From Qipengyuania qiaonensis (GTDB lineage: Bacteria; Pseudomonadota; Alphaproteobacteria; Sphingomonadales; Sphingomonadaceae): DNA of 64,000 bases. The notes under the pieces were generated by a model. That model saw only the letters and a program-made list of their open reading frames with translations. It was not told the origin of the DNA and did not search any database. This document shows, one piece after another, positions 1 to 64,000 of the stretch. Where the stretch lies: NCBI RefSeq assembly GCF_019711515.1, contig NZ_JAIGNO010000001.1, positions 434,001-498,000 of the forward strand, given 5' to 3'. The translations under genes and the position numbers were made by a program. Numbering within the stretch: position 1 is the first letter of the stretch; every line of letters starts with the position of its first letter.

Positions 1-99
1 CCGCAACCAGTTTTCGTCTCTGCCGATTACGCGCGCTTCGATGCTGGTTACGGCAAGTGGAGGGTGGGCCGAATGCGGCTCCAATCGATACGTTTGCAT
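1..99 (-). CDS. 5' end of an unknown protein, cut by the window edge
   Basis: A reverse-strand frame starts at ATG 99-97 and stays open to the window edge, giving 33 residues. An AGAGG-like ribosome binding site precedes it. The visible peptide contains [15 protein letters not shown], which looks like real coding sequence. It faintly recalls the N-termini of DOMON-like domain proteins found in sphingomonads, but that is memory of the family and not tested. It is divergent from tyrS, with only about 30 bases between the two starts, so the promoters must overlap the coding ends. Confidence 0.5.
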
Positions 100-131
100 G
101 CCGCCTCTTACCTGCTAGCGGGCGCTTCGTC

Positions 132-1361
132 ATGAGCAACTATCAGTCCGACCTATTGCGCGTGCTCGATCAGCGCGGATACATCCACCAGATCACCGAT
201 CCGGCTGGCCTCGATGCACTTGTGGCGCAGCAGGTCGTGCCGGCATATATCGGCTTCGATGCCACTGCGCCGTCGCTTCATATCGGCAGTCTGGTACAGA
301 TCATGATGCTGCGTCGTCTGCAGCAGACGGGCCATAAACCGATCGTATTGATGGGCGGCGGGACCACACGCATCGGAGATCCAACCGGGCGCGACGAGAG
401 TCGCAAGATGCTGACCGATCAGGTGATTGACGAAAACATCGCAGGCATACGCACGGTCTTCGAGCGTCTGCTTGTTTTCGGTGACGGTCCCACCGATGCG
501 GTTATGGTCAATAATCAGGATTGGCTGAGCGGTCTTGGCTACATCGAGATGCTCCAGAAAGTCGGCACGCATTTCACGGTCAATCGCATGCTGACATTCG
601 ACTCGGTTCGCCTTCGCCTTGAGCGTGAACAGCCGATGACCTTCCTCGAATTCAACTACATGATCCTGCAAGGATATGACTTCAGGCATCTATCGCTGGA
701 AATGGGCGCGCGACTCCAGATGGGTGGCAGCGACCAGTGGGGCAACATCGTCAACGGCATGGAACTCGGCCGTCGTATGGATGGGAGCGAACTGTTCGGT
801 TTGACCACTCCGCTGCTCACAACGGCCGATGGAGCCAAGATGGGCAAAACCGCAGCGGGGGCTGTATGGCTTAACGAGGCCCAGTTGCCGAACTATGATT
901 TCTGGCAATACTGGCGCAATGTCGACGATCGCGATGTCGGTCGCTTCCTGCGGCTGTTCACCGACCTTCCTTTGGAAGAAATCGCCACACTGGAAGTGCT
1001 TGAGGGTTCGGACATCAACCGAGCCAAGACGGTTCTTGCCAACGAAGTAACCAAACTGGTTCGGGGTGAGGAGGCGACAATTCTTGCGGAGCGTACTGCT
1101 TCGGAGACATTCGCCGGAGGCGGGACAGGTACGGACCTTCCCACACTAGAGGTCGGCGTTGACGGCATGCGTATCGGCGCGGTGCTGACGGCACTCGGCT
1201 TCACGGCCTCCAATGGCGAGGCCAAGCGTAAGCTGGCCGAAGGCGCCGTCAAACTAGATGGCGAGCCAATAACCGATCCCGGCCATCTCGTTACCGTCAC
1301 CGCCGGCGCGGAAGCCAAGCTCAGCCTGGGCAAGAAGAAGCATGCGATTATCCGTCGCTAG
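132..1361 (+). CDS. tyrS: Tyrosyl-tRNA synthetase
   Basis: Class I aminoacyl-tRNA synthetase that charges tRNA-Tyr with tyrosine in the cytoplasm, 409 residues, a normal length. The HIGH motif appears as LHIGS about 50 residues in, and the KMSKS loop as KMGKT in the middle. The catalytic domain is followed by a C-terminal S4-like RNA-binding domain, recognisable from [16 protein letters not shown]. The frame is open from an ATG at 57, but the ATG at 132 (MSNYQSDLL) is the family-typical N-terminus. The next gene begins 113 bases downstream, so it is probably transcribed alone. Confidence 0.96.
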
Positions 1362-1474
1362 GATCGACGAACTGCCCGATTTGCCTGGTATACTGCTAGG
1401 GCGGTTTACCAATTGCTAGCCTTTTAGGTGCATAAAGACACTCGATTGTTTCACGAATAGAGGGATCGCCAGCT

Positions 1475-1813
1475 ATGGGTGCCGGAGCACAACTGAGCGT
1501 AACCGACCAGCGGCGCATGACGCGTCACCCGGTTGACCACCCGGTCATTGCCGAACATTTCGGCAAGGGCGATGTGCGGCTGCACATCGCAAACATCTCG
1601 GCCAATGGCTTTATGGTGGACAATGCCGATGCCATCGGTCGTGGTGAACGCGTGATCGTGCGCCTGCCGGTGATCGGACGCATTGAAGCCTATTGCATCT
1701 GGACCCGCGATAACCGTGCCGGTTTCCAGTTCGAACGCATCATTCGCGTCGACGATTTTCTGGCCTTGATCGATACGCTGCAGCCAAACCCGCGCCTGCG
1801 CAAGCTGCGCTGA
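1475..1813 (+). CDS. PilZ domain protein
   Basis: A 112-residue single-domain protein with both halves of the PilZ cyclic-di-GMP signature: an RxxxR element (R13-R17) and an NxSxxG element (N40, S42, G45), followed by beta-strand-like segments. PilZ proteins bind cyclic di-GMP and pass the signal to motility, polysaccharide or other partners; the partner cannot be inferred here. It sits alone between tyrS and an MFS exporter and is followed by a clear hairpin terminator. Short alphaproteobacterial PilZ proteins of this kind are often uncharacterised. Domain call is firm, biological role unknown. Confidence 0.85.
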   Translation: MGAGAQLSVTDQRRMTRHPVDHPVIAEHFGKGDVRLHIANISANGFMVDNADAIGRGERVIVRLPVIGRIEAYCIWTRDNRAGFQFERIIRVDDFLALIDTLQPNPRLRKLR

Positions 1814-1841
1814 GCCGCAAAACCTACTTCTAGAACTGCAA

Positions 1842-1875
1842 GCAGGCCCGTCTTCACAACCGAAGGCGGGCCTGC
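1842..1875 (+). terminator. Hairpin terminator after the PilZ gene
   Basis: A 14-bp stem (GCAGGCCCGTCTTC against GAAGGCGGGCCTGC, one G-T pair) closes a 6-base loop 28 bases after the PilZ stop. There is no U-run after it. The downstream GTG start lies only 12 bases further on, so the hairpin may also shape the MFS leader. Confidence 0.7.
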
Positions 1876-1887
1876 CATGCGTCCGGG

Positions 1888-3198
1888 GTGAGCGAAACCG
1901 ACACACTCTCCCCCGAATTCTCGCCCTTGCGAATAGCGAATTTCCGCGCCTACTTTGTTTCGCGCCTGACGATGACGCTAGCGCAATATGCGATGATGCT
2001 GATCATCGGTTGGCAAACCTACAATATCGCGCGCGATAGTGGATTGGGCGTGGCGGCGGCGTCTGGGCAGCTGGCACTTATTGGTCTCCTGCAGTTTGTG
2101 CCGCTCTTCATACTCACCCCGTTTTCGGGGTGGGCAGCCGATCATTTCGACCGGCGAAACCTCGCCCGGCTGACCATGCTGGCCCAGTTGGGATGTGCGC
2201 TCGCCCTTACTTGGTTTACTTGGTCGGAAACAATGACCTTGCCCGCTCTATTCGGCGTTGCGATCGTGCTGGGCATCGTTCGCTCCTTCAATGGGCCGGC
2301 GCTTTCGGCGCTTGCGCCCAATCTGGTGCCAAAGACGATTCTGCCTAATGCAATCGCCCTGTCCAGCATCGCCTGGCAGACGGGTATGATCGTCGGTCCG
2401 GCGATCGGGGGATATACCCATGCTATCGCACCTGCCCTCCCTTACGCGGTGGCGTGCGCTCTGTTTGCGGTGGCGATCATGGCGCTGTCTTTCGTCGGTC
2501 GAGTGCCCCAGCCCCCGCGCGAGGCAAACAAGCGGCCGATCCACCAAATGGTTGAAGGCTTGCGCTACGTGATCCGCAACAAGATGGTACTGGGTGCTAT
2601 CACACTCGACCTTTTCGCAGTCTTCCTTGCCGGAGCGACAGCGCTTTTCCCGGTTTTCGCGCGCGACATTCTCGAAGTCGGCGAAACCGGCCTCGCCCAG
2701 CTTGCCATGGCCCCTGCCGTTGGCGCCGCGCTGACAGCCTTGTGGTTCAGCTTCCGCCCCCTCAGGACGAATGTCGGACCCAAAATGCTTTGGGCGGTCG
2801 CGATCTTCGGTTTCGCCACTGTGATCTTCGGCCTGTCCAAATCGATGCCGCTCAGCCTCGCCATGCTATTCATCGTCGGTGCGGCGGATATGTTCAGCGT
2901 CTATATCCGCCAGTCGCTGATCCAGTTGCACACGCCCGACGACAAGCGGGGGCGTGTGTCCTCGGTCAGCCTGCTGACGATCAGCGCCTCAAACGAGTTC
3001 GGCGATTTCTTCTCCGGCAGCCTCGCCTTCCTCGTCGGTCCGGTGCTCGCGGTGGTCGGTGGCGGGGTCGGGGCGATCATCACCGTCGCCATATGGGCGC
3101 GCATATTTCCCGTTCTCCGAACAACGCGGACCTTTGACCCGCCTGAAGAATTGCTAGACACTCCCCCCGAAGAAAAATTGCAGGAGCAGATGCCATGA
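1888..3198 (+). CDS. Major facilitator superfamily exporter (EntS/MFS_3 type)
   Basis: A 436-residue polytopic inner-membrane protein with about 12 hydrophobic segments. The N-terminal part has the loop [15 protein letters not shown], the MFS signature between helices 2 and 3. Overall pattern matches the MFS_3/enterobactin-exporter-like group, which exports small molecules by proton antiport; the substrate is unknown. The start is GTG at 1888, because the nearest upstream ATG (1877) runs into a stop after four codons. Its TGA overlaps the ATG of cysK (ATGA), so it is translated as one unit with cysK and the following hydrolase, but no functional link to cysteine synthesis is evident. Confidence 0.88.
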
Positions 3199-4112
3199 AA
3201 GCCGACTCCGTTCTCGCCACTATCGGCAGCACCCCTCACATCCGCCTGTCGCGCCTGTTCCCCGACCACGAGGTCTGGGTGAAGAGCGAGCGTGCCAATC
3301 CCGGCGGTTCGATCAAGGATCGCATCGGCCTCGCCATGGTCGAAGATGCCGAGAAGGCGGGCAAGCTCAAACCGGGCGGCACAATCATCGAGCCGACCAG
3401 CGGCAACACCGGTATCGGCCTTGCCATGACCGCCGCGGTCAAAGGCTACAAGCTGGTGCTGGTCATGCCCGAAAGCATGAGCATAGAACGCCGCCGCCTG
3501 ATGCTCGCCTATGGCGCGACCTTCGATCTCACGCCCAAGGAAAAGGGCATGAAAGGCGCGATCGAACGCGCTCAGGAACTGGTAGAGCAGACGGAAGGCG
3601 CCTGGATGCCGAGCCAGTTCGACAATGAAAGCAACTGGAAGGTCCATGCCCGCACTACGGCAAAGGAAATCCTCGAGGACTTCGCCGACACTCCCATAGA
3701 CGCACTGATTACCGGCGTCGGCACGGGCGGCCACCTGACCGGCTGCGCCGAAGTTCTCAAGGAACACTGGCCCGATATGAAAGCCTATGCGGTCGAGCCC
3801 ACCCTGTCGCCTGTCATCAGCGGCGGCCAGCCCGGCCCGCACCCGATCCAGGGCATCGGCGCGGGCTTCGTTCCCGACAATCTCCATACCAAGGCCATTG
3901 ACGGCGCGATCCAGGTTGAACCCGAAGACGCCAAGGAAATGGCCCGCCAGTGCGCGGTGAAGGAAGGCCTGCTCGTCGGCATTTCAAGCGGCGCGACGCT
4001 TGCTGCGATCAAGCACAAGCTGGTCGATCTGCCCGCCGGATCGCGCGTGCTCGGCTTCAACTACGACACTGGCGAGCGGTATCTGTCGGTACCGGACTTC
4101 CTGCCCGAATGA
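3195..4112 (+). CDS. cysK: Cysteine synthase A (O-acetylserine sulfhydrylase)
   Basis: PLP-dependent enzyme that makes cysteine from O-acetylserine and sulfide. At 305 residues it is of family length. The PLP lysine is K41 in PGGSIKDR; the substrate loop TSGNTG follows near residue 70, the phosphate-binding GTGGH near residue 178, and a Ser at the GISSGA motif contacts the pyridine ring. It overlaps the MFS gene by 4 bases and its own TGA overlaps the next ATG by 4 bases, giving a three-gene translationally coupled operon. The CysK versus CysM assignment is by overall similarity. Confidence 0.94.
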
Positions 4113-4828
4113 AGAATTTCGAGAAGGTCGGATATAATGACGGCACGGTTGGCTTGACCGCATTGCACGCGCGGTCGGATGGTCAGGTCCGGGCCGCCGT
4201 CGCCATCTTTCCCACCTTCATGAACTCTACACCTGCCGTCGAGGCCAAGGTACGGCAACTGGTAGAAGCGGGCTACGCCGTCCTCATCGGCGATTTCTAC
4301 GGGCCAGAGGCGCCCGCCAATGCCGACGAAGCCTTCGCCGCGATGCGTAATCTGCGCAGCGATCCGGAAGCAATGCGGCAAAGGCTGCGCGCCACGCTCG
4401 ATCTCCTGCGCGAGCTGGAACCGGGCGTCCCGCACCTTGCCATCGGTTTCTGCCTCGGCGGACTGGCTGCGCTGGAAATGGCCCGCGACGGACAGGATCT
4501 AGCAGCAGTCGTCAGCTTCCACGGAATGCTCGAAACGGCCCTCCCCGCAAGCGCGCCGATCAAACCGCGCATACTGGTCTGCCACGGCGACGCTGACTCG
4601 CTCGTACCCAGATCGCAAGTCGCGCAGTTCTGGGAGGAAATGGACGCTGTAAAGGCGGACTGGCACTTCCACAGCTATGCGGGTGTCGAACACGGCTTCA
4701 CCAATCCACGCACGCTCGATGGCTCACCCAACCCGGCCTACAATGCCAGCGCCGACCGCCAGAGCTGGAGGGCGATGCATGCTTTTCTCGACGAGGTACT
4801 GGGCAAAGCCAGGCCTTGTACCAGGTAA
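4109..4828 (+). CDS. Dienelactone hydrolase family protein
   Basis: A 239-residue alpha/beta hydrolase. The nucleophile is Cys115 in GFCLGG, with the acid in the HGDAD stretch (around D161-D163) and the histidine H195 in VEHGF, so the Cys-Asp-His triad of the dienelactone hydrolase family is complete. Classical members open dienelactones in chlorocatechol breakdown, but many genomic homologues have no known substrate, and no aromatic pathway genes lie nearby. The ATG at 4109 overlaps the cysK stop (ATGA), which fixes the start although the frame is open further upstream. Last gene of the operon; a hairpin follows. Confidence 0.9.
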
Positions 4829-4845
4829 CATCTCGCGGGGGGGTA

Positions 4846-4885
4846 ACGGCAGGGAAAGCGGCCTCTGTCTCTCCTTCCCTGCCGT
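4846..4885. terminator. Bidirectional hairpin between convergent genes
   Basis: A perfect 11-bp inverted repeat (ACGGCAGGGAA with TTCCCTGCCGT, 18-base loop) lies in the 63-base gap between the hydrolase stop and the PhoX stop. It can serve both strands. No U-run is present. Confidence 0.6.
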
Positions 4886-4891
4886 CCGGGA

Positions 4892-7438
4892 TCAGAGGCC
4901 GACGACTCCGCCGTCGTCCTTGGTTATCGCGACAACACCTGAGCGCGGACGGCCCGATTGGTTGCCGGATTGCGATTGCGGCCAGTTGCTGGAAGGTGCG
5001 TCGGGCGTTCCGTCTTCACCCGGGTGCTGAATGCCGACGAACAAGGTCCGACCATCGGGAGTTGAATCAACTCCGGTTATCTCACATTCGTTCGGCCCAA
5101 CCAGAAAGCGCCGGAGATTTGCCGAGGTCGCGGCTGTGCCCATGACCGTCTGCTGTGAGGATGCCATTCCGGCAGCATCCATTCCGCCGACCGTTATGCG
5201 ATCACCGTCGCCAACCTTGCCGGGAAATGCAACCAGCATCTGGTCATTGGTCCGATCATCCATCGATCCGTCATCTGTCTGGATCCAGGCAAGCGGTGCC
5301 ACTTGTCCCCCGGCATTCTGTGGACGCGAAAACCACAAGCCGTCCGGCGAAGAGAAATCGTTCGCGTTACCGAGCTCGGAAATGTTGCGATCGACGCCCG
5401 GTTGGTCCGGATCCTGAGAGTCCGCTCCAAAAAGATACACATCCCACGTGAAGCGAGTTGCCCCCGGATTGCTCTCACGCTCGCGAATCCGAACGATGTG
5501 GCCATTGGGATTGCCATAATTGTTGGCGCTTGCGGGCGATGGATCGTTGTAGAAACGAGGATTGGGTGCGTTGACTGCCGTGATCGGTCGACTGGACGCA
5601 CGATTGTTGGTCAATGTCAGGTACACTTCGCCGGTGACCGGATTTGTAGCGGTCCATTCCGGGCGATCCATTGTCGTCGCGCCAACCGCATCTGCAGCGA
5701 GACGTGCGTGCACGAGAATGTCAGCTTGGTCAGCAAACTCATACCCTGCCGGATTCGGTACTTGACCAAATACCAGCGGTAACCACGTACCCGTGCCGTC
5801 CTCGTTGAACCGCGCCACATAGAGCGTTCCATTGTCCAGATATTTGTCGCCAACAGCCAAACGATCCTCGGCCAGCGCATCTTGAGGGTCCCATTTCGCC
5901 GCGGAGACGAACTTGTAGAAATACTCGTTGCGCGAGTCGTCACCCATATAGACGGATACCGGCCTACCCCGAGTAATCTTCCCGAGCCATGCGCCTTCAT
6001 GTGCAAAGCGACCAAGGGCTGTGCGTTTGCGGGGCGCTGCATTGGGATTGTATGGGTCGATCTCGACCACCCAGCCATATTGGTTGGGCTCGTTGCGATA
6101 GTCGGTCACCGCGTCGGCCGGATCATCGGTTTTGGCACGCGCGTCCCACTTGTCGAAAACATCCTGCGGCCAAGCGCTCGCGGAGACACTGGCCCACCCA
6201 TAATTACCAGTGCTCGACGTAACCCCATAGCGACGAAGGGCGACCAGTTCTTCAGGGCTTCGTTGGGCATCATCCCCGCTCCGAAGGAAATAGAACGCCC
6301 AGTTCTCTTCGCAGGTTAAAAGCGATGCCCAAAGCGTGACGCCGTTGGCGCAATTGTTGATTGTGCCGCGACCTGCCGTACCCGCAGGAGAGAACTTGGT
6401 CTTGAGCAGGTCCGATCCTCGGACGGGCCCGTAAATTTCGGTAGGAGTGTTCGGGGTCACTCTGCGGTTCAAAGGCCCGCCCTGCACGAATTCCCAAGTG
6501 CTCGGGATTTTCTTGCCGCCATCTCCCCCTTTCCTGCTACCTTCGCCACTTCCGAGCTTGGCGGTGTCGCGAATCTCGACGAACGAAACACCGTGCGCCT
6601 CGATCTCCTTCATGGCTTCTTCTTCCGGTCGGGTGCCCGAAGCGCTTGTCGTGGGGCCGTTGGGGTGGAGATACTGAATGTTCAGATTTTCATGGTTCTG
6701 GGCAAGGATCCCGCGAAGCGAGGAATTGTCATCGCGACGACCCGTCTTCACTCCAAGGCCGAAATAGTACAACGCATCTCCATGATCCCCGATGCGGCCC
6801 GCGTAATTGGCGTCCGTTCCGTCGTTCTGGAAAGCGGGAACGCCTGCGAGGATCGGATCTCCCAGGGCGGTCAGAATAGCTACGGAGTAGCCCTTGGGCA
6901 CGGTCACTTCATCGGTAATGTTCTTGTCGACCGCCTTGAACTTCAGCTTTGCCGGTTCGACCTTAACCTTGCGCTCTACGCGCCGACCATCCTTCATCAC
7001 CGAGAACGAGAATTCGGTCGGTCGTGAAACGGCCGGCGCAATGAAGCTGCCGGGCAGGCCTTCGTCACTGAGCAGGGTCACGGGAGACCCATCAATCTGA
7101 CTTATGGTCAAACCCGACGTGCTTGGCCCGGAGCCGGCGGTGCCGGAACTCGGGGCCGATATGTCCACCATGCTGCCGGCGGTAGCAACGATCGTACCGG
7201 TGGCGGAATCGTTCGAAGTCAACGAGAAAGGGGAGTCTTCCCCACCGCACGCGGTGAGCAAAGTGCTGCCGAAAACTGCCGCACCGGTTGCTCGTGCACC
7301 TCCAAGGATCGTAGCGCGTCTTGAAAGACGCCGGTCGACCAAGGCGCCCAGAGCGGGATTGTCGGTCTGGTTGCTATCGATATCGCCATCCGAGTACATG
7401 GAATGGTTAGCAAATTCATCGCGCACGAGATCAGTCAT
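4892..7438 (-). CDS. phoX: PhoX family alkaline phosphatase (DUF839), Tat lipoprotein
   Basis: A secreted phosphomonoesterase of the PhoX family, which uses calcium and iron and releases phosphate from organic esters outside the inner membrane. The N-terminus has a twin-arginine signal (SRRATILGG, R40-R41) and then a lipobox-like LTAC (C64), so it may be a Tat-exported lipoprotein. The body contains PhoX/DUF839 features such as the AQNHE stretch, SLLTCEENW and EIDPYNPNA. At 848 residues it is longer than many PhoX proteins; a beta-rich segment follows the signal (residues about 70-160). A good Shine-Dalgarno (GGGAGGGA) precedes the ATG at 7438. Pho-box control would be expected, but I cannot point to a convincing box. 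Confidence 0.88.
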   Translation of the reverse strand: MTDLVRDEFANHSMYSDGDIDSNQTDNPALGALVDRRLSRRATILGGARATGAAVFGSTLLTACGGEDSPFSLTSNDSATGTIVATAGSMVDISAPSSGTAGSGPSTSGLTISQIDGSPVTLLSDEGLPGSFIAPAVSRPTEFSFSVMKDGRRVERKVKVEPAKLKFKAVDKNITDEVTVPKGYSVAILTALGDPILAGVPAFQNDGTDANYAGRIGDHGDALYYFGLGVKTGRRDDNSSLRGILAQNHENLNIQYLHPNGPTTSASGTRPEEEAMKEIEAHGVSFVEIRDTAKLGSGEGSRKGGDGGKKIPSTWEFVQGGPLNRRVTPNTPTEIYGPVRGSDLLKTKFSPAGTAGRGTINNCANGVTLWASLLTCEENWAFYFLRSGDDAQRSPEELVALRRYGVTSSTGNYGWASVSASAWPQDVFDKWDARAKTDDPADAVTDYRNEPNQYGWVVEIDPYNPNAAPRKRTALGRFAHEGAWLGKITRGRPVSVYMGDDSRNEYFYKFVSAAKWDPQDALAEDRLAVGDKYLDNGTLYVARFNEDGTGTWLPLVFGQVPNPAGYEFADQADILVHARLAADAVGATTMDRPEWTATNPVTGEVYLTLTNNRASSRPITAVNAPNPRFYNDPSPASANNYGNPNGHIVRIRERESNPGATRFTWDVYLFGADSQDPDQPGVDRNISELGNANDFSSPDGLWFSRPQNAGGQVAPLAWIQTDDGSMDDRTNDQMLVAFPGKVGDGDRITVGGMDAAGMASSQQTVMGTAATSANLRRFLVGPNECEITGVDSTPDGRTLFVGIQHPGEDGTPDAPSSNWPQSQSGNQSGRPRSGVVAITKDDGGVVGL

Positions 7439-7776
7439 CGAACTTCCCTCCCAAAAGGAATCTGGAAGTTCAGATGGTATTAACGATGTCTTTCGAAACG
7501 GCGCTATGTTTACGTCCGCCTAGTGACACGGGAGCTAGCAACGCAAAATGCGAAGACTATCCTGTATTCTGGCCTGAACCGGGCAAGAACATGATTTCCA
7601 AAGGCTTCCGTGCTTGATCCGGCCGAAGGGCGGAACTCGATATCACCAAACTGTAGGTCTACGGTCATACAATGGACTCATTGTCCATTTCGAGAGACAG
7701 AAGTTGCTCTTCCCGTCTGTGACCAAAGTATCGAAAATCGAGTCCCGCCATTCCAGAGAAGGCCCTGAGAACACGG
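7439..7776. other. Intergenic region upstream of phoX
   Basis: No gene is seen here. It must hold the phoX promoter and the end of the acyl-CoA dehydrogenase transcript. The one clear structure is a 7-bp inverted repeat with a 5-base centre at 7671-7689 (AATGGAC/GTCCATT), which could be an operator or hairpin. A GTGTCAC stretch at 7526-7532 on the reverse strand resembles half a Pho box, but there is no second properly spaced half. Confidence 0.4.
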
Positions 7777-9582
7777 TCAGGCGGCGGTAGCAAAAGCCTC
7801 CTCGCCCAGCGCCATCATGCTCTCGCTGCCCGCTTCGAGCTTGCGGCGCAATGCGCCGGCATCCGGCAGGAAGCGATCCATGTAATAGCGGGCCGTCGCG
7901 AGCTTGGCTTCGTAGAACGCATTGTCACCGGTTCCGCTGGCAAGGGCAGCCTGTGCCACGTCGGCCATGCGCAACCACATCCACCCAAGGGTCACAATGC
8001 CCATGATGTGCATGTAATGATGGGCACCCGCGCCGAGATCATTGGGGTTCTGCATCGCATTTTGCATGAACCACATGGTGGCGGCTTGTTGCTGCCCAAG
8101 AGCCTTCTCGAGCTGCTCGGCCATCGCGCCAAGATTTTCGTCGCCCTTGGTAGCGGCGATATCGTCGCCCACGGTCTTGAAGAACGCCTGGATGGCCGCG
8201 CCCCCCTTGCTGGCCAGTTTGCGCCCGCACAGATCCATCGCCTGCACACCATTCGTACCTTCATAGATCTGCGCGATGCGGGCATCACGAACGAACTGGC
8301 TCATGCCCCATTCTTCGATGTAGCCATGGCCGCCAAAGACCTGCTGCATATTCGTCGCAACTTCGTAGCCCTTGTCGGTGCCATAGCCCTTGATGACCGG
8401 GGTGAGCAGGCCGATCATGGCGTCGGCTTCGGCACGCTCCTCTTCTGTCTGCGCTTTGTGCGTCAGGTCGACCTGCAAGGCTCCCCACAGACACAAGGCA
8501 CGCATGCCTTCGGTGAAGGCCTTGGCATCCATCAGCATGCGGCGGACATCGGGGTGGACAAAGATCGGGTCGGCTTGTGCTTCGGGATCGGCCGGGCCGG
8601 TCAATGCGCGCCCCTGACGACGGTCGAGTGCGTACGCGACGGCGTTCTGATAGGCGACTTCGGCCTGGCTAAGTCCCTGGATACCGACACCGAGCCGCGC
8701 GGCATTCATCATGATGAACATGGCGGCGAGACCCTTGTTCTCCTCGCCGACGAGCCAACCCTTGGCGCCATCGTAGTTGAGGACGCAGGTCGAGTTCGCG
8801 TGGATGCCCATCTTGTGCTCGATCGAACCGCACATCACGCCATTGCGTTCCCCGACCGAACCGTCTTCGTTCACGAGGAATTTTGGCACTACGAAGAGCG
8901 AGATACCCTTGGTGCTATCGGGCGCACCCGGCGTCTTGGCAAGAACGAGGTGGATGATGTTGTCCGCCATGTCGTGTTCGCCGGCGGAGATAAAGATCTT
9001 GGTGCCGGTGATCGCATAGCTGCCATCGGCCTGCGGTTCGGCCTTGGTGCGGATCATGCCGAGGTCCGTTCCGCAATGCGGTTCGGTCAGGTTCATGGTG
9101 CCGGTCCATTCGCCCGAGACCATCTTGGGAAGATATGTTTCCTTCTGCTCCTGGCTGCCTTTGGCGATCAGTGCCGAGATCGCGCCATTTGTGAGGCCCG
9201 GATACATGCCGAAAGCCTGGTTGGCGCTTGAGATGAACTCTTCCATCACGAAGCCCAGGACGTGGGGCATGCCCTGCCCGCCGAACTCTTCCGGATGGGC
9301 TAGTGTCCCCCAACCCGCGGTACGAAATTGGTCGAAAGCAGCCTTGAAACCCTTGGGGGTGGTGACCGAACCGTCTTCGTTTCGGGTGCAACCTTCCTGA
9401 TCGCCTGACTGGTTGATCGGTGCGAGCACCTCTGCACAGAACTTCCCGCCCTCATTGAGAACCGCGTCGGTCACATCCGAACTCGCCATCTCGAAACCCG
9501 GCAGATTGCCGTAACTGGCAAGGTCCAGCATCTCATTGATGATGAAACGGGTGTCGCGGGTCGGGGCGGAATAGATGGGCAT
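7777..9582 (-). CDS. Acyl-CoA dehydrogenase, large 600-residue type
   Basis: FAD-dependent enzyme that introduces the alpha-beta double bond in acyl-CoA thioesters. At 601 residues it belongs to the longer class (DmdC/FadE-like) with an extra C-terminal helical domain. Visible features include the substrate and FAD segment MNLTEPHCGTDLG, the FGGHGYIEE stretch, and IAQIYEGTNGVQ, where the Glu is the usual catalytic base position. Substrate chain length cannot be told; DmdC itself acts on methylmercaptopropionyl-CoA. A MerR regulator lies 50 bases upstream on the same strand, with an operator before it, so the pair is likely co-transcribed and induced by an acyl-CoA or related stress signal. 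Confidence 0.93.
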   Translation of the reverse strand: MPIYSAPTRDTRFIINEMLDLASYGNLPGFEMASSDVTDAVLNEGGKFCAEVLAPINQSGDQEGCTRNEDGSVTTPKGFKAAFDQFRTAGWGTLAHPEEFGGQGMPHVLGFVMEEFISSANQAFGMYPGLTNGAISALIAKGSQEQKETYLPKMVSGEWTGTMNLTEPHCGTDLGMIRTKAEPQADGSYAITGTKIFISAGEHDMADNIIHLVLAKTPGAPDSTKGISLFVVPKFLVNEDGSVGERNGVMCGSIEHKMGIHANSTCVLNYDGAKGWLVGEENKGLAAMFIMMNAARLGVGIQGLSQAEVAYQNAVAYALDRRQGRALTGPADPEAQADPIFVHPDVRRMLMDAKAFTEGMRALCLWGALQVDLTHKAQTEEERAEADAMIGLLTPVIKGYGTDKGYEVATNMQQVFGGHGYIEEWGMSQFVRDARIAQIYEGTNGVQAMDLCGRKLASKGGAAIQAFFKTVGDDIAATKGDENLGAMAEQLEKALGQQQAATMWFMQNAMQNPNDLGAGAHHYMHIMGIVTLGWMWLRMADVAQAALASGTGDNAFYEAKLATARYYMDRFLPDAGALRRKLEAGSESMMALGEEAFATAA

Positions 9583-9632
9583 CTGAGTGTCCTTGGTCTG
9601 GGTTCTGTCAGGTTCTTTTGCCAGAGGGCAAA

Positions 9633-10091
9633 TCAGTCGAGATCGAGCGTCTCGATATGCTCGATGAATTCTGTCAGTTCGTTGATCGAACTGTCGATAT
9701 CGTCACGCTGTTCTTTCAGCTTGGCGACATGCGCCTTGCATTTCTCGATCGTTACGCGGCGCTGCTCAACGCGACCGTCTCCGAGATCGTACAAGTCGAT
9801 CATTTCGCGGATTTCGGTCAGCGAGAAGCCGACATTCTTGGCCCGCATGATCCATGCAAGTCGTGCGCGATCGCGCTTCGAGTATATTCGCGTAAGGCCA
9901 ATGCGCGATGGCGCGATCAGCCCCTCATCCTCGTAAAAGCGCAAGGCGCGCGCGGTGCAGCGAAATTCGCTGGTAAGGTCGGAGATCGAATATTGCTCGC
10001 GGCCAAGTTCGTCGGGCCGCTCGATATGCGCGCCGGCATGCCGGCGATCACCCTGTCCGGCGGCGGAATCCTTGGGAAGCGGCTGAGTCAT
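9633..10091 (-). CDS. MerR family regulator of acyl-CoA metabolism
   Basis: A 152-residue dimeric DNA-binding protein. The N-terminal winged helix-turn-helix (about residues 34-60: [20 protein letters not shown]) is followed by a second helical unit ([16 protein letters not shown]) and a long dimerisation coiled coil. It has no metal-binding Cys cluster at the C-terminus. It resembles the LiuR/IVD-type MerR group that controls branched-chain or fatty acid degradation, which fits the acyl-CoA dehydrogenase directly downstream. An in-frame TTG lies at 10109, but that would place the start inside the operator; the ATG at 10091 is preferred. Confidence 0.88.
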
Positions 10092-10105
10092 GCATTCCCA
10101 ATATC

Positions 10106-10127
10106 TCAACGTTTACGTAAGCGTCAA
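10106..10127. promoter_or_regulatory. MerR-type palindromic operator
   Basis: Reverse-strand reading TTGACGCTTAC/GTAAACGTTGA is an imperfect palindrome (8 of 11 matching positions per half) centred on TTACGTAA, close in style to MerR-family LiuR-like sites. It lies 15 bases ahead of the merR ATG and runs into the last codon of hisI. A second small palindrome, CGTCAAG-T-CTTGACG (10122-10136), overlaps it. This implies autoregulation of the merR-acyl-CoA dehydrogenase unit. Confidence 0.6.
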
Positions 10128-10495
10128 GTCTTGACGCGTTGGAGAACACCGTTCTCGAGCACCCGGTAGAAACAGCTATGTTCGCCGGTGTGGCAGGTGG
10201 GGCCTTGTGGGATGCACGAAATCACCAACGCATCCTGGTCACAGTCGACGAGAATTTCACGCACCTCGAGCACGTTGCCCGATGTCTCGCCCTTCTTCCA
10301 CAGTCTCCCTCTCGACCGTGAGTGGAAGTGGGCGAACCCGGTTTCCAAAGTCGCAGCCAACGCCTCCGCGTCGACGAATCCGACCATAAGGACTTCGCGA
10401 GTCTCGTCATGGACAATGACCGCGCTCAGGAGCCCTTTGTCGTCGAATTTCGGCACAAAGGTGCTTCCGGCCTCACGCTCGGTTTGTTCGCCCAC
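10124..10495 (-). CDS. hisI: Phosphoribosyl-AMP cyclohydrolase
   Basis: Catalyses the third step of histidine synthesis, opening the purine ring of phosphoribosyl-AMP. The conserved SRSRGRLWKKGETSGN segment and the metal-binding DCDQDA with the later Cys pair (GPTCHTG, HSCF) are all present. The frame is open upstream to 10549 (GTG), but the GTG at 10495 is better placed, with GGAAGGA about 8 bases upstream and an N-terminus (123 residues) of normal length. It is monofunctional, lacking the HisE half, and stands away from other his genes. The merR operator touches its 3' end. Confidence 0.9.
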   Translation of the reverse strand: MGEQTEREAGSTFVPKFDDKGLLSAVIVHDETREVLMVGFVDAEALAATLETGFAHFHSRSRGRLWKKGETSGNVLEVREILVDCDQDALVISCIPQGPTCHTGEHSCFYRVLENGVLQRVKT

Positions 10496-10851
10496 CTGAC
10501 AGTCCTTCCAAATTGTATTCCCGCGACAAGCTTGTTGCACGATAACCACAAAGCCGACCCAAAATCCTACACTAATGCAAAAGCCTGTTTGATCTCAGCG
10601 GCTTTTGGGCAAGAAAGACATCGCAGGCAAGTGAGGCCTGCCCACCGGAGCAGCGGTGCCAGCAGAGCGCCAGGTTCAGGGGGTTAACGGATCCGCGGCC
10701 GCGATCGAGGGTTTATGCGGCGCATCCGGAAACGATGAGGGATGGACCCAAGGTGCATGCTGGGGGGCTGCATCCGAGCCGCAAGGCAGGTCCGGTATAA
10801 TTCGTCACGTGGCGCCCGGGATCGCAAGGTCCCGGGCGTTTCCTTTGGCGA
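10496..10851. other. Intergenic region between comF and hisI
   Basis: No convincing gene in either direction. It holds a 7-bp hairpin (AAAAGCC/GGCTTTT, 10579-10606) just upstream of hisI and the strong comF-side hairpin described separately. Several short open frames cross it, but none has a recognisable protein or a ribosome binding site. Confidence 0.5.
10813..10838. terminator. GC-rich hairpin downstream of comF
   Basis: A perfect 9-bp stem CGCCCGGGA/TCCCGGGCG with an 8-base loop lies 13 bases beyond the comF stop (which reads leftward). The T-rich flank (TTTCCTTT) is on the forward side, so it would look like a canonical terminator for rightward transcripts, but a stem this strong may act on both. 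Confidence 0.6.
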
Positions 10852-11661
10852 TCATACATCGAGTGCTTCGTCGAGTACGCGCGAAAAGCATACGATCGTG
10901 ACAGTCTTGGCTCCTGCGCGCTTGAGAGTGTTTACGCAGGCCGAACTGGTTGCGCCGCTGGTTAGAACATCGTCGACCAGCAGGATGTTGGCGCCCCCAA
11001 CTCGTGCGGCCTGTGATGCGTTCAGACGAATCGCTCCGGCCAGCGCTTTCGCGCGCGCTTTCTTTCCAAGTCCTCCCAATGTCGGTGTAGGTTTCGCGCG
11101 GACCAGCGCGTCGACACACAGGCTGCCATGCCCCATTCGTGCCAGCTGACGCCCGAGCAATGCTGCCTGATTGTAACCCCTTTGCCACAAGCGGTGCCGA
11201 TGTAGCGGGACCGGAACGATCAACCTTTGTCCGTCGACCTCCGGCAGCCGCGCCGCCATCAGTTTTGCCAGCATGGGGGCAAGAGCGATTCTGCGACCGT
11301 GCTTGTACGCCAGAACCAGCTTGCGCGAGGTATCGGTGTAAAGCGTTCCCGCCGCGATGCCGTCGTGTTTCGGCGGCTCGGCGAGACAGGGCGCGCAGAT
11401 TGCGCCTGTACTTGGTCCCGCGTTGCCGAACGGTCTCTGGCATGTCGAGCAGCAGGGCTCGGACGGAATCACCAGGTCCTGCCAGCATTCGGGACACAGC
11501 CCACCCTGCTCGCCCACGCCGTTTCCGCAGGCGGGGCAGCGGGGCGGATAGACGAAGTCCAGCAGCGGAGCGAAGCTTTCGGTGAGGAGGCGGCTTGTCG
11601 ACACCTTCCCTGCCTGCGCGCCTTGCGTGCATGTTGCAAGCGCGGCAGGGGTTTGCGCCAT
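10852..11661 (-). CDS. comF: ComF family phosphoribosyltransferase-like protein
   Basis: A ComF/GntX-type protein. The N-terminal zinc-finger-like region has CPAC (C42-C45) and later CPEC, CCSTC and CAPC pairs. The C-terminal half is a type I phosphoribosyltransferase fold with the PRPP loop ILLVDDVLTSGAT. In naturally competent bacteria ComF helps DNA uptake; elsewhere its job is unclear. The start is uncertain: ATG 11661 shares two bases with the divergent ATG of the methyltransferase inside CCATGG. Further upstream starts (11706) and a downstream GTG are possible. 269 residues with this start. Confidence 0.85.
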   Translation of the reverse strand: MAQTPAALATCTQGAQAGKVSTSRLLTESFAPLLDFVYPPRCPACGNGVGEQGGLCPECWQDLVIPSEPCCSTCQRPFGNAGPSTGAICAPCLAEPPKHDGIAAGTLYTDTSRKLVLAYKHGRRIALAPMLAKLMAARLPEVDGQRLIVPVPLHRHRLWQRGYNQAALLGRQLARMGHGSLCVDALVRAKPTPTLGGLGKKARAKALAGAIRLNASQAARVGGANILLVDDVLTSGATSSACVNTLKRAGAKTVTIVCFSRVLDEALDV

Positions 11662-12418
11662 GGCCAGCCCCGCCCCGCCCCGCATTTTCTCGCGCCGCCG
11701 CCGCATTGCGGGCCTGCGCCGCGCGAGTGTGCGACAGGCGCAGCGCGATGCGGCACGCTATCTGATGGACGATATGGTCGAGGATATTCTCGACCGGCTC
11801 GAATTCATCCGCATGTCGCCCGCGCGCGTTCTGGTTATCGGGGACTGGACCGGTACGCTGGCCCTGTCGCTTCGCGGTGCCGGATCGGATGTGACCGAGC
11901 TGGATATGGCCACGCTGGACGAGGAGCAGCCGATCGACGCAGCTCCTTACGATCTCGTCGTCAGTCTCTCATCGGTCGATCGGGTCAACGATCTGCCCGG
12001 CGCGCTGCTTCATATGCGCAATGCCCTGGCGGAGGACGGCATGATGATCGCGAGCTTCCTCGGTGCGGGGAGCCTGCCGAACCTGCGGCGTGCGATGCTT
12101 GCTGCCGAACCGGACCGGCCTGCTGCACGGATGCACCCGCTGGTGGACAATCAGGCCGCTTCCGCGCTTCTCCAGCGGGCACTGTTCAAGCGGCAGGTGG
12201 TCGATGGCCGTAGCCTCAACGTGTCCTTCGCCTCGCTCGACCGGCTCGTGTCGGACCTGCGCGATCAAGGCCTCGGCAGTGCGCTCGCCAATGCGCCCGC
12301 GCCGCTGGGCAAGGCAGCGAAGAAGCGAGCCGATGCGGCCTTCCTCGCCGGCGCGAACGACAAGGGTCGAGTACTCGAAAACTTCGAGATACTGACCCTA
12401 ACAGGCTGGAAAGACTAG
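11660..12418 (+). CDS. SAM-dependent methyltransferase-like protein
   Basis: A 252-residue class I methyltransferase-like protein (BioC-related in appearance). The nucleotide-binding region is VLVIGDWTGTLALSLRGAG, with the acidic end of strand 2 at TELD and a motif IV-like YDLVVSLSSVDRVND. It resembles eukaryotic NDUFAF5-like and bacterial BioC relatives in its N-terminal RRRR..AARYLMDDMVEDILDRLEF pattern. The ATG at 11660 fits these relatives better than the earlier open-frame start at 11582. It is divergent from comF and its TAG stop forms the palindrome CTAG with the ppdK stop. Substrate not determinable. Confidence 0.72.
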   Translation: MASPAPPRIFSRRRRIAGLRRASVRQAQRDAARYLMDDMVEDILDRLEFIRMSPARVLVIGDWTGTLALSLRGAGSDVTELDMATLDEEQPIDAAPYDLVVSLSSVDRVNDLPGALLHMRNALAEDGMMIASFLGAGSLPNLRRAMLAAEPDRPAARMHPLVDNQAASALLQRALFKRQVVDGRSLNVSFASLDRLVSDLRDQGLGSALANAPAPLGKAAKKRADAAFLAGANDKGRVLENFEILTLTGWKD

Positions 12419-15078
12419 CGAAGACTTGCCTGCGCCGCCGCGAGCCGCGCGATCGGAACACGGTAGGGCGAGGCGCTGACGTAATCGAGCCCGGTCTTCT
12501 CGCAAAAGCCGATGCTCGCCGGATCGCCGCCATGTTCGCCGCAGATACCGAGTTTCAGGCCATCGCGCGTCGCTCTGCCCCGCTCTGCCGCGAGTTCGAC
12601 CAACTGGCCGACGCCATCGACATCGAGGCTGACGAAGGGATCGCGCGCGAAGATGCCCTTGTCGACATAGGCAGTGAGAAACCGACCCGCATCGTCGCGG
12701 CTCACGCCGAGTGTCGTCTGCGTCAGATCGTTGGTCCCGAAGCTGAAGAACTCGCCCACTTCGGCTATTTCGCCTGCCATCAGGGCGGCGCGGGGCAGTT
12801 CGATCATTGTCCCGACGAGATATGTCAGCGTCATGCCAGCAGCATCGAAGACCTCTTGCGCCACTCGATCGACGACGCCCTTGAGCAATTCCAGCTCTCG
12901 CCGTGTCGCGACCAGCGGGATCATAATTTCGGGAACCGGCGCTTCGCCGCTGTCTTTCGCGACCCGGCAGGCAGCCTCGAAGATAGCCCGGGCCTGCATC
13001 TCGTAGATTTCGGGATAGGTGATGCCCAGGCGACAGCCGCGGTGGCCCAGCATTGGGTTGAATTCGTGCAACTCGCCTGCGCGGCGACGCAGCTTGTCGA
13101 TATCGATGCCGGTCGCCCTAGCCAGTTCCTCGAATTCGGCATCGCCATGTGGAAGGAATTCGTGCAGCGGCGGATCGAGCAGGCGGATCGTGCAGGGCAG
13201 CCCCGCCATGACCTCGAAGATGGTGACGAAATCGCTGCGCTGCTCGGGCAGCAACTTGTCTAGCGCAGCGCGGCGTCCCGCTTCGCTATCGGCAAGGATC
13301 ATCTCGCGTACCGCGCTGATGCGTTCCGCATCGAAGAACATGTGTTCGGTCCGGCATAATCCAATGCCTTCCGCGCCGAACTGGCGCGCCATGCGGCATT
13401 CGGTTTCGGTTTCGGCATTGGTACGCACGCGCATCCGACGATGCTTATCGGCCCATTCCATGAGCGTACCGAAATCGCCCGCCAGTTCGGGTTCGATCGT
13501 CGCCACTTCACCCGCCATCACCTGCCCGTTGGCACCATCGATGGTGATGACATCGCCTTCGGAAAGTTCGCGGTCGCCAATCGTCAGCGTGCGACCTTCG
13601 CGCGGGATCGAGACCTGCGATGCGCCCGAAACGCAGGGGCGGCCCATGCCGCGTGCCACCACGGCCGCGTGACTGGTCATCCCGCCGCGCGCGGTCAGGA
13701 TGCCGGTCGCGGCGTGCATGCCGTGAATATCCTCCGGGCTGGTTTCGACGCGCACGAGAATCACCTTCTCGCCGCGATTGGCCCAGAGTTCCGCAGTATC
13801 GGCATCGAGCACGATCTTGCCGCTGGCCGCACCGGGCGAAGCCGGCAGTCCGGTCGTCAGGACATCGCGCGGCGCATCGGGATCGAGCGTCGGGTGGAGC
13901 AATTGGTCGAGCGCCATCGGATCGACCCGCAGGATGGCGGTCTTCTCGTCGATCAGCCCTTCGCCCACCATGTCGACCGCCATCTTGAGCGCGGCCTTCG
14001 CGGTGCGCTTGCCGCTGCGGGTCTGCAGCAGCCACAACGTGCCCTGCTGCACGGTGAATTCGATGTCCTGCATGTCGGTATAGTGCCGTTCGAGCAGTTC
14101 GAAGACGCGCGCCAGTTCGGCGAAAGCTTCGGGCATGGCTTCTTCCATGCTCGGCTTGTCCGCACCGGCCTGCTCGCGCCGCGCTTTCGTCAGATATTGC
14201 GGCGTGCGAATGCCGGCGACCACATCCTCGCCCTGTGCATTGACCAGCCATTCGCCGTAATAGGCCCGTTCGCCCGTCGACGGATCGCGCGTAAAGGCGA
14301 CTCCGGTCGCGCTGGTGTCGCCCATATTGCCGAATACCATCGCCTGCACATTGACCGCCGTGCCCATGTCGTGCGGGATATCGTTGAGGCGGCGATACAC
14401 CTTGGCGCGTTCAGTGTCCCAGCTGTCGAACACGGCGCCGATCGCGCCCCATAATTGTTCGACAGGGTCCTGCGGGAAAGGCTGGCCCAGTTCCTGCTCA
14501 ACGATGGATTTGTATTCCGCGACCAGCGTCTTCCATTCTTCGGCGGACAGTTCGGTATCGGCGTAATAGCCGTTGTCTTCCTTGGCGATTTCGAGGGCTT
14601 CCTCGAACAGGCCGTGATCGACGCCCAGGACCACGTCGCCATACATCTGGATGAATCGGCGGTAGCTGTCCCAGGCGAACCGTTCGTCGCCGGAGGTGTT
14701 CGCCAGACCTTCTACCGTATCGTCATTGAGGCCGAGATTGAGCACGGTATCCATCATGCCGGGCATGGAGATCGCCGCGCCCGAGCGGACCGACACAAGC
14801 AGCGGATCGGCGGCATTGCCGAAGCCTTTGCCCACCGTCTGTTCGACATGGTTCAGTGCCGTGGCGACATCGGTGCGCAGTTTTTCGGAAAAGTCCGATC
14901 CGCCCGCGAGGTATTTCAGGCACTCCTCGGTCGCGATGGTAAAGCCGGGAGGAACGGGCAGGCCGATGCTGGCCATCTCGGCCAAATTCGCGCCCTTGCC
15001 GCCGGTTACGGTTTTGTCCTTCTGCCGTGCATTCGAATGCGGAGCGTTGCCGCCGAAGGTGAAGACCGTTTCGTTCAT
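12415..15078 (-). CDS. ppdK: Pyruvate, phosphate dikinase
   Basis: Interconverts pyruvate, ATP and phosphate with PEP, AMP and pyrophosphate; in bacteria it works in gluconeogenesis or glycolysis. At 887 residues it is full length. N-terminal ATP-grasp domain (GGKGANLAEM near residue 28), the swivelling phosphohistidine domain with the catalytic His in GGMTSHAAVVARGMG, and the C-terminal TIM barrel with GTNDLTQTTLGVSRDD and the catalytic Cys in KLGICGEHGGD. ATG 15078 (MNETVFTFGG) is chosen over an earlier start at 15126 because it has AGG at a good distance and matches the family start. Confidence 0.96.
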   Translation of the reverse strand: MNETVFTFGGNAPHSNARQKDKTVTGGKGANLAEMASIGLPVPPGFTIATEECLKYLAGGSDFSEKLRTDVATALNHVEQTVGKGFGNAADPLLVSVRSGAAISMPGMMDTVLNLGLNDDTVEGLANTSGDERFAWDSYRRFIQMYGDVVLGVDHGLFEEALEIAKEDNGYYADTELSAEEWKTLVAEYKSIVEQELGQPFPQDPVEQLWGAIGAVFDSWDTERAKVYRRLNDIPHDMGTAVNVQAMVFGNMGDTSATGVAFTRDPSTGERAYYGEWLVNAQGEDVVAGIRTPQYLTKARREQAGADKPSMEEAMPEAFAELARVFELLERHYTDMQDIEFTVQQGTLWLLQTRSGKRTAKAALKMAVDMVGEGLIDEKTAILRVDPMALDQLLHPTLDPDAPRDVLTTGLPASPGAASGKIVLDADTAELWANRGEKVILVRVETSPEDIHGMHAATGILTARGGMTSHAAVVARGMGRPCVSGASQVSIPREGRTLTIGDRELSEGDVITIDGANGQVMAGEVATIEPELAGDFGTLMEWADKHRRMRVRTNAETETECRMARQFGAEGIGLCRTEHMFFDAERISAVREMILADSEAGRRAALDKLLPEQRSDFVTIFEVMAGLPCTIRLLDPPLHEFLPHGDAEFEELARATGIDIDKLRRRAGELHEFNPMLGHRGCRLGITYPEIYEMQARAIFEAACRVAKDSGEAPVPEIMIPLVATRRELELLKGVVDRVAQEVFDAAGMTLTYLVGTMIELPRAALMAGEIAEVGEFFSFGTNDLTQTTLGVSRDDAGRFLTAYVDKGIFARDPFVSLDVDGVGQLVELAAERGRATRDGLKLGICGEHGGDPASIGFCEKTGLDYVSASPYRVPIARLAAAQASLR

Positions 15079-15139
15079 ATTACTGCCTGTCAGTCTGAAG
15101 GATGGACCGCATGTTACACGGTCCAAAGGAAGAAAAAGC

Positions 15140-17551
15140 CTATCCCTCTATGCGAGAGAAATCGGCCACATTGTGCACTGCAGCACGAAAGGCCGCAAGT
15201 AGGTCGAGCCGGTGGGCGCGCTTGTTTCCTTCTTCCGCATTTACCGTCACTTCGTCAAAGAAACGGTCGATTGGCGCCCGTAGGGAAGCGAGCGCAGCCA
15301 TCGCTTGCGCGAAGTCTTCCGCCTCGATTGCTTGGGCGGCTGCCGGTTCCGATATTGCCAGTGCATCCATCAGCGCTTTCTCGGCGGGCTCGGGCATGTA
15401 GGAAAGTTCTTTCGCGTGGCGAAGGGCCATCTTGGCTTCGATCACCGCCTTCATGTCGGGATCGTCGACCTGGCTCAGCGGGTCTTCCTCGCCGGTGCGG
15501 GCGATTTCACCTTCGACGCCGTGCCAGTCTTCCTTCTTGAGGAGATTGGCCGCACGCTTGTAGCCCGCGAGGAGGTTGGCGCCGTCTTCGCTGTCCATGA
15601 AGGACTGGAGCGCGTTTACGCGGGCGAGCAGGCGGACGAGATCGTCCTCCTTACGATCGCCGACCTTCATCGCAGAAACCGCATCGATGATGTCGTGACG
15701 CACGTCGTGCTCGCGCTGCTGCACTTTAAAGCGCTCGAAGAAGAACTCGTCCAGCTTTCGTGTCCCCTCGAAAGCCTGCTCCCTAATCTCGTCTGAATTT
15801 GGGAACCTTTGCCTGACTAATTTCTCAACGTCGCTCAAATTCGGTTCGTGGCCTTCCGCCTGTTGGAGACCGAAATAGACATCTGCGTAAAGTTGGTGGC
15901 CTTGCCGCTCGGCTTCAGAAACATACCACCGGTGGGTCGAGGCGAGGATCAACCTAAAGAAGGGAACCCTCAGCTGATTGCGGAGGACCAAATGTATAAC
16001 TGCCAAGGCAGCGCGACGAAGTGCGAAAGGGTCTTTTGAACCAGTTGGTCGCTCGTCAATGCAAAAGAACGAAGCGAGCGTATCGAGCTTGTCGGCCAAG
16101 CTCACCGCCACCGTCACGGGCGCGGTGGGCACCTCGTCGCCCTGCCCGACCGGCTTGTAGTGATCGCGGATCGCGTAGGCGACTTCATCGGGCAGGCCTT
16201 CGGCGCGGGCATAGTAGCCGCCCATCAGGCCCTGCAGTTCGGGGAACTCGCCGACCATTTCGGTGACGAGGTCGGCCTTGGCGAGCCGCGCGGCCTGTTC
16301 GGCCATGTCAGCAAGCTCTCCAACCGCTCGTGCTGAGCCTGTCGAAGTACGAGTGGCTGGCACTGCGCCTGATCCTTCGACAGGCTCAGGATGAGCGGAA
16401 GTGGTTGATGATGCAGGTTTTACGATGCCTTCTTTAACCAGCCACCGCGCCAGCTTCGCAACGCGCTCCACCTTGTTGGCGACCGTGCCCAGTTTCTCGT
16501 GGAAGGTGATACGCTTGAGGCCTTGCGCGTGTTCGGCGAGGGTCTTCTTGCGGTCGACATCCCAGAAGAAGCGCGCGTCGGACAAGCGGGCGGCGAGGAC
16601 CTTGCGGTTGCCGTCGACCACGCGCGCGCCGCCATCCTCCGCCTCGATATTGGCAGTGCAGATGAAGGCGTTGGCGAGATTGCCCGCGTCGTCCTCGCAG
16701 ACGAAATATTTCTGGTTCACGCGCGCGGTGAGCTGGATCGTCTCGGGCGGGACCTCCAGGAAGTCCTCCTCGAACCGGCCGAGCAGCGGGACCGGCCATT
16801 CGGTGAGCCCCGCATTCTCGATCACCAGCCCCTCGTCCTCGACCAGCACAAGGCCCGCTTCGGAAGCAACCCGCGCCGCGCCAGAGCGGATCAGGTCCTG
16901 CCGCTCTTCATGGTCGACGATGACGTGCCCTGCCCGCAGCTTCATCGCATAGTCGTCGGCATTGCCGATGGTGATGTCGCCCGAATGGTGGAAGCGGTGG
17001 CCGAGCGTGACCGAGCCGGAAGTTACCCCATGCACCTCGCATTCGACCACCTCGTCGCCCAGCAGCGCGACGATGCCCGATAGCGGGCGCACCCAGCGCA
17101 GGCTTTCGGTGCTGATCGAAGCCGCGCCCCAGCGCATCGATTTGGGCCACGAAAAATCGCGGACGATCGCAGGGATCGCTTCGGCGAGGAGGTCCTTCGT
17201 CGCCTTGCCCGGTTTCTCGATCACGGCGACATAGGTCGGGCGGCCCTTCACGTCGCGCACTTCGAGCCGGTCGCGCGCGACACCGTTCTTGCGGCAGAAA
17301 CCCTCCACTGCCTGATCGGGCGCGCCTTCGGGCGGACCCTTGACTTCCTCGCTCACCGCTTCGGTGGCTTCGGGCAGGCCGCGTGCGATCAGCGCAAGAC
17401 GGCGCGGCGTGGACCACACGGTGATTTCGTCCACCGACACGCCCGTCGCGTCCATCTCGCGGCGGAACAGCTTTTCCAGTTCGGCGCGCGCACCGGCCTG
17501 CATGCGGGCGGGGATTTCTTCGCTGCGCAGTTCGAGGAGGAAGTCGCTCAT
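15140..17551 (-). CDS. glyS: Glycyl-tRNA synthetase beta subunit, with an in-frame REP insertion
   Basis: Tetrameric bacterial glycyl-tRNA synthetase beta chain, which binds tRNA-Gly through its C-terminal anticodon-binding region. 803 residues, about 100 more than many relatives. The N-terminus FLLELRSEEIPARM, the middle ARFFWDVDRKKTL and KADLVTEMVGEFPELQG, and the C-terminal half are all recognisable. Residues about 380-420 hold a foreign-looking stretch (AHPEPVEGS ... TSTGSARAV), which is the translation of a REP-like palindrome; it sits in a helical region just before AARLAKADLV. The frame stays open across it, so the enzyme is probably functional. glyQ lies upstream with another palindrome between. 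Confidence 0.94.
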   Translation of the reverse strand: MSDFLLELRSEEIPARMQAGARAELEKLFRREMDATGVSVDEITVWSTPRRLALIARGLPEATEAVSEEVKGPPEGAPDQAVEGFCRKNGVARDRLEVRDVKGRPTYVAVIEKPGKATKDLLAEAIPAIVRDFSWPKSMRWGAASISTESLRWVRPLSGIVALLGDEVVECEVHGVTSGSVTLGHRFHHSGDITIGNADDYAMKLRAGHVIVDHEERQDLIRSGAARVASEAGLVLVEDEGLVIENAGLTEWPVPLLGRFEEDFLEVPPETIQLTARVNQKYFVCEDDAGNLANAFICTANIEAEDGGARVVDGNRKVLAARLSDARFFWDVDRKKTLAEHAQGLKRITFHEKLGTVANKVERVAKLARWLVKEGIVKPASSTTSAHPEPVEGSGAVPATRTSTGSARAVGELADMAEQAARLAKADLVTEMVGEFPELQGLMGGYYARAEGLPDEVAYAIRDHYKPVGQGDEVPTAPVTVAVSLADKLDTLASFFCIDERPTGSKDPFALRRAALAVIHLVLRNQLRVPFFRLILASTHRWYVSEAERQGHQLYADVYFGLQQAEGHEPNLSDVEKLVRQRFPNSDEIREQAFEGTRKLDEFFFERFKVQQREHDVRHDIIDAVSAMKVGDRKEDDLVRLLARVNALQSFMDSEDGANLLAGYKRAANLLKKEDWHGVEGEIARTGEEDPLSQVDDPDMKAVIEAKMALRHAKELSYMPEPAEKALMDALAISEPAAAQAIEAEDFAQAMAALASLRAPIDRFFDEVTVNAEEGNKRAHRLDLLAAFRAAVHNVADFSRIEG
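16324..16398. repeat. REP-like palindrome inside glyS
   Basis: Two 24-base arms (16324-16347 and 16375-16398) are inverted copies matching at 22 of 24 positions, with the core TGAGCCTGTCGAAG. The spacer is 27 bases. This core is a widespread intergenic palindrome in sphingomonads and relatives (family knowledge). Here it is translated in frame within GlyS, giving the HPEPVEG and STGSAR peptides typical of this repeat when it is read through. Confidence 0.85.
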
Positions 17552-17574
17552 TGCCCTGCCTCCCGCACCGAAAC

Positions 17575-17652
17575 CCGCTCATGCCGAGCTTGTCGAAGCA
17601 TAGGCAGAGGGCTGGCGTCGCGCATGGCCTTCGGCAGGCTCAAGCTGAGCGG
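17575..17652. repeat. REP-like palindrome between glyS and glyQ
   Basis: A second, more diverged copy of the same palindrome: arms begin CCGCTC on each side, and contain GAGCTTGTCGAAG and CTTCGGCAGGCTC. It lies in the short gap between the glyQ stop (17670) and the glyS start (17551), where it can form a long hairpin in the glyQ-glyS mRNA. Confidence 0.75.
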
Positions 17653-17669
17653 ATGTGGCGCCGGGCGGA

Positions 17670-18581
17670 TCATTTCGACCACTCCGGATATTTCTCGGCC
17701 CACGCGGGGGCTTCCTTTTCCATGTACGCTTCGCAGGACCCGCGCGCGAGATCGCGGACGCGGCCCATATAGCTGGCGCGTTCCTGCACGCTGATCACAC
17801 CGCGGGCCTGCAAGAGGTTGAAGATGTGGCTGGCTTCGATCGCCTGCTCATAGGCGGCGATGGGCACATCGGCGGCGAGTGCGTTGCGACATTCGGCCTC
17901 GGCCTTGCCGAACAGATCGAACAGCGCGTCGGTCTCGGCGACCTCGAAGTTCCACTTCGACATCTGCTTCTCGTTCTCGAGGAACACGTCTCCATAAGAA
18001 ACGCCGTGGCCGTTGAAATTCAGGTCGTAGACGTTGTCGACGCCCTGGATGTACATCGCGAGGCGTTCGAGCCCGTAGGTCAGCTCGCCAGCCACCGGCT
18101 TGCAGTCGAACCCGCCCATCTGCTGGAAATAGGTGAACTGGGTGACTTCCATCCCGTCGCACCAGACTTCCCAGCCCAGCCCCCAGGCGCCCAGCGTCGG
18201 GCTTTCCCAATCGTCCTCGACAAAGCGGATATCGTGCTTGAGCGGATCGATACCGATGACTTCGAGGCTCTTGAGATAAAGGTCCTGAATATCCGGCGGG
18301 CTCGGCTTGAGGATCACCTGATACTGGTAGTAGTGCTGCAACCGGTTGGGGTTTTCGCCATAGCGGCCGTCGGTCGGGCGACGGCAGGGCTGGACGAAGG
18401 CCGCGTTCCACGGTTCCGGCCCGAGCGCGCGAAGGGTGGTCGCGGTGTGAAAGGTCCCCGCCCCCATCCGCATGTCGTAAGGCTGGAGGATGAGGCAGCC
18501 ATGCGCGCTCCAGAAATCGTGCAGCGCAAGGATCATGTCCTGGAAGGAATGCGCGGGGTTTCGTTCGGGATTGCGGTCCAT
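17670..18581 (-). CDS. glyQ: Glycyl-tRNA synthetase alpha subunit
   Basis: Catalytic alpha chain of the bacterial (alpha-beta)2 glycyl-tRNA synthetase. Class II synthetase motifs are seen in [27 protein letters not shown] and the [13 protein letters not shown] segment. 303 residues from ATG 18581; an in-frame TTG lies four codons earlier (18593), with no better ribosome binding site. It is upstream of glyS on the same strand, about 118 bases apart, and a palindrome sits in the gap. The 5' flank faces the divergent small-protein operon promoter at 18664-18723. Confidence 0.96.
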
Positions 18582-18663
18582 GGCGCGCGGCAATGGCGCA
18601 AGCGGTTTCGAGGGTCAATGCCGCAACATGACCGACCCGTCGATGGAAGGGGATCGCGACATC

Positions 18664-18723
18664 ATGTCAGGTAATCTTGACATTGACAGTGAATCGCGAC
18701 ATATAGTCATGTAGACCTGACAT
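18664..18723 (+). promoter_or_regulatory. Promoter with inverted-repeat operator for the small-protein/Xre operon
   Basis: ATGTCAGGT (18664-18672) and ACCTGACAT (18715-18723) form a perfect 9-base inverted repeat 42 bases apart, and several more GACAT words occur around them. Between the arms is TTGACA (18677-18682), 17 bases before CATATA (18700-18705), a sigma-70-like promoter. Repressor binding at both arms could loop out the promoter. The Xre-type regulator encoded downstream is the obvious candidate binder; this is inference. Confidence 0.55.
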
Positions 18724-18752
18724 TGTGTCGGGTCGGCACGACGGAGAGACCG

Positions 18753-18857
18753 ATGCTCAAAGCCCGTAAATGCTGCAACCGTCCCATGACCAAGGACGAA
18801 GCCGTCATCCTCTGGATATCGATCGGCATCTGCATTTATGCCGCGGTGGGACTGTAG
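18753..18857 (+). CDS. Unknown 34-residue membrane peptide
   Basis: A short frame with ATG at 18753, a good GGAGAG ribosome binding site six bases ahead, and a plausible product: a basic, Cys-containing start (KARKCCNR), then a single hydrophobic segment (VILWISIGICIYAAVGL) reaching the C-terminus. It lies directly behind the promoter and 10 bases before the next small gene. No function is recognised. It may be an inner-membrane micropeptide co-regulated with the Xre gene. Confidence 0.5.
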   Translation: MLKARKCCNRPMTKDEAVILWISIGICIYAAVGL

Positions 18858-18867
18858 GGAGCGGGAG

Positions 18868-19002
18868 ATGTTCCCGATGAACGCAACTCGCCCGAACGAT
18901 CTGCGCGACAAGGCGCCGGGGATTCTCGCCAATATCACCTTCCTGCTCGCAGGTTACGCTGTTGGCGACATCATCGCGACGCTCCAGCGCGCCCTCGCCT
19001 GA
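18868..19002 (+). CDS. Unknown 44-residue membrane peptide
   Basis: ATG 18868 follows GGGAG closely. The 44-residue product has a polar N-terminus (NATRPNDLRDKAPG) and one hydrophobic helix (ILANITFLLAGYAVGDIIATL). It is the second of two micropeptides between the operon promoter and the Xre regulator; a second ATG three codons in (18877) is an alternative start. No family recognised. Confidence 0.5.
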   Translation: MFPMNATRPNDLRDKAPGILANITFLLAGYAVGDIIATLQRALA

Positions 19003-19068
19003 CGAGATGACGCGTGTCCGATCGAGCAAACAGCAAGCTGCCAGTCAGCTTTGCCGAAGCCTGAGCGC

Positions 19069-19266
19069 ATGAAGAACCGCCTTCGCGTTCTGCGCGCCGA
19101 GCGCGAGTGGAGCCAGGCCGAACTGGCCGGTCGACTCGACGTCTCGCGCCAGGCTGTAAACGCTATCGAGACCGGCAAGCACGACCCCTCGCTCGGCCTT
19201 GCCTTCAGGATTGCCCGGCTGTTCGACATGCCGGTCGAAGAAATCTTCAGCGATGGGGAGGACTGA
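19069..19266 (+). CDS. Small Xre-family helix-turn-helix regulator
   Basis: A 65-residue single-domain regulator of the Cro/C1 type. The helix-turn-helix (SQAELAGRLDVSRQAVNAIETGKHDPSLG, cited here in part as residues 15-42) is typical of the YgzD/YozG-like short regulators that commonly pair with a small membrane protein. An in-frame TTG at 19051 extends it by six residues, but ATG 19069 is the family start. The next gene begins 3 bases after its stop. It probably represses its own operon through the inverted repeat at 18664-18723. Confidence 0.88.
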   Translation: MKNRLRVLRAEREWSQAELAGRLDVSRQAVNAIETGKHDPSLGLAFRIARLFDMPVEEIFSDGED

Positions 19267-19269
19267 CAC

Positions 19270-19725
19270 ATGACATCGGACGACCAACCTGGCCCCGGCC
19301 TGCGCAAGACGCGCAAGAGGCGTCGGCGGCAGCTTTATTACATGGGCACCGCCGTAGTGTTGGGTGCGCTGATCGGCGCCCTGCTCGCGCAACCCGACAG
19401 CGAACGCAGCTTTTTCGGCCCCGATGTCACGGGCCTGACCCTCGATCCCATGGCCGCTATCGGAATTAGCGCCCTCATTCTGTTCTCGCTGCTGATTTTC
19501 CCGTTGTGGGGGTTCACCCAGATCGACGAACACCTGCGCGAACAGAACCTGATCGGCTCCGTCGGTGGTACCATGGCCGTGCTCAACGGCTACCCGGTGT
19601 GGCTCATGCTCTACGCCGGCGGCTTCGTGGATGAACCTCACGCGTTCGGCCTCTTCCTCCTCGCATTCGGCGGCACGATTATCTCGTTTCTGGTCGCGAA
19701 AGCGAGGGATTGGTTACCTTTGTGA
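19270..19725 (+). CDS. Unknown four-helix membrane protein paired with the Xre regulator
   Basis: A 151-residue inner-membrane protein with an Arg/Lys-rich cytoplasmic start (RKTRKRRRRQ) and about four hydrophobic helices. It begins 3 bases after the Xre stop, so the two are translated together. Short Xre regulators next to multi-helix membrane proteins are a repeated arrangement in bacteria, generally of unknown function. A transport or sensor role is possible but not shown. Confidence 0.7.
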   Translation: MTSDDQPGPGLRKTRKRRRRQLYYMGTAVVLGALIGALLAQPDSERSFFGPDVTGLTLDPMAAIGISALILFSLLIFPLWGFTQIDEHLREQNLIGSVGGTMAVLNGYPVWLMLYAGGFVDEPHAFGLFLLAFGGTIISFLVAKARDWLPL

Positions 19726-19753
19726 ATCTCTTTGCGAATATGGAGGACCCAAG

Positions 19754-20686
19754 ATGAAAACTTCAAAGCTTCTCGCGCTCTCGCTTTGCCCCGCCGCCCT
19801 TGCCCTGCAGGCTTGTGCGAGCAATCCCGATGCCGAAGGCGGCGTGGCTACCACCGCTGCGCAGGCGGGCAAGCCTGCCGGTACCTCGGGGCCCGGCCTT
19901 TGGAAGGTCGCCGACGAGGATACGACGATCTATCTGTTCGGCACGGTTCACGCGCTTCCCGAAAGCGTGGAGTGGTACGAGGGCGAGATCGAAACCGCCC
20001 TTGCTACATCGCAGGAGCTGGTGACCGAGATTCCCGGAGAAGCGACGGGCGACCCCGCCTCCCAGCAGATGGTCATAACGAAGGCCATGCTTCCTGTCGA
20101 CAAATCCTTGCGCGATATGCTCGCCGATCCCCAGCGCGCGAGTTACGAGGGCGCGCTCAACAAATTGGGCATGCCCCCGGCGTCATTCGACCGTTTCGAG
20201 CCCTGGTTCGCGGGGATGACCCTGGCCGTGATGCCGCTGATGCAAGCCGGCTACAAAGCCGAAAGCGGCGTCGAACTGAAACTGGAAGAGCTGGCACCGG
20301 CCGATGCCGCGCGTGGCGCGCTGGAAACGCTGGAGTGGCAAATCGATCTGTTCGACACGCTGCCGGTGGAATCGCAGGTTTCGTTTCTGATGGTTTCCGC
20401 CGACAATATCGACGAGATCGTGCCGATGATGGATCGAATGGTGGCCGAATGGCTTGAAGGCGACGCCGACGGTCTGGCGGCGCTGATGAACGAAGGGTTG
20501 ACCGATCCGGCGCTGGCCGATGCATTGCTGTACAAGCGCAATGAGCGGTGGGCGGAATGGATCGATGACCGGCTCGACAAGCCCGGGACCGTTTTCATTG
20601 CCGTGGGTGCGGGCCATCTGGCCGGGCAGCAAAGCGTGCAGGATTATCTCACGGGACGCGGCCTGTCGGTGACGCGCGTTCAGTGA
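19754..20686 (+). CDS. TraB/GumN family lipoprotein 1
   Basis: A 310-residue TraB/GumN-family protein. A lipoprotein signal ends at ALQAC (C21), so the mature protein is anchored in the envelope. The family pattern is clear: GLWKVADEDTTIYLFGTVHALP at the start, an acidic helix-rich middle, and GAGHLAGQQSVQDYL near the end. Members have a Tiki-like metalloprotease-related fold, the two conserved GxxH motifs (GTVH, GAGH) being candidate metal ligands; a role is not proven in bacteria. A paralogue follows 65 bases later. Confidence 0.85.
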   Translation: MKTSKLLALSLCPAALALQACASNPDAEGGVATTAAQAGKPAGTSGPGLWKVADEDTTIYLFGTVHALPESVEWYEGEIETALATSQELVTEIPGEATGDPASQQMVITKAMLPVDKSLRDMLADPQRASYEGALNKLGMPPASFDRFEPWFAGMTLAVMPLMQAGYKAESGVELKLEELAPADAARGALETLEWQIDLFDTLPVESQVSFLMVSADNIDEIVPMMDRMVAEWLEGDADGLAALMNEGLTDPALADALLYKRNERWAEWIDDRLDKPGTVFIAVGAGHLAGQQSVQDYLTGRGLSVTRVQ

Positions 20687-20692
20687 TCGCTC

Positions 20693-20723
20693 GGATGGGC
20701 GGCTTCGCATATGCCGCCCATCC
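20693..20723 (+). terminator. Hairpin between the two TraB/GumN genes
   Basis: Perfect 11-bp stem GGATGGGCGGC/GCCGCCCATCC with a 9-base loop, 6 bases after the first gene's stop. It has no U-run. It could attenuate the second gene. Confidence 0.65.
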
Positions 20724-20751
20724 AAGCTAAGAGGAATCAAACGGAGAAGTT

Positions 20752-21639
20752 GTGAGTCTGCCCCGCTATCCCTTTCTTCATATCGCGGTGGCGCTGTTGC
20801 TCGGCGCCTGCAGCTCGCAGGCCGATGTAACCAAACCGGATGGGCCCCACCCTGCTCTTTGGGAAATCACCGACGGTTCGGGAACGGTCGAAGGTTGGAT
20901 GTTCGGCACGATCCATGCCTTACCAGACGACACCAGATGGCGCTCGCCACGGCTAGACGAGATTGTCGGCAAGGCCGACATGCTGGTGGTGGAAGTCGCC
21001 AATCTGGAAGATGGCGCCGAACTTTCCAGCCTGTTCGAACAACTGGCCTTCGACCGTCCGGGCGGGCCGATCGCACAGCGGATCGATCCCGAACTGCGCA
21101 GCGAATTCGACGCGTTGGTCGTTAGGGCGAAGGTCCGCCGCGACTATTTCGATCCCATGGAAAGCTGGGCGGCGGCGCTGGCCCTGTCGCAGGTCGCGCA
21201 GTCATCCAAGTCGGAGAACGGGGCCGACCGAGCGCTGCTCGCGAGCTTCGAGGGCGGTGAAATCGTTGAACTGGAGGGTGCACGCCGCCAGTTGGAGATG
21301 TTCGATCGCCTGCCCGAGACGGAACAGCGCGACCTTCTGAATGCCGTGCTGGAGGAATCAGCCGAATACGAAGCGGATATCGGTGCGCTTGCCAAGGCGT
21401 GGCTGGCCGGCGACATCGAAAGGCTTTCCCAATTGACCCGGCGCGGAATACTCGCCGATCCGGAACTGGAAAAGGTGCTGCTTCACGATCGCAACGCCAA
21501 TTGGGCAGCGCAGATCGAGAACCTCCTTTCGACCGACGAGCGACCTCTGATCGCCGTTGGCGCGGGGCACCTCCTGAGCAGCGGGGGCCTGCCGGCAATG
21601 CTCGAAACGCGCGGATACACGATCAGAAGGCTCGAATAG
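20752..21639 (+). CDS. TraB/GumN family lipoprotein 2
   Basis: Paralogue of the preceding gene, 295 residues, with its own lipobox (LLGAC, C20) and the same paired motifs: GTIHALPDDTRW near the start and GAGHLLSSGGLPAML near the end. The start is GTG 20752, with GGAGAAG just ahead. The two proteins are clearly related but well diverged in the middle, so the duplication is not recent. Envelope location is likely; substrate unknown. Confidence 0.83.
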   Translation: MSLPRYPFLHIAVALLLGACSSQADVTKPDGPHPALWEITDGSGTVEGWMFGTIHALPDDTRWRSPRLDEIVGKADMLVVEVANLEDGAELSSLFEQLAFDRPGGPIAQRIDPELRSEFDALVVRAKVRRDYFDPMESWAAALALSQVAQSSKSENGADRALLASFEGGEIVELEGARRQLEMFDRLPETEQRDLLNAVLEESAEYEADIGALAKAWLAGDIERLSQLTRRGILADPELEKVLLHDRNANWAAQIENLLSTDERPLIAVGAGHLLSSGGLPAMLETRGYTIRRLE

Positions 21640-21766
21640 CGTCCATTCGGTCGGTTACCGCTTGCCTTTCGCCCGCTTCCTGCTAAGCGCCCGCCCTTCG
21701 GCATCATGGTCATCCCTGGAGGCGTGATGGACCGAACAACCAATATGCATTCGAAAGGTACGTGAC

Positions 21767-22453
21767 ATGAGCGACGCTCTGACCCTGCCGGCCGAGGCGC
21801 GCGAACGGGCTGGCAAGGGAGCCTCCCGTCAACTTCGCCGCGAAGGCCGTGTTCCCGCCGTTATCTATGGCGGCAAGGAAGAACCCACCCTGATCCATGT
21901 GGAAGCCAAGGAACTGGTGCGCCAGCTCGACACCGGCCACTTTATGAACTCGATCGTCGAGATCGAACTGGGCGGCAAGAAATTCCGCACGCTTCCCAAG
22001 GACGTGTCGCTTCATCCGGTCAGCGATCGCCCCGAGCACGCCGATTTTCTCCGCCTCGCCAAGGGCGCGAAGGTCGAAGTGAGCGTTCCGGTCGTCTTCA
22101 TCAACGAAGAAGCATCGCCGGGCCTGAAGAAGGGCGGCGTTCTCAACGTCGTACGCCACGAACTCGAACTGGTCTGCGATGCAGACAAGATCCCGAGCGA
22201 GATCGAACTCGACGTCACCGGCAAGGAAGTCGGCGACTCGATCCACATCAGCGAAGTGACGCTGCCCGACGGCAGCGCAAGTGCGATTACCGATCGCGAC
22301 TTCACCATCGCCACCCTGGTCGCACCTTCGGCGCTCAAGAAGAGCGAAGGCGACACCACGACTGCCGATGCCGGCGATGTGCCTGCAAGCGAGCAGGAGG
22401 CCGAGGATGGCGAAGAAGAAACCACGGAAGAGGAAAAAGGCGGCGAGGAGTAA
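21767..22453 (+). CDS. rplY: 50S ribosomal protein L25 (CTC form)
   Basis: Binds 5S rRNA in the large subunit. 228 residues, the long general-stress (CTC) form: an N-terminal L25 barrel ([28 protein letters not shown]) plus the C-terminal beta domain ([19 protein letters not shown]) and a very acidic tail rich in Glu. It is followed by a strong terminator and then pth, the usual neighbour pair in alphaproteobacteria. Confidence 0.95.
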
Positions 22454-22483
22454 TCCTGCCACCCTCACCCGGGTTTCACGAAG

Positions 22484-22511
22484 CGCCGGTCCTGCAAGGG
22501 GCCGGCGTTTT
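22484..22511 (+). terminator. Intrinsic terminator after rplY
   Basis: 9-bp stem (CGCCGGTCC with GGGCCGGCG, one G-T pair), 6-base loop, then TTTTGCTTTT. It lies in the 90-base gap before pth, so pth may have its own promoter or depend on read-through. Confidence 0.8.
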
Positions 22512-22543
22512 GCTTTTGCGATGTGTGGAGATAGGGGATCAGG

Positions 22544-23107
22544 ATGCAGATCTGGACAGGCCTTGGAAATCCCGGACCGCAATATGCGATGCATCGGCAT
22601 AATGTCGGCTTCATGGCAGTTGACGTCATTGCCGAAATGTACAGCTTCGGTCCGGTCCAGAAGAAATTCTCCGGGTGGGTGCAAGAAGGGCGGATCGGCA
22701 CGCAGAAGATCCTGTTGTTGAAGCCCGCCACTTTCATGAACGAAAGTGGCCGCGCGGTGGGAGAAGCGCTACGTTTCTACAAGCTGGAGCCCGATGCCAT
22801 GACCGTGTTCCACGACGAGCTCGATCTAGCTCCGTTCAAGGTCAAGGTGCGTACCGGTGGCGGTTTGGCCGGGCACAACGGCCTCCGCTCGATCAACCAG
22901 CACCTCGGCCCCGATTTCCGCCGCGTGCGGATCGGGATCGGTCATCCGGGATCGAAGGAGCGCGTGCACGGTCATGTGCTGGGCAACTACGCCAAGGCGG
23001 AAATGGATTCTTTGACCGACATGCTCGCAGGCATCGCCGCCGAGGCCGAATGGCTCGCGAATGGTGACGATGCGCGCTTCATGAGCGATCTCGCACTACG
23101 TGTGTGA
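22544..23107 (+). CDS. pth: Peptidyl-tRNA hydrolase
   Basis: Releases tRNA from stalled peptidyl-tRNA. 187 residues, normal for the bacterial Pth family. N-terminal GLGNPGPQYAMHRHNVGF contains the catalytic His; PATFMNESGRAV and HDELDLAPFKVKVRTGGG-like segments carry the conserved Asn and Asp. An AGG ribosome binding site precedes the ATG. Confidence 0.96.
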   Translation: MQIWTGLGNPGPQYAMHRHNVGFMAVDVIAEMYSFGPVQKKFSGWVQEGRIGTQKILLLKPATFMNESGRAVGEALRFYKLEPDAMTVFHDELDLAPFKVKVRTGGGLAGHNGLRSINQHLGPDFRRVRIGIGHPGSKERVHGHVLGNYAKAEMDSLTDMLAGIAAEAEWLANGDDARFMSDLALRV

Positions 23108-23222
23108 CCCAGTGGAGCTCTGCTCGGATGATATGTCCCGAGCCGAGACAGCCGCCGCCCAACAATCGATTTTTAGCTTTCCGCTGTTAGGAGCGAAGCA
23201 CGATTCATCAGGGGGATATTCG

Positions 23223-23444
23223 ATGCGCTTGCTTCAGACGGTACTCTTATCGGCAACATTGCTTGCTACAGCGACTTCAGCTGCTGCGATGACGCGCCCG
23301 CCGGGCGATACGGGCGGCGGCGGCAAAGACGGTGGTACTTCCGTGCCGGAACCCGGCTCTATCGCTATGATGGCTACCGGTGTTGCAGGCTATGGCGCCG
23401 CCGTTGCGCTGTATCGGCGCAAGAAACGCAAAGAAAAGCGCTAA
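23223..23444 (+). CDS. Small PEP-CTERM sorting-signal protein
   Basis: A 73-residue secreted peptide: a Sec signal (MRLLQTVLLSATLLATATSAAA), here up to about residue 22, a very short Gly/Asp-rich middle (GDTGGGGKDGGTS), and a C-terminal sorting signal VPEPGSIAMMATG followed by a hydrophobic stretch and a basic end (RRKKRKEKR). This is the PEP-CTERM layout recognised by exosortase. Almost nothing remains between signal and anchor. ATG 23223 has AGGGGG ahead; the frame is open upstream, but that would bury the signal peptide. No exosortase is in the window. Confidence 0.75.
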   Translation: MRLLQTVLLSATLLATATSAAAMTRPPGDTGGGGKDGGTSVPEPGSIAMMATGVAGYGAAVALYRRKKRKEKR

Positions 23445-23572
23445 GCTTCCGCAGTCTCGCCTGTCGGGACAGGTTCCGGGAAAGCTTCAAGGCCGAGTTC
23501 TGCTTCTTCGCACGTGACGCGCTGGCCAACCGCGCCATACCGCGTCATTGTACGAAGGAGAGGAGACTCGCC

Positions 23573-24568
23573 ATGGCCGAACTTACTCGTCGTACGCTGC
23601 TTGCCGGGGCTGCTGCCACCGGTGCGCTTGCCGCCACTACGACGCTTGCCCAGCACGACAAGATCGAGGCGTTGCCCGACCTCAGTGGCAAAACAATCCT
23701 GATCACGGGGACATCGTCGGGCTTCGGACGCTTGGCGAGCGAACACTTCGCGCGAGCGGGTGCAACCGTTTTCGCGACCATGCGCAACACCCCACGCCCG
23801 GAAGCAGACGAACTCAAACAGCTGGCCAGCGACGAGAAACTGGACATCCACGTCCTTCGCCTCGACGTCCTGCTCGATGAAGAAGTTACCGAAGCGGTCG
23901 CCACGGCGGAGCGGGAAACCGGCCGGGGACTCGATGTTCTGGTCAACAATGCCGGCATCGGCATAACCGGACCGGTAGAGGTGCAGGACATCGAGGCAAC
24001 CAAGCTTGCCTTCGATACCAATGTTCTGGGTTATCATCGCCTTACCCGCGCAGTCCTGCCCGGCATGCGCGCACGCAAGCAGGGCCATATCTTCGCCGTG
24101 TCGAGCCAGCTCGGGCGGGTGATCGTTCCACATGCGGGCCATTATTCGGCGACGAAATTCGCCGTCGAGGCGATGTTCGAACAACTCGCTTACGAACTCG
24201 TGCCGCACAATATCGGTGTGACTGTGATCGAACCGGGGGGCTATCCGACCAGGGTCTGGGTCAACCGCAACCGTTATTCTGCAGAGCTCAAGGCGCGCGC
24301 CTCCGACCTGCATACGGATGGCTATCCAAAGATAGTAGCGCGCATGGGGGAAGAAGACGGATCGGGCCGCAGCGCCGACCCGATGGACGTACCGCGGGCC
24401 ATGGCCAAGGTGCTCGGCATGGCGCCGGGCACGCGCCCGGTTCGGGTGCCCGTGAGCGGCGGCAGTATCCCTCAAGTTGCCATCAACGATATCTCCGCAA
24501 AGACGCAGGTAGACTGGTTGGGCGAAAGTCCCCTCGGTCCGCTCATTCGTGCCGTGCATAATGCCTGA
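23573..24568 (+). CDS. Short-chain dehydrogenase with a Tat signal
   Basis: 331-residue SDR oxidoreductase. The Rossmann cofactor motif TGTSSGFG is at residues 45-52, NNAG at 125-128, and the active-site Ser (177-178) with Y191 and K195 (YSATK) completes the catalytic set. Unusually, the N-terminus TRRTLLAG (R6-R7) with AGAAATGALAATTTLA is a twin-arginine export signal, so the folded, cofactor-loaded enzyme would act in the periplasm. Substrate unknown. The downstream protease gene overlaps or touches its end. Confidence 0.88.
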   Translation: MAELTRRTLLAGAAATGALAATTTLAQHDKIEALPDLSGKTILITGTSSGFGRLASEHFARAGATVFATMRNTPRPEADELKQLASDEKLDIHVLRLDVLLDEEVTEAVATAERETGRGLDVLVNNAGIGITGPVEVQDIEATKLAFDTNVLGYHRLTRAVLPGMRARKQGHIFAVSSQLGRVIVPHAGHYSATKFAVEAMFEQLAYELVPHNIGVTVIEPGGYPTRVWVNRNRYSAELKARASDLHTDGYPKIVARMGEEDGSGRSADPMDVPRAMAKVLGMAPGTRPVRVPVSGGSIPQVAINDISAKTQVDWLGESPLGPLIRAVHNA

Positions 24569-25229
24569 AATGACCGAGACGACGCGGGAACTGCCGCGCT
24601 GGAAAATCGCCGCTGCGATGATCGTTCAAGCCATGGCATTTGTCTCACTTGGATTGGCTCTCTGGTATCTAGCCGGCCGGGATGCGACGAATTTCGTCTC
24701 TCCCAGTGTAAAAAGCTTTCTCCTGGGCCTGCTCGTCGGGCTGGGCCTGATCGCTGTATTCGCCGTGTTGTGGCGCAAGTTTCCACACACTGGGGAGAAG
24801 CTCGTCCGCGTGCAGGCCCCGACCTATCGGTTTCTGGGACGTGATCTCACTTGGCCGATTGTCGTCCTGATCTCGCTTAGCGCGGGAATAGGTGAGGAGG
24901 CGCTCTTTCGCGGAGGCTTGCAGACCTGGCTCGGCACTCACGTCACAATGTCACTCGCCATTGTGTTGGCGGCTTTGGCTTTTGCCGTGCTGCACGGTGC
25001 CAAGCTTTTCGTTGCGGGGCTTATCTTCCTCATCGGAAGTCTGTTCGGACTGCTTTATTGGCAGACCGGCGATCTGCTGGCGATGATGGTCGGGCACGCA
25101 GTCTACGACGTCTGGGCGCTTCTTTTTCTCAACCGCGAAATGCATCGGCTCGGTCTGTTCGACGAGGTGGATCGAGGTACTGCTCAGGAAGGCGCCACCA
25201 TACTGGCCAAGTGCGATGCGGCGGGCTAA
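24561..25229 (+). CDS. CPBP family intramembrane metalloprotease
   Basis: A polytopic membrane protein of the CPBP (CAAX protease and bacteriocin-processing) family, about 222 residues. The active-site EExxxR motif is GEEALFR; later FAVLHG and GHAVYD supply the other conserved residues. It probably cleaves membrane-bound peptides or lipoprotein precursors. ATGs at 24561 and 24570 are both possible, the first overlapping the SDR gene by 8 bases. Confidence 0.82.
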   Translation: MPEMTETTRELPRWKIAAAMIVQAMAFVSLGLALWYLAGRDATNFVSPSVKSFLLGLLVGLGLIAVFAVLWRKFPHTGEKLVRVQAPTYRFLGRDLTWPIVVLISLSAGIGEEALFRGGLQTWLGTHVTMSLAIVLAALAFAVLHGAKLFVAGLIFLIGSLFGLLYWQTGDLLAMMVGHAVYDVWALLFLNREMHRLGLFDEVDRGTAQEGATILAKCDAAG

Positions 25230-25264
25230 GGGCGCGGCCAAGCACACAATTTCCGGAGTTTCTG

Positions 25265-26365
25265 ATGGGTTTCCGCTGCGGGATCGTCGGCCTGCCGAAT
25301 GTCGGCAAGTCCACCCTGTTCAACGCATTGACCGAAACGCAGGCCGCGCAGGCCGCGAATTATCCGTTCTGCACGATTGAGCCGAATGTCGGCCAGGTGG
25401 CCGTGCCGGACGAGCGGCTCGACAAGATCGCCGGGATCGCCAAGTCCGCGAAGGTCATCCCGACGCAACTGGCCTTCGTCGACATTGCCGGCCTGGTGAA
25501 GGGTGCAAGCAAAGGCGAAGGCCTGGGCAACCAGTTCCTCGGCAATATTCGCGAGGTGGATGCGATCGTCCACGTGCTGCGCTGTTTCGAGGATGACGAT
25601 ATCCAGCACGTCGCCAACAAGGTCGATCCGTTGGCCGATGCAGAAGTGGTCGAAACCGAACTGCTGCTTGCCGACCTCGAAAGCCTGGAGAAGCGGGTTC
25701 CCGCTGCCGCCAAGCGAGCGACCGGCGGTGACAAGGAAGCGAAGCTGATGGCCAGCGTGCTGGGGCAGGCGCTGGAACTGTTGAAAGACGGCAAGCCTGC
25801 GCGCCTCACCGAACCCAAGGACGAGGAAGAAGCACGTATCTTTCGCCAAGCACAGTTGTTGACGGCAAAGCCCGTACTGTATGTCTGCAACGTGGCGGAA
25901 GAAGATGCGGCGAACGGCAATGCGCTGTCCGATCAGGTTTTCGCCAAGGCTGCCGCCGAAGGCGCGGAAGCCGTCGTGGTTTCGGCTGCTATCGAGAGTG
26001 AACTCGTCGGCATGCCGATAGAAGACCGCGCCGAATATCTGACCGAACTCGGTCTCGAGGAATCCGGACTCAGTCGCGTAATCAAGGCCGGATACAAGCT
26101 GCTTGGTCTGCAAACCTTCTTTACGGCGGGGCCGAAGGAATCGCGCGCCTGGACCTTCCCCGCCGGAGCCAAGGCGCCACAGGCCGCGGGTGAAATTCAT
26201 ACCGATTTCGAGCGTGGCTTTATTCGCGCTGAAACAATTGCCTACGATGACTACGTCGCCCTGGACGGGGAAAGCGGCGCGCGCGAAGCGGGCAAGCTGC
26301 GCCAGGAGGGCAAGGAATATCTCGTGCAGGATGGCGACGTCATGCTGTTCAAGTTTAACGTCTGA
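25265..26365 (+). CDS. ychF: Redox-regulated ATPase YchF (Obg-like)
   Basis: Universal P-loop NTPase of the Obg family that prefers ATP, binds ribosomes and is linked to oxidative stress. 366 residues, typical. The P-loop is GLPNVGKST; DIAGLVKGASKGEGLGNQFL is the switch II region; a TGS domain ends the protein (AGEIHTDFERGFIRAETI). The start at 25265 gives the family N-terminus MGFRCGIVGLPN; the frame is open upstream into the previous gene and that part is ignored. Confidence 0.96.
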   Translation: MGFRCGIVGLPNVGKSTLFNALTETQAAQAANYPFCTIEPNVGQVAVPDERLDKIAGIAKSAKVIPTQLAFVDIAGLVKGASKGEGLGNQFLGNIREVDAIVHVLRCFEDDDIQHVANKVDPLADAEVVETELLLADLESLEKRVPAAAKRATGGDKEAKLMASVLGQALELLKDGKPARLTEPKDEEEARIFRQAQLLTAKPVLYVCNVAEEDAANGNALSDQVFAKAAAEGAEAVVVSAAIESELVGMPIEDRAEYLTELGLEESGLSRVIKAGYKLLGLQTFFTAGPKESRAWTFPAGAKAPQAAGEIHTDFERGFIRAETIAYDDYVALDGESGAREAGKLRQEGKEYLVQDGDVMLFKFNV

Positions 26366-26375
26366 GGACAATCAC

Positions 26376-27644
26376 ATGAACCGGATCGCAGCCGCCCTTG
26401 CCCTCGGCCTCGCTAGCCTAGTCGGGGGCTGTGCGACCTATGCCGATGCGCCGGTTGCAAATGCGCCTGCGGAGCAACGCGATCCGGTGACGATCCTCGT
26501 TTCGATCGACGGGTTCGCGTCGGACTATCTGGCGCGGGGCCTCACGCCCACGCTCTCCCGACTAGCTGCGGAGGGCGCCAGTGCTCCGATGCGACCTTCG
26601 TTCCCGACAAAGACCTTTCCAAACCACTGGACCTTGGTGACGGGACTGGTGCCGGATCACCATGGCATTATCGCAAATCGGATGGAGGATGAGGCCCGGC
26701 CTGACGAGCCATTCACGATGGCGACGGTCGATCCCTATTGGTGGAACGAGGCCAAGCCGATCTGGGTGGAAGCGGAAGAAGCGGGGATCCGTAGCGCAGC
26801 AATGTTCTGGCCCGGCTCGGCGGTGCCGTGGGGTGGTACGGCGGTGCGTTATGGCCCCGTAACCGACGGCGAGATGGCAAGCGATTGGCAGGCCTTCAGC
26901 ATGCAGGTTTCGAACACGCAGCGCGTGAATTCCGTGCTGGACTGGCTGCGCCGTCCCGCCGACATCCGCCCAGCTTTCGTGACGCTCTATTTCGACACGG
27001 TCGACAGTGCCGGCCACGATGGCGGGCCTGAGAGCGCGGAAGTCGACCAGGCACTGCGCGATATCGACACGCACATCGCCGATCTCGTTGCAGGGCTCGC
27101 AAAGCTGGGACAGCCTGCCAATCTCGTGATCGTTTCCGATCACGGCATGGCTGCGACAGGATCGGACAAAATGGTCGTCCTAGCCGATATTGTAGATCCG
27201 TCGCTGTACCGCCTCGTCGAAGGCGGAGCCTATGCCACGTTCGAGCCGACAGACGGCAACACCGAGGCACTCGAGAAAGATCTGCTGCGCGATCACGCGC
27301 ATATGGAATGTTGGCGGAAGGACGAGATTCCCGCGCGCTATCAATATGGCACGCACCGGCGCATTCCGCCCTATTTCTGCCTTCCGGACACCGGCTGGAC
27401 GATATCGGCCACCGCTCCGGATGCAGCCTGGAGCGGGGGCAATCACGGCTACGACCCCTTTGCCCCGGAAATGGCGTCGTTGTTCATTGCCAACGGCCCG
27501 GCATTCCGCGATGGAGTTACGCTGGAAAGCTTCCAGAACACGACCATTGCCCCCCTTCTGCGCCATCTTGTAGGGCTGCCACAGGTGTCGCGTGCAGACG
27601 GCAAATTGGCGGATGTTTCCCAAGCGCTTGTTGGGGAAGACTAG
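26376..27644 (+). CDS. Ectonucleotide pyrophosphatase/phosphodiesterase-like lipoprotein
   Basis: 422-residue member of the alkaline phosphatase superfamily, NPP group. A lipobox LVGGC (C19) follows the signal. The metal site starts with D45 in SIDGF; T80 in FPTKTFPNH is the expected catalytic Thr; later metal ligands are DTVDSAGHDGGP and VSDHGM. These enzymes hydrolyse nucleotide or lipid phosphodiesters in the periplasm. It starts 10 bases after ychF and may be co-transcribed. Substrate unknown. Confidence 0.88.
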   Translation: MNRIAAALALGLASLVGGCATYADAPVANAPAEQRDPVTILVSIDGFASDYLARGLTPTLSRLAAEGASAPMRPSFPTKTFPNHWTLVTGLVPDHHGIIANRMEDEARPDEPFTMATVDPYWWNEAKPIWVEAEEAGIRSAAMFWPGSAVPWGGTAVRYGPVTDGEMASDWQAFSMQVSNTQRVNSVLDWLRRPADIRPAFVTLYFDTVDSAGHDGGPESAEVDQALRDIDTHIADLVAGLAKLGQPANLVIVSDHGMAATGSDKMVVLADIVDPSLYRLVEGGAYATFEPTDGNTEALEKDLLRDHAHMECWRKDEIPARYQYGTHRRIPPYFCLPDTGWTISATAPDAAWSGGNHGYDPFAPEMASLFIANGPAFRDGVTLESFQNTTIAPLLRHLVGLPQVSRADGKLADVSQALVGED

Positions 27645-27653
27645 GAGTTTGCC

Positions 27654-27679
27654 GGAACGAGCCAGCGCCCTTCCCGTTG
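27654..27679 (+). promoter_or_regulatory. EcfG-type general stress promoter
   Basis: GGAAC (27654-27658), 16 bases, then CGTTG (27675-27679), 25 bases before the ATG of the DUF1206 gene. GGAAC-N16/17-CGTT is the known recognition pattern of the alphaproteobacterial general stress sigma factor EcfG. Confidence 0.72.
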
Positions 27680-27704
27680 CCATCCAAAGAACAACCGGGA
27701 GCCG

Positions 27705-28505
27705 ATGGTGGTCGACAAGTCGAACAAGTTCAGCACGCTGGTACGCGTCGGCTACTTTAGCCGGGCTATTTTATACTCCGTGCTCGGCCTTATCGCTCTG
27801 ACCAGCGCCGCGCAGATCAGCCAGGGCACCAACGGAATCTTCGATGCGATCGAAGAATTTCCTCTCGGTACGGCCATTTTGTGGCTGATGGTCGTCGGAT
27901 TGCTCGCCTATGCATTTTTCCGCTTCGCTTCCACATTCTTCGATATCGAGAACCAGGGCAGCGACGGCACCGGTTGGGCTCATCGCATCGGACATGGAGG
28001 CAGCGCTGTCGGCCACCTTGCCCTGGCCTATTCGGCCTATAAGTTCGCGACCGCTGGTGGTGATAGTGGAGACGGTGCCAGGGAGGCGGCCTCGGGTATT
28101 CTTTCGATGGATTTCGGAGGTGCAGCCCTTGGCATTCTCGGCATTGCGTTTTTCGTGACTGCCGCATTCCAGGCCAAGAAGGGCCTGACCGGAAGTTTCA
28201 TGAACCGCATCAGTCATGCTGCGCCCGCGCAGACCCGGCTTGTCGGAAGTATCGGTTACGTCGCACGCGCGGTCGTTTTTCTGGTAATTGGGTGGTCGCT
28301 GTTCAAAGCGGGCTTCATGTCCGGCGGAGCCGAACAGATCAAGACACTGGGCGACGCTGTGGCGGCGCTGGCTGGTCAGGGCATCGTTTTTACGCTTGTG
28401 GCAGTCGGCATACTTGCCTTCGGCTTGTTCAGCGTCGTGTTGGCGCGCTACCGCATCATCCCGGATATGGGCATCGAAGGGCGGGCACCGAAGTTTCGCG
28501 CGTAA
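27705..28505 (+). CDS. DUF1206 membrane protein
   Basis: 266-residue inner-membrane protein built from three repeats of two helices, each opening with a Gly-Tyr-x-x-Arg pattern (VGYFSRAILYSVLG, RIGHGGSAVGHLAL and IGYVARAVVFLVIG). This is the DUF1206 layout. Function unknown. Its EcfG promoter suggests it belongs to the general stress response, perhaps protecting the membrane. ATG 27705 is the first in the frame after the promoter. Confidence 0.85.
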   Translation: MVVDKSNKFSTLVRVGYFSRAILYSVLGLIALTSAAQISQGTNGIFDAIEEFPLGTAILWLMVVGLLAYAFFRFASTFFDIENQGSDGTGWAHRIGHGGSAVGHLALAYSAYKFATAGGDSGDGAREAASGILSMDFGGAALGILGIAFFVTAAFQAKKGLTGSFMNRISHAAPAQTRLVGSIGYVARAVVFLVIGWSLFKAGFMSGGAEQIKTLGDAVAALAGQGIVFTLVAVGILAFGLFSVVLARYRIIPDMGIEGRAPKFRA

Positions 28506-28511
28506 CTTGAA

Positions 28512-28531
28512 ATATACCCAAGGGGGTATAT
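28512..28531 (+). promoter_or_regulatory. CsoR/CstR-like palindrome
   Basis: ATATACCC (28512-28519) and GGGTATAT (28524-28531) form a perfect 8-base inverted repeat around AAGG. It lies 9 bases before the GTG of the glutaredoxin-MauE gene. TATACCC..GGGTATA palindromes are the known binding style of CsoR-family repressors, which sense copper (CsoR) or persulfides (CstR). No csoR gene is in the window. Confidence 0.55.
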
Positions 28532-28540
28532 CTGAGAGCC

Positions 28541-29281
28541 GTGGCGAAGACGGCAAAACTCTATCGCATGGTGATGGACAAGCATGTCTGTCCCTACGGC
28601 GTCAAATCGAAATGGTTGCTCGAGCGAGAGGGCTATGCGGTCGAAGACAATCATCTCACGACACGGAAAGAAACCGATGCCTTCAAGGCAGAGCACGGGG
28701 TGGCGACCACGCCGCAGACTTTCATCGAGAACGAACGGATCGGTGGCTACACAGATCTGCGGAAGCGTTTCGGATATGACAAGAACAGCGAAAGCGAACC
28801 CAGCTATCGACCGGTCATAGCGGTTTTCGCGGTGGGCGCTGCGCTGGCGGTGGCGCTGAGCCAGTTCGTATTCGATGCCCCCTTCACCATTCGCACCGCG
28901 GAATGGTTCGTGGCTTTTTCCATGGCGATGCTGGCGATGCTCAAACTGCAAGATGTCGAGCAATTCTCGACCATGTTTGTCGGTTATGATCTGCTTGGTC
29001 AGCGATGGGTGCCCTATGCTTATGCCTATCCATTTCTAGAGGCGACCGCCGCAATATTGATGGCGGGACGACTGCTGCCTTGGCTGTCCATCCCGATCGC
29101 CTTCGTCATTGGGTCTATCGGCGCGGCAAGTGTATTCTACGTGGTGTACATTCAGAAGCGCAGCATCAAGTGTGCCTGTGTCGGCGGCAGTGCGAACGTG
29201 CCGCTGGGCTTCGTTTCCCTGAGTGAAAATCTCGCGATGATCGGCATGGCGATTTGGATGTTGCTTCGTCCGACTTTATAA
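28541..29281 (+). CDS. Glutaredoxin fused to a MauE-like membrane domain
   Basis: A 246-residue two-domain protein. The first about 80 residues are a glutaredoxin fold with a single active-site Cys (HVCPYG, C17) and the cis-Pro TTPQTF. The rest has four hydrophobic helices with a conserved CACVGG loop, as in MauE/DoxX-like proteins that supply reducing power or maturation for periplasmic proteins. GTG 28541 is the only start that keeps the whole glutaredoxin fold. The palindrome just upstream points to control by a CsoR-family repressor, so a role in copper or sulfur stress is a reasonable inference. Confidence 0.82.
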   Translation: MAKTAKLYRMVMDKHVCPYGVKSKWLLEREGYAVEDNHLTTRKETDAFKAEHGVATTPQTFIENERIGGYTDLRKRFGYDKNSESEPSYRPVIAVFAVGAALAVALSQFVFDAPFTIRTAEWFVAFSMAMLAMLKLQDVEQFSTMFVGYDLLGQRWVPYAYAYPFLEATAAILMAGRLLPWLSIPIAFVIGSIGAASVFYVVYIQKRSIKCACVGGSANVPLGFVSLSENLAMIGMAIWMLLRPTL

Positions 29282-29297
29282 TCCATTGCAATTTGCA

Positions 29298-29756
29298 ATG
29301 CAGTTTTACGAAGACATAGAGGTCGGTCACAAGCAGGCCTTCGGGCATTACGATGTCACGCGGGAAGAGGTGATCGCATTCGCCTCGAAATACGATCCGC
29401 AACCGTTCCATCTGGACGACGAGGCGGCGGCGCAGACCCATTTCGGGCGGATTTCCGCAAGCGGTTGGCATACCTGCGCCATGACGATGTCGATGCTGGT
29501 CGAAAACCTGACAGCCAATCGCCAGGCCGGCCTCGGTTCGCCAGGCGTAGATCAGCTGCGTTGGCAGAAGCCTGTCTACCCGGGCGATACCTTACGCTGC
29601 GAGAGTGAGATCATCGAAAAACGAAGAAGTGCATCGCGACCGGAGATGGGAATCTTCAAAAGTCGTCTCACGGTATTCAACCAGCATGATGAACCGGTCA
29701 TGGAAATGGTTTCGAACGGCCTGATCCGCACGCGCAATCCGGAAATTTCGGAGTAG
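29298..29756 (+). CDS. MaoC family hydratase
   Basis: A 152-residue hot-dog-fold protein with the MaoC hydratase motif: YDPQPFHLDDEAAAQTHFGRISASGWH contains the conserved Asp and His. It likely hydrates enoyl-CoA esters to (R)-3-hydroxyacyl-CoA, as PhaJ does. ATG 29298 is chosen; an in-frame TTG lies at 29286. It is convergent with the lipoprotein gene, only one base between stops. Confidence 0.88.
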   Translation: MQFYEDIEVGHKQAFGHYDVTREEVIAFASKYDPQPFHLDDEAAAQTHFGRISASGWHTCAMTMSMLVENLTANRQAGLGSPGVDQLRWQKPVYPGDTLRCESEIIEKRRSASRPEMGIFKSRLTVFNQHDEPVMEMVSNGLIRTRNPEISE

Positions 29757-29757
29757 A

Positions 29758-30243
29758 TTACGCTCCACACTGCGCAATGCCGGACTTGCGATAGACGATC
29801 TGGTCGTTGTCATCGTGGATGGTCAATGTAGCGGGATAATCGCTGACTTCGTCGCCCACCCGTTCGCCCGCGCCTTCTTCGATATCGAGCGTCATCGAAT
29901 AGGCTTTGCCATCATATTTGCGGCGCGCGAGATAGGGCAGCTCCGCACTGCCCATATCCGCTGCAAGAGTGATCATATCGTCGCCACGCAGGAAGTATCC
30001 CTTGTCGGCCATGGCCAGCGCAACCGCAGATAGTCCGCCCCCGTCAGGCGCAAAACTGCACCCGGCGCCGTAAAGCTCGTATTTCTCGATCTCCAGATAA
30101 CGGATGGCGGCCAGTTCGAGTTGCTCGGGCGGCGGGGCCTGGTTCGCCTCGACTTCGGCGACCGCAGCGGCGCGTTCCTCTTCCGTCGGTTCGCTCGAGC
30201 AGGCGGCGAGCACCATGGCGAGCAGCAGGATAATCGCGCGCAT
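29758..30243 (-). CDS. Unknown lipoprotein downstream of mutL
   Basis: 161 residues with a clear lipoprotein signal (LLLAMVLAAC, C15). The mature part begins with a charged helix (EPTEEERAAAVAEVEANQ) and has no recognised domain. The ATG at 30243 overlaps the mutL stop by one base (TGATG), so it is translated after mutL. Upstream in-frame starts lie inside mutL and are ignored. Confidence 0.75.
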   Translation of the reverse strand: MRAIILLLAMVLAACSSEPTEEERAAAVAEVEANQAPPPEQLELAAIRYLEIEKYELYGAGCSFAPDGGGLSAVALAMADKGYFLRGDDMITLAADMGSAELPYLARRKYDGKAYSMTLDIEEGAGERVGDEVSDYPATLTIHDDNDQIVYRKSGIAQCGA

Positions 30244-32045
30244 CAATGCCTCCCGAAAAGTTTCTCGACGTCTTCCATCGATAGCTTGACCCATGTCGGG
30301 CGGCCGTGATTGCATTGCCCGGACCGCGGTGTACGCTCCATTTCGCGCAGCAGCGAATTCATTTCGTCGACACGCAATACGCGCCCTGCCCGAACCGAAC
30401 CGTGGCACGCCATGGTGGCGAGCACGAGATCGAGTTTCTCCCCGAGCAGCAGCGCCTCGCCATTCAGCGCGAGATCGTCGTCGATGTCGCGCAGCAGTTT
30501 CTCCGGATCGGTCCTTGCAATGGCATGCGGCATGCTCCGGACAAGCATCGCGGAAGGGCCGAACCGCTCTATCGCAAGGCCGTGTTCGGCCAGTTTCGAT
30601 GCCGCTTCCTCAAGCCGGTCGCAACTCGTTTCGTCGAGTTCGACAACTTCCGGAATCAGCAGTGCCTGGCTACGCGCCGCAGCTTCCTCTGCCCCGACTG
30701 CACGAAGCCGTTCCAGCACCAATCTCTCGTGCGCCGCATGCTGGTCGACGAGAACCAGCCCGTCTTTCGCCTCCGCTACGATATAGGTATTGGCGACCTG
30801 GCCACGGGCAATGCCCAGCGGAAAGTTCTCGGCGTCTTCCGCGATTGGTGCGGCTTCCTCCGCCCGACCCCGCGGCTGGGCCATCACATCGGCTTCGACC
30901 CCGCGCCACGCGGCATTGGCCTCGGCCACACGCTGTTGCGGTGCGGACCAGTCGCGTCCGTTGAAAATCGAACGGAGTACGGGCGATGGCTCTTCGCCCA
31001 CCGGCTCCCGCTGCCAACGTCCCATAGCCCCCGCATCCGGCGTCTGCGCGCTTCGCTTATCGCCGGTCGCCAGCGCCTGCCGCAAACCGGAAACGATAAA
31101 GCCGCGCACGCCCTGCGCATCCCGAAAGCGAACCTCCGATTTTGCTGGGTGAACGTTCACGTCGACATCTTCGCAGGGAAGTTCAAGAAACAAGGCGAGC
31201 ACTGCGTGCCGGTCGCGAGCGAGCATGTCGGCGTAGGCACCCCGCACTGCGCCGGTTAGCAGACGATCCTTGACCGGACGCCCATTGACGAAAAGATACT
31301 GGTGATCGGCAATGCCGCGATTGTAGGTCGGCAGGCCGGCAATACCCGTCAACTTCATTGCGCCCCGTTCCAGATCGATGGCGACGCCGTTGTCCTTCAG
31401 CTCGCGCGCGACCAGTTGCGCTACACGGTTGGCCAGACCCTCGCCGCCCTGGAGCCCGAATATGCGCCGATCCCCGTGGTCGAGCGTGATGGCCACGTCG
31501 GGTCGGGCCATCGCAAGCCGCTGAACGACGTCCTTGCACGCGGCATATTCGCTGCGCGACGTCCGCAGGAATTTGCGGCGCGCGGGGATCTTTCCGAACA
31601 GGTTCTCCACGCGCACACGGGTTCCAGGCGGCAGAGCGGCAGGACCGTCAACGAGCATTTCCCCGTGATCGATCATGCGCTTCCAGCCCTGTTCGGCATC
31701 ATGCGGACGGCTCTCAAGCGTAAACCTCGCGACGCTGGCAATGCTCGGCAATGCTTCGCCGCGAAACCCCAGCGTCGCAACCAGCTCGATCGCTTCGCCG
31801 GGCAGCTTGGAAGTCGCATGCCGTTCCAGCGCGAGCGCCATCTCATCCGGCGTCATTCCGCATCCGTCATCGGTCACTTCGAGGCTGGTCAACCCGCCAT
31901 CGACCAGCTTCACGGCAATCCGTGTAGAACCGGCGTCGATGGCATTTTCCACCAGTTCTTTGAGCGCCGAAGATGGACGTTCGACCACCTCGCCGGCGGC
32001 GATGCGGTTGACCAAATTCTCAGGTAGGCGGCGGATTTGTGGCAT
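30243..32045 (-). CDS. mutL: DNA mismatch repair protein MutL
   Basis: 600-residue GHKL ATPase that couples MutS mismatch recognition to strand incision. The N-terminal ATP site is clear: ELVENAIDAGST, DDGCGM and TLGFRGEALPSIASV. The C-terminal dimerisation region includes DQHAAHERLVLE and, near the end, ACHGSVRAGR. It lacks an obvious DQHA(x)2E(x)4E endonuclease motif beyond DQHAAHERLVLE, which does match this pattern (E at the second and seventh positions after), so an endonuclease-type MutL is likely. Divergent from mreB. Confidence 0.95.
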   Translation of the reverse strand: MPQIRRLPENLVNRIAAGEVVERPSSALKELVENAIDAGSTRIAVKLVDGGLTSLEVTDDGCGMTPDEMALALERHATSKLPGEAIELVATLGFRGEALPSIASVARFTLESRPHDAEQGWKRMIDHGEMLVDGPAALPPGTRVRVENLFGKIPARRKFLRTSRSEYAACKDVVQRLAMARPDVAITLDHGDRRIFGLQGGEGLANRVAQLVARELKDNGVAIDLERGAMKLTGIAGLPTYNRGIADHQYLFVNGRPVKDRLLTGAVRGAYADMLARDRHAVLALFLELPCEDVDVNVHPAKSEVRFRDAQGVRGFIVSGLRQALATGDKRSAQTPDAGAMGRWQREPVGEEPSPVLRSIFNGRDWSAPQQRVAEANAAWRGVEADVMAQPRGRAEEAAPIAEDAENFPLGIARGQVANTYIVAEAKDGLVLVDQHAAHERLVLERLRAVGAEEAAARSQALLIPEVVELDETSCDRLEEAASKLAEHGLAIERFGPSAMLVRSMPHAIARTDPEKLLRDIDDDLALNGEALLLGEKLDLVLATMACHGSVRAGRVLRVDEMNSLLREMERTPRSGQCNHGRPTWVKLSMEDVEKLFGRH

Positions 32046-32096
32046 TGACGAACTTTTCTAACGGCGAAGCGCCGTGAATCCGAGACGGTGCGTTTC

Positions 32097-33283
<1,187 letters not shown>

Positions 33284-33296
33284 GAAGGCAAAGGGG

Positions 33297-34187
33297 ATGG
33301 CGCCGACAAGTTCACGGCGCTCGGGGTATTCTCGCAGGGCGCAGTACAATCTCTTTACCGGTTACGTGATCGCGGGCGTCGGCGCGCTGATCGGCGCAAT
33401 CCTGCTCGCCCTGTCGTTCTTCCAGCCACAATTGTTCGGCGGACTTCGCGGCGCGGCGCAGGACGGCATTTCTCCGGCAACGCAGACCGCCTCCACCGTC
33501 CGCACTGGCAGCAAGGGCTTCTGGGACACGATCAGCGGATACTATCGCGCCGGCTCCAAGAATGCCGCGCTCAAGCGTGAAATGGAAATCGCCCGTATTC
33601 GCCTTGCCGAAGCCGATGCAGTGAAGCAGGAAAACGTCCAGCTCAAGGGTTTGCTCAATCTTAAAGACGCCGAGACGGAGCCTGTGGCCGTAGCGCGGCT
33701 GGTTGGCTCCTCCGCATCGAGTACCCGGCGCTTCGCCTATCTGGGCGCGGGGTCCAACGATGGCGTCGAAATCGGCATGCCCGTGCGCTCGCCCCGGGGG
33801 GTGATCGGGCGCATACTGGAAGTCAGCAGCGGCAGCTCGCGCGTCCTCCTGCTGACCGATACCGAAAGTATCCTGCCGGTGCGCCGGTCGAAAGACGAGG
33901 TCGTCGCCTTTGCCGAAGGTCGCGGTGACGGCCTGATACGGATCAGGCTTATCAATCTAGGCATCAATCCCTTGAAGCCGGGCGACGTCTTCGTGACCAG
34001 CGGTGCCGGCGGATATTATCCGCCCGGCATTGCCGTGGCGATCCTGACCGAGACGACGGATGACGGCGGTGTGGCCCGTATCATCAGCGATCCCGCAGCA
34101 ACCGGTTATGTCAGCGTCGAGCCGATCTACGAGCCGGAAGCGGTGCTCGGCGCGGAAACGCCGATCGAGCGTGAACTGACCGACTGA
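33297..34187 (+). CDS. mreC: Rod shape-determining protein MreC
   Basis: Bitopic inner-membrane protein that links MreB to the periplasmic wall enzymes. 296 residues: a basic start, one membrane helix (about residues 20-40), a coiled-coil region (LKREMEIARIRLAEADAVKQ) and the beta-barrel MreC domain with GVIGRILEVS and GDVFVTSGAGG. The stop overlaps the mreD ATG (TGATG). Confidence 0.95.
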   Translation: MAPTSSRRSGYSRRAQYNLFTGYVIAGVGALIGAILLALSFFQPQLFGGLRGAAQDGISPATQTASTVRTGSKGFWDTISGYYRAGSKNAALKREMEIARIRLAEADAVKQENVQLKGLLNLKDAETEPVAVARLVGSSASSTRRFAYLGAGSNDGVEIGMPVRSPRGVIGRILEVSSGSSRVLLLTDTESILPVRRSKDEVVAFAEGRGDGLIRIRLINLGINPLKPGDVFVTSGAGGYYPPGIAVAILTETTDDGGVARIISDPAATGYVSVEPIYEPEAVLGAETPIERELTD

Positions 34188-34738
34188 TGGAACGTAACGA
34201 TCCACGTTCGCGCAGCGATGCCTATGGCAGCCGGATCAACCGTTCGCATTCCGTGTCGCTGGCGAACGTCGTGCCATGGGCGAGCATCGTTGTCGGCTCG
34301 ATCCTGCCGATCTTTCCGATCGCTTCCGCATTGCCGATCGTTCCACCCCTGGGATTGCTTATGCTCCTCGCCTGGCGACTTGTTCGCCCCGGCCTGATGC
34401 CGGTGTGGGCAGGAATGCCGCTCGGTCTGGTCGACGACCTGTTCAATGGTCAGCCCTTCGGCTTCGCCATCGTCACCTGGTCGCTGGTCATGATCGCCGT
34501 CGAGCTGATCGAAACCCGTCTTCCCTGGCGTACCTTCTGGCAAGACTGGTTCACCGCCTGTATATTGATCTTCGGGTACCTGTTCGCAGGCTGGCTGCTG
34601 TCGGGTGCTCAACCGACAATTCATTCGCTCATCGCCCTGATCCCTCAACTCGTGCTGACCGTGCTCATCTTTCCCATCTTCGCCAGACTGGTAGCCATGC
34701 TCGACCGGTTTCGCCTTACGCGGTGGAAGGCGCTGTGA
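34187..34738 (+). CDS. mreD: Rod shape-determining protein MreD
   Basis: 183-residue polytopic inner-membrane protein, about five or six helices, the third part of the MreBCD complex. It has little sequence signature; identity rests on position between mreC and mrdA, hydrophobicity and PVWAGMPLGLVDDLFNGQPFG. Overlaps both neighbours by one base (TGATG on each side). Confidence 0.9.
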   Translation: MERNDPRSRSDAYGSRINRSHSVSLANVVPWASIVVGSILPIFPIASALPIVPPLGLLMLLAWRLVRPGLMPVWAGMPLGLVDDLFNGQPFGFAIVTWSLVMIAVELIETRLPWRTFWQDWFTACILIFGYLFAGWLLSGAQPTIHSLIALIPQLVLTVLIFPIFARLVAMLDRFRLTRWKAL

Positions 34739-36834
34739 TGCGGCTGAGCAAACGCGCGAAACCGCGCGAGGTCGTGACGCAGTCGACACTCGACAACGCC
34801 TTCGACCGGAGGACATTCGTGATCGGCACCGCCATGGGCGGTCTCGGCGTATTGCTCGCCGCGCGCATGGGTTACATCGCCATCGCGGAGAACGAGAAAT
34901 ACGAACTGGAGTCGGAAAGCAATCGCGTCAACCTTTCGCTGATCCCACCGCGCCGGGGCTGGATCCTCGACCGCAACGGCGCGCCGCTTGCCTCGAACCG
35001 GGCCGATTTTCGCGTCGACATAATACCCGATCGAACACCCGACACCGAGGCGACGATCGCCGCGCTCACAAAAATCCTCAGCCTTGACGAAAACCATGCG
35101 GCGGATATCCGCAAACACATAGACGACGGTCCCGGCTACCAGCCGGTCGAGATAGCGTCGGGAATCACTTACGACGAATTCGCCGCGGTCAGTGTGCGGC
35201 TGCCGGACCTGCCCGGCGTTGTTCCGCAACGTGGATTTTCGCGTTTTTATCCCACGGGTCCGAGCGTCGGCCACCTGATCGGCTACGTTGGAACGGCCAA
35301 TGCAGAGGAATATGCAGAACAGGACCGCAATCCATTGCTCGTCACTCCCGGCTACAAGATCGGCAAGGATGCGCTGGAAATGCAGTTCGAGCAGGAACTG
35401 CGCGGCGTCCCGGGAGCACGCCGCGTCGAAGTGACCGCTGCGGGCCGCATTGTGCGCGACCTTGAAACTCGGGAGGACGTCCAGGGCGATCCTGTGCGCC
35501 TGACGATCGATGGACCGCTGCAGGATTATGCGGCGCGGCGGATCGGTCTGGAAAGCGGATCGGTTGTCGTGATGGATTGTGACACCGGCGATCTGTTGTG
35601 CATGGCATCGATGCCCAGTTTCGATCCCAACAGTTTTTCGCAAGGTATCGGCCGGGTCGAGTATGCAATGCTGCGCGACGACGAACGGGTGCCCTTGCGC
35701 AACAAGGTGCTCAAGGGTCTCTACCCCCCCGGATCGACCGTCAAACCGATGCATTGCATGGCATTCCTGGATGCGGGCATCAAACCCGACGAAGCGATCA
35801 TGTGCGGCGGGGGGCGACGCATAGGCAACCGGTTCTTCAATTGCTGGAGCAACCATGGCCGGGTCGACATGGCCAAGGCGATTTACCAGAGCTGCGACAG
35901 CTACTTTTATCATTTTGCCCAGCAGATCGGCTTCGCCAAAGTCGCCGAGTGGGCGCACAAGATGGGCCTTGGCGAGGAATTTCCCCTACCGGTAGTAAGC
36001 CAGTTCTTCGGGACCGTGCCATCTCCCGAATGGAAGCAACGGCGCCATGAAAGCGAATGGCAGCCCTACGACACGGTGAACTCGTCGATCGGCCAGGGCT
36101 ATTATCTTACCAGCCCTCTGCAACTGGCCGTCATGAGCGCACGGATGGCAACCGGCTACAAGGTCATGCCGCGCCTTCATCTAACGGGCGAGAAACCGCG
36201 TTTCGAGCATTTCGACTTCAGCCCGGAAGAAATCGGCTACGTTCGGCAGGCGATGAGCGACGTAGTGAATGGTCCGGGTACGGCAGGACGGGCGCGCCTG
36301 CCATTCGACGACATAAAGATGGCCGGCAAGACCGGTACCGCGCAAGTGGTTTCGCTCAGCGTATCCAACGGCAAGACCGGCCCGTGGAAATACCGGGACC
36401 ATGGATTGTTCGTATTCTTCGCACCGTTCGACAAACCGAAATATGCCGGTGCGGTCGTCATCGAGCATGGCGGGGGATCGGGCGCGGCATACCCGATCGC
36501 TCGGGATGTCATGACCTTTGCGTTTGACCCCGTGAAAGGTATGGAAGCGCTTCGTCCGCTGGAGGAACAATGGGGCGGCACGGCACAGCAGCGACTTTCC
36601 AGCAAGTACCGCGCATACGCCGCCGCCCAGGGCGAAACTGTCCCTCCCGCCCCCACGCGCGACGAAGACATCTTCGACCAGGTAGAGGCTGAAGCGCGCT
36701 TGGCTGCCCGCCAGCCGGAAAAGATCGCCGAACAATCGACACCGTCGCGCGTGGATGATCGCACGCCCGAGGAGATTTCGCGCTCTTCCGCAGCGACCGT
36801 CGCACGCGCGGGCGCCGACGGAAACACGGAATGA
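34738..36834 (+). CDS. mrdA: Penicillin-binding protein 2
   Basis: Elongation-specific peptidoglycan transpeptidase, 698 residues. After a cytoplasmic start and a single helix comes the pedestal domain with LIPPRRGWILDRNG, then the transpeptidase domain with active-site Ser in PGSTVKP (SxxK) and the KTGTAQV motif. It has an unusually long C-terminal tail (about 80 residues past the catalytic domain) rich in Ala, Arg, Glu and Pro. The start ATG overlaps the mreD TGA; the stop overlaps rodA (ATGA). Confidence 0.95.
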   Translation: MRLSKRAKPREVVTQSTLDNAFDRRTFVIGTAMGGLGVLLAARMGYIAIAENEKYELESESNRVNLSLIPPRRGWILDRNGAPLASNRADFRVDIIPDRTPDTEATIAALTKILSLDENHAADIRKHIDDGPGYQPVEIASGITYDEFAAVSVRLPDLPGVVPQRGFSRFYPTGPSVGHLIGYVGTANAEEYAEQDRNPLLVTPGYKIGKDALEMQFEQELRGVPGARRVEVTAAGRIVRDLETREDVQGDPVRLTIDGPLQDYAARRIGLESGSVVVMDCDTGDLLCMASMPSFDPNSFSQGIGRVEYAMLRDDERVPLRNKVLKGLYPPGSTVKPMHCMAFLDAGIKPDEAIMCGGGRRIGNRFFNCWSNHGRVDMAKAIYQSCDSYFYHFAQQIGFAKVAEWAHKMGLGEEFPLPVVSQFFGTVPSPEWKQRRHESEWQPYDTVNSSIGQGYYLTSPLQLAVMSARMATGYKVMPRLHLTGEKPRFEHFDFSPEEIGYVRQAMSDVVNGPGTAGRARLPFDDIKMAGKTGTAQVVSLSVSNGKTGPWKYRDHGLFVFFAPFDKPKYAGAVVIEHGGGSGAAYPIARDVMTFAFDPVKGMEALRPLEEQWGGTAQQRLSSKYRAYAAAQGETVPPAPTRDEDIFDQVEAEARLAARQPEKIAEQSTPSRVDDRTPEEISRSSAATVARAGADGNTE

Positions 36835-37949
36835 GCGGGATCGTCCCCGCGCCGATAGCGCGGCAACCCTGGCAAATGCTGTTCCCGCTGATCGTGTTGA
36901 TCGGGTTTGGTGCGCTGGTCCTGTTTTCGGCTGCTGCGGGGAGCTGGACACCCTATGCGTCGTCGCACATCGTTCGCTTTGCAGTGTTCCTCGTGATGGC
37001 GTTCGTGCTGGCCCGGTTCACGCGCGAACTGGCTATGTTTCTGGCTTTCCCGATATATGCGATCGTACTGGTCATGCTGGTTGCCGTCGAGGCGATCGGG
37101 TTCGTTGGCGGCGGAAGCCAACGCTGGCTCGATCTGGGCTTCATGCAGTTGCAGCCGTCCGAACTGATGAAGCCGGCGATCGTGCTGGTTCTGGCACGGT
37201 TCTATTCCACTCTGCCGATCGGGATGATCCCGACCTGGCGGGCGCTTGTCCCCGCCGCAGGTCTGATATTGACGCCAGTCGCACTCGTTCTTCTCCAGCC
37301 TGACCTGGGCACCTCGCTGGCGATCCTGTTCGGCGGCGCGGTCGTCATGTTTGCTGCGGGACTGCCCATGCGTTGGTTTCTGGGTGCTGCGCTGACTGGA
37401 GCTGTGCTTGCGCCAGTCGCATTCTTCTTCGGCCTGCAACCCTATCAGCAGAAGCGCGTCTTCACCTTTCTGGATCCGGAAAGCGACCCGCTTGGCGATG
37501 GCTATCACATCACCCAATCCAAGATTGCCATTGGATCGGGCGGGTTCTCCGGCAAAGGCTTTAACGAAGGTTCGCAGAGCCATCTCCATTACCTGCCCGA
37601 ACCCCATACCGATTTCATCTTTGCCACAATGGCCGAAGAATGGGGTTTCGTCGGCGGACTTGTGGTAATTGGTGCGTTCGCGATCATTTTCGCTTGGGGC
37701 CTTTCGGTCGCCCGCGGGAGTGCCGACCGGTTCGGCAAACTGATCGCTCTGGGAATGACCGCGACGGTGTTCTTCTACGTCGCGATCAACCTGATGATGG
37801 TGATGGGCCTTGCGCCAGTGGTCGGTATCCCGTTGCCCTTCATGAGCCATGGCGGCAGTTCGATGCTGACCAACATGATCTGCATCGGGTCGCTGATGAT
37901 GGTCCATCGCTGGAACCGCAAGGCCCCCCGCGCAGGCCTCATACGTTAG
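36831..37949 (+). CDS. rodA: Rod shape-determining protein RodA (SEDS glycosyltransferase)
   Basis: SEDS-family peptidoglycan polymerase that pairs with PBP2. 372 residues, about ten helices. GGGSQRWLDLGFMQLQPSELMK and FNEGSQSHLHYLPEPHTDFIFA carry the conserved Glu/Asp positions; the C-terminal PVVGIPLPFMSHGGSSML is a SEDS hallmark. Last gene of the operon. Confidence 0.96.
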   Translation: MSGIVPAPIARQPWQMLFPLIVLIGFGALVLFSAAAGSWTPYASSHIVRFAVFLVMAFVLARFTRELAMFLAFPIYAIVLVMLVAVEAIGFVGGGSQRWLDLGFMQLQPSELMKPAIVLVLARFYSTLPIGMIPTWRALVPAAGLILTPVALVLLQPDLGTSLAILFGGAVVMFAAGLPMRWFLGAALTGAVLAPVAFFFGLQPYQQKRVFTFLDPESDPLGDGYHITQSKIAIGSGGFSGKGFNEGSQSHLHYLPEPHTDFIFATMAEEWGFVGGLVVIGAFAIIFAWGLSVARGSADRFGKLIALGMTATVFFYVAINLMMVMGLAPVVGIPLPFMSHGGSSMLTNMICIGSLMMVHRWNRKAPRAGLIR

Positions 37950-38027
37950 GCTGGCGGGGACGCAGCCGCAGTGAAATGCTGCTCGCAACCGGGAAAACCG
38001 TCCATCCCCCTTCATATCTGGCATTAA

Positions 38028-38051
38028 GGGCTTTTCATCGAAGGAAAGCCC
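38028..38051 (+). terminator. Possible terminator after rodA
   Basis: GGGCTTT/AAAGCCC 7-bp stem with a 10-base loop, 78 bases past the rodA stop and upstream of tRNA-Lys. A TATATG at 38054-38059 right after it may be the -10 of the tRNA promoter. Confidence 0.4.
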
Positions 38052-38115
38052 GCTATATGGGCGCCTCCCGAGTCGGGAACGCCTCTTTCCACGAGGCAGC
38101 GGCAAGCCGCAGAGT

Positions 38116-38191
<76 letters not shown>

Positions 38192-38241
38192 TTCATTCCA
38201 GACAGTCGCAAGTTTCGAACGCTCGAAGGCCGATGTGCCTG

Positions 38242-38292
38242 TTCATCACATGCGATGTGATGAAGTATTGGTAAACACATTTTGATGTGATA
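38242..38292 (+). promoter_or_regulatory. Palindromic sites upstream of the HTH-ribB gene
   Basis: TTCATCACAT-GCG-ATGTGATGAA (38242-38264) is a perfect 10-base inverted repeat with a 3-base centre. A second, shorter one, CACAT-TTTG-ATGTG (38276-38289), follows, sharing the ATGTGAT word, and lies 15 bases before the ATG. These are likely binding sites for a helix-turn-helix protein, and the encoded RibB carries such a domain. No FMN riboswitch is seen. Confidence 0.6.
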
Positions 38293-38303
38293 TCCGGGCT
38301 GTC

Positions 38304-39548
38304 ATGAACACCATGGATAAAGTTCGCACATTGGTTTCGCAGGGTCTTATGACCCGTGCCGGGCTGGCTCGCGCGGCAGGTCTCCACGCCAACACGCTGC
38401 GTGATTGCGGCGAGGATAACTGGAACCCGACGACGGACACCCTCGCCAAGCTCGAAGCCTTCCTTGAGGCCAACGACGAGACACCCGTGATCGTAGGCGC
38501 CGAGGAGATCATCGACGAGGCGCGCAACGGCCGCATGTATATCCTGGTGGACGACGAGGATCGCGAGAATGAAGGCGATCTCATCATCCCGGCGCAGATG
38601 GCCACGCCGAGCGCGATCAATTTCATGGCGACTCACGGACGCGGCCTGATCTGCCTGTCGCTCGATCGCAAGCGCGTCGAGGCGCTCGGCCTCGAACCGA
38701 TGAGCCGCGACAATCGCGAAAGCATGCAAACCGCCTTCACCACTTCGATCGAAGCGAAAGAAGGGGTGACGACCGGAATAAGCGCCGCAGACCGGGCAAG
38801 GACGGTCACTGTCGCTATCGATTCGACAAAGGGACCGGACGACATCGTCACGCCCGGTCACGTATTCCCCCTTGCTGCACGCGATGGCGGCGTCCTGGTC
38901 CGTGCCGGGCACACCGAGGCGGCCGTCGACATCTCGCGCCTGGCGGGCCTCAATCCGTCCGGCGTGATCTGCGAGATCATGAACGAAGATGGCACCATGG
39001 CCCGCCTCGACGATCTGATCGGTTTCGCGCGCAAGCACGATATGAAGATCGGCACGATCCGCGACCTCATCGAATACCGCATGCGTCACGACCACCTTGT
39101 GGAACGGATGGGCGAAGACAGTTTCGACTCCGATTATGGCGGCGACTGGCGGTTGCTGACCTATCGCAATACGGTCGACGGCAGTGAAAGCTATGTGCTC
39201 CAGAAAGGCCATGTCGTCGAAGGCCAGCCCACACTGGCCCGCGTTCACCCGATCTCGATCTTCGACGATCTCCTCGGCAAGCCCGGCCCGCGCAAACGCA
39301 CCCTTCAGCGCGCCATGCATGCGGTGGGCGAGCATGGTTCGGGCGTCATCGTGCTCATCACCGGCCGCCCTGCCTCGAACCGCGGCTACAGCGACAATGA
39401 CGCTCAGCGAAACGTAGGCATCGGCTCGCAGATCCTCGCCGATCTCGGCATTGAGGACATGATCCTGCTCAGCAATTCGCAACCAAATGTCGTGGCGATC
39501 GAAGGCTATGGCCTCAATATCGTCGACCATATGCCCATACCGGAGTGA
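38304..39548 (+). CDS. ribB: HTH-RibB: DHBP synthase with decayed RibA half
   Basis: Makes 3,4-dihydroxy-2-butanone 4-phosphate from ribulose 5-phosphate for riboflavin synthesis. 414 residues in three parts. Residues 1-55 form a small helix-turn-helix-like domain ([19 protein letters not shown]). Residues about 60-260 are a complete RibB with [10 protein letters not shown] (83-92), THGRGLIC (C118) and TPGHVFPL. Residues about 265-414 align with GTP cyclohydrolase II, but the zinc Cys cluster is missing: the HPISIFDD region has none of the expected Cys. So RibA activity is probably lost. ribH follows at once. The palindromes upstream suggest the N-terminal domain may regulate its own gene. 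Confidence 0.92.
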
Positions 39549-39552
39549 TTGC

Positions 39553-39975
39553 ATGGCCCGTTTCCTGATCGTCGAAGCCCGTTTCTACGACCACCTCAAC
39601 GACATGCTGATTGCCGGCGCGCGCTCCGCTCTCGAAGCCGAGGGGCACGAGGCAGACGTGCTGACCGTACCCGGCGCTCTGGAAATTCCAGGCGCCATCG
39701 CACTTGCCAGCGAGAGCAACCGCTATGACGGCTATGTCGGCATTGGCGTGGTGATCCGGGGCGAGACCTACCATTTCGAAATCGTCGCCGGGGAAAGTGC
39801 GCGCGGCATCATGGCGCTGACGATGGACGGCATGGCCATCGGCAACGGTATTCTCACCGTCGAGAACGAAGAGCAGGCCATCGTGCGCGCCGATCCGAAA
39901 CAGAAGGACAAGGGCGGCGAGGCAGCCAAGGCAGCCATCGCCCTGCTCGAATTGCAGCAGCGCTTCACCGCCTGA
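39553..39975 (+). CDS. ribH: 6,7-dimethyl-8-ribityllumazine synthase
   Basis: Condenses the RibB product with the pyrimidine intermediate to give lumazine. 140 residues. Conserved segments: [11 protein letters not shown] and the [17 protein letters not shown] stretch with the catalytic His. It starts 4 bases after the ribB stop, so the two are in one operon. The frame is open upstream of ATG 39553, but only this start gives the family N-terminus. Confidence 0.94.
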
Positions 39976-39979
39976 TCCC

Positions 39980-40774
39980 ATGATCGAAATCGCCGCGCTG
40001 ATGATGATCGCCTCGGGTGCGATCCACGCGGTGGTGAATGCCGTGCTCAAATCGGGCAGCGACAAGCTCGCAAGCCGTGCGCTGATCGATCTCAGCGGCG
40101 GGATACTCGTCCTGCCCGCCATCTTCTTCTTCCCGGCTCCGCAAGGCGCATGGGGCTGGCTGGCGGGTTCCCTGATAGTTCACGCCATTTATTTCCTCGC
40201 ATTGGTCCGCGCGTTCGAGGTGGCCGATATGAGTGCGGCCTATCCGGTCATGCGCGGCACCGCCCCGGTCTTCGCAGCGCTTGGCGGGGTTGTGATCCTT
40301 GGCGATGCGATGACCCTGCCCGTCGCCGTCGGTCTGGGACTGGTGACCACCGGCATTTTGCTGAGCGCCATTGGACGAAATCTGACGCACGCGGCGTTCG
40401 GGTACTCGGTCCTCACCGGCCTCGCCGTTGCCTGTTACACAGTCCTCGATGCGGGCGGCGTCCGCGCCGCGCCGACCCCGATGTCCTACATCGCCTGGGC
40501 ATTCTTTGTGTTCGGAGCGGTCATTGGAGGGGCGTTCGGTGCATGGCGCGGACGCGCCTTCATCGCATATGCGCGAGGCAACTGGCGCAGTTGTGTGCTG
40601 GCCGGCGGCATGGGTGTCGTGAGCTACGGGCTGGCCATGCTGGCCTTTTCGCTGGGCGACCTGCCGCGCCTTGCCCCCTTGCGGGAAAGTTCGATCCTTT
40701 TCGCCCTGCTGATTGCGATCCTGTTCCTCGGCGAAAAGGCAGGCCGTCTCAAGATCGCCGGGGGGGGGCGCTGA
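39980..40774 (+). CDS. DMT/EamA family transporter, 3' end shifted by a G9 run
   Basis: 264-residue inner-membrane protein of the drug/metabolite transporter superfamily, with two EamA-like halves of about five helices each. The reading frame ends early after GRLKIAGGGR at a run of nine G (40760-40768). One more G (or two fewer) restores a natural final helix, ALIFAGVVTLLLAR, ending in TAG at 40812, which would pair as CTAG with the convergent gene's stop. So this is either a real frameshift, a phase-variable tract or a sequencing error. The truncated product lacks half of the last helix. Confidence 0.85.
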   Translation: MIEIAALMMIASGAIHAVVNAVLKSGSDKLASRALIDLSGGILVLPAIFFFPAPQGAWGWLAGSLIVHAIYFLALVRAFEVADMSAAYPVMRGTAPVFAALGGVVILGDAMTLPVAVGLGLVTTGILLSAIGRNLTHAAFGYSVLTGLAVACYTVLDAGGVRAAPTPMSYIAWAFFVFGAVIGGAFGAWRGRAFIAYARGNWRSCVLAGGMGVVSYGLAMLAFSLGDLPRLAPLRESSILFALLIAILFLGEKAGRLKIAGGGR

Positions 40775-40808
40775 TCTTCGCAGGCGTCGTAACACTCTTG
40801 CTGGCTCG

Positions 40809-41900
40809 CTAGGCCGCTCCGTCGAGGAAATCTTTCAGCCCGAGGGGTGCGAAGGGGCCGATGATCAGTTGCTCGAATACCCCGATTCCATCGGAACCGT
40901 CGCCGGCCGCTACGCGCACCGGAATCTGGACATGCAGGTTTTCCGGCGCAAGCGGATCGAGCTCCGAGAGTTCGATATCCTCGCGCTCGACCTTCAGGGA
41001 CCCGTGATACATGCCATGGCCCCATTCGGGATGGGTGTAGCCGAGGCCCCGCATCTGAAACCTCCCGAGCGGTTCAAACATTACCTGTTCGGGCGCACCG
41101 CGCAGCGCGAGCGATAACGTCCCGCCCGAAGGCCAGCGCGTTCCCGCTTCGAGACGGGTGCGCATGCTGCCGTGACCTTCGACCAACTCGGTCGCGGATG
41201 CGCCTTCCGCCGCCCATGCGGCACGCGTGTTCCACGCATTGCCGAGCTTGTCGTTGTTGACGTGGAAGAACAGGCTACCGCTTGCGAAGTTGACCGGGGT
41301 CCATTGCCAGAAAAAGCCTGGCATGGGTGCGCCCGGCATCGGCTGCATGTCGCGTGCGCCCACAGGCCTCACGCCCCAGCTGCGATCGCGCGTCCCCATC
41401 GTCCCCTCGGCGAGATCTTGTTTCTCGCCGTCGATTTCGATCCAGCCCTGGTAGCGGCCATTCTGCGTCATGCGTGTGTAGTCCATGAACGCACGAGGGC
41501 CGATCCGGTGGGTGAAGCGCGGTTCTTCGATCGGAAAGGCGCGGCCCGTGAAAGTGATGTCGGCCGCGAGCCCCTCGAACGGTTCGAGCCGGATGCGCAG
41601 CACATTGAGCGCTTCGATGATCTCGACCGAGATCGGCCCGGCCGACATGGCCATGCGCTCCATGCCGAGTTCCGCACTTGCATGGATGCAGTATTGCACA
41701 CCTTCGCGGACGACGTTGAAATGCGCGTCGATCACATCGAGATGCGGATAGATGCCGAGCGCAACGGCGAAGAACCCGGTGCCATCGGGTGCATAGCCGT
41801 TGAAAAAATAGCGATCGTAGAAATTCCGGTCGGTCCCGGCATAGGCCACCGGTTCGGGTGTCTGGTGGATGGGGTAGTCGTCGCCGCGGCTCAATGCCAT
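40809..41900 (-). CDS. Unknown two-domain beta-rich protein (AttH/CrtC-like in appearance)
   Basis: 363 residues, rich in beta-strand-like segments and Trp (RDRSWGVRPVG, GFFWQWTPVNF, GWIEIDG). The pattern resembles AttH/hydroxyneurosporene-synthase-like lipocalin-fold proteins, but I cannot name a firm family. A very strong ribosome binding site (AAAGGAGG) precedes ATG 41900, which overlaps the stop of the upstream phosphotransferase by one base. The two are therefore coupled and probably work together, perhaps on a hydrophobic or steroid-like substrate; that is inference. Confidence 0.7.
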   Translation of the reverse strand: MALSRGDDYPIHQTPEPVAYAGTDRNFYDRYFFNGYAPDGTGFFAVALGIYPHLDVIDAHFNVVREGVQYCIHASAELGMERMAMSAGPISVEIIEALNVLRIRLEPFEGLAADITFTGRAFPIEEPRFTHRIGPRAFMDYTRMTQNGRYQGWIEIDGEKQDLAEGTMGTRDRSWGVRPVGARDMQPMPGAPMPGFFWQWTPVNFASGSLFFHVNNDKLGNAWNTRAAWAAEGASATELVEGHGSMRTRLEAGTRWPSGGTLSLALRGAPEQVMFEPLGRFQMRGLGYTHPEWGHGMYHGSLKVEREDIELSELDPLAPENLHVQIPVRVAAGDGSDGIGVFEQLIIGPFAPLGLKDFLDGAA

Positions 41901-42949
41901 CACAGAACCTCCTTTAACGCAGTCATACTATCGCGTGCGAGCGCCAGCGAACAAGAGCCGCGTGCCATGGACAGAAAATTCGCGTCCCCGCGCTCGGTTC
42001 GCTCGACGAAGGCTGCGCTGAACACGGCGGTAGCGACTCCGTGGAGGATGCCGACACGGTAGTCGTGGTCGATCTCTTCGCGAGTCAGCGCGATGCCGCG
42101 CCGGTTCATTTCGCTCAGCCACAGGGCAAGCAGTTCCTCTTCGTGCTCGCGCCACAGCGCTTCACCCACGCCGCAGCCGATGAAATAGCCGACATCGGCC
42201 ATCGGTTTGCCCACTGCCACGGTCTGCCAGTCGAGCACCGCGATCGGCTCGACGCCGCCCTTGATGTCGAACAGCATGTTGTCGAGCCGGAAATCGCCAT
42301 GGACGAGGCATTGCGGCGGCTCTTCGCGTCCGAACAATCTCGCACTCGCTTCGGCCAGTTGTTCGCATATCGCCATGTATTCGGGCTCGAGCGTATCGGC
42401 ATAGCGCTCGGCAAAAATCGCCTGAGCCTGTGGATACATGTCGGCGAGCCGTCCACGCAGGTCTGCTGGTGGTTTGAGCCAGTCCGCTTCGAGGATCTCC
42501 GTGCATCCCCAGCTTGGGGCATGGATCGCCGCCGCTTGCCGGATAGCGGCGCGTGCATCCTCGATCCCGCAACTGGAAATCTGGTCGCCCTGTCGCGCGG
42601 GCCCTATGTCTTCGAACAGCAGGATGAATTCGCCCCCGGTCTCGTCGACCTCGGCGAAATACACCGCCGGCACTCGCACGGCCAGTTGCGACGCCACATG
42701 CCGGTAGAACTCGACCTCCTTGCGATAGAGGCCGAACATGGCTGCCGTGCCACGACTTGTGGCATCGGCGGCAGGAAACTTGCCCGCTAAGGTCCTCGGG
42801 CAGCCTTCGCCTGATATGTGGAAACGGACGCTATCGCCCACTTGGCCCGTACCGACTGGCTCCCATCGAATGCCGGACACTTTCGCGCCCAGCACATCGC
42901 CGAGCCACGCGGTCGTCACTTCATCCGGATGCGCCGGAAATCGTGCCAA
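41900..42949 (-). CDS. Aminoglycoside phosphotransferase-like kinase
   Basis: 349-residue protein-kinase-like fold of the APH/choline-kinase/ecdysteroid-kinase type. The catalytic loop is LVHGDFRLDNMLF (Asp and Asn) and the metal Asp is in AVLDWQTVAVG. It phosphorylates a small-molecule hydroxyl, unknown here; resistance to aminoglycosides is not implied. The start is taken as TTG 42949, with GAGAGGGG right before it, because the N-terminus from there (ARFPAHPDEVTTAWL) matches relatives; the frame is open much further up. Coupled to the next gene. Confidence 0.8.
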   Translation of the reverse strand: MARFPAHPDEVTTAWLGDVLGAKVSGIRWEPVGTGQVGDSVRFHISGEGCPRTLAGKFPAADATSRGTAAMFGLYRKEVEFYRHVASQLAVRVPAVYFAEVDETGGEFILLFEDIGPARQGDQISSCGIEDARAAIRQAAAIHAPSWGCTEILEADWLKPPADLRGRLADMYPQAQAIFAERYADTLEPEYMAICEQLAEASARLFGREEPPQCLVHGDFRLDNMLFDIKGGVEPIAVLDWQTVAVGKPMADVGYFIGCGVGEALWREHEEELLALWLSEMNRRGIALTREEIDHDYRVGILHGVATAVFSAAFVERTERGDANFLSMARGSCSLALARDSMTALKEVL

Positions 42950-43026
42950 GCCCCTCTCCCAGCAAAAGCAGTGGCGGAACGCTAGCGGGCACCGAGCGTC
43001 GTGACAATCATGGAGGTCGACCCGAC

Positions 43027-44605
<1,579 letters not shown>

Positions 44606-44651
44606 TCACTAAAACACCCCCAGATGGGGAGTCGACAGCGCTCTATTCGCC

Positions 44652-44677
44652 GGAACATTGCCGCGCAAGTTGCGTTG
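44652..44677 (+). promoter_or_regulatory. EcfG-type general stress promoter
   Basis: GGAAC (44652-44656), 16 bases, CGTTG (44673-44677), 57 bases before the ATG at 44734. Matches the EcfG pattern GGAAC-N16/17-CGTT, and drives the four-gene cluster below. Confidence 0.75.
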
Positions 44678-44733
44678 CTTGATCGAAGGTAATTTGACCC
44701 GACGAATACGAATTGAGGGGAAGGAAGACTACC

Positions 44734-45384
44734 ATGCCCGAAACCACCGCAGATGGCACGCCCAAGAAGCGCAAGACCCCTGCCGTCAGGAAACCCGCAG
44801 CCAAGAAGGCGCCAGGCACCAAAGCGCCGCGCAAGACCGTAGCTAAGAAGAGCACAGCTAAGGAGACCGTTCCCGTGACCAGCACAGCTCCCACTTCCAA
44901 AGAGACAAACAATCGTACCGAGGCCAAATCGCGCTTCAATGCTGCGCTCGAAGAGGCAAAAGCGGGTGCTGCGGCGCTGAAAGCCGAAGGCAAGGATCGC
45001 GCCACCGCCTATCGTGAACAGGCGAAACACAAAAGCGACGACTGGGTCGCCGAGGCCAAGGCATACGGAACGGACGCCAAGGTCAAAGGGCGCGAGTTGG
45101 CTACCGAAGGCAAGGTCAAGGCTGGCGAAGGTTTGCGATCGCTGAGCAAGTTGGTCAATGACAATGCCTATCAGGTCGACGAGAGGCTCGGCGCGAAGTA
45201 TGGCGATTATGCGCGCAGTGCATCGAAGTCGCTCGATGGCTATGCCACCAGGTTGGACGAGAAAAGCGTCGACGATCTGGTCGACGACGGGCGAGAATTC
45301 GTTCGCAAGAGCCCGGGCAAGGCGCTTGGTATCGCCGCGGTTGTGGGCTTCATGCTTTCGCGTCTATTCCGCAGCTCGCGCTGA
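44734..45384 (+). CDS. Lys-rich protein with DUF883-like membrane anchor
   Basis: 216 residues in three parts: a histone-like Lys/Ala/Pro-rich start (KKRKTPAVRKPAAKKA), a long amphipathic helical region of Ala, Lys and Glu, and a C-terminal membrane segment with the VRKSPGKALGIAAVVGFMLSRLF pattern cited in part (KSPGKALGIAAVVGFML), typical of DUF883/ElaB-like ribosome-associated membrane anchors. Strong SD (GGGGAAGGA). It lies directly behind an EcfG promoter. Its role may be to tether nucleic acid or ribosomes to the membrane under stress; inference. Confidence 0.72.
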   Translation: MPETTADGTPKKRKTPAVRKPAAKKAPGTKAPRKTVAKKSTAKETVPVTSTAPTSKETNNRTEAKSRFNAALEEAKAGAAALKAEGKDRATAYREQAKHKSDDWVAEAKAYGTDAKVKGRELATEGKVKAGEGLRSLSKLVNDNAYQVDERLGAKYGDYARSASKSLDGYATRLDEKSVDDLVDDGREFVRKSPGKALGIAAVVGFMLSRLFRSSR

Positions 45385-45406
45385 CCGAACCGGCATGGGG
45401 GTATGA

Positions 45407-45841
45407 ATGCGGGACGATGACAACGAGCGGGCCGAGGATTATACCGGCCCGCTCGATTTGCCTGACGAACACGGGGCTCCCGATACGGACGGGCGGGACG
45501 ACCAGCATTTCTCGCTCACAGACGATGTCGTCGCTTTACTCGAAGATCTCAAAACCTATGGCGAAGCCGAGTTGCGCTTCCAAAAGAGCCGGGCGGGATT
45601 CATCGGAAACCGGACCAAAGGCGTAGTTGCATACCTACTTGCTGCATTTGGCGTGCTGCACCTCGCCTTGATTGCGGCGACCGTTGGCTTGGTCCTGGCT
45701 CTCGTGCCTGTAGTTGGTCCATGGGCTGCAACGGCAATTGTTACGGTGGCCCTTGTAGTCGCGGGGGTCATCTTGCTTTTGTTGCTGAAGGGGAGGCTGG
45801 ACGATATTCGCGATGCCTTCGACGATGGAGACGATAAGTGA
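45407..45841 (+). CDS. Holin-X-like (Phage_holin_3_6) membrane protein
   Basis: 144 residues: an acidic start, a helical region (FSLTDDVVALLEDLKTYGEAELRFQKS, quoted to residue 20 as FSLTDDVVALLEDLKTYGEA), then two membrane helices (LLAAFGVLHLALIAATVGLVL; VVGPWAATAIVTVALVVAG). This is the Phage_holin_3_6/Actinobacterial Holin-X layout, which in bacteria is a membrane protein family not tied to phage lysis. GTGA overlap with the next gene. Confidence 0.75.
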   Translation: MRDDDNERAEDYTGPLDLPDEHGAPDTDGRDDQHFSLTDDVVALLEDLKTYGEAELRFQKSRAGFIGNRTKGVVAYLLAAFGVLHLALIAATVGLVLALVPVVGPWAATAIVTVALVVAGVILLLLLKGRLDDIRDAFDDGDDK

Positions 45842-46170
45842 GCTACCGGCGAGCGCGGATGCTGGAAGACAAGCACTTGCGCGATTCCGCCCGAGCCCTG
45901 GTCGATGCGGACATAAAGCACCTCAAGTCGGATTTCGCGCACAGGAGTTTTGCGGGGCGCGCACTCGACCGTGTGCGTGAAGGCGCGACCGACCTCTACG
46001 AAGAAGCTATCGATGTCGCCGAAGACAATAAGGGCGCGCTGGCGGCGCTGTTGGCGGCCGTCGCTGTATGGTTCGCGCGTAACCCGATCTTGGAAATGCT
46101 CGGTTTTGGTCAGGAAGCGGACGAAAAGCATGATGACCGCGACGAAGGCTCGGAACGTTGGGACCCTTGA
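45838..46170 (+). CDS. Unknown helical protein of the stress cluster
   Basis: 110 residues, GTG start at 45838 overlapping the previous stop. N-terminal charged helix, middle with KHLKSDFAHRSFAGRALDRV, one moderately hydrophobic segment (GALAALLAAVAVWFARNPIL). No family recognised. Its 3' end contains the next EcfG promoter. Confidence 0.65.
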   Translation: MSYRRARMLEDKHLRDSARALVDADIKHLKSDFAHRSFAGRALDRVREGATDLYEEAIDVAEDNKGALAALLAAVAVWFARNPILEMLGFGQEADEKHDDRDEGSERWDP

Positions 46171-46178
46171 AATCGTTG
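46152..46178 (+). promoter_or_regulatory. Internal EcfG-type promoter
   Basis: GGAAC (46152-46156), 17 bases, CGTTG (46174-46178), 32 bases before ATG 46210. It overlaps the end of the previous coding region. Confidence 0.7.
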
Positions 46179-46209
46179 CTTTACCAAGCGCAAGTTCCGG
46201 AGAGAAACC

Positions 46210-46740
46210 ATGACCAATGCAGTTGAAAGCAATGTTACCCCCATCAGCGCCGAGAGTAATCTGAGCGACGAACAGAAGCGCGAACAGCTGCGCGCCCGGA
46301 TCGAAGCGGGAGAGAAGCGCAACGCGGAGCGTACCTTTGCCGACCAAGCTAAGGATGTTGTTGACGGCGCACTTGAGTTCACCAAGCGGCATCCGCTGGC
46401 AGTAGCCGGTGGCGTTGTTGTCGCCGGACTGGCCATCGGAGCGATGACCCGCCGTGGCCGAAACATCGGTCGCCGCGGTGGCGTGCTTGCCGGCATCGCG
46501 GCGGACGCGATGCTGGCTTACGGTGCACGAATGATCGACGGCGTAGTCGATGGCGCGCACTATGCCGGCGACCGGATAGAGGACTTCAGCGACAACGCGA
46601 CGACGGCTGCACGCGGCTTGCGTCGGGACGCAGCCTATAAGCTTGATGTCGCGGGTGACGCGTTGCGTAGTTCAGGCCGGAAGGCTGGTCGAAAGAGCAG
46701 CCGTGCCTATCGCTCTTTGCGTAACCGCTTCACACAGTAA
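46210..46740 (+). CDS. DUF883-like stress membrane protein
   Basis: 176 residues: helical charged N-terminus (LSDEQKREQLRARIEAGEKR), then KRHPLAVAGGVVVAGLAIGAM, a membrane helix with the usual basic flank, then a second long, Ala/Arg-rich helical tail (DAAYKLDVAGDALRSSGRKA). It resembles DUF883-type proteins. Own EcfG promoter plus the cluster promoter; a good terminator follows. Confidence 0.68.
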   Translation: MTNAVESNVTPISAESNLSDEQKREQLRARIEAGEKRNAERTFADQAKDVVDGALEFTKRHPLAVAGGVVVAGLAIGAMTRRGRNIGRRGGVLAGIAADAMLAYGARMIDGVVDGAHYAGDRIEDFSDNATTAARGLRRDAAYKLDVAGDALRSSGRKAGRKSSRAYRSLRNRFTQ

Positions 46741-46761
46741 GCGCTCGCTGGAACGTGCGAT

Positions 46762-46793
46762 AGCGGCGCGACGGGGTTGCCTGTCGCGCCGCT
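46762..46793 (+). terminator. Terminator after the stress cluster
   Basis: 11-bp perfect stem AGCGGCGCGAC/GTCGCGCCGCT, 10-base loop, followed by TTCGTTA. Confidence 0.75.
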
Positions 46794-46843
46794 TTCGTTA
46801 TGTGGCGCAGCCAATTGTCCTCCCCTTCGAGAAAGTCAGACAC

Positions 46844-47074
46844 ATGGAAGAAACCGAGAGCAAGCAGGCGCTCTATCTGGTGATGGGTGGCCGCGTGATC
46901 GATCCGCGCAGCGTCACCTTCGCCGATCCGGAAAGCATCCACGTCGCCGGAGTTTTCAGCAGCTACGACACGGCCGTCGATGCTTGGCGTTCGAATGCGC
47001 AGCGCACGGTCGACGATGCCGAAATGAAGTACGTGATCGTTCATTTGCACAAGCTGCTCGATCCCGGCGCCTGA
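46844..47074 (+). CDS. DUF4170 protein
   Basis: 76-residue small protein matching the DUF4170 pattern (QALYLVMGGRVIDPRS, VGVFSSYDTAVDAW-like, YVIVHLHKLLDP). Common in alphaproteobacteria, function unknown. ATG 46844 is chosen; the frame is open upstream through the terminator. Confidence 0.82.
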   Translation: MEETESKQALYLVMGGRVIDPRSVTFADPESIHVAGVFSSYDTAVDAWRSNAQRTVDDAEMKYVIVHLHKLLDPGA

Positions 47075-47082
47075 TTCCCGCA

Positions 47083-47571
47083 ATGGCCTATGCGATCAGG
47101 CCATATCGCGAGAATGATGCCGAGGCCCTGGCGATCATGGTCGCGGCGGCCATAAGCGAGATCGGCGCGCACGCCTATTCGCCCGAACAGGTCGCCGCAT
47201 GGTCCGCGCGTCATACCGGTGCCGGGCGATACCGGGAGCGGGTGGCGATGGGTGATGTCATCTTCGTGGCAGCCGATGCCGACGACAAACCGGTCGCCTA
47301 TGCGCTGATCGAGCGCGACGGCCACCTCGACCATCTCTACAACCACCCCGACCATACCCGCCGGGGCCTGGCCGCGCAATTGCTGGCCAGCGCGGAATCA
47401 CATGCGCGCGAGCGAGGCATAGCGAAGCTCTACACCGAAGCGAGCGATCTTGCCCGCCCCGTATTCGAGCGAGCGGGTTACATCGTAACCGGAAAACGGG
47501 AGTTCACCATCGCCCATGAAGGCCGGGACGTCCCGATCCACAACTGGCCGATGGAAAAGCTGCTTAAATGA
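47083..47571 (+). CDS. GNAT family acetyltransferase
   Basis: 162 residues of the GCN5-related fold. The N-terminal [16 protein letters not shown] and the acetyl-CoA loop ([17 protein letters not shown]) are typical. Substrate unknown. It starts 8 bases after DUF4170 and its end overlaps the convergent greA by 8 bases. Confidence 0.85.
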
Positions 47572-48031
47572 ACTCGATCTTGTCGATCAGGTAGAACTTG
47601 TCGCCTGAAGGAACGGTCACTTCGACCTCTTCCTCGATTTGCTTGCCGATCAGGGCGCGGCCGATGGGCGAATTATAGCTGATCCGGCCCTTCGACGCGT
47701 CCGCTTCGGTCTGACCGACGATCTGGTAGCGCACCGGCTTGTCGTTTTCGTCGAGAAGGGTGACGGTTGCCCCGAAGATCACCTTGTCGCCCGAAAGCGT
47801 GGTCGGATCGATGATCTGCGCGCGGCTGATCTTGTCTTCCAGCTCGCCGATCATCGCCTCGACCTGGCCCTGACGTTCCTTGGCCGCATGATACTCGGCA
47901 TTCTCGGAAAGGTCGCCATGCGCACGCGCTTCCTCGATCGCGTCGACGATCTTCGGGCGTTCCGCCCGCAAAACCTTAAGGTCTGCCGTGAGCTTTTCGT
48001 AACCCTCGGCCAGCATCGGCACTTTTTCCAT
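47564..48031 (-). CDS. greA: Transcription elongation factor GreA
   Basis: 155-residue factor that enters the RNA polymerase secondary channel and stimulates cleavage of backtracked RNA. N-terminal coiled coil with the acidic tip ([15 protein letters not shown]) and the C-terminal FKBP-like domain ([16 protein letters not shown]). ATG 48031 gives the family start. Confidence 0.94.
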
Positions 48032-48145
48032 AGGACCCCTTGTCCTTCCTGTTCCAGCTCGCCCGCGGGACAATTCGAAGCCGGTCCGCCGGATTGCGGA
48101 GCCCAATCGGTTCGAATGTCTGGAGGGGCAGCGTCGTGTTCTTCG

Positions 48146-51100
48146 TCAACTATAATAGTCTTGCAACGAACGCACTTCAAGCTGATCCGGTGAAACCTCT
48201 GCTATCGCCTGTGCAACGGCCAGCGATGCGGCGGCAGTGGTGTAGTAGGGAAGCTTCTTTTCCAGCGCCGCTTCGCGGATGGATTTGCTGTCGAGCAGCG
48301 ACTGCCAGCCTTCGGTGGTGTTGAAGATCAGCTGCACATCGCCATCGATAATCGCATCGACGATATGCGGGCGACCTTCGGCAACCTTGTTGACTGGCTC
48401 CACGGCAAGGCCCTGTTCTGCAAGGTAGCGCTGCGTTCCGCCGGTAGCGATCACGCGAAAGCCCTTTTCGAGCAGCGTCCGCACCGCAGGCAGGATCAGC
48501 GGCTTGTCGGTATCCTTTACCGAAACGAACAGCGTACCCGATTGCGGCGGCTTCATCCCTGCGCCCAGCTGCGATTTCAGGAAGGCGGCAGCGAAACCGC
48601 GATCGATCCCCATGACCTCGCCAGTCGATTTCATTTCGGGCGACAGCACCGGGTCGGCACCCGGGAAGCGCGCGAAGGGAAATACCGCCTCCTTCACCGC
48701 CATATGGTTCGGATTGAGATCGAAGGGCTCGAACGTGTGCAGGCCCTCGCCCGCCATGACGCGCGCGGCGACCTTGGCGATCGGGCGTCCGATGGCCTTG
48801 GCAACGAAGGGCACGGTGCGGCTCGCGCGCGGGTTGACCTCGATCAGGTAGACCTCGCCTTCCTTCACCGCGAACTGCACGTTCATCAGTCCGCGCACCT
48901 GCAGTGCCTTGGCCAGTTCGGTGGCCTGACGTTCCATCTCGGTGACGATCTCCGGCGGGAGGCTGTAGGGCGGCAGGGTGCAGGCGCTATCGCCCGAATG
49001 GACGCCAGCTTCCTCGATATGCTGCATCACGCCCGCAATGCGCACCTCGAACCCGTCCGAGACGACATCTACATCGCATTCGATCGCATCGCGCAGATAC
49101 TGGTCTACCAGCACCGGGCTGTCGCCCGACACGTTGACCGCGGTGTTGATATAATCGTCGAGCTGCGCCTCGCTGTCGACGATTTCCATCGCCCGTCCGC
49201 CCAACACGTAACTGGGGCGCAGCAGCACCGGATAACCGATGCGCGCGGCGACCGCGGCGGCTTCGTCACGGCTCTTGGCGATACCGTTCATCGGCTGCAT
49301 CAGCTTCAGCTTGTTGACAAGTTTAGCAAAGCGTTCGCGGTCTTCGGCCAGATCGATCGCATCCGGGCTGGTGCCGAGGATCGGGATGCCTTCCCGCTCC
49401 AGCGCGGCGGCCAGCTTCAGCGGCGTCTGCCCGCCGAACTGGACGATGGTGCCGACCACCTCGCCCTTCGACATTTCGACACGCATGATCTCCAGCACGT
49501 CTTCCTCCGTCAGCGGCTCGAAATAGAGGCGATCGGAGGTATCGTAGTCGGTCGAAACGGTTTCCGGGTTGCAATTGACCATTATCGTTTCGAACCCGGC
49601 TTCGGCCAGTGCGAAACAGGCGTGGACGCAGCAATAGTCGAACTCGATGCCCTGCCCGATCCGGTTCGGGCCGCCGCCGAGGATGACGATCTTCTTGCGA
49701 TCGCTCGGAGCGGCCTCGTCTTCGGGCTCGCCGAAGCTCGGAGCTTCGTAAGTCGAATACATATAGGGCGTGATCGCCTCGAATTCGGCGGCGCAGCTGT
49801 CGATCCGCTTGTAGACCGGATACACGCCCAGCTTGCGGCGCAGATCGCGCACTTCCTGCTCGCTCGTCGCGCCCGCCATGGCACGCAATGCGTCGTGCAG
49901 CAGGCCCGACCGCTTGGCCTGCGTTTCACCCAGCCCGCCCGCAACTCCGACCGACCGCACAGCCAAAGTGGCGAGGCGCCTGTCCGAAAAGCCCATCGCC
50001 TTCAGGCGGCGCATTTCGGCGGCTTCGTTGGGCAAGCCATTATGCGCGATCATCTTTTCTTCATAGATGATTGCCTCGATCTGCCGCAGAAACCAGGGAT
50101 CGAAACCCGTGATCTTTGCGATTTCCTCGACCGTGAAGTTCTCACGAAAGGCTTGTGCAATCTTGAGGATACGGTCGGGAGTGCGCTTGGAGAGCGAAGC
50201 GGTCACGACTTCGCGGCTGAGGCCCTCGAACTCGGTAATGCGGTTGAACCCGTCGAGCCCGGTTTCCAGACCGCGCAGCGCCTTCTGCATCGATTCCGCG
50301 AAACAGCGGCCAATGGCCATGACCTCGCCGACCGATTTCATCGCGGTCGACAGTTCGTTCTTCGATCCCTTGAACTTCTCGAAGGCGAAGCGCGGGATCT
50401 TGGTCACGACATAATCGATGGTCGGCTCGAAACTGGCAGGCGTCGCACCGGTGATTTCGTTCTGGATCTCGTCGAGCGTGTAGCCCACGGCCAGCTTGGC
50501 CGCGACGCGCGCGATAGGGAAGCCGGTGGCCTTGGACGCCAGCGCGGATGAGCGCGAAACGCGCGGGTTCATCTCGATCACGATCAGGCGGCCGGTCTTC
50601 GGATCGACTGCGAACTGTACGTTCGAACCGCCTGTTTCCACGCCGATTTCGCGCAGCACCTCGATGCTGGCGGTGCGCATGATCTGGTATTCCTTGTCGG
50701 TCAGCGTCAGCGCCGGGGCGACCGTAATGGAATCGCCCGTATGCACGCCCATCGGATCGACATTCTCGATCGAACAGATGATGATGCAATTGTCCTTGCG
50801 GTCGCGCACCACCTCCATCTCGTATTCTTTCCAGCCAAGGAGCGATTCCTCGATCAGGACTTCGGTGGTGGGCGATGCGTCCAGACCTTCGCGGACGATC
50901 TTGTCGAATTCCGCCTTGTTATAGGCGATGCCGCCACCCGTGCCGCCCAGCGTGAAGCTGGGGCGGATGATTGCGGGCAGGCCCGTGGTTTCGAGCACCC
51001 TGAACGCCTCGTCCACCGTATTCGCCACGCCGCTGCGCGCGCTTTCGAGGCCAATCTTGTCCATCGCTTCGCGGAACCGCTGGCGGTTCTCGGCCTTGTC

Positions 51101-51469
51101 GATGGCATCGGCATTGGCCCCGATCATGGTGACGCCGAACTTCTCCAGCACACCCTGATTGGCGAGGTCCAGCGCGCAGTTCAGCGCCGTCTGCCCGCCC
51201 ATTGTCGGCAGCACTGCATCGGGCCGTTCCTTCTCGATGATCTTGGCGACGATCTCAGGGGTAATCGGCTCGACATAGGTCGCATCGGCCATTTCCGGAT
51301 CGGTCATGATCGTGGCGGGGTTGGAGTTGACCAGGATGACCCGGTACCCCTCCTCCTTCAGCGCCTTGATCGCCTGCGTGCCCGAATAGTCGAACTCGCA
51401 GGCCTGGCCGATGATGATCGGGCCGGCGCCGATGACGAGGATCGAGGAGATGTCTGTACGTTTGGGCAT
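48146..51469 (-). CDS. carB: Carbamoyl-phosphate synthase large subunit
   Basis: 1107 residues, two fused ATP-grasp halves, supplying carbamoyl phosphate for pyrimidine and arginine synthesis. The first half starts with [17 protein letters not shown] and MGGQTALNC; the second with [18 protein letters not shown]; the C-terminal allosteric MGS-like domain follows near residue 955 ([15 protein letters not shown]). Its start ATG overlaps the stop of the preceding secreted-protein gene (TGATG). carA is 1.8 kb upstream on the same strand with three genes between. Confidence 0.97.
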
Positions 51470-52125
51470 CAGAGGGGGATTTCCACGAGAGTTTCAAGAG
51501 TGGGCGCATTCTGCGCCAGCGGCGAGGCGGGCGGCGGCAGGACAACGGTGAAATCGGTATGCATCCGCGCGAGGCGGCGATAGTCGACTTTGGTCACCCC
51601 GCTGCGGCGCGGGAAGACGCAGTTGCGGCGGATCGAGACGATATCGTCGCCCGTGCGCACCGCGATGTAGGTCAGCACTTCATAGCGCAAGGGGCCATTG
51701 CCGCGCATGGTGACATCGAGCTGGCGCACCTGGTCTCCATCCTGCGCCTCGCGCTCGATCTCGGTAAGGCCGCGGGTAGAGAGGCGAGACACCTGCGCTT
51801 CGTGAACATTTCCGAGCGCGAAAAGCGCTGCGGAAAAAGGCGACCAGCCCGCTGCAGCACGGCAGTCCATCCGCCCGGCGATCGGCCCAGCGGAGGTCTC
51901 GTACTGGATCGGCCGCCAGAAGGTGGCGATGACCGTGCCGTCGACGCCCTCGAGCTGATCGAGCCCGCCATCGCCGGTGAAGGTAACGCCGGGGGTGAGC
52001 TGGACGCCTTCCGTCGCGGCCGGTTGTGCGGCCAACGGAAATGAAATCACTGCAAGGACGGATGCAAATACACCCTTGCAAAACGCCGCCTCCCTAAACC
52101 ACGGCAAGAAGAATTTGGCAGACAC
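51469..52125 (-). CDS. Unknown secreted protein upstream of carB
   Basis: 218 residues with a Sec-like signal ([18 protein letters not shown]) and a beta-rich mature part ([23 protein letters not shown]..., here quoted to 20: [20 protein letters not shown]). No family recognised. The GTG at 52125 is a guess; the ribosome binding site is weak and the frame is open further into the repeat region. The end overlaps carB by one base. Confidence 0.55.
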
Positions 52126-52143
52126 GCGACGGCTAGCTACGCA

Positions 52144-52184
52144 AAGCCCCTTCCCTTGAGGGAAGGGGTTGGGGATGGGTGTAC
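52144..52184 (+). repeat. REP-like repeat, copy 1
   Basis: 41 bases identical to 52541-52581. A short hairpin (CCCCTTCCC/GGGAAGGGG) is followed by a G-rich tail (TTGGGGATGGGTG). It lies immediately upstream of the DUF559 gene. Confidence 0.85.
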
Positions 52185-52188
52185 AACG

Positions 52189-52539
52189 TTGGCGGAAAAA
52201 CGACTGACCGGCGCAGCGCGTAAACTGCGAAACAACATGACGGATGCCGAACAGCGCCTCTGGTCTCACCTGCGCGCTCGCCAGCTCTGCGGCGTCAAAT
52301 TCACCCGTCAGTTCCCTATCGGCGGATACATCGTCGACTTCGCCTGCCGTTCCCTGCGCCTCGCCATCGAATGCGACGGCGGCCAGCACACCCCCGAAAC
52401 CGACACTGCGCGCACCGTAGCCATCGAAGCCCACGGTTATCGCGTCATCCGTTTCTGGAACCACGACATCTTCGAAAACCCCGATGGCGTACTTGAAACA
52501 ATCGCCGCCGAAATCGCCCTCGCCCGAAACCAACGCTGA
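52189..52539 (+). CDS. DUF559 nuclease-like protein, between repeats
   Basis: 116 residues from TTG 52189. The DUF559 pattern is complete: MTDAEQRLW with E21, the RQFPIGGYIVDFA segment (D50), ECDGGQH (61-67) and VIRFWNHDI. This family resembles the Vsr endonuclease fold (PD-(D/E)xK-like), so a DNA nickase or REP-processing role is plausible but unproven. It runs opposite to the car genes, and identical repeats flank it on both sides, which suggests it moved in with them. Confidence 0.82.
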   Translation: MAEKRLTGAARKLRNNMTDAEQRLWSHLRARQLCGVKFTRQFPIGGYIVDFACRSLRLAIECDGGQHTPETDTARTVAIEAHGYRVIRFWNHDIFENPDGVLETIAAEIALARNQR

Positions 52540-52540
52540 C

Positions 52541-52581
52541 AAGCCCCTTCCCTTGAGGGAAGGGGTTGGGGATGGGTGTAC
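52541..52581 (+). repeat. REP-like repeat, copy 2
   Basis: Identical to copy 1 over 41 bases, same direction, starting right after the DUF559 stop. Confidence 0.85.
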
Positions 52582-52617
52582 GACTGCCGAGATTCCGTGC
52601 CTGGCCATCACCGCCGA

Positions 52618-52652
52618 ACCCCCATCCCCAACCCTTCCCCAAGGGGAAGGGA
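52618..52652 (-). repeat. REP-like repeat, inverted diverged copy
   Basis: The same hairpin plus G-rich tail, here on the reverse strand with changes (TTCCCCTTGGGGAAGGG core). With copies 1 and 2 it frames the DUF559 gene. Confidence 0.75.
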
Positions 52653-52690
52653 GTTTGCGAGGATCCAGGAGGTGGCTGTGCGTTTGGGCA

Positions 52691-53263
52691 TTAAATTTTA
52701 CCTGCGATCCAAAGTGTCACTAGTATACTTGCGATACCGACAAGGACTCCTACCCAGCCAGCCCATGAAAGTTTTGCATTAGGTACAGATTTGCGGTCGC
52801 TCTGAACGTTATTCACGGGTGAGAAATTGTTCACGATACTAATTGGCGAACTGGGTGCTTGTTCGTTTGGTTGCGAGCGGTTTTCTTCCTTCTCCCATGT
52901 GAACCATTTCCAGCCATCGGGTAATGGCAAATCCTCGTTCGGATCCACATCAGAAAAAATCTCCCTCAGGTCAGGTGTGACCCGTAGTGAGGTCGCTCCA
53001 ATGATCGAAAGCACCTCTTCGTAAGCGTCACCGTATGAGTCGCGACGCAATCTGGCGCTCAATGGTGTTCCAGTCCGATAAATTTTTGCAAAGCCCTTCT
53101 TTTGCCAGTGTATAAAAGCGTCGTTCAGCAGATCGGGCGGAATTTTCGCGTTATATCTTTCGTTCAGTTCCTTCACCGGCTGATATCTATTCGAGCCCGT
53201 GACGTGCTCAAGCAGGAGAATAAACAGCGCGTTATCTCGATACTTTTGGGTGTCGGTTTTCAC
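52691..53263 (-). CDS. Unknown orphan protein with C-terminal membrane anchor
   Basis: 190 residues. Residues about 10-90 look like a winged-helix-type domain (LNERYNAKIPPDLLNDAF, ARLRRDSYGDAYEEVLSIIG); a Pro/Asn/Ser-rich linker follows (PISIVNNFSPVNN), and residues 167-187 form one membrane helix (WAGWVGVLVGIASILVTLW). The gene is visibly AT-richer than its neighbours, and its GTG overlaps the carA stop (GTGA). Not a family I recognise. Signs of transfer: base composition, neighbouring repeats and no relation to pyrimidine genes. Confidence 0.7.
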   Translation of the reverse strand: MKTDTQKYRDNALFILLLEHVTGSNRYQPVKELNERYNAKIPPDLLNDAFIHWQKKGFAKIYRTGTPLSARLRRDSYGDAYEEVLSIIGATSLRVTPDLREIFSDVDPNEDLPLPDGWKWFTWEKEENRSQPNEQAPSSPISIVNNFSPVNNVQSDRKSVPNAKLSWAGWVGVLVGIASILVTLWIAGKI

Positions 53264-54438
53264 CCCAACATCCCCACGAACTTTTCGAACAGATAGAAGC
53301 TGTCCTGCGGGCCAGGGCTCGCCTCAGGGTGGTATTGTACGCCGAAGGCCTTCTTGCCCTTGATCGAAATGCCGCAATTCGTCCCATCAAACAGCGAAAC
53401 GTGGGTCTGCTCCACATCATCCGGCAGCGTCTCGCCATCGACCGCGAAGCCGTGGTTCATGCTGGTGATCTCGACGAGGCCCTCGCTTGCGCCCCAGCCC
53501 TCGCCCACACGCTGGACGGGATGGTTGGCGCCGCGGTGACCTTGGAACATCTTGGCGGTTTTCGCGCCCGCCGCGATGCCGAGCATCTGATGCCCCAGAC
53601 AGATGCCGAACAGGGGTGTTTCGTTCTCGATCAAGCGTCTGATTAACGGAACCGCGTACACTCCGGTGGCCGCCGGATCGCCCGGTCCGTTCGACAGGAA
53701 CACGCCATCCGGCTCCAGCGCCATGACCTCTTCGAACGAGGTTCTTGCGGGCACTACCGTCACCTTGGCCCCCGCTTTCACGAGGTTGCGGAAGATATTG
53801 TCCTTGGCGCCGTAATCCAACGCCACGACATGTGGCTTGTTGGCATTGCCCTCGCCATATCCAAAGCCGAGCTGCCAGTGGCCGCCGGTCCAGCTTTCCT
53901 GCCCTTCCCGCGTCACCCCCGGCACGAGGTCCAGCCCTTCAAGTCCGCTCCACTCGGAAGCCCGCTTTTTCAAGGCCTTGAGATCGAATTCACCCTGCGG
54001 ACTATGCGCGATCACGGCATTGGGCGCGCCGTTCAACCGGATGCGGCGGGTCAGCGCGCGGGTGTCGATACCCGACAGCCCGATCTTGCCATGCGCCACG
54101 CACCATTCGACGAATTCGTTCTGCGCGCGGAAATTCGAATGCGGCGTAATCTCCTGCCTCACCACCAGTCCGACGGCACCCAGACCACGGCTTTCGTGGT
54201 CTTCTTCGTTCGCGCCAACATTGCCGATATGCGGGAAGGTGAAGGTGACAATCTGGCTGTCATAGGACGGATCGGTCATCACTTCCTGATAGCCGGTCAT
54301 CGCGGTGTTGAAGCAGACTTCGCCCACCGCATTGCCGCTGGCACCGAAGCCCTTGCCCCAGATGACGGTGCCGTCGCCGAACACGAGGACTCCCGTCGCG
54401 CCTTTGGGTTGCGCGTGCGAAATTGCGGACAGGGCCAT
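53260..54438 (-). CDS. carA: Carbamoyl-phosphate synthase small subunit
   Basis: 392 residues: N-terminal small-subunit domain (GVLVFGDGTVIWGKGFGA, GEVCFNTAMTGYQEV) and a class I glutamine amidotransferase with the nucleophile in GICLGHQMLG and the His/Glu pair FGVQYHPEASPGP. Supplies ammonia to CarB. ATG 54438 fits; the frame is open further up. Its stop overlaps the orphan gene. Confidence 0.96.
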   Translation of the reverse strand: MALSAISHAQPKGATGVLVFGDGTVIWGKGFGASGNAVGEVCFNTAMTGYQEVMTDPSYDSQIVTFTFPHIGNVGANEEDHESRGLGAVGLVVRQEITPHSNFRAQNEFVEWCVAHGKIGLSGIDTRALTRRIRLNGAPNAVIAHSPQGEFDLKALKKRASEWSGLEGLDLVPGVTREGQESWTGGHWQLGFGYGEGNANKPHVVALDYGAKDNIFRNLVKAGAKVTVVPARTSFEEVMALEPDGVFLSNGPGDPAATGVYAVPLIRRLIENETPLFGICLGHQMLGIAAGAKTAKMFQGHRGANHPVQRVGEGWGASEGLVEITSMNHGFAVDGETLPDDVEQTHVSLFDGTNCGISIKGKKAFGVQYHPEASPGPQDSFYLFEKFVGMLG

Positions 54439-54586
54439 GGGCGCTCCGGGTAAAAGGTTTCCAGCGATGTGTGCTAAGTCCCAGCCGCTAGGGACCTGTG
54501 CGATTCCCGTCAAGCGGAACACTTGGCATATCGGTGCACTGTTCTAAATGGACTGCCGAAACAGTCTCCAACCATCGGGAATGCCA

Positions 54587-55039
54587 ATGCTGCGCGAAAG
54601 AATCCAGGCCGAAACCGTCACCGCCATGAAGGCCAAGGACAAGGACCGCACCGCCGCGCTCCGCCTCATCGGCGCCAAGATCAAGGATCGCGATATCGAA
54701 TTGCGCACTTCGGACAAGAAGCCGGAAGACAACGAGCTCGTCACCGACGTGCTGCTCAAGATGGCCAAGCAGCGCCGCGAATCGATCGAGATGTACGAGG
54801 ATGGCGGCCGCCAGGAATTGGCCGACAAGGAAAAGGCCGAACTGGTCGTGATCGAGGAATTTCTGCCAAAGCAGATGAGCGAGGACGAAACCCGCACCGC
54901 GATCGCCGGGATCAAGGCCGATCTCGGTGCCGACGGCATGAAGGATATGGGCCGCGTCATGGGCGAGCTCAAAAGCCGCCACGGCGCGACACTCGACATG
55001 ACCAAAGCCAGCGGACTGGTGAAGGAAGCGCTGTCGTGA
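54587..55039 (+). CDS. GatB/YqeY domain protein
   Basis: 150 residues, almost all helical, matching the YqeY family related to the GatB tail: MLRERIQAETVTAMKAKDK..., with IEEFLPKQMSEDE and GRVMGELKSRHG. Probably binds tRNA or acts in translation. ATG 54587 has GGGA ahead; 54581 is an alternative. Divergent from carA; overlaps the next gene by 4 bases. Confidence 0.88.
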   Translation: MLRERIQAETVTAMKAKDKDRTAALRLIGAKIKDRDIELRTSDKKPEDNELVTDVLLKMAKQRRESIEMYEDGGRQELADKEKAELVVIEEFLPKQMSEDETRTAIAGIKADLGADGMKDMGRVMGELKSRHGATLDMTKASGLVKEALS

Positions 55040-55728
55040 AGCAAATCATCGCGCTTCTATTGCTCGGCGCGCTCGCCGCTTGCGGTTCGCCGGAGCCGGA
55101 ACCTGCACCCTCGCCTACGCCGACCGTCGCCGCACCGCGCACACTGATCGGCGCAGACCTCGACCTGTCGACCCTCGGGGCGAAGATCGTCGGGCCGGAG
55201 GGCCCCGAAGTCGAAACCCTGCTCAGCACCAGCACCCACGAGATCGGCAACATGGTCAGCTATGTCGCCTGCCCTGCAGGCGTCAGCGCCTGCAAGCCGG
55301 GCGAAATGCCGAAAGGCACGGTCTATACCTATGTCCACCGCGTCACATTGGCGGATGCCAGCCAGGCCGCCGATGCAGAGCCGACCGAAGGCCCGGAGGT
55401 CGTTCAAAGCCCGCCTACTCTCTTCCGCACGATTCGCAGGGCCGCGGGTTTCAACCAGTCGATCGGCTTTTCGAGCGCCGAAGCTGAAGAGACGCTAGGG
55501 GATCCCGATGCGATTTCGATCCGGAACGACAGTGGCAGCCTGATCTGGCGCGTGGTTAGCGGATCGGGCTGGAAGCCGGGCGGCACGGTGACCTTCTGGT
55601 GGCAGTCGACCTCGCCGCCACAAGGCCCTGCCGAAGCCTATGTGCTCGAACTCGACGGCAACCAGGTCACGGCGATCGGCCCCTTCCCGCCTGAGGATAA
55701 GCCTGTGGAGGGCGGCAACGCCGGCTAG
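55036..55728 (+). CDS. Unknown lipoprotein
   Basis: 230 residues. Lipobox LAAC (C16) then a Pro-rich linker (SPEPEPAPSPTPTVAAP). The mature part has CPAGVSACKPGEMPKGTVYTYVHR with a possible disulfide. GTG 55036 overlaps the YqeY stop (GTGA). No known family. Confidence 0.75.
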   Translation: MKQIIALLLLGALAACGSPEPEPAPSPTPTVAAPRTLIGADLDLSTLGAKIVGPEGPEVETLLSTSTHEIGNMVSYVACPAGVSACKPGEMPKGTVYTYVHRVTLADASQAADAEPTEGPEVVQSPPTLFRTIRRAAGFNQSIGFSSAEAEETLGDPDAISIRNDSGSLIWRVVSGSGWKPGGTVTFWWQSTSPPQGPAEAYVLELDGNQVTAIGPFPPEDKPVEGGNAG

Positions 55729-55764
55729 CGGCGGGTCCCAAGCAGGCTTAAGGTCTGTGACCTT

Positions 55765-57621
55765 ATGGCCCTGTCTCCTCAATGGCTCGACGAACTGCGC
55801 ATGCGGACCACGCTGTCCGCAGTGATCGGCCGTACCTTACGGCTGACCAAGGCCGGCCGCGAATTCAAGGCCTGTTGCCCCTTCCACAACGAAAAGACGC
55901 CGAGCTTCTACGTCAACGACGAGAAGGGCTTTTATCATTGCTTCGGTTGCGAAGCGCATGGCGATGCGATCCGCTGGCTGACCGATCAGCGCGGCATGCC
56001 GTTCATGGACGCGGTGAAGGAACTGGCGGCGGAAGCGGGCATGGAAGTTCCCGCGCCCGATCCCCGGGCCGCGCAGCAGGCCGAAAAACGCGCCAGCCTC
56101 CACGACGTAACCGCCGCTGCACAGGAATGGTTCGAAGGCAATCTGCGCGGGTCAGACGGAGTTCAGGCGCGTGGCTATCTCGGTCGGCGCGGTTTTTCCG
56201 ATGCGACCGTGCGAGAATTCGGCTTCGGCTATGCGCCCGAGGACCGGCAGGCATTGAAACGCGCTTTGGCGACGTTCGAAGAGCCGATGCTGATCGAGGC
56301 CGGGATGCGCATCACGGTCGAGGACAAGGAGCCTTACGACCGGTTCCGCGGCCGCCTGATGCTGCCGATCCACGATACACGCGGGCGGGTGATCGCCTTT
56401 GGCGGGCGTATTCTCGACGGCGAGGCCAATCCCAACGCGCCCAAATATCTCAACAGTCCCGACACGCCGCTCTTCGACAAAGGACGCACGCTCTACAACC
56501 TCCACCGCGCCGCTCCCGCCGCACGGCAGAGCGGGCGGATGATCGTGGTCGAAGGCTATATGGACGCAATCGCGCTCGCCAACGCCGGTATCCGCGAGGC
56601 GGTCGCCCCGCTCGGCACCGCGCTGACCGAAAACCAGATCGAACTGCTCTGGCGCCAGGTCGAACGACCGATCCTGTGCTTCGACGGCGACAATGCGGGC
56701 CAGCGCGCTGCCATGCGGGCAATATCGCGCGCGCTGCCGATGCTGCGCCCCGCCCATTCGCTGTCGATCGTCCGGTTGCCCGCCGGGCTCGATCCCGACG
56801 ACCTGCTGCGCGAAAGAGGCCTGGGCGCAATGGAAGAATTGCTCGCCCGGCCCGCCAGCCTGCTCGATACGCTGTGGGAGTTCGAGAAGGCCGCTGCCCC
56901 GCTCAATTCGCCCGAGGACAAGGCCGGTCTCAAGGCGCGCCTGCTCGATCATGTCGACAGCATCCAACACCCCGACATTCGCGCGCTCTACAAACGCGAA
57001 TTGCTCGAACGCTTTTCCGCCTTCGCCTTCCCGCCCCGTCCGCAGCGCGAATTCCGCCCGCGTGTCGACTGGAAGAAGGGTCCGTTCAGGCAGCCCGCGC
57101 CGACGCTGTCGCCCGATGCCCGCGACAGCCTGACGCGGGCGATGAAAGGCGGCGCGCGCGACGCGCTTACGCGGGCAGTCATCGCCGGCCTCGTGAAATA
57201 CCCGGACCAGATCATACGGCACGAGGAAGCCCTGTCGGACCTTGCCAGGCGTGACCAAAATGTCGGCCCAGCGCTCGATTCGTTGCTCGAAGCCGCAGAG
57301 ACGCTTGATTTGTCCGCGCAATCGACCATATCGCTGGAAAGAGGCCTTCCCGCCCCACCGGAAAAAACTGCATTCGCCTTCCTTCATGAAGGCACCGACC
57401 CGGTTGATGCGCGCGAGGATCTGGCCGAAGCCGTGTCGTTGCTGGTCGAAAGGCCGGCGCTGGAGGCTGCGCTTGCCGCGGCCACTGCGCGTTTTGAACG
57501 CGATCCGGAAGGCTCCATCGCCGAACAGGCCCGATTGCGCGAGCGATTGCTGGCACTTAACGAGCGGTTGAAGCGTTTCGGTCGCAGGAAAGCTGCGGCA
57601 GACGGTGAATCGGATTCATGA
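55765..57621 (+). CDS. dnaG: DNA primase
   Basis: 618-residue primase. The CHC2 zinc finger is clear: C38-x2-H41 and C59-x2-C62. The TOPRIM catalytic core follows with [11 protein letters not shown] and [13 protein letters not shown] (acidic metal-binding residues). The C-terminal DnaB-interacting helical region ends the protein. Followed by rpoD, the usual macromolecular-synthesis pair. Confidence 0.96.
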
Positions 57622-57673
57622 TCCCCGCGGTTACGCGACCCGCGGGAAAAAGAAGACTGGACTGAATTACTCT

Positions 57674-59695
57674 ATGGCCACCAAGTCGAAAACCAAGGAC
57701 GATGGCGATGCTCCCCTGATCGACCTCAACGAAGCGTCGATCAAGAAGCTCATCACGAAGGCGAAGAGAAAGGGCTACGTCACCTATGACGAGCTCAACG
57801 ATGCCTTGCCGCAGGGCGAGATGAGTTCGGACCAGATCGAGGATATCCAGTCCGCCCTGTCCGATATGGGCGTACAGATCGTCGAGAGCGATGAGGACGC
57901 CGAAGCGGCGGCCGAGGAAGCCGACGAAGTCGAGGAAATCTCCTCCGACGCGAAGAAGGACAGCAAGGCGGCCGCGAAGCCTGCCGCCAAGAAACTCGCC
58001 ACCGGCGAGCGTACCGACGATCCGGTGCGCATGTATCTGCGCGAAATGGGCGCGGTCGAACTGCTCAGCCGCGAAGGCGAGATCGCCATCGCCAAGCGGA
58101 TCGAGGCCGGGCGCGACATGATGATCATGGGCCTGTGCCAGTCACCGATCACCTTCCACGCAATCATTCAGTGGTCCGAGGCGCTCAACGCCGAGGAAAT
58201 GCAGCTGCGCGAGATCCTCGATCTCGATGCGATGCTGTCGAAGGAACCGCCGGCGGACAAGCTGAACGACGATGCCGAGGACGATGACGACGACGGCGAA
58301 ATCTCCGAAGAGACCGCCGGCCCGACCATCCGCGACGACGATGAGGATGAAGACGACGAGTCCGATTCCGAAGACGAGGACGGAGAGGAAAGCACATCCA
58401 AGAGCGACGACGATGACGACGAGGACAACACCATGTCGCTCGCGCAGATGGAAGCCGCGCTCAAGCCCGACGCCATCGAACGCTTCGCGCGCATTACCGA
58501 CCTGTTCGGCAAGTTCGAAAAGCTCCAGAAGGAACGCGTCGAGGTAATGGCCCGCGGCGAGGCATTCACGCCGGCCAAGGAAAAGAAATACGAAGGGCTG
58601 TCGGAGCAGCTTACGGCCGAGGTCGAAAGTGTTCAGTTCCATGCGACCAAGATCGAATTCCTGGTCGACAACCTTTATGCATTCAATCGCCGGCTGACGG
58701 CGCTGGGCGGTCAGATGCTGCGCCTTGCCGAACGGCACAAAGTCAAGCGGATCGACTTTCTCGATGCCTATATCGGCAACGAACTCGATGACGCCTGGCT
58801 CAAGGACCGCGTGAAGAAGGACAAGAAGTGGGCCGCCTTCGCCGAGAAGGAGGCCGATGCCGTCGAGCGCATCCGGGCGGAGATTTCCGACATTGCCGGC
58901 CAGACCGGGATGGCGCTGGAAGAATTCCGCCGCATCGTGAACATGGTCCAGAAGGGCGAGCGCGAAGCGCGTATCGCCAAGAAGGAAATGGTCGAGGCAA
59001 ACCTGCGCCTCGTGATCTCGATCGCCAAGAAATATACCAATCGCGGCCTGCAATTCCTGGACCTGATCCAGGAGGGCAATATCGGCTTGATGAAGGCGGT
59101 CGACAAGTTCGAGTACCGCCGCGGCTACAAATTCAGCACCTATGCCACGTGGTGGATCCGTCAGGCGATCACCCGCTCGATCGCCGATCAGGCGCGCACA
59201 ATCCGCATCCCGGTTCACATGATCGAGACGATCAACAAGCTGGTTCGCTGCAGTCGCCAGTTCCTGCACGATCAGGGCCGCGAACCGACACCCGAAGAGA
59301 TGGCCGAGAAGCTCTCCATGCCGCTTGAAAAGGTGCGCAAGGTGATGAAGATCGCCAAGGAACCGATCAGCCTCGAAACGCCCATCGGCGACGAGGAAGA
59401 CTCGCACCTGGGCGATTTCATCGAGGACAAGAACGCGATCATCCCGGTCGATGCGGCGATCCAGGCGAACTTGAAGGAAACGGTCACCCGCGTCCTTGCC
59501 AGCCTGACTCCGCGCGAGGAGCGCGTGCTGCGCATGCGCTTCGGTATCGGTATGAATACCGACCACACGCTGGAAGAGGTCGGCCAGCAGTTCTCGGTTA
59601 CCCGTGAACGCATCCGGCAGATCGAAGCGAAGGCGCTGCGCAAGCTCAAGCACCCGAGCCGGTCGCGGAAAATGCGGTCGTTCCTGGATCAGTAA
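57674..59695 (+). CDS. rpoD: Primary sigma factor RpoD
   Basis: 673 residues. Region 1.1 at the start, then an unusually acidic insertion (about residues 197-255, mostly Asp/Glu/Ser), region 2 with [21 protein letters not shown] and [16 protein letters not shown], and region 4 with [17 protein letters not shown] and the helix-turn-helix [20 protein letters not shown] (20). ATG 57674 gives a normal N-terminus; the open frame begins in dnaG. A strong terminator follows. Confidence 0.96.
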
Positions 59696-59699
59696 TGTG

Positions 59700-59731
59700 A
59701 AAACCTTCGTCGGGCTAAGACGAAGGTTTTT
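59700..59731 (+). terminator. Intrinsic terminator after rpoD
   Basis: 12-bp perfect stem AAAACCTTCGTC/GACGAAGGTTTT, 7-base loop, then TT and a pyrimidine-rich flank. It begins 5 bases after the rpoD stop. Confidence 0.9.
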
Positions 59732-60046
59732 CCTGTCCTACATCGGAGGAGATGTGTCAGCATCCGGGCATGCCGGCGAATCCATCGATACGTCCCACTT
59801 GCTCCCGCGCTCACCGACCGCGGAAGGCTTTTCTGGCGGGCAATCTTCAGTATCGGGTTGCGCGACACGTCAGGTCTGCGGAAGGTCACACGGTAACCCG
59901 TCGCGAATGGCGCTTTCCGGCGACAAGACGCCGATAGTCACGGTTTTTAGCGCGCCTGTTTGCGTCAACACATTGCCGTCCTTTCGCCCGGGGGACAACC
60001 GAACGCATGGGTGGCGGTGGACGCGCCAAACGACTATGGGACCGCC
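59732..60046 (+). other. Intergenic region before rpiB
   Basis: No convincing gene, RNA or operator is seen. It probably holds the rpiB promoter. An open frame (59604-60056) crosses it but reads out of rpoD and has no recognisable product. Confidence 0.5.
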
Positions 60047-60502
60047 ATGCGTATAGCCATTGCCTCCGATCACGCCGCCATCGACCTCAAGGCCGAGCTG
60101 CGCGACTGGTTGATCGAGCAGGGCCATGAGGTCGCCGACCTTGGCCCGGAAAGCACCGACAGCGTCGATTATCCCGACTTCGGTTACAAGCTTGCCAGTG
60201 TCGTTGCCGACGGCACTGCCGAACGCGGCGTGGCGCTCTGCGGGTCGGGCATCGGTATCTCGATGAGCGTCAACCGGAATCCGGCCCTGCGTTGCGCGCT
60301 GGTGTCGGAACCGCTTTCCGCCAGCCTCGCGCGCGAACATAACGACGCCAATTGCATCGCCATGGGCGCCCGCCTGACCGGCAGTGACATGGCCAAGGCA
60401 TGCCTTGCCGCCTTCCTCGAAACCGAATTCGCCGATTCTCTTCCTGACGGCACCGGGCGCCACCAGCGCCGCGTCGACAAGCTATCCAACCCTGAGGTCT
60501 GA
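60047..60502 (+). CDS. rpiB: Ribose-5-phosphate isomerase B
   Basis: 151 residues. [13 protein letters not shown] contains the conserved His9; the active-site Cys65 is in [15 protein letters not shown]. Isomerises ribose and ribulose 5-phosphates. ATG 60047 is the family start. It lies 4 bases before glyA. Confidence 0.92.
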
Positions 60503-60506
60503 TTCC

Positions 60507-61820
60507 ATGGCAACCCAGCCCGCCGCTACGTCCCGCTCACCCATCGACCGGTTCTGGCACGACACGCTCGAAGAGGCCGATCCTGAAATCTATGCGGCCG
60601 TGCGCAGCGAGCTCAAGCGGCAGCAGGACAAGATCGAGCTGATCGCGAGCGAAAACATCGCGTCGAGCGCGGTGCTCGAAGCGACCGGAACGGTCTTCAC
60701 CAACAAATATGCCGAAGGCTATCCGGGCAAGCGCTATTATGGCGGGTGCGATTACGCCGACGTGGTCGAAACGCTGGCAATCGAGCGCGCCAAGCAATTG
60801 TTCGGTTGCGGTTTTGCCAATGTGCAGCCCAATTCGGGCAGCCAGATGAACCAGGCCGTGTTTCTCGCGCTGTTGCAGCCGGGGGACACCTTCATGGGTC
60901 TCGACCTCAATTCGGGCGGTCACCTCACCCATGGCTCGCCGGTTAATATGAGCGGCAAATGGTTCAATCCCGTCAGCTACGGCGTGCGCAAGGACAATGA
61001 ACTGATCGACATGGAAGAGGTCATGGGGATAGCTAGGGCCAACAAGCCGAAGCTGATCATCGCCGGCGGCACCGCCTATTCGCGCGTGTGGGACTGGGAA
61101 GCTTTCCGTCGCGTGGCCGACGAGGTTGGCGCCTATCTGATGGTCGATATGAGCCACATCTCGGGTCTTGTAGCCGGCGGCGCGCACCCTTCGCCCTTCC
61201 CGCATGCGCATGTCGTCACGACCACCACGCACAAGAGTCTGCGTGGCCCGCGCTCGGGCGTGATCCTGTGGGATGACGAAGAACTGAGCAAACCGCTTAA
61301 CATGGCCGTTTTCCCGGGTATGCAGGGCGGCCCGCTGATGCATGTCGTCGCAGCGAAGGCAGTAGCCTTTGGCGAGGCATTGCGCCCCGACTTCAAGGAT
61401 TACGCCAATCGCGTCGTTGAAAACGCGCGAGCGCTGGCCGAAGGGATTGAGGCCAACGGCCTGCGCGTCGTGTCCGGCGGCACGGACAACCACTCCATGC
61501 TCGTCGATCTCACCGCCAGGGATGTGACGGGCAAGGATGCCGAGAAGGGTCTCGATCGCGCTTGGCTGACGTGCAACAAGAACGGCATCCCTTACGATAC
61601 GCGCAGCCCCTTCGTGACCAGCGGCATCCGCCTGGGCACGCCTGCCGGCACTACGCGCGGCTTCGGGCCGGATGAGTTCCGAAAGATTGGCGCGCTGATC
61701 TGCGAGGTGGTAGACGGCCTGTCGCGCAATGGCCCCGAAGGTGATGGGCAGGTGGAAGATCAGGTGCGCGGCAAGGTGGCCGAGCTCTGCGCCGCCTTTC
61801 CCGTCTATCCGGGCCGCTAA
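60507..61820 (+). CDS. glyA: Serine hydroxymethyltransferase
   Basis: 437 residues, PLP enzyme that moves a one-carbon unit from serine to folate. PLP-Lys in [43 protein letters not shown] (residues up to 20 cited: [20 protein letters not shown]). The operon rpiB-glyA-small membrane gene-nrdR-trmJ is tight. Confidence 0.97.
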
Positions 61821-61831
61821 GGAGACGAGCT

Positions 61832-62056
61832 ATGGACGGCCGAGAACCGAACCATCAGGATCACGATCTGGTCTCCGACGCCGGAGACGAGATCAAGGGC
61901 ATGGCCAAGCAAGGCCTCAACCATCCATCCACCAAACCGGTCCTGACCGGAGCTGCCATCGGGGCGATTGCAGGGGGGATCCTGCCCGTAGTAACCTGGC
62001 CGCTCGGCCTCGTCGCCGGGGCGGGTTTCATGCTCTACAAGCGCCTTCGACCCTGA
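61832..62056 (+). CDS. Small glycine-zipper membrane protein
   Basis: 74 residues. An acidic start (DHDLVSDAGDEIKGMAKQG) and a Gly/Ala-rich pair of hydrophobic segments (GAAIGAIAGGILPVVTWPLG). No named family. It ends at the base before nrdR begins, so it is part of that operon. Confidence 0.75.
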   Translation: MDGREPNHQDHDLVSDAGDEIKGMAKQGLNHPSTKPVLTGAAIGAIAGGILPVVTWPLGLVAGAGFMLYKRLRP

Positions 62057-62527
62057 ATGCGCTGTCCGTTCTGCGCGCATGACGACACCCAGGTAAAGGA
62101 TAGTCGTCCGACCGAGGATTCGACCTCGATCCGCCGCCGCCGCCAGTGTTCGAGTTGCGGCGCACGCTTCACGACATTCGAACGTGTTCAACTGCGCGAG
62201 GTCACGGTGGTCAAGAGCGGGAACCGCCGCCAGCCTTTCGATCGGGGCAAGCTGGAGCAGTCCATTGCGCTTGCCTGTCGCAAGCGCGACGTACCTCATG
62301 AAAGAATCGATCAGCTCGTCTCGGGCATTCAGCGGCAGGTCGAAATCGCCGGCGAGGCGGAAGTGTCGTCGCAGCGTATCGGCGAAATGGTTATGGATGG
62401 GCTTAAGGGCCTCGACAGCGTCGCCTATATTCGGTTCGCCAGCGTCTACCGCGATTTCAGCGAAGCGCGCGACTTCGAGGAGTTCGCCAGCACGGTGCAG
62501 GAAGCGGCCGCCAATGAACGAGGGTGA
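62057..62527 (+). CDS. nrdR: Transcriptional repressor NrdR
   Basis: 156 residues. Zinc ribbon with C3/C6 and C31/C34 (CPFC, CSSC), then an ATP-cone ([20 protein letters not shown]). Represses ribonucleotide reductase genes when dATP is abundant. Starts at the stop of the small membrane gene and overlaps trmJ by 14 bases. Confidence 0.96.
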
Positions 62528-63242
62528 GACCCGCAAGCCCATCATTGTTCTCGTCCGCCCGCAACTAGGCGAGAATATCGGCAAGGCGGCACGCGCCATG
62601 CTCAATTTCGGGCTCACCGAGATGCGACTGGTCGAACCGCGCGACGGTTGGCCGAATCCGTCCGCCGGACCGGCGGCATCGGGCGCCGATATCGTGCTGA
62701 ACCGCGCGCAGGTCTATGCTTCTACTGCCGACGCGGTAGCCGATTGCGCACATGTCTACGCGACGACGGTGCGCAAGCGCGGAGTGACGAAACCCGTGGT
62801 AACGCCGGCAGAGGCGAGCAGCGAAATCGCCGCTGCCCAAGGCCGGAGTGCGATCCTGTTCGGCCCGGAACGTTCGGGCCTGGAAACCGAGGATGTCGCC
62901 CTCGCCCGCGCTATCCTGACGGTGCCGATCAATCCGGAATTCGGTTCGCTCAATCTCGCGCAGGCGGTGATATTGTGCGCCTATGAATGTTCGAAGCATG
63001 AGGGGTTGGTGCAGCCGACGCAGGAAGATCTGCTACCGCCCGCCCCTCAGGAAGAACTCGACGGTCTGATCGCACATCTCGAGAGCATGCTCGAACCGAA
63101 GGGCTATTTCCGACCGGAGGCTCGGGCAGAGGCCACCCGCCGCACCCTGCGCGGGGTGCTGACCAAACCGGCGTGGAACCATCTCGAAGTGCGCACACTG
63201 CGCGGCGTGCTATCCTCGCTCCAACGCGAGCCCAGGCTCTAG
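62514..63242 (+). CDS. trmJ: tRNA (Cm32/Um32) methyltransferase TrmJ
   Basis: 242-residue SPOUT methyltransferase: [38 protein letters not shown] and the knotted C-terminal [14 protein letters not shown] segment are family hallmarks. 2'-O-methylates position 32 in several tRNAs. ATG 62514 gives the family N-terminus; overlaps nrdR. Confidence 0.9.
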
Positions 63243-63252
63243 GACCTAGGCC

Positions 63253-63564
63253 CTAGGCCCTGATCCGGTCCCATTCGACCAGTTCATAGGCTATCGACGT
63301 CTCGACCAGCTCGTTCCAGATCTGCCCGATCCCGTCGACCGGAAGATCGCGGCGCTGGGCATCGGCGCAGGCGTTTTCGACAACCTCGGCCTTGCGAGCC
63401 TCGTCGCGCACAACGTCACGGTCGGTCTTGATACGTGCAGCCGCTCGCATGTAGCCGAAGCGGCGGTCGAGCAGCTCCATCAACTCGCGATCTGTCGTAT
63501 CCACCCCGATCCGCACTTCGGCCATAGTGGTGCAGTCCTCGGGAAGTTTGAAAGCGTCACTCAT
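63253..63564 (-). CDS. Chorismate mutase (AroQ type)
   Basis: 103-residue all-helical monofunctional chorismate mutase. [29 protein letters not shown] carries the conserved acidic and basic residues; here the usual first residues ELR/K are seen as [17 protein letters not shown] (17). Converts chorismate to prephenate. It is convergent with trmJ. Confidence 0.85.
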
Positions 63565-63770
63565 GGAGCAGCGCCCTGCCCCGCTTGAACGCTCTTGTCG
63601 AGCGACTATCTTACCGCTTGACGCGCTGCACGATATTGCTAGGAGCGCGCCTTCGCGAATTGGCTCCGCACCCCGGTGAAGCGGTAGCCGCGTCGGTCGA
63701 AAGATTGGCGGTGCGATGCCGGGTTAGATGGCTGCCATCGGGGCAGTCCAGCAAATTGAAGGAAATGCAT

Positions 63771-64000
63771 ATGACGAAGCGCACCAGCGCCAAGTACAAG
63801 CTCGACCGCCGGATGGGTGAAAACATCTGGGGTCGCCCGAACAGCCCCGTCAACAAGCGTTCCTACGGCCCAGGTCAGCATGGCCAGCGCCGCAAGGGCA
63901 AGATGAGCGACTTCGGTCTGCAGCTCCGAGCCAAGCAGAAGCTCAAGGGCTACTATGGCGACGTCACCGAGAAGCAGTTCAAGCGCACCTACAAGGAAGC
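63771..64000 (+). CDS. rpsD: 30S ribosomal protein S4, 5' part
   Basis: First 76 residues, cut by the window edge. [20 protein letters not shown] and [13 protein letters not shown] are typical S4 N-terminal sequence. Strong SD (GAAGGAA). S4 nucleates small-subunit assembly. Confidence 0.96.

Follow-up and report, generated by a model that had tools for sequence, protein, structure and literature searches.

DUF559 genes for predicted Vsr-like nucleases are paired with palindromic repeats at the carA-carB junction of Qipengyuania qiaonensis and in other bacteria

Background

In the RAYT/REPIN systems, palindromes bearing a GTAG tag flank the gene of their enzyme, an HUH Y1 transposase, and the dispersed form of the repeat is a gene-less inverted pair. 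Homing endonucleases of the EDxHD (Vsr-type) group, such as I-Bth0305I, reside at conserved genes. The CGTC REPs and the Rickettsia palindromic elements are alphaproteobacterial palindromes that, according to excerpts of Di Nocera et al. (2013, PMC3733652), form dimers, lie in some cases within coding frames and have no known dedicated transposase; as stated there, no transposase was found for this class of palindromes. The triplex-type motifs of E. coli (TM_ECO/PIT) consist of a C-run, a G-run and a third G-run arm, and some of them form inverted pairs. Table 1 of Holder et al. (2015, PMC4666352) gives 23 motifs at 18 sites in MG1655, and the excerpted text of that paper states that mobility genes were never found around triplex motifs and that an earlier study had reported such motifs to be without promoter or terminator activity.

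As for the DUF559 proteins, an excerpt of PMC1189080 places YcjD in the PD-(D/E)XK superfamily and reports that the YcjD profile detects Vsr, and a published study names a Caulobacter DUF559 protein as responsible for SOS induction in cells without ScmA methylation. Neither the open-access matches listed nor the excerpts contained a link of DUF559 to palindromes. Here we describe a DUF559 gene that lies between palindromic repeats at the carA-carB junction of Q. qiaonensis, and compare it with related loci.

Results

In the window (the whole 64-kb stretch of DNA that was analysed), a DUF559 (PF04480) gene for a predicted nuclease of 116 aa occupies positions 52189..52539 on the + strand, with TTG at 52189 as its likely start. 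It lies between carA (53260..54522) and carB, encoding the carbamoyl-phosphate synthase large subunit (48146..51469), both on the - strand and both named from reading of their proteins. Two small ORFs share that strand. ORF1, between the element and carB (51469..52080, start approximate), gave no Pfam match and has a homologue adjoining carB in genome G032; ORF2, of 190 aa (52691..53263), gave no Pfam or NCBIfam match and is separated from the repeats by a degenerate remnant of the carB start on the - strand, which was read by eye and has approximate limits (~52655..52692). A 41-nt palindromic repeat lies upstream of the DUF559 gene (copy 1, 52144..52184, +) and again, as a direct repeat identical at 41/41 nt, downstream of it (copy 2, 52541..52581, +). 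The layout of copy 1 is C4T2C3, loop, G3A2G4, loop and a mirror third arm G4ATG3. Copy 3 (52609..52657, -) is inverted and diverged, being 72% complementary to copy 2, with which it forms an inverted pair of ~117 nt. The identical direct repeats, the diverged inverted copy and the orientation of the gene against its neighbours had all been described in a sequence-only reading of this DNA, and each was confirmed at these positions, the gene being antiparallel to carA, carB and both ORFs. In three related genomes (G005, G035 and G037), too, it is copy 3 that bounds the element towards carA, so the third repeat looks like a component of the unit.

The core GGGAAGGGGTTGGGGATGGG occurred three times in the window at up to 3 mismatches, and none of 100 shuffles contained any. 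At the same stringency, a search of all 33 contigs of the genome (3.39 Mb) gave CCCTTGAGGGAAGGGGTTGGGG as the two direct copies only. Since the core is absent elsewhere in the genome at this level, the repeat is not a common REP; it is private to the carA-carB locus. Five DUF559 matches are present in this genome, the window gene and L004 to L007. Both L004 (between recN and ligA) and L005 lie between inverted copies of a palindrome unlike that of the window, and no such inverted pair was found around L006 or L007. L006 belongs to the conserved DUF559 class described below, and a dimer of another palindrome, beginning with CGTC, lies ~150-240 nt from its domain. The weak match L007 may share a position at the end of cysS with the Rhizobiales genes L234 and L272, beside which the cysS end was identified by reading.

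The window protein matched the DUF559 profile with an E-value of 2.4e-39 and 134 bits (cut-off 20.6). At E ≤0.01, Pfam gave DUF559 and MTES_1575 only, and no HUH Y1 transposase family, which agrees with the earlier proposal that the enzyme is of a different type from RAYT. The conserved positions E21, D50, E61, D63 and H67, which would be catalytic, are intact. The structure predicted for the protein (pLDDT 88.6) matched NGO0050 (3hrl, E 6.6e-9), I-Bth0305I (3r3p, E 9.4e-5) and, weakly, Vsr (1vsr, E 0.063), the best match of known function being the homing endonuclease I-Bth0305I. The model points to a putative nuclease of the PD-(D/E)XK type, with a predicted Vsr-like fold and an EDxHD-like set of residues.

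The association was then measured in 60 genomes of the genus, and DUF559 matches were divided by Pfam score. The intact class comprised 54 matches scoring 79 bits or more, with 0-4 in each genome (the match G039 C19 has an internal stop), and the conserved class ~59 matches of 46-63 bits in 57/60 genomes (manual count), 38 members of which were examined as a control. Flanks of 350 nt, shorter at contig ends, were used for both classes. E21, D50, E61 and H67 are kept in all 54 genes of the intact class and D63 in 53/54, whereas E61 and H67 are each kept in 1/38 of the conserved class. A palindrome with arms of at least 7 nt, no more than 130 nt upstream of the domain, was found at 50/54 intact genes versus 1/38 of the conserved class. 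A left-right pair of matching flanks with a score of at least 15 was obtained for 44/54 intact genes, in contrast to 0/38 in the conserved class and 8/1202 control placements. A score of 13 is too loose, 85/1202 control placements passing it, and hence 15 was applied wherever a control exists. The flank pair was missed at score 15 in 10/54 genes; at score 13 there were 8 misses, among them six site-A genes, whose class-A palindrome lies on the 5' side only. Pairing with palindromes is nearly confined to the DUF559 form with intact putative catalytic positions. Flanking of the gene by a common REP through chance was ruled out, as the repeat is confined to its locus and the conserved class is nearly palindrome-free. 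The sequence-only reading had suggested that a REP-like unit could be mobilised, copied or guarded by a DUF559 enzyme, and had named two results that would speak against it. Neither was obtained, since the repeat is not common in this genome and DUF559 homologues elsewhere do have palindromes at their flanks. The suggestion is thus supported in part, for the tie between unit and gene.

The conserved class (L036, L060-L096) has mostly lost E61 and H67 and looks domesticated. In G021 (L024) and G040 (L044), an intact DUF559 gene lies near a degenerate member of this class.

The repeats were also described by a three-arm rule, consisting of a pyrimidine arm, a purine arm and a mirrored purine arm, with A->T allowed in the third arm and a second loop of at most 45 nt. 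All three window repeats fit this motif. It was present upstream of 41/54 intact genes, versus 1/38 of the conserved class and 1/1306 other tiles of those loci, and downstream of 33/54 versus 0/38, counts that describe rather than test, because the rule was derived from the same data. A partial second set of 80 named loci, 14 of them close relatives of the window and some of their genomes shared with the genus set, gave the upstream motif in 25/80 versus 17/1554 tiles. When only a short second loop was considered, a third arm was found in 21/45 genes having a palindrome. The upstream rule failed in 7/7 site-D genes, in which the stem is interrupted.

Clustering of the proteins at 50% identity agrees closely but not strictly with the chromosomal sites, whose gene names are mostly from reading proteins. 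Cluster 4 is confined to site B, cluster 6 to site A and cluster 7 to site E (carA-carB), and two clusters share site F. A strict scheme giving each subfamily its own palindrome and its own site was dropped on a recount, in which clusters 1, 2, 3, 5 and 8 were each located at two to four sites. The link between palindrome type and protein cluster is loose: the class-C type is common to clusters 1 and 2 and some of cluster 3, which has two types, L033 has the type of site C, and the types of L031 and L053 are the same. Shared 8-mers between flanks were rejected as proof, as 0.62-0.70 of the pairs with unlike proteins also share at least 10. The class-A palindrome was found in 11/60 genomes, exactly the 11 carriers of the gene, with 14/15 copies at the gene, and the class-D palindrome in 7/7 carriers and 3/53 others, with copies away from the gene in 4/7 carriers. 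Because the flanking copies bring some circularity into this comparison of copies with genes, the extra copies carry the most information, and class A has almost none. Specificity of palindrome for subfamily holds in part.

When presence was placed on a weakly supported carB tree, 8, 8, 6, 5, 5 and 3 changes were obtained for sites A-F. The divergence of DUF559 followed that of carB at sites A (rho 0.64), B (rho 0.58) and D (rho 0.62), and no correlation was seen at C, E and F. Since most subfamilies are single-site and divergence follows carB at A, B and D, much of the history is vertical descent with loss, and horizontal spread as the sole cause was ruled out by the same tracking of carB. 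The G041/G005 pair at site B, with 98% versus 93% in carB, suggests some transfer. In G026 the site-C gene (L032) is inverted relative to the genes around it, an outcome expected of recombination between inverted repeats.

Palindromes were also found away from the gene. The class-C pattern was present in 21/60 genomes (a control pattern in 0), partly as inverted pairs without DUF559 between them. Nineteen hand-picked places with such gene-less class-C repeats were read; all of them start like the class-C unit, 13 have both arms, 17-87 nt apart, and 6 have one arm. The gene-less inverted pairs have the same ends as the class-C unit, and G028 contains three class-C pairs in the absence of the class-C gene. 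In-frame inserts were identified in hosts confirmed by Pfam as TrmD (G000, G058 and G040) and TruB (G057 and G035). In G040 a ValRS of 1110 aa carries a DUF559 domain inside it, in frame (also Pfam-confirmed), and the valS arrangement of G006 is as in G040 but cut by the contig end. This valS spot gave split or half matches in 11 genomes, and the 10 inserts inspected (three as protein only) were 2 DUF559 units, 7 palindrome pairs and 1 unrelated palindrome (G056); 30 other genomes were empty and G055 and G047 had short odd stretches, in a tally that excludes 4 loci, G000 among them. The valS palindrome of G021 is the 22-nt core that lies beside the DUF559 gene of that same genome.

The single valS spot (L188-L195, L055 and L034) takes several palindrome families in frame, together with whole DUF559 units. 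The valS gene of G040 (L055) has an additional in-frame palindrome (RHSRAGGNP...DPRLRGDD), which begins CGTCATTCCCGC, like CGTC REPs.

At the car locus, empty sites in relatives, which the earlier reading had suggested looking for, were located in G010, G011, G012 and G030, with carA-carB junctions of 5 nt or less. In G037 a canonical carB start of 95 nt has been left stranded on the far side of the element, and a different start is used by the working carB; the carB remnants of G005 and the window are shorter, and G032 has a remnant without an adjoining DUF559 gene. The carB start DIQSI was found in 3/5 carriers versus 0/52 non-carriers, with DIKSI in the non-carrier G002 and the G032 remnant as a counter-case. 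The locus is consistent with arrival of the element together with its own version of the target-gene start, by homing or by ordinary recombination. Classical target-site duplication was rejected for the carB-start duplications of 40-100 nt, since in G037 the two copies agree along their last ~42 nt but not in their first half (by eye), and the G032 case has no adjoining DUF559 gene; these duplications are a possible trace of co-conversion. In G008 a different sequence precedes ligA and a ligA remnant stays beside the DUF559 gene, an arrangement that may be due to ordinary allele replacement.

The gap between carA and carB (51469-53263 in the window) is a hotspot of small genes, measuring 0-1331 nt in 53/57 genomes giving a value, with ORFs that differ.

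Beyond the genus, a flank pair with a score of at least 13, which 85/1202 genus controls also pass, was obtained for 36/80 named relatives and missed in 44/80. In a Rhizobiales cluster, a repeat beginning GGGGGAGATNNCCGGCAGG was present upstream of 39/42 DUF559 genes, the nearest copy being in the same orientation in 38 of these 39, 71-154 nt before the domain; two of the three genes without it have less than 175 nt of upstream DNA. A search of 24 Mesorhizobium genomes, represented by 25 hand-picked loci, gave 53-267 copies of the repeat per genome in 24/24, and two genomes in which copies were mapped contain many inverted pairs ~123 nt apart. One orthologous site has the inverted pair in 13/17 loci, a fragment in one and none in three. 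Locus L224 is a clean empty site in which the target DNA is not duplicated, a result that insertion and precise loss would give alike. Among 29 phylum loci, one per genome, taken without a control set from 49 genomes with a DUF559 match, 19/29 had a flank pair with a score of at least 15 and 23/29 an upstream palindrome. Seven hand-picked loci from a plasmid collection (Neisseria, two Azospirillum, Deinococcus, Picosynechococcus, E. coli and Sphingomonas) showed G/C-run palindromes in 7/7, on both sides in 5/7 (by eye). The pairing of DUF559 with palindromes is general, recurring in Rhizobiales, other Pseudomonadota, Deinococcus and a cyanobacterium, and beside E. coli ycjD. In Sphingomonas parapaucimobilis (L333) the DUF559 gene is flanked by yqeY and dnaG and is near carA.

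In E. coli, triplex-type motif no. 9 (1,351,239-1,351,204) is located 167 nt past the stop of the DUF559 gene ycjD (1,351,407-1,351,760), with two degenerate copies between them (by eye). The probability that a motif site falls 200 nt or less from a single named gene is ~0.003, ycjD having been chosen before the table was consulted and the 200-nt limit after. A strict pattern of the motif was found in 13/150 phylum genomes. A strong DUF559 match (E <1e-10) was present in 8/13 of these versus 28/137 others (Fisher p 0.003, uncorrected for phylogeny, manual count), and 5/13 lack one.

Discussion

These loci resemble the RAYT/REPIN systems in that palindromes flank the enzyme gene, gene-less inverted pairs are the dispersed form (seen elsewhere in the genomes for the class-C and Mesorhizobium families, not for the repeat of the window) and one apparent insertion left no target duplication. 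They differ in the enzyme, whose predicted fold is of the PD-(D/E)XK type and not that of an HUH Y1 transposase, and in the window repeats, in which no GTAG tag was read and a third mirror arm is present. With neither the defining enzyme nor the GTAG tag, the element does not belong to RAYT/REPIN. Its catalytic-domain fold and its residence at conserved genes are shared with I-Bth0305I, but here no intron or intein was seen, the gene is bounded by palindromes, and gene-less palindrome pairs occur. The CGTC REPs and the Rickettsia elements are similar in the features excerpted above, but no CGTC tag was read in the window repeats. The three-arm layout is the same as that of the TM_ECO/PIT motifs, from which several DUF559 subfamilies differ in a long second loop, often a hairpin, and in other stem sequences.

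We lean slightly towards a small selfish or maintained element, similar to RAYT/REPIN or to homing systems, in which the gene of a Vsr-type endonuclease is bounded by copies of its own palindrome and repair of breaks spreads the pairs. The DUF559 enzyme would recognise, bind and cut its own palindrome or the target, the palindrome probably being folded as a hairpin or triplex when single-stranded, and break repair would copy the pair of palindromes, alone or together with the gene, to new places or back into the fixed site. Such an action would be like that of a RAYT/REPIN partnership or a free-standing homing endonuclease, performed by a different nuclease. In the window, the element is fixed at the carA-carB junction and its repeat is not dispersed. 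That the palindromes are mobilised, copied or guarded by the enzyme we infer from the gene-less pairs, the in-frame inserts and the one clean empty site, all of them belonging to repeat families other than that of the window.

Several observations could also be read as the work of a free-standing homing endonuclease, which would cut a conserved gene (the carB start, the ligA start or valS) and be copied in by repair together with the start of its target, the palindromes serving as landing pads or arising as by-products. I-Bth0305I as the best functionally known fold match, the residence of most subfamilies at one conserved gene, the DIQSI-recoded carB start of 3/5 carriers, the old carB or ligA starts adjoining the element and the patchy presence, with 3-8 changes per site on the weakly supported tree, are all in keeping with this. 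We nevertheless regard it as rather unlikely, as it leaves unexplained the palindrome differences between subfamilies, the gene-less pairs in trmD and truB and the dispersed copies of Mesorhizobium; moreover, the carB remnant of G032 has no DUF559 gene next to it, and the ligA remnant of G008 accompanies a different sequence before ligA. A simpler role for the palindromes, as expression signals of the DUF559 gene (terminators, attenuators or mRNA stabilisers), would account for the fact that upstream palindromes, where found, lie within ~155 nt of the domain start, and in the Enterobacter 638 study CCCTCTCCCXX(X)GGGAGAGGG was presumed by the authors to act as a terminator. This role is improbable, however, given that the same palindrome types occur as gene-less pairs and within coding frames, that one genome has three DUF559 genes with three different palindromes, and that the earlier study reported in the excerpts of Holder et al. 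(PMC4666352) found neither promoter nor terminator activity.

The protein might instead serve the host in repair, as a nuclease trimming palindromes or triplexes, its gene lying among them as a substrate-linked self-limitation. The Vsr-like predicted fold, the intact conserved positions and the Caulobacter DUF559 protein, tied to a DNA damage response, would suit such a guard. Genes that are patchy in distribution and reach four copies in a genome, however, look selfish rather than housekeeping, and the differences in palindromes between subfamilies would be left unexplained, which makes this the kind of function that we consider very improbable.

Returning to the element spread by break repair, a broader version can be put forward tentatively, and with somewhat more doubt than conviction. 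DUF559 proteins may be the dedicated, HUH-independent enzymes of widespread three-arm palindromes, including the E. coli TM/PIT motifs through YcjD; each enzyme would recognise the hairpin or triplex of its own palindrome, and break repair would spread gene-less pairs, which are tolerated in frame in essential genes.

Conclusions

Should DUF559 be the partner enzyme, a class of orphan repeats known for a long time would gain an enzyme that can be tested, and E. coli K-12 offers one, encoded by ycjD. A domain of unknown function would, if this is true, gain a biology, and the arrangement of REP plus enzyme would have arisen on an unrelated nuclease fold.
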